A stretch of 16,971 nucleotides of DNA from Discostella pseudostelligera (Eukaryota; Bacillariophyta; Thalassiosirophyceae; Thalassiosirales; Thalassiosiraceae): NCBI GenBank assembly GCA_036940085.1, contig JALLBK010001255.1, forward strand, positions 1-16,971. Reading direction: 5' to 3'. The notes under the pieces were generated by a model that was not told where the DNA came from, did no database searches, and was given only the letters and a program-made list of their open reading frames with translations. The translations under genes and the position numbers were made by a program. Positions 1-16,971 of the stretch are shown piece by piece; position 1 is the stretch's first letter, and each line of letters begins with the position of its first letter.

Positions 1-242
1 GCTGCTGCCGCTGTACCAAATATTATTTCATCCATCGATATTGATAGAGTCCTATTTTGGCCAAGGTCTTGTTCGTGCGATACCAAGAATACAGAGATAG
101 ACGGAGGGTGTCTTCAGCTGAAAGAGCATTATTCATTGTCGGGTTCGATCGAAGCATCATTCATCGACGGTCGGCTGCAATAGAAGTCCTACTTAACTTT
201 AATTAGGACGACGACGACGACGACGACGACACGGCACCAATA
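1..242. other. 5' flank of gene 1, no gene seen
   Basis: No convincing coding region is visible. It probably holds the proximal promoter and 5' leader of the gene starting at 243. The only clear structure is a GAC trinucleotide run directly before the start codon, listed separately. The true promoter may lie outside the window. Confidence 0.5.
207..230 (+). repeat. (GAC)8 microsatellite in 5' leader
   Basis: Eight perfect GAC units end about 12 bases before the ATG of gene 1, so the repeat is probably transcribed in its 5' untranslated leader. Length variation is plausible but cannot be seen from one sequence. Confidence 0.9.
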
Positions 243-1484
243 ATGATGCGAACACCCTCCACCACCCCCATGGCCGCCGCCGCCTTTGCCACTCTCCCCC
301 TTCTCCTCCTCTCTCTCCACCTCCCCGCCGTACAATGTGACGAACAACCACAATCCTGGATTGGCAAAACAAAAGAAAGCACCAAGGAAGAAATCGCCGC
401 CATGTTCGGCGAGGGCAAAAATTCCCCCACCTTTATTGTAGTATGCGTCGCCTTGGGAATACTACTACTCATATTCATCTTGGCGATTGCATTATGTTGT
501 CAGCGACGGAAGAAACGACAGATTGCCAAGATGAAAAATAAGAGGAATGAGAGTATTCTTCCAACGACGACGACACCATCATCAACAACTACCACGACAA
601 AGAAGAAGGTTGCGGTGGCAAACACAGCAGCGCCGCCACCGTCCTCTACCAAACTGCCAAACAATACCCCAGTAGTTCGGAATGGGGGAACAAAACATTC
701 AGCAGTAGTACTACCACCTCCTAGAATACCACAAAGTCAACCTCAACCACTGCCACCGGTACAAAGCTACTTTGGGACAATTCAATCTTCCGAAAATGAT
801 ATGGATGATGTTAGTACGTTGGGTGATCCATTTATGGTGATGGGCGTGAATGCTAGAATGGATGCAGACAACACCGTTGGCGAGAGGTGAGTTGATGATG
901 CAATTTATTTACACTTCCTTTGATTGTCTTGGTCTTTTGTGGGTCTGCCTTGTTATGATTGAATTCAGATCGGCTCGAACCTCATCTATTCCCCTTCGCT
1001 GTTTGCTGTTATTAGCATGATATCATCCCAGCAACAACTATACATTTACGGAGTGGGTCGACAACGAAGCAGTACCGGCAATGAGAGTCGAATGGATGGC
1101 AACACAACCGTATTCTCGGGTAGTAAAAACATGTTGTTTGGGGAAGCCAATACACTGGAAGAGATTTATGAGGATGTTGTGGATGGAAATTCGTCTTCGG
1201 ACGAAACCATTACGGTGTTTGCACCCAAAGGTCCATTGGGAATCGTCCTCGATAATCCTCACGGGGCGATACCTGTCGTTTATGCTGTAAAAGAGACTAG
1301 TTCGTTACGTGGTAAGGTACGCGTGGGTGATTTGTTATTGTCGGTAGATGAGGTCGATTGCCGTGGGATGAGTTCACAGAATGTATCGAAATTTTTGAAT
1401 AGTCGGAGTCAGAATGCTGAGAGGAAATTTGTCCTTGCAAGAAGTTCAGGAATGACTGGACTTGTAACTGGGGAGGCCGTCTGA
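243..1484 (+). CDS. single-pass membrane protein with cytoplasmic PDZ domain (gene 1)
   Basis: Two exons, 243-886 and 1016-1484, joined in phase 2 (AG+C gives Ser215), encode 370 residues. Residues 1-32 form a signal peptide (hydrophobic LPLLLLSLHLPAV, likely cleavage near VQC). Only about 30 residues follow outside before a membrane helix (about 63-85) and a basic stop-transfer QRRKKRQ. The cytoplasmic part has a Thr/Pro/Lys-rich linker, a conserved block (QSYFGTI, DDVSTLGDP, NARMDADNTVGES) and a PDZ domain at about 279-361, with the peptide-binding loop GPLGI, then VGDLLLSVDEVD and a helix starting MSSQNVSKFL. PDZ domains bind C-terminal peptides of partner proteins; the partner is unknown. 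The start is the first ATG of an ATG-ATG pair, and the signal peptide follows immediately. The tail is shared with gene 3 (5356-8020), but the large outside region is absent, so this may be a short receptor variant, adaptor or decoy. Family membership is seen in sequence; the role is inferred. Confidence 0.85.
887..1015 (+). other. intron of gene 1, 129 bp
   Basis: It begins GTGAGT and ends TTAG. Its removal joins the conserved tail to the PDZ exon in phase 2, at exactly the same codon as the last intron of gene 3. Reading through instead meets a TGA at 888-890. Confidence 0.9.
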
Positions 1485-2364
1485 GAATTATTTTACAGTA
1501 GCATGCGACATCCCAGTGGCAACCTCAGTAACAATACACGCGCGAGGTCATTCCAATTAATCCAATTCACCACTGATTTATAATAACTCCGTCGACATTT
1601 CACACCATGTGTGTACTCTTAAAGACTCGTAACTTCTTGACCTCGCTCCAGCAGAGTTGCATCTTGATCTTGTGCTTCTGCCCATAGAGAGGGGAGCCTC
1701 CACGTGTAATGTTGGGCTGGCGTGAGATGTTGGACAGACCAAGAGTGCAACGTCACCATTGGGCGGGTGTCTTCCTCAATATTTCCAAATTTAAATTTTG
1801 GCGGGCAAACACAACTTGCCTCCGACTTGTCCGTTCAAGCGCGCGTACACTCCGACCTCTACTTCCAGCCACCACACACAACACATCATAAGTAGGAGGG
1901 GTACATGTTATGCGTGATTCCAGGTGGCGGCATCTCCTTCTCCTTATCGTAGATCTCCGCAATGCGTAGTCTCTCTTTCTCTTTTCTCTTTCTCCTCTCC
2001 TCACTCCACATCATTCCATGCAGCTCGCCTATTATTTCTAGAGGAGTATTTTGATGTGCCGACTTTTGCGTTACGATGATGGCGATGGCGGCAACGAATT
2101 GCCAATTGCCGCCAAAACAGCAGCAACAACACCAACACCAACAGCTTAACCCAAACCCTTGAACCTTGACTCAAATAAACTTCAAACCACTACCACCACC
2201 GCCGCCGCCGCACCTCTTGCATTTTGTGGAGAAGAGAGAGAGAAGGTGAAATCAAGTTCTCTCTCTTGATCGGTGATTATTATTTACGTCGTCGTCATTT
2301 TGTTGATGGTGCACAAGTTTATCGACAATCATCGAGAGGAAGTTGTTGTGCAACACATAATTAT
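1485..2364. other. intergenic region between genes 1 and 2
   Basis: This 880 bp stretch should hold the 3' end of gene 1 and the promoter and leader of gene 2. It contains E2F-like sites at 1796-1809 and 2108-2118, a pyrimidine-rich tract at about 1966-2010 and a purine-rich GA tract at about 2226-2245. Short open frames here have no recognisable protein features. Confidence 0.6.
1796..1809 (+). promoter_or_regulatory. E2F-like site upstream of gene 2
   Basis: TTTTGGCGGGCAAA resembles the E2F/DP consensus (TTTSSCGC and the TTTGGCGGGAA type). It lies 569 bp upstream of the ATG of gene 2. A similar site lies 573 bp upstream of gene 3. Short motifs occur by chance, so function is inferred only. 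Confidence 0.35.
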
Positions 2365-4537
2365 ATGACGATTGTGCAAACTAATATGACGATGATGATG
2401 CCATCCTTCACTAGCAGCATCCTCGTCATCGTCATTCTCCTGTGTCTACAACAACAATTCGTTACTGTTGCGGCAGGTGGCAGCGGTACCAGCAACACCG
2501 GCAGTGATGACATCTGTTCGTACGACTATGAAATTAACTGTCAAGGCGGATCTCCCTACGCGGCCATCACCTCAGTTACACTTGCTTCTGCCGTCTCTTC
2601 TGGTGGGGGTGAAGCGTACGTGACATTTCATTGGGGACAAACTCATACCGATACCAATGTCGGTTCCATCCTCCAACCCATGAATACTCCTCAAACTCTC
2701 AAGGAATCACATGAGTATTATCAAGAGGGGGAATATTATGCTGGTGTTTCCATTGTGTTTGGAGCAGGTTCGGGATGTAATGGTGTGAAACTACAGGGAT
2801 ACAAATTGTTAAAGTTTGTTGGATTGAGTTGTGATGTGATTGATTTAGAGCACGAAGAAGAAGTTGATGGTAGTTTGGCAGGGACGACGAGTAGTACTTT
2901 GGCGGTGGTGAGTAGTAGTTCTCACTTTTTGCCTCGGTTTTGGTTGTTCAAATTATGTGTTAACATCTCGCATCTTGCTCGTCTTCATTATTGATTTGAT
3001 AAACACACACTCGCCACTTCAATCAGTCCCAAGAGGGTGTTGTTACCACTTCCCCGCCTCCATTGATTTCTGCTCCTGTCGCTTCTTCTTTAACCTGCTC
3101 TTTCCTCTACGAAATCGACTGTGATAATACCATCCCCTACTCAGCCACGGCGTGGGTCACATTCCACAATCCCAACTACGAAGCATCCGTGACATTTCAT
3201 TGGGGTCTGGACGACAAGGCCATTGGATCAAGAATGTTTACTCTCTCCCAACCTGATATTGTTGATTCGTTTACCTATACGAAGGAAGGAGAGTATTACG
3301 CAGGATATACGGTAGTGTTTGGAAATGGATCTGGATGTGAGGGTATGACATTCCAGGGATATAAGTTGCTTTGGTATGATGATGCAACGAATTCATGTGA
3401 TGTATTTGATGATGAGCCAAATAATTTATCATTGGTAAGTAGTTGCTGTGTGTTTTCTTATCTCTTCGCCTTGTTCGTTTCATAACCATTGACGTTTGCT
3501 GTCGTTTACTCACTCTGATCCATTTGCATCCTATTACTTGTTCAACCTATTCACACACCGTCCTTTAGGTTCAACCTACGGCGTCACCACCCATCACCGC
3601 CACCAGTACTGCTGCTTCGGCACCTGCCCCTGTTTCGACACCGGCGGAGGCAGTTGAATCCAATGCCTCCGATACATCCACATCGGCCGCATCATCAAGA
3701 TGCGCCTACGATTATGAGGTAACCTGCAACAATCCTCACTCTGCCATGGCCTACGTCACCTTCGTAAACCCCGCATACGAAGCCTCCATTGCCTTTCATT
3801 GGGATACGGCCAACACTGTCATCGAATCACGATATTACTCGAATACGTCACCATCCATGGCGAATAGTTACGATTTTGGTACCGAGGGCGTATACACTGT
3901 CGGAGCTACCATTGAATTTGGTGAAGGATATGGATGTGATGATGTTATTTATGAGACTTATCACACGGTGTCCTTTGATGGGTTGGCGTGTCAAGTTACT
4001 GAATCGAACGAAGTTGATCAAGGGACTAGTACGATGAACAATGGAGAAGGAGGAGTCGCCGCAATTGCTCCGTCTACGTCTGGTATTGTAGCGGGTGATT
4101 GGACGAATGCACCATCCATGATGAAGGTAGAAGAAACGATGACTGCATCTACTGTTACCTCGACCTCCGGTGCTGCTGTTGCATCACCTTCCTCGGGTAC
4201 AACTCCAATCAGTTCGATGACATCACCGCCAGCGACGATGCCCACCACCACCGAGCAAGAATCATCGTCGTCATCACCTCCCTTGTCAACAGTAGATGTT
4301 GCTACCACCGCAGTACCAATGTCGAGCATGATTCCGACGTTTTCACCAGTAGCAGCACAAGAAGCGTCCTCCTCAGTCTCACCTTCCGCAATGCCAAGGA
4401 GTGGTGCCGAACCCATACCAATCTCCAAGAACATGTTGACAAGTAGTGGTGTCGTTGTTGGTACTACTGTATCATCAGTATTGTCCATCATCGTGACCAT
4501 ATCTTCTGCTTGGATTGTTTCTTGCATTCTTCATTAG
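2365..4537 (+). CDS. secreted protein with three four-cysteine repeats, probably GPI-anchored (gene 2)
   Basis: Three exons, 2365-2907, 3027-3434 and 3569-4537, all joined in phase 0, encode 639 residues. A signal peptide precedes residue 40 (hydrophobic SSILVIVILLCLQQQFVTVAA). Three copies of an unrecognised domain follow, at nucleotides 2515-2838, 3096-3404 and 3701-3997 (108, 103 and 99 residues). Each copy has four conserved cysteines (C-x5-7-C near its start, GxGC, and a final C-x-V), an FHW motif and an EG-x-Y-x-x-G stretch. The pattern suggests an Ig- or PKD-like beta sandwich with two disulfides, but this is inference. A Ser/Thr/Pro/Ala-rich stalk follows, then a hydrophobic C-terminus (GVVVGTTVSSVLSIIVTISS to SCILH) with small residues before it and no basic cytoplasmic tail, as expected of a GPI signal. 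The first in-frame ATG of the signal peptide is at 2365; 2386 is an alternative. One exon per repeat points to growth by exon duplication. Gene 3 has one copy of the same domain. Ligand and function are unknown. Confidence 0.85.
2515..2838 (+). repeat. four-cysteine domain, copy 1 of gene 2
   Basis: Runs from CSYDYEINC to the final CDV. It is the longest copy, with a Ser/Gly insertion before YVTFHW, and contains YYQEGEYYAG and FGAGSGC. It is homologous to copies at 3096-3404, 3701-3997 and 5470-5769. Confidence 0.85.
2908..3026 (+). other. intron 1 of gene 2, 119 bp
   Basis: Begins GTGAGT and ends ATCAG. It is phase 0 and falls in the linker between repeat copies 1 and 2. Without splicing the frame ends at 2994 after a non-homologous sequence. 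Confidence 0.85.
3096..3404 (+). repeat. four-cysteine domain, copy 2 of gene 2
   Basis: Runs from CSFLYEIDC to CDV, with VTFHW, YTKEGEYYAG and FGNGSGC. It is close in pattern to copy 1 but lacks the Ser/Gly insertion. It is encoded alone on the middle exon. Confidence 0.87.
3435..3568 (+). other. intron 2 of gene 2, 134 bp
   Basis: Begins with the strong donor GTAAGT and ends with CTTTAG. It is phase 0 and lies between repeat copies 2 and 3. It joins LSL to VQPTASPP, the start of a Thr/Ala/Pro-rich linker. Confidence 0.88.
3701..3997 (+). repeat. four-cysteine domain, copy 3 of gene 2
   Basis: Runs from CAYDYEVTC to CQV, with IAFHW, FGTEGVYTVG and FGEGYGC. It is the most diverged of the three copies in gene 2 and the only one followed by the Ser/Thr stalk and the hydrophobic tail. 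Confidence 0.85.
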
Positions 4538-4733
4538 AGAAGCAGTAAGGTTTAATTCATATTTATTGATTACATAAACTGCTTTAGTATGACGCCAACA
4601 TAGTGCATCATTCATGCATCTCATAGTGGTGGCCGAGTATCGACGTAGTGCATTATCAGCATATTGTACCATATTATCTATATGCGTCCATGGTGGACGG
4701 ATATTGAGATCGAGATAGATGATGAGAATGAGA

Positions 4734-4753
4734 GAAGATAGAAGATAGAAGAT
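4734..4753 (+). repeat. GAAGATA tandem repeat, 2.9 copies
   Basis: Two full 7-base GAAGATA units are followed by GAAGAT. They lie in a purine-rich stretch upstream of gene 3, about 30 bp before the E2F-like site. Confidence 0.8.
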
Positions 4754-4782
4754 GGACGAGAGGTCGTCTCCGAGAGGTCTGA

Positions 4783-4794
4783 TTTTTGGCGCGG
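4783..4794 (+). promoter_or_regulatory. E2F-like site upstream of gene 3
   Basis: TTTTTGGCGCGG contains a perfect TTTGGCGC core. It lies 573 bp upstream of the gene 3 ATG, almost the same distance as the site before gene 2. Function is inferred. Confidence 0.35.
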
Positions 4795-4823
4795 TGGTAA
4801 AGTGGGATCACCGGAACAAACCA

Positions 4824-4860
4824 AAATTTGAATTTCTCTTTTCTCGCATTCAAATTCAAA
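4824..4860. repeat. AT-rich inverted repeat, intergenic element copy A
   Basis: AAATTTGAATTT at 4824-4835 and ATTCAAATTCAAA at 4848-4860 can pair (TTTGAATT with AATTCAAA). TTCTCGC lies between the arms. Related elements are at 9980-10013 and 10095-10130. This may be a promoter element or a remnant of a small mobile element. Confidence 0.5.
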
Positions 4861-5355
4861 CTTGGATTTAGGAACTGGTACATGAGACAGGACTCTCTAC
4901 GAACCCATTGAAGTTGTCGGAAACTGAAATTGGATCTTTCTCGCTTCTTCCTTCCGACGGAGTGCCGATCCCGACTCCCAGCCCCTTCTCCATTCTCGAG
5001 ATAGCTCATGCAAGCAACAACCCGAAACACGAACATGACGGTGCTCTCATCATCCGCCAACTCCTAAAAATCTTTTGTCTTGCTCGGCATTGCCGTCGCC
5101 GTCATCGTATCTCTCACTCCGTGCCGACATACCACCATCGTCCATCGTCCACCAACCCCAATAGGGAGATCTCTTGAATTATTAGCATCATCTTCGCTGT
5201 CGGTCGTCGCCGTCGGCAGTCGTCATTGCCCTTGCCGTTGGGTTGGTAGACTAGTACTAGTACAGATCCAGAGAGACAGGGTGTCATTCGTCGTCAGTCT
5301 TCGTTGTCGTTGTAGGATCGCTGCCACATTCAACATATTATACAGCACAGAAATC

Positions 5356-8020
5356 ATGAAGCGTATACTCTCCTCCTCTGCCGTCATGAACAACAACGCC
5401 AGCAGCAGCAGGCTGTCCATCCTTGCAACGCTGCTTCTTCTGTCTTCTCGATTCTACGCAACATCAGCATGCGGGTTTTATTTCAGTGTAGGATGTGAAG
5501 GCTCTTTTCCCTACACCGCCACCAACACTCTCACCTTAACATTGTCCGGTGAAGCGGAAGTAATTTACCATTGGACCGAAAAGAATACTTATTCAGGTAC
5601 AGTCTCATTGAATGGTGAAGAAACACTTGACGCTGTGTCGTTTGACTATGGAAAGACTGGAGAATATTACGTTGGTGCTACAGTGATTTGGGGAGATGGG
5701 TCGGGATGTGAGGGCACTCAGGGTGAGGATTTTAGTTTGATTTCTTTTACTGGGAATTCTTGCGACGTGGACGACGACGCTGAGCCACCGCAATATTTGT
5801 TGGAGAATGGAATGACATATGAGCCAGGAGTTCAGGATGGGGGGAGTAATGCACCTACCTCGATGGAGAGTCAGGTGAGAGAAATTATTTATAGTCGGAA
5901 ATATTTGTCAATCGTTTGGTTCTAGATGCAACATTCATTCACCGCAACATTTACACTCATTTACATTCATTTTTGGCAAAATGCAATCTCTATCTCCATC
6001 TCTTTACCCCCTCTCTCCCATTCATCGTTTTAACAACACTCAAAATATATAGTTTGAAAGCACGGATCCACCCTCCAAACTACCCACGACACCACCCCCC
6101 ACAGTCCGAAAGGTTACTCGCACCCCGACACGTCGTCCAACGACCTTTACACCCACTCTACGACCAGTCTTCATTCCTGATACCAACACTGCCGCTCCCT
6201 CAGATAAGGGTACCGGAAATCTATTCCCTTCTTCTAGCAGTAATGCACCCTCCTCGGATTCACCCACAGTTAATCCACCCCTACAAACAACCTATTCTCC
6301 AACCTCACCACCCTTTACCGATGTCATCGAATGTGGAGACAAGATCTGTGATCCAAGTGAAGATGTCATCGTTTGTTCACTCGATTGCAAAAGTTTGGAA
6401 TTGACATCGCCCGACAATAGCAATGATGTCGCCATAATTAGTCAAACTGGAGTCTACTTCCAAATGATATCCGAACGGGATATCATTCTTACCGGTATGG
6501 AGATTTTTCCCGGTAACAAGGAGGCTGGATTTGAGAATGGAGTGACAGTGTATGCTCGACGTGGAGATGTGGGATATGATACCTTGATGTCCAATAAGGA
6601 GAATGAGATTTATAGTACGAACAATGCATTAAGTGGATCGGCGGAGACGGGGGGGACAAAGATAAAAGTGAATTTACCGATGCATGAAAAGGTGTTGACT
6701 TCGGTTTACATTGTAGCAGGGAGTGGTGGCGTGGAATGCTTGACTCGGATAGGTGAGGGAAATGTAGATGATGATTTCTTGTCAATTCGCGGCGGCGAAG
6801 GAGTGGAGAATGATAAGACAACGCAGATACAATTTAAGGGATCCTTGAGGTGCGTTTCACAGTCTTCTGTTTTGTTTTCGGAGGTGGTTGCATTTCTTGT
6901 TTGAGCATTTGGTTTGATGTAACTAATGCTCCCCTCTCTCTTTGAATGAAAACAGATATGACGTGGTCGAATCCTTGACGCCCTATCCAACAATGGCACC
7001 CAATGCGGACAACACTTCAGGTCCAACCTACACATTTTCACCCACCATGGTAGGAGGAGGAATTGGTGGCGATGGACTAAATCCAGATTCGGTTACTGTC
7101 GACAAATCCGAATCTACCAACAATTCACAAACAATAATTGCCGCAGGAGCCACGGCAGGTGTGTGTGTGGCAATACTCACCTTGGCCATTGGAATGTTCT
7201 TCGTCCGTAAAAAGAAACGAGAGAATTTCCAACAATCGAAGACTAGTACGCAAGATATGACACCCGACCGGGTTGGATTGGAAATTGAAACCCAAAGTGA
7301 GACATTGTATCAACAAAACCAGCCGCAGAGTTACTTTGGGACCATACACAAGAAAGAGGGTGAAGTGGATGATATAAGTACACTGGGAGATCCGTACATG
7401 GGTGATGCTGTGAATGCTAGGATGGATGCGGACAATACTGTTGGAGAGAGGTATGTTCTAATCATTATTTGCATCTACATGGACCGTGCAGGTTCGGAAT
7501 TCATGGAAACCATTTCACACCTCTCACATCTCTTCCTGTCTATTCTCTCAGCATGGTATCAAATCAGCAACAACTCTACATCTACGGAGTTGGTAAACCA
7601 GGTGCCAATGTCGGTACGGCAAGTCGAATGGGAGAATCCACCGTATTCTCTGGTAGCAAAGTCATGATGTTTGGCGATGACACTGCCCTCGAGGATATTT
7701 ACCAAACACCTACCCCCAATGGTGATTCCACTCTTGACTTAATTACTGTCGTAGCCCCAGCTGGACCATTGGGCATTGTGCTTGACAATCCACACGGGGC
7801 ATTACCATATGTCTACGCGATTAAAGAGACCAGTTCGTTGAATGGAAGGGTACGAGTTGGCGATTTGTTACTGTCAGTCGATGAGGTAGACTGTCGAGGT
7901 ATGTCGTCTCACACTATAACAAGATTCTTGGGCAGTCGGGCTGCGAACCCGGAGAGGAAATTGGTCCTTGCGAGGGGTACTGGGATGGATCACGATGGTT
8001 CGACCGCATCGGCTGTATGA
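5356..8020 (+). CDS. receptor-like membrane protein: four-cysteine domain, second ectodomain, cytoplasmic PDZ (gene 3)
   Basis: Four exons, 5356-5874, 6053-6849, 6956-7450 and 7552-8020 (phases 0, 2, 2), encode 759 residues. In order: a signal peptide with hydrophobic SILATLLLLSSRFYATSA; one copy of the four-cysteine domain of gene 2 (residues 39-138); a Pro/Thr/Ser-rich linker; a CGDKICDPSE to SLDC motif (nucleotides 6332-6388), like the CGDGxCD modules of secreted algal and bacterial proteins; a second ectodomain of about 150 residues (GVYFQMISERDIILTGMEI, VTVYARRGD, FLSIRGGEG, ending SLRYD), a type I recall from diatom predicted proteins; a stalk; a membrane helix at about 499-522 followed by VRKKKRE; the conserved tail block QSYFGTI, DDISTLGDP, NARMDADNTVGES; and a PDZ domain at about 668-750 with GPLGI. 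The start at 5356 places the signal peptide at the N-terminus; earlier in-frame sequence lacks features. The layout suggests outside binding linked to a PDZ-assembled intracellular complex. Ligand and partners are unknown. Confidence 0.88.
5470..5769 (+). repeat. four-cysteine domain, copy in gene 3
   Basis: Runs from CGFYFSVGC to CDV, with VIYHW, YGKTGEYYVG and WGDGSGC. All four cysteines of the gene 2 copies are kept. It sits on the first exon directly after the signal peptide and is bounded downstream by a phase 0 intron, as in gene 2. Confidence 0.87.
5875..6052 (+). other. intron 1 of gene 3, 178 bp
   Basis: Begins GTGAGA and ends ATATAG. It is phase 0 and joins MESQ to FESTDPPSKL. It is the longest intron seen here. 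The exon after it must be read in a frame different from the long open frame starting at 5916. Confidence 0.82.
6850..6955 (+). other. intron 2 of gene 3, 106 bp
   Basis: Begins GTGCGT and ends AACAG. It splits an Arg codon in phase 2 and joins the end of the second ectodomain, so that the product reads SLRYDVVES. The restored RYD ending matches what I recall of this ectodomain type. Confidence 0.85.
7451..7551 (+). other. intron 3 of gene 3, 101 bp
   Basis: Begins GTATGT and ends TCTCAG. It is phase 2 and sits at the same codon (AG+C, Ser, then Met) as the intron of gene 1, showing common descent of the two PDZ exons. Confidence 0.92.
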
Positions 8021-8462
8021 TACATTACTTTTGTGAATAGAAATGTTGTTTGCGTGGGGGTTTAGACTTGATATAATAGAGAAACAGTGCCTGTCTTCTA
8101 TTTACACCCTTCCATTACATGAGAGTTCCCCCCGCGTTGCTTTGGATTTTGTGTGTCCTGCCTGAAGTTCCCTCCTTATCTTTCCCTCAACTGAGAGGCC
8201 CCACCATACCTACAATACTAGGCTGCTTAACCTACTGTCAATAACGCCTCCTCAGAAGTTGTCGACATTCAAGAACTAATGATGGTGCTTTGCAGAACCC
8301 CACCGGAATGACATCCATCCAAAACAACCTGGCGACACCGATAGAGGGTGACTATCTCCAATCTCGACAAGTTACTCGGTCCTCCACCACAAAGAAACAA
8401 AGACCCCCCGTTATCACCATCGATGAACAAATCATTCCAACAACTATCTCCCACCATCATCA
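8021..8462. other. convergent 3' region, no gene seen
   Basis: This 442 bp stretch separates the stop codons of gene 3 (plus) and the SNARE gene (minus). It should hold both 3' untranslated regions. Short open frames here have no recognisable features, and I could not pick out polyadenylation signals with confidence. Confidence 0.6.
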
Positions 8463-9641
8463 TCATGTATACAGAACTAAAAAGAATAACACCAACACAA
8501 TCGCACTCAATATCAATATCAACCCAATCTGACATTTACTCTTGGTCTTTAACAATTTACCCAATTTTCCCATAACTACTCCCATTTGCTCTTCGGCATT
8601 GGATAAATCCTCACCTAAATTATTGAGCATGATGTTTTGACTTTCGAGCTCCTCGTGGATAGTATCGGCAATGTAGGAGACTCGTGTTACGGCCAAGTCG
8701 AGATCGTCGAGGGTTTCATCTTGTTGTTTCATCATGGAGAGTGTTTCGGCACGGAGGGGATCGTCGTGATCGTGATTGTGATTGCTGTTGTTGTTATTGC
8801 GACTATTGTTGTGTAAATCATCCTGATAGTAGTTGTTGATATTGTTGCTAGTATTACCCACCCCCCCTCCTCCGTTGCCGACACCGCCTCGACGCACTGA
8901 TAGTGCACGTTCATCCTCCAATATCTTCCGTTTCACATCATCACTTTGCATACGTAATTTGGAATCGGCAAGTGTATCCTTCGTCTTCTCTACAAAATTC
9001 TTTCGTTCATTCAATTCCACATCGGTAATATGTGGGAATTTATACCGTGATTTGTCGACTACTCGAATGGTAGTTTCGAGGTCACGCAATGTACTTTCGG
9101 AAGTTTTGATGGTGTGTTTTAATTGCTTTTTGGAATCCCGAATGGCGTGGATATTTACGGCCGTGTCGGTAGTGGAGATGAGAGTGAGGTAGTTGTTTAG
9201 TTGGGAGTTGACTTGGGATAATTTGGAAATGAGATCGGTCCGGAAGAGATGGAAGGGATCATCTTCGGAGATGTAGCTTTTGGAGGGTGATGATTTGTTG
9301 TTGCTAGAGATGGGGGATGATGGCAATGATGATGTAGGCACCGCAGTAGACGGACGGCCATCACGATCTTCGTAGTCGTAAGATGAAGATGGTGCAAGGG
9401 GTACAGCCAACTCGGAGCGCTTCAGTGACAACGACTTGCGGCTAAATTTCGACGATACGCTGACACTGCTGCTGCCACCACCGCCAGAAGACGACGAGCC
9501 GCGCAGGAGGCTGCTTTTCGAAGAAATTTGTGGCGATGACGAATTAAGGGAAACATCATCCATGGATGTCAATTCGTTGGAAGAGATGGTGTATTCGCTT
9601 TGAAGCGGCGATGACGATGCCAGCGGGTGGAACTCTGACAT
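8463..9641 (-). CDS. Qc-SNARE, syntaxin-6/SYP61-like
   Basis: One uninterrupted frame of 392 residues. SNARE proteins pair on opposing membranes and drive vesicle fusion; syntaxin-6/10/SYP61 members act at the trans-Golgi and endosomes. A syntaxin-6-type N-terminal helical domain begins at DPFHLFRTDLISKLSQV (about 127) and runs to about 235. The SNARE motif spans about 303-365 (MMKQQDETLDDLDLAVTRVS), with the central glutamine Q335 in ESQNIMLNNL placing it in the Q class. A C-terminal membrane anchor follows (about 370-391, IGLILILSAIVLVLFFLVLYT). Length is unusual: about 120 Ser-rich residues precede the N-terminal domain and a Gly/Asn/His-rich linker lies at about 251-295, making it well over 100 residues longer than typical animal or plant members. 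The start is the first ATG of the frame. It is convergent with gene 3. Family assignment is firm; the exact compartment is inferred. Confidence 0.92.
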   Translation of the reverse strand: MSEFHPLASSSPLQSEYTISSNELTSMDDVSLNSSSPQISSKSSLLRGSSSSGGGGSSSVSVSSKFSRKSLSLKRSELAVPLAPSSSYDYEDRDGRPSTAVPTSSLPSSPISSNNKSSPSKSYISEDDPFHLFRTDLISKLSQVNSQLNNYLTLISTTDTAVNIHAIRDSKKQLKHTIKTSESTLRDLETTIRVVDKSRYKFPHITDVELNERKNFVEKTKDTLADSKLRMQSDDVKRKILEDERALSVRRGGVGNGGGGVGNTSNNINNYYQDDLHNNSRNNNNSNHNHDHDDPLRAETLSMMKQQDETLDDLDLAVTRVSYIADTIHEELESQNIMLNNLGEDLSNAEEQMGVVMGKLGKLLKTKSKCQIGLILILSAIVLVLFFLVLYT

Positions 9642-9710
9642 GGTCTCTCTCGCGCTGGATTTGATTTTTAAAGTTTGAAGTTTGGATTTCTGATGTCGAA
9701 AGTTTCAGTT

Positions 9711-9725
9711 ATGGTATGGTATGGT
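9711..9725 (+). repeat. (ATGGT)3 tandem repeat
   Basis: Three perfect 5-base units lie about 70 bp upstream of the SNARE start codon (minus strand), so the repeat is in its promoter or leader. Confidence 0.85.
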
Positions 9726-9979
9726 AGATAATTGTTTAATCGAATGACTTCATCATTAATCATTACCGGAGGTAAGCCGCAATATCTAATCAAGGACATA
9801 AATCGAATACTCCTATCACTCAAGTTGGTAGGACCGCCATGGTCGTCATGGTGCGCGCGAATATTTTCTGGGGGACTTCCCCCTTTTCCGCATCTCCGGG
9901 CGGGGACTGATCCGGCGGGAAGACCACCATTCCAAGAATAGGAAACAGAGACATCATCTACGAAACATGAACATGGGGA

Positions 9980-10013
9980 TTTGAATTTTAGAACCCTGCT
10001 CAAACGCGAGAAA
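9980..10013. repeat. intergenic element copy C
   Basis: Contains TTTGAATTT, then GAACCC, then TCAAACGCGAGAAA. It aligns with 10098-10130 over its whole length with one gap and a few changes, forming an imperfect direct repeat about 115 bp apart. TTCAAACGCGAGAA recurs at 10955-10968. Confidence 0.5.
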
Positions 10014-10094
10014 CTCCGGATGGAGCGCACCATTGGACCAGAACAAAGTTTACATACAGAATCCGACACGTAACGACATATTGAGCTAATGTCG

Positions 10095-10130
10095 AAATTT
10101 GAATTTGAGAACCCATTCAAATTCGAGAAA
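10095..10130. repeat. intergenic element copy B with inverted repeat
   Basis: Contains AAATTTGAATTT, GAACCC and ATTCAAATTCGAGAAA. Its arms GAATTTGA (10101-10108) and TCAAATTC (10117-10124) are perfect inverted repeats around an 8-base loop. It is related to copies at 4824-4860 and 9980-10013. Confidence 0.55.
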
Positions 10131-10418
10131 GCTTCCTGATTCAGCTACCGAGGAACAGTACATACGAACTTGCCAACCTCCGTCGACGACAGATGGGTGT
10201 ATCGTAGGATGGCGGTCGGAGCAAGTGGAATCTATCTGAAGTCTGAAACGAAACAACAAACAAAGCCAATTGCCTATGAATGGGGTCTGAATACAATGGT
10301 AGAAGGGGCAGGGGTTGTTAGTTGTTAGCTTCATTCACTTGGTCGCAGATGGTAGATTAAGGTGGTATGTGGTATGGGCCATGTGACGGACGAACCATCA
10401 TCTGCATATTGTTTTCTA

Positions 10419-11150
10419 ATGGACGAAAGCGACGGCACCATTGACATCGATGATCGGAAAATTAGCGGTGGCGGCGGCGGCAGTGGTGGCAGTAGGAAGG
10501 CACTGGCGCAATAGAACAACATTTGATGCACTACAACAACTAACTGGGAACCGTCGACACAAATCTACTCCTATGACACAAGCGACAAGAGAGGAGAGAA
10601 CACAACAATTAGGCAGATGTTTATGGCGAATGTGGAATGGGGGAGCGAGGGGGGACAGTTGCCAATGAAGGCTTTGTCGGGGATGTTACATCACAACTAA
10701 TTGGATGCTGTTGGATATTTGTATGATACATCATCCGATGTTGGCAACACCGCCCAATCGAGTCAAAATGTGGGTGATTTTAGCCCTTCCGTCATCCAAC
10801 TGGTAGATAGAGCGAAGGGGAGTACTGTAACAGCATCGAAGGCTACATCACAACCGCCAGCAGCAGTAGTGCCGCAGCCCTCAGCCCTCAGCGGTAGTTT
10901 CATCCAACAATCATGTGGAGGAAGAGTGAGGAGCTTGCATTAAGATCACGTCGCTTCAAACGCGAGAATTCTCGAGCGAAGCATACTGAGAGGAACAGCA
11001 CATTATTACATGCTGAAGGAAGAAATATCTGCCTTCATCTCCTCTCATCTTCTTTTACGACGTGGACGGAAAACAATGACGCAGACCATGAACATGCTGC
11101 TTCCGACCCCGGGCACGCCGCTAAATACCACAGAGAGTTGCTGCTGCTAA
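10419..11150 (+). other. stop-poor frame, possible decayed gene
   Basis: From ATG 10419 one frame reads MDESDGTIDIDDRKISGG and continues for about 240 codons with only four internal stops, including 10941-10943. The stretch LDAVGYLYDTSSDVGN to FIQQSCGG and the following LERSILRGTAHYYMLKEEI look protein-like. No family is recognised. Other frames in the same stretch are also partly open, so this may be chance. A pseudogene or a gene with unseen introns are alternatives. Confidence 0.15.
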
Positions 11151-11168
11151 CTGATCACTGACCACCTA

Positions 11169-11176
11169 GCGCCAAA
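11169..11176 (-). promoter_or_regulatory. E2F-like core
   Basis: GCGCCAAA, read on the minus strand as TTTGGCGC, is a perfect E2F/DP core. No supported gene starts nearby, which weakens a functional reading. Confidence 0.2.
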
Positions 11177-12479
11177 TTCACTTCAATGACCTCCTCTTGT
11201 TTCTCCGTCTCTGGTGACCGCAGCCCCCAAATGTCAAGAGCGCTGAGTCATAGTTGAATTATCTCGTTGACAACAACAACAACAACCAACCGCTATCAAT
11301 GCGACATGGAAGTCGAATGATGAGGGATTAAATTGCGATGCTTTGGGCATGAATTGGTGGGTTGTCTATGAGACTATTGGAAGTAGTGCACCAACCACTT
11401 CCCCACCATGGTACGCCAACTCCACAGTCGCCGTCGCATGCCTCTCTCGCTTGCTCTCTCGCGCCAACGTGAACGTCAATCCACCAACGACAACACATCC
11501 AAAATTTAATATTATCGTCGTCTCCACCATTGTCTCCAACGCTGCCTATTGAGCGCCGCGTCCATCACCAACCAACCAGTACAATACCAGCGTCTTCTGA
11601 CATGACCGAACAACAAGCAGCAGCAGCAGTAGTCCATCACCAACCTTCCAGTATCTACAACACCAGCACTCGCCTACACGATGGTGGCCAAGAAGCAGCT
11701 GACGACATCTACAACGGAGGAGGCGGCGGCAAATGCGATGCTGAGATCCATGACTTACGACTCTTACCAATCCAGGCGCGTGATACATCGTTGCTTATCT
11801 TTGATGGCAACAAAAACAGCATGCATCGACATTAGCGTCATCAACATCAAACGCAAAAGCACTGTACCATGTGAATGTCATCCATCGTCCATTGATGTAA
11901 CACGACAATCAATTTGCAATATGCAGCAACTATGTGTGGATGTTGGTGTGGGGGCAAATTCGACCTTTCAAATGGCGATGGCAATGGAGATTACAACACA
12001 GCAAGTCAATGGGAACTAACTCAATTGGCAGTAAATCACCATTTTGTTTCAGAGGTGGGGATAGAAAGAGCAAGTGAGAGATGAAAGAGATGCACACGAC
12101 AATCATCCAGACAGGCTGCAAATGACAGGACGATGGAGAATGGAGTCAAATGAAATGTTCATTCGACAGATTGCCACCTCAAGTATACATTATATCCCAT
12201 ATCATAACTTGGATGGATTGACAAGCATGCCGTGGCGAATAAGAGCGACAGTTGCGGAAGTAAAATTGATGATCTTATAGCAAACTTGTGTGCAACAATA
12301 TTATCTCCGACATACAAGTACCTCAATCACCTTAACACTTTCCAACCCATGTGGTCAAGTTGAAGAATTTACACACGGAAACCGACGTATCCAACTTGGG
12401 TGGGAAACCACCGTTGCACATGCTATCTGGCCAAAATACCTCCAAATCCGATTCTCTGGCACACGCACGAGCAGCATGT

Positions 12480-13279
12480 TCAAACCTCGCTGTGAAAAAG
12501 GCATAGTTGTCCGGTACTGGCATACATGCATCGATCCTTGAATGCCCGTTCATATGACCCAACTTGTTCTAGGCGACCCGTAGCGAGCCATTCATCAGTC
12601 GAGCGGAACATTCGAGTGAAGTCATCGTATGGTGCTACTGCTAAACGATCGCACCACCCAAAAAAATTACAGCAAGTTGGGATAAAAATGCTCCGATTCA
12701 CTTCGAGTTTTGAGTTTTCCTCCTCTAATAAAGCTTCCAGGTTGCTGATATTGAAGGGGACTTCATAATATGAGTCAGGGCGTGCATAGAAGATGTCATC
12801 GTAGGTGATATTTTGTTCTGCAGCATAATCATCAATCATCTGCAAAACATTCACCTGTTCCCGTTGAAATCGATCCTTCGTCCTTCCGTTCTCATCTGGA
12901 ATTGGTACGTTGTAATGTTCGTCAAAGCTAAATTTTGTGCTGTCCATTTCCAAGAGGCGACCTGAAAGCCCACTAAACAGGCTGACATTACTGAACGAGG
13001 TAGAAACAAACAAATCCATTGGAGGATCGGTCTGGTTGACGACATTACGAAGAAAGGAATCACGGGTGAATGCATATAGTCGTGCTCCACCAATCATCAT
13101 AATTGCCCAATGCTTGCTTTTTGGACGTTCATCTCTTTTGATAGCTCCATCGAAATTCTCAAAGGTTATGGTTGAAAATAGAGGATTTGTGCGAAGGCGA
13201 TTAATGCAATAAGAATATACACTCCTTTTCTTAGAGAAATCGTTTCGTTGTTATTGGTGTTGTTGCGCTTCTTCTTCAT
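12480..13279 (-). CDS. type II membrane glycosyltransferase-like protein, frame break near N-terminus
   Basis: The conserved part reads HWAIMMIGGARLYAFTRDSF, then LFVSTSFS, DDIFYARPDSYYEVPF, and IFIPTCCNFFGWCDRLAVAP followed by DDFTRMF. This order (R-x-D-like acidic motif, then a proline-led strand, then a DR-x-A-x-AP block) matches a group of plant and algal Golgi glycosyltransferase-like proteins of uncertain donor and acceptor. Upstream, ATG 13279 starts MKKKRNNTNNNETISLRKG followed by VYILIALIAFAQILYF, a typical type II Golgi anchor, but in another frame that stops at 13166-13168. One missing base in the T run (plus-strand A run 13175-13178) would join them into 266 residues. A 65-base intron from GTGTAT to TTTGAG would also fit but would remove the anchor. 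The C-terminus is uncertain too: the frame ends at 12480, just past an A5 run (12495-12499), while both other frames stay open for 40 or more codons. Family moderately sure, gene model unsure. Confidence 0.6.
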
Positions 13280-13400
13280 GATAATTGCATAAGGTTGGTG
13301 GGTGGGAGCTGTGGGATCAGTTGGGGCGATAAGTGGTGAGAAGCAACAACAGGGACTGGCAGACCAAAGATGTACCTACGATGATCCAATGCTTCAATAA

Positions 13401-13535
13401 CTACCTTCGTTCGAACACGTCCATCTCGCCGAAACAATAATATGCACCCAGAGGTGCAACGATATGATATTGCACCATGCAAAGACCGACAGAGACAGCC
13501 ACCGCCGAAACATAAATCTTGGACCATCTAGACAT
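13401..13535 (-). CDS. small hydrophobic protein or first exon, hypothetical
   Basis: The 44-codon frame reads MSRWSKIYVSAVAVSVG, continues hydrophobic to about residue 33, and ends MDVFERR then a stop. The N-terminus looks like a signal anchor or mitochondrial-type presequence. It could be the first exon of a small protein: GTAGTT overlapping the last codons, with CCACAG about 100 bases downstream, is a possible intron. Or it could belong to the leader of the glycosyltransferase-like gene. E2F-like sites lie upstream. No family is recognised. Confidence 0.25.
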   Translation of the reverse strand: MSRWSKIYVSAVAVSVGLCMVQYHIVAPLGAYYCFGEMDVFERR

Positions 13536-14002
13536 TTTCACAGTGTCGACTGGGAGACTGGGAAAACGAAAGCGGCAACTTGCCTCTGGACTTAAGAATC
13601 TGGATCTACCTCTGGCTTTCCCTGAGCTGAAGGGAAGAGGTAATGTTGTGGTTGTCGAGGAACTTGGGCTTGTCCGATAGGCATGACCTGTCCTTGCCGC
13701 ACGGGGAAGGGAGAAGTTTTGGCGGGAACATCCGGGCCTTCTTGCAAGTAGGCGATGTGGGTACTTATTCCATTTAATGTGCATATTCGCTCACCTGGGG
13801 CAGAAATGGCGGGAATACGGGGGCGCTCCCGCCAAACGATCCAAAATCCAATGAGAAAGATTTCAGATTTCACTCACCATCACCACTTACTATGACCATG
13901 GCATCCGACAACGACACCCAGCGTGCGTATGCGCGAGGGGGCGACAAACAACCGTCGATGATAGCCAAGTAGGAGTACAAATCAAATAAAAGTATCCCCA
14001 GC
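13536..14002. promoter_or_regulatory. probable divergent promoter region with E2F-like sites
   Basis: The stretch separates minus-strand genes from the plus-strand nitroreductase gene. It contains TTTTGGCGGGAAC (13717-13729, plus) and TCCCGCCAAA (13827-13836, the same core on the minus strand), plus AATGGCGGGAA at 13806-13815. Three GGCGGGA-type cores within 120 bp is the densest group in the window. The long open frames across it on the minus strand have no domain. Confidence 0.4.
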
Positions 14003-15541
14003 ATGTTGTCGTCCAACATCGTCTTAATCGTCACCATGTTGATCATGGGGCAATCATCGCCGTCATCGTCCTATTCACTGGCCACAATAATTTCATTTTC
14101 GGCTTGTCCTCGTCGCCCACTCCCAAGAGGTGCATCCCTCGCAGCCAATTCGCGTTATAGTAGGCATCAAATCTATCGAAGTGTCGCACTCAATGAATCA
14201 CCACCATCATCAACAGCTGAAGCATCAATACCATTGGAGATTGCAACTGCAAACACGAAGAACGCAGCGGCCATCTTCGATGCGGTGGTGAATTCAAGAT
14301 ATGCCTGTACGCGGTTTCACCGGCATCAAGAGCCAAATAATGATGATGGTGATGATGGAAAGATTCTTGGCGTTACCAACAGCAGCAGCAGCAGCAGCAG
14401 CATTAACAACGAGAACAAAACGGCAACATCATCATCGAGTATGACCACCAAACCACCACCAGAAATACCCTTGGCCTCCATCTCGAACCCACAAATCATT
14501 AAACTTGCACACCAATCCCTTATCCTCTCACAACGTGCACCTTCCGGTTTCAATGCCCAACCCTATCGCATAATACTTGTACACTCCGAAAACGATAAAG
14601 AAAGGGTATCACAATATTGTCTGGGACGGAATGCCGACCGTGTTCGTGACTCCGATTGCACAGCAATATTTTTAGCCGATGCGGGGGTAGGTTGGGATGG
14701 AGGACGATACATTGATTTCTTGAAGAGACATACGATGCAGATAAATGAAGTGGAGGAGGATACGAATAATAGGAATGCCACATCCGCTACTACTGCACGA
14801 ACACCCACGACGTCAATGACAAATGCAAAACCAAGAAGTCGTCGTTCCTTGTCACCTAGAGAATTACTCAAGGTACGACTACTCATCCTACTCTTCTCGA
14901 GTGGATATCCCCTACCATCATGTTTATCGATACCACTCTCTTTCATTGTACGACTTGGTGTATCGATACTTGCCACGATTATGAGATGGTTGCATACCAT
15001 ACAACGACGCCTCTTACTCTCGTCCACCAACACTAACAAACGAACCGTTCCATCACGAATATTCTCTCCACTACTCTCCCACCGTCACATTCAATTGTTA
15101 CCCACCCTCCATACCACCCAGACTTGGTCTCAAAAAAATACCATGCTCGTGGCCATGACCTACATATTATCCTGCACGTCGCATGGCTTGGCTACATGTC
15201 CCATGGAGGGTTTCGATGCATTTGGTATTAAGAAAGTATTGGGTGTGAATCCGATTGGGCGGTATAGTATACCTTTGATTGTGAGTACGGGAATGCCATA
15301 TCATAATCGACAATTACCAATTCTTGAGCAACAACCACAACAGCCACCAATGAAACTAATGCAACAGCAAGGCGAGGAAGACGCATTGAATCTAGCGGAT
15401 GGAGAGGAGGAGGAGACGACGACGACGGATGATGCAGGTCTAAGTCATGGAAGTGGGGCATTGTTATCACCACGATACCCGCCCGAGGACGTGATTTATG
15501 ATAATGCCTTTGGAATGCCGTTTCCACAGTACCAGCAGTAA
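14003..15541 (+). CDS. nitroreductase-family FMN oxidoreductase, long form
   Basis: One frame of 512 residues. Nitroreductase-fold enzymes use FMN and NAD(P)H for two-electron reductions; the substrate here is unknown. Motifs in order: AVVNSRYACTRFHRHQEP (about 94-111, the R-x-x-R-x-F FMN-phosphate region), LILSQRAPSGFNAQPYRIILV (about 173-193, the AxSxxNxQPW region), and WSQKNTMLVAMTYILSCTSHGLATCPMEGFD (about 375-405) with RYSIPLIVSTG (about 420-430) near the C-terminal side of the fold. Typical members have about 200-230 residues. The extra length comes from an N-terminal region with a hydrophobic start (SNIVLIVTMLIMG, then LATIISFSACPRRP), resembling a secretory or two-part plastid signal; a Ser-rich insert at about 120-150; a large insert at about 245-370 with two hydrophobic stretches; and a Gln/Glu-rich tail. 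A QN replaces the usual Q-N-LL context only slightly, so the FMN site looks intact. The start is the first ATG and carries the targeting region. Confidence 0.85.
   Translation: MLSSNIVLIVTMLIMGQSSPSSSYSLATIISFSACPRRPLPRGASLAANSRYSRHQIYRSVALNESPPSSTAEASIPLEIATANTKNAAAIFDAVVNSRYACTRFHRHQEPNNDDGDDGKILGVTNSSSSSSSINNENKTATSSSSMTTKPPPEIPLASISNPQIIKLAHQSLILSQRAPSGFNAQPYRIILVHSENDKERVSQYCLGRNADRVRDSDCTAIFLADAGVGWDGGRYIDFLKRHTMQINEVEEDTNNRNATSATTARTPTTSMTNAKPRSRRSLSPRELLKVRLLILLFSSGYPLPSCLSIPLSFIVRLGVSILATIMRWLHTIQRRLLLSSTNTNKRTVPSRIFSPLLSHRHIQLLPTLHTTQTWSQKNTMLVAMTYILSCTSHGLATCPMEGFDAFGIKKVLGVNPIGRYSIPLIVSTGMPYHNRQLPILEQQPQQPPMKLMQQQGEEDALNLADGEEEETTTTDDAGLSHGSGALLSPRYPPEDVIYDNAFGMPFPQYQQ
14381..14401 (+). 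repeat. (AGC)7 microsatellite coding for serines
   Basis: Seven perfect AGC units encode a serine run in a low-complexity insert of the nitroreductase-family protein, between its first and second FMN-site motifs. Length change here would be tolerated in frame. Confidence 0.92.
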
Positions 15542-15663
15542 CAACAGATTGCAATCGATGTAGCAGCGGCAGCAGCAAAGTAGTTTTGAACAAATAGAAC
15601 GCAATATGTTTTAGGTTATTTCCCATGCATCGCGAATCCTTCTCCCTCCCTTCTCCTCCGTTT

Positions 15664-16360
15664 TTATTCGCTCAATCCCAACATAGCTGCATACTCTGCC
15701 TTTCGTTTCCTAAGCATTCGTATATCCTGTTCAATATCTTTATTAGATTCCTCATCTCCATCATCATCATCATCATCATTGTTGTTGTTCTTCTTCTTTT
15801 TCTTCTTCAACTGTTGACGCAAGGCATCAATTTCTCTACGTGTGTAGGACCACATATCCATCAAATGCTTTTCATGCTTTCGTTGTTCATCACTGCTACT
15901 GGTAGTGCTGCGAATGGTGGCGCTGGTGCGTATTCTATTACTGACAGTTGTGAAAGTAAATCGTCTTCTTCCCCTTCGACTCACTAGCGCGGCAGAAGCA
16001 GCAGCAACCGCCGCAGTGGCACCAGCATTCGGAAACGATGGATTCTTCCCCATATCCCCCTCCTCCTCCTGATCCTGATTCTCCTGCTCATTATTTTCCA
16101 TCATCACCATCTCCTCGAGTTCCGCATACTGCTGTCGATGCTTAAATTTCAGATGACTCTTCAATCCACCGGTGCCCTGCTTGACACTAATTTCCTTTCG
16201 ACATAGATTGCATACGACAATTTTCTTTTGCATAATGGGCCACCGGATCGTATTTTTGGTAGTGAACCCAGTAGGGTGATTTGGGGTTGATGGGTGCAAT
16301 TAATTTGGGCACGGGGGAGGCGATGATAGCCTCAACTTGAGCTAGAAGTTCGTTGTCCAT
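15664..16360 (-). CDS. BED-type zinc-finger coiled-coil protein, frame break inside the finger
   Basis: ATG 16360 starts MDNELLAQVEAIIASPVPK and runs to SPYWVHYQKYDPVAHYAK. The following sequence, in the next frame, reads KKIVVCNLCRKEISVKQGTG then GLKSHLKFKHRQQY. Together these form a BED-type finger: aromatic W near the start, C-x2-C, then H-x4-H. One extra A in the runs at 16221-16229 (plus-strand T runs) accounts for the shift; without it the product has 231 residues. After the finger come an acidic stretch, an Ala/Arg region, a coiled coil (KHLMDMWSYTRREIDALRQQL), Lys/Asn/Asp runs, and a conserved-looking end RMLRKRKAEYAAMLGLSE. BED fingers bind DNA in transcription factors and in hAT-type transposase derivatives; no transposase core is present. 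The start could be further upstream (ATG 16576 is in frame), but the extra part shows no features. Convergent with the nitroreductase gene, 122 bp apart. Confidence 0.7.
15759..15807 (-). repeat. compound trinucleotide repeat inside zinc-finger gene
   Basis: (CAT)7 at 15759-15779 is followed by GTT and CTT units. On the minus strand it codes for runs of Lys, Asn and Asp in the coiled-coil region. Such tracts are prone to slippage and in-frame length change. Confidence 0.88.
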
Positions 16361-16971
16361 ACTTAATGCTGGATGATTATGGATTATGATGAAGTCCTTC
16401 CGTCCGATGAATGATGATGATTGATGATACGGGTAGGCAGGGTCGGGGTTGATATGTAAGAAGCATCGAGTGAGGATAATAGATGAGGGTTGGTGACGGT
16501 GCTGGTAAATGGTGTCGGCCTGTATGTTCATGTATAAATTGTTGAAGATTGTAGTCACAAGAACGACTTTGCTCAAAAGTAGTATGGTCGAATGTCTACC
16601 TCTGGGTGTAATATTGTGGCTGTAGCTTCGGTGGAAGGTCTCCGTGTGGGGCGGTGGCGATGGCGGCCATGGTGGGCGGGCTATGGTTATGGGTTATGGG
16701 GCTTGAATATAGGGATTGGGCCCGGCACAAAAATCCGGGACGGATCCGAGGGCTTCTATGAGGAAAAAGGGGGCCTTTTACGTGTGCATAGGGGGCACTC
16801 ATACGTCGTCGTATGTGGAAGTAGGTGGAAGTAGTCTCGGGTCTACCCGGATAGTACCCGGATCCGTCACGGCCAGGGCCGACTTTCCCCACTATCCGGT
16901 TCCGAGTGGAGGTTCGACCTATCGTAGAGTTACTTTATTGTGGGGCTACGAGAGCGAGCTGGGACGGACGA
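16361..16971. other. right-end region, no supported gene
   Basis: The stretch upstream of the zinc-finger gene, GC-rich at its far end. Open frames on both strands (16592-16892) have no domains and mirror each other. Short repeats GGTTATG and GGATCCG are visible, but no mobile element ends or RNA genes. Confidence 0.5.

Follow-up and report, generated by a model that had tools for sequence, protein, structure and literature searches.

The window, a stretch of 16,971 nucleotides from Discostella pseudostelligera, carries on its forward strand a cluster of three genes at 243-1484, 2365-4537 and 5356-8020. Rebuilt from the sequence, all three are intact and share modules. All six introns run from GT to AG, the reading frames close, and a hydrophobic, signal-peptide-like stretch lies close to each N-terminus. 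The preliminary description had proposed three same-strand genes with common modules; this holds, since the models are intact and the similarities are far beyond chance. Fused or split gene models are disfavoured by the separate signal-peptide-like start and stop of each gene, and also by the relatives P0006 and P0009, which are listed under transcript names.

The predicted gene 1 (370 aa) consists of two exons. The first (243-886) encodes the signal-peptide-like start (243-338), an ectodomain stub (339-410), a transmembrane segment (432-500) and the start of the tail. A phase 2 intron (887-1015) follows, homologous to intron 3 of gene 3, and the second exon (1016-1484) holds the remaining tail block, a PDZ domain at about 1194-1451 and the C-terminus GEAV. 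Gene 2 (639 aa, predicted) carries three copies of a four-cysteine Ig-like domain. Exon 1 (2365-2907) contains the signal-peptide-like start (2365-2475) and repeat 1 (2515-2838), exon 2 (3027-3434) contains only repeat 2 (3096-3404) and is flanked by phase 0 introns, and exon 3 (3569-4537) contains repeat 3 (3701-3997), followed by a stalk rich in Ser, Thr and Pro. Its hydrophobic C-terminus (4442-4534, KD 2.18) has nearly nothing beyond it, which is compatible with a putative GPI signal or a tail anchor.

Gene 3 (759 aa, predicted) is the largest. Exon 1 (5356-5874) encodes the signal-peptide-like start (5356-5469) and one four-cysteine domain (5470-5769) and ends at a phase 0 intron. Exon 2 (6053-6849) encodes a PT-rich stalk and then a Cys motif with a jelly-roll domain (6326-6849), a second outside domain that was absent from the preliminary description. 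The stalk of exon 3 (6956-7450) leads to the transmembrane segment (7131-7202), a juxtamembrane part and, from 7323, the conserved tail block, the remainder of which lies on exon 4 (7552-8020) with the PDZ domain (7727-8017) and the C-terminus ASAV. A single strong transmembrane window was found in gene 1 (KD 3.44) and in gene 3 (KD 2.37). The rebuilt models thus agree with the proposed set of a full-length (gene 3), a tail-only (gene 1) and an outside-only form (gene 2).

The tails of genes 1 and 3 are 65.5% identical, repeat as DNA at 71-77% and have a common intron at the identical codon and phase. By eye, P0003 and P0004 show an apparent read-through of an intron at the same codon as the gene 1 intron. 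PDZ_6 was matched at E ≤ 0.1 by 12/12 chosen rows (best 1.5e-6) and PF00595 by 10 of the 12, and profiles of the PDZ domains of InaD-like, DLG4, Par-3 and GIPC were matched in the PDB, so that the proposed PDZ tail is supported by profile search. Against the curated Pfam cut-offs the local members fall short: gene 1 reaches 15.0 of 27 bits for PDZ_6, full-length gene 3 gives no PDZ row and its fragment gives 15.5 bits. The distant paralogue C240 passes, with 64.4 bits against a PDZ cut-off of 23.2. The region keeps LGI and GD motifs, which resemble the PDZ carboxylate loop and the strand that follows it, and a C-terminal valine is common across the family. A modular membrane protein family of diatoms with a PDZ tail had been suggested, and the relative P0013 is indeed named Thalassiosira sp. 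Elsewhere in the genome 12 loci match the tail, seven of them with a membrane span, which indicates that the three-gene set is not isolated. Compared with the orthologue P0001, gene 3 is 56-65% identical outside and 93-98% identical in tail block and PDZ, the tail block itself reaching 98% over 101 residues. In this one orthologue pair, and as far as predicted domains tell, the surface part has changed quickly and the docking tail hardly at all.

The four-cysteine domain occurs three times in gene 2 and once in gene 3. The gene 2 repeats score 17-27 SD over shuffles against the gene 3 domain, and the four cysteines are retained in all three. A structure model of repeat 2 of gene 2 gave eight beta strands in an Ig-like sandwich, so the domain has an Ig-like beta-sandwich fold in the model. 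By sequence, the best PKD match was PKD_5, with E 0.088 and 13.2 of 25 bits, in one of eight members. Two queries each gave at least four matches in the 23 Mb genome, all in this contig. Homologues of gene 2 were found neither in 7996 scored candidates, where the search words probably came from Ser/Thr-rich parts, nor among 24 candidates with E up to 10. This absence is weak evidence, as the same searches missed the domain carriers P0001, P0006, P0008 and P0009. A tree of the domain has long branches and does not resolve the gene 2 repeats.

The jelly-roll fold of the second outside domain comes from a structure model of the relative P0005. Its four-cysteine leader is invariant in 9/9 copies, and none of the nine has a Pfam match at E ≤ 0.5. 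Elsewhere in the genome, the Cys-motif/jelly-roll domain adjoins an ORF of a gametolysin-type protease.

In a two-domain structure model, relatives have a SEA-like juxtamembrane domain whose elements follow one another as beta-alpha-beta-loop-beta-alpha-alpha-beta; its loop, modelled at low confidence, holds conserved basic sites. The domain is absent from genes 1-3 apart from the gene 1 stub DEQPQSWIGKTKESTKEEIAAMFG (339-410, forward strand), a remnant of helix 1 of the domain present in P0002-P0004. Local alignment of the stub to P0002, P0003 and P0004 gave scores of 52, 56 and 54, each reached by 0/1000 shuffles. The similarity is strong to these three only (shuffle p 0.012 for P0013, 0.029 for P0008, 0.040 for P0005, 0.13 for P0009 and 0.30 for P0011), and the stub was not among the matches at E ≤ 1 when the whole domain of P0002 was the query. 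R-x-L/M sites were found in 21/21 SEA-like domains examined, two or more in 17; P0016 has R-x-M only. The count covers three own-genome paralogues (C240, C556 and C251, loop sites read by eye) and 18 of the 23 relatives; left out were P0001, which lacks the domain, the incomplete P0010, and P0003, P0020 and P0023 as near-duplicates. The excess is weak per domain (shuffle p 0.1 or more in 20/21), with 42 sites pooled versus 22.5 expected, and the aligner may stack arginines into the columns seen in the alignment. Membership of the SEA family is without sequence support: 20 rows, 18 of them with the SEA-like domain, gave no Pfam SEA row at E ≤ 1, and profile search found no credible PDB relative. 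Among the 50 VIA-align matches listed for the two-domain model, most of them to the jelly-roll part, there was no SEA chain, a listing that is still compatible with a SEA fold.

The joined form, with four-cysteine domain, SEA-like juxtamembrane domain, transmembrane segment and PDZ, is present in P0006, P0008 and P0009, two of which also carry the jelly-roll. In a midpoint-rooted tree of the tails (P0015 excluded as incomplete, read-through stretches removed from P0003 and P0004), these three relatives lie outside the clade of genes 1 and 3 with a support of 94/97, marginally below threshold. The nearest relatives of gene 1 are P0002-P0004, and the tree has long branches for three own-genome paralogues. 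With the joined form outside the clade, and P0006 and P0009 listed under transcript names, genes 1 and 2 appear to be incomplete copies of this form. Judged from the sequences, gene 3 is the nearest of the three to the joined form, gene 1 is apparently a truncated copy retaining one SEA-like helix, and gene 2 is apparently an amplified outside-only relative. The preliminary description had derived the cluster from duplication and domain exchange, gene 3 joining the outside of gene 2 to the membrane-tail-PDZ half of gene 1. The duplication stands; the exchange is not the simplest origin of gene 3, as the joined form already exists in the three relatives, and the proposed joining is not supported. 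Scans of viral contigs turned up no such locus.

The best reading, whose chances we put at a little below even, is that these proteins are diatom type I membrane linkers from the outside (wall, matrix or neighbouring cell) to an internal scaffold. It draws on what is shown or predicted: the gene structures and modules, the PDZ profile, the Ig-like and jelly-roll models and the faster change outside. Gene 3 would be the full linker, its Ig-like and Cys-motif/jelly-roll domains held outward on PT-rich stalks, its nearly invariant tail block and PDZ facing the cytosol. The ligands of the outside domains may be wall or matrix glycans or proteins, and the PDZ may dock partners. The C-terminal valine could serve as a PDZ ligand, by which tails would link head to tail into clusters. 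Gene 1, with only membrane segment, tail and PDZ, could be an ectodomain-free scaffold subunit or a competitor, and gene 2, whose three outside domains would be held by a lipid or a tail anchor, a co-adhesin or decoy. The cluster may plausibly have a role in sensing or adhesion. An unlikely extension is a single-pass family that has its own PDZ scaffold and C-terminal PDZ ligand, so that the tails would form polymers beneath the membrane and the rapidly evolving ectodomains would hold on to the wall; in many members SEA-like R-x-L loops would release the outside part in the fashion of Notch or mucins, and genes 3 and 1 would be permanent, non-cleavable forms with gene 2 as a free outside partner.

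A rather doubtful alternative places the proteins in the silicalemma, the lumenal ectodomain touching the organic matrix of the forming silica and the cytosolic PDZ joining the cytoskeleton. This parallels a proposal for silicalemma-spanning proteins, and sections of three papers (PMC5647440, PMC5525289, PMC5501833) describe RXL sites, PT repeats and a single transmembrane segment in biosilica-associated or Si-responsive diatom proteins. Gene 3 has 17 xP[TS]x tetrapeptides, and the SEA-like domains of the family carry the R-x-L/M sites, although in the weak excess given above. However, the mature lumenal parts of genes 1-3 contain no R-x-L, including the SAP-type site after the signal peptide; genes 1 and 2 are free of it altogether, and of the three sites of gene 3 two fall in the PDZ and one in the signal peptide. 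A Ser-rich lumenal region was not found either: at most 6, 8 and 8 Ser per 23 residues occur in genes 1, 2 and 3, whereas TpSAP1 reaches 18/23 and TpSAP3 14/20 and 10/16, according to part of PMC5647440. Neither PMC5647440 nor PMC5501833 uses the term 'PDZ' in its main text.

It is unlikely that the proteins are signalling receptors, in which an outside ligand would cluster the tails, the tail block (DDxSTLGDPY) would recruit effectors, and genes 2 and 1 would act as ligand trap and competitor. The fast ectodomain would fit gamete or neighbour recognition, and the nearly fixed tail block and the three forms within one locus fit as well. However, Pfam gave no catalytic domain with a credible score in genes 1-3, and conservation by itself fits anchoring as well as signalling. 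A reading in which only gene 3 is functional, and duplication left genes 1 and 2 behind as neutral or decaying copies, would fit the loss of nearly the whole gene 1 ectodomain relative to its relatives and the failure of homologue searches for gene 2, but is improbable given their intact frames, the gene 1/gene 3 tail divergence (dN 0.28, dS 1.9) and the cysteines kept in every gene 2 repeat.

The locus offers a family whose intracellular docking domain is recognisable and whose ectodomains are defined, and its natural tail-only and outside-only versions would make docking and gripping separable in tests. Sections of two papers from 2017 called the connection from the wall or forming silica to the cell interior a gap, with membrane proteins hardly known (PMC5647440, PMC5525289). 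A literature search, judged by titles and abstract openings, found no paper on this PDZ-tailed diatom family.

As described in parts of the respective papers, the Silicalemma Associated Proteins (PMC5647440) and Silicanin-1 (PMC5525289) are similar in being diatom membrane proteins of type I, with a signal peptide, a long lumenal part and one transmembrane segment, and relatives of genes 1-3 also have RXL-like sites. In the former, the lumenal region is rich in Ser and a conserved cytosolic segment of 28 residues adjoins the membrane; in the latter (Sin1), the lumenal domain is NQ-rich and the tail 20 residues long. Genes 1 and 3 differ in the PDZ tail, and genes 1-3 are without lumenal RXL. 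The four-cysteine domain resembles PKD and Ig-like domains in its eight-stranded model, in faint matches to PKD_5, PKD and PKD_4, and in ColH and antibodies among its weak PDB profile matches. It differs in four invariant cysteines and a His-Trp pair; no PKD membership is claimed, as these matches are far under the cut-offs and the top PDB profile match is beta-expansin. From PHR and CBM32/discoidin-type beta-sandwich domains, the jelly-roll domain differs by its own leader and the missing Pfam match. The SEA-like domain may be set beside the Notch heterodimerisation domain and mucin SEA domains, which it resembles in its modelled juxtamembrane alpha/beta build and in a loop bearing basic sites, but it gave neither a Pfam SEA match nor a credible PDB profile relative. 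The cytosolic domain resembles known PDZ domains (PF00595/PF17820; InaD-like, DLG4, GIPC, Par-3) in profile and in its LGI and GD motifs. Animal PDZ domains mostly belong to soluble scaffold proteins to which receptor tails bind, whereas in the diatom family a single-pass membrane protein itself ends, on its cytosolic side, in the PDZ.

The window spans the whole of contig C922 (16,971 bases), which is one of 963 contigs in a 23.0 Mb genome. Gene models rebuilt from the sequence with GT-AG introns and open frames as criteria gave proteins of 370 aa for gene 1 (243-1484), 639 aa for gene 2 (2365-4537) and 759 aa for gene 3 (5356-8020), all on the plus strand and each with a signal-peptide-like start. 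In gene 1, this start is followed by about 30 residues, a transmembrane (TM) segment, the tail and a PDZ domain. Gene 2 continues with three four-Cys domains, a Ser/Thr/Pro stalk and a hydrophobic end, and gene 3 with one four-Cys domain, a PT stalk, a Cys-motif/jelly-roll domain, a second stalk, TM, tail and PDZ. Hydropathy supported a single TM in gene 1 and in gene 3. The C-terminus of gene 2 was hydrophobic, which fits a candidate GPI-anchored protein. Downstream of gene 3 lies a Syntaxin 6/10/61-type gene (8463-9704, minus; PF09177, E 3.2e-17); the window also holds a DUF7796-type protein (12480-13250, minus), a nitroreductase-family gene (13973-15541, plus) and a BED zinc finger ORF (15664-16299, minus).

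The preliminary description proposed that gene 3 joins the outside domain of gene 2 to the membrane and tail half of gene 1, and the modules common to the genes proved to be real. The gene 2 repeats score 17-27 SD above shuffles against the gene 3 four-Cys domain, and the tails of genes 1 and 3 share 65.5% identity and recur as a DNA repeat (71-77%). The sole gene 1 intron and intron 3 of gene 3 fall in the same codon, both in phase 2. In gene 2 the introns behind repeats 1 and 2 are in phase 0, as is the one behind the four-Cys domain of gene 3, which makes the repeat an exon module whose duplication can leave the reading frame intact. The best PDB match of the four-Cys profile (2515-3997, 5470-5769) was beta-expansin 1a, a plant wall protein (E 0.0054), either by chance or through distant kinship. 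Elsewhere in the genome, a Peptidase M11 (gametolysin)-type ORF on C504 (L032, 1688-4639) is followed by two ORFs with one gene 3-type Cys-motif/jelly-roll each. A further such domain lies on C542 (L031, 3174-3845, minus), near ORFs that look metallophosphatase-like by eye and have no Pfam match at E <= 0.01. A scan of a viral contig collection with gene 2 repeat 2 reported two stretches encoding a relative; a near copy of C922 may therefore be present there.

Two protein searches found no homologue of gene 2. Gene 3 retrieved 23 proteins at E <= 1 from 7997 candidates scored, including its orthologue P0001 (69% identity over 96% coverage). By reading and alignment, P0008 and P0009 contain four-Cys, jelly-roll, an extra alpha/beta domain, TM, tail and PDZ, and P0006 has the same architecture minus the jelly-roll. 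Two of these, P0006 and P0009, are listed under MMETSP transcript names; another relative, P0013, comes from the diatom Thalassiosira sp. AJA248-18. The Pfam search placed no PDZ model above cut-off in the window proteins; PDZ_6 was matched by all 12 chosen relatives, and a paralogue on C240 cleared the cut-off easily (64.4 vs 23.2 bits). The PDZ profile retrieved PDB entries for InaD-like protein, DLG4, GIPC and Par-3 (best E 1.1e-5).

The best-conserved piece of gene 3 is the 101-residue block preceding the PDZ, with 98% identity to P0001. Identity is 93% in the PDZ and falls through the juxtamembrane part (82%) and the TM (79%) to 56-65% in the pieces of the ectodomain, with the signal peptide at 34%. 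Among the 15 close-clade rows, 11 have valine as their last residue. Many PDZ ligands end in valine, and the tails could possibly be linked head to tail through this residue and the PDZ. The frozen tail block suits a signalling receptor as well as it suits a membrane linker.

In the tail tree, gene 3 groups with P0001 (98/99). Gene 1 groups with P0002-P0004 (94/91) and the two groups are sisters (94/97), both values lying just under the tool's star. P0002-P0004 retain the alpha/beta domain; gene 3 and P0001, like gene 1, have lost or lack it. The gene 1 stub aligns to helix 1 of this domain in P0002-P0004 (scores 52-56, 0/1000 shuffles as high); the signal was weaker or absent against five other relatives, and the stub was missing from a whole-domain search with the alpha/beta domain. 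Gene 1 is therefore a truncated copy of long standing that has evolved under constraint (gene 1/gene 3 tail dN 0.28, dS 1.9). The simplest history starts from an ancestor with the modules joined, which was duplicated; gene 1 then underwent loss, and in gene 2 the outside module was amplified.

Within the same genome, the tail query gave at least 18 matches, four inside the window and 14 in 12 other loci. A membrane span lies 5' of the PDZ in seven of the 12, found by hydropathy (C442, C240, C556, C661) or by eye (two loci on C848, C251); the ORFs examined on C169, C855, C420 and C336 showed none, and upstream exons of the C2 locus were not located. The alpha/beta domain was recognized in one of the seven (C848) by search and in five by eye. 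The membrane proteins of C848, C442, C240, C556 and C251 (L029, L030, L033, L035, L034, L039) form a diverse set: a SEA-like domain whose loop carries R-x-L sites adjoins the membrane, PDZ domains lie on the cytosolic side close to the C-terminus, and several members have PT stalks. The C240 protein combines an SdrD_B-like ectodomain with three stretches that resemble PDZ. No report of such a family was found in titles and abstract openings, mostly outside subscription papers, on diatom PDZ, SEA-domain or PKD-domain proteins or Thalassiosira pseudonana PDZ, and the family may nonetheless already be in print.

The alpha/beta domain of the relatives is called SEA-like from its modeled element order (beta-alpha-beta-loop-beta-alpha-alpha-beta), with a block pLDDT of 78-96 everywhere but in the loop, and from its position adjoining the membrane; Pfam and PDB profile searches gave no SEA match for it. 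All 21 SEA-like domains examined contain at least one R-x-L/M, and 17 contain two or more, nearly all within the low-confidence loop, where an Arg column is invariant in 17 aligned rows. Taken singly, the domains show only a weak excess over shuffles (p at least 0.1 for 20 of the 21), and pooling gives 42 observed vs 22.5 in shuffles. Three papers name RXL as the processing site of diatom biosilica proteins (PMC5647440, PMC5525289, PMC5501833).

The favoured reading is that the window proteins are membrane linkers, combining fold, conservation and architecture, found or predicted, with binding, location and clustering that we infer. The outside modules would grip wall, matrix or neighbour, and the constant tail and PDZ would anchor to an internal scaffold; gene 1 would be a tail without grip, and gene 2 a grip without tail. 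Against a role at the silica vesicle, a sequence scan found no R-x-L site in the mature outside parts of genes 1-3, leaving them without a lumenal RXL, and they have no Ser-rich region like that described for Silicalemma Associated Proteins (SAPs; PMC5647440). A silica-vesicle role is nevertheless the main rival to the linker reading, because the literature places RXL sites, PT repeats and proteins with one membrane span at that vesicle (PMC5647440, PMC5525289, PMC5501833).
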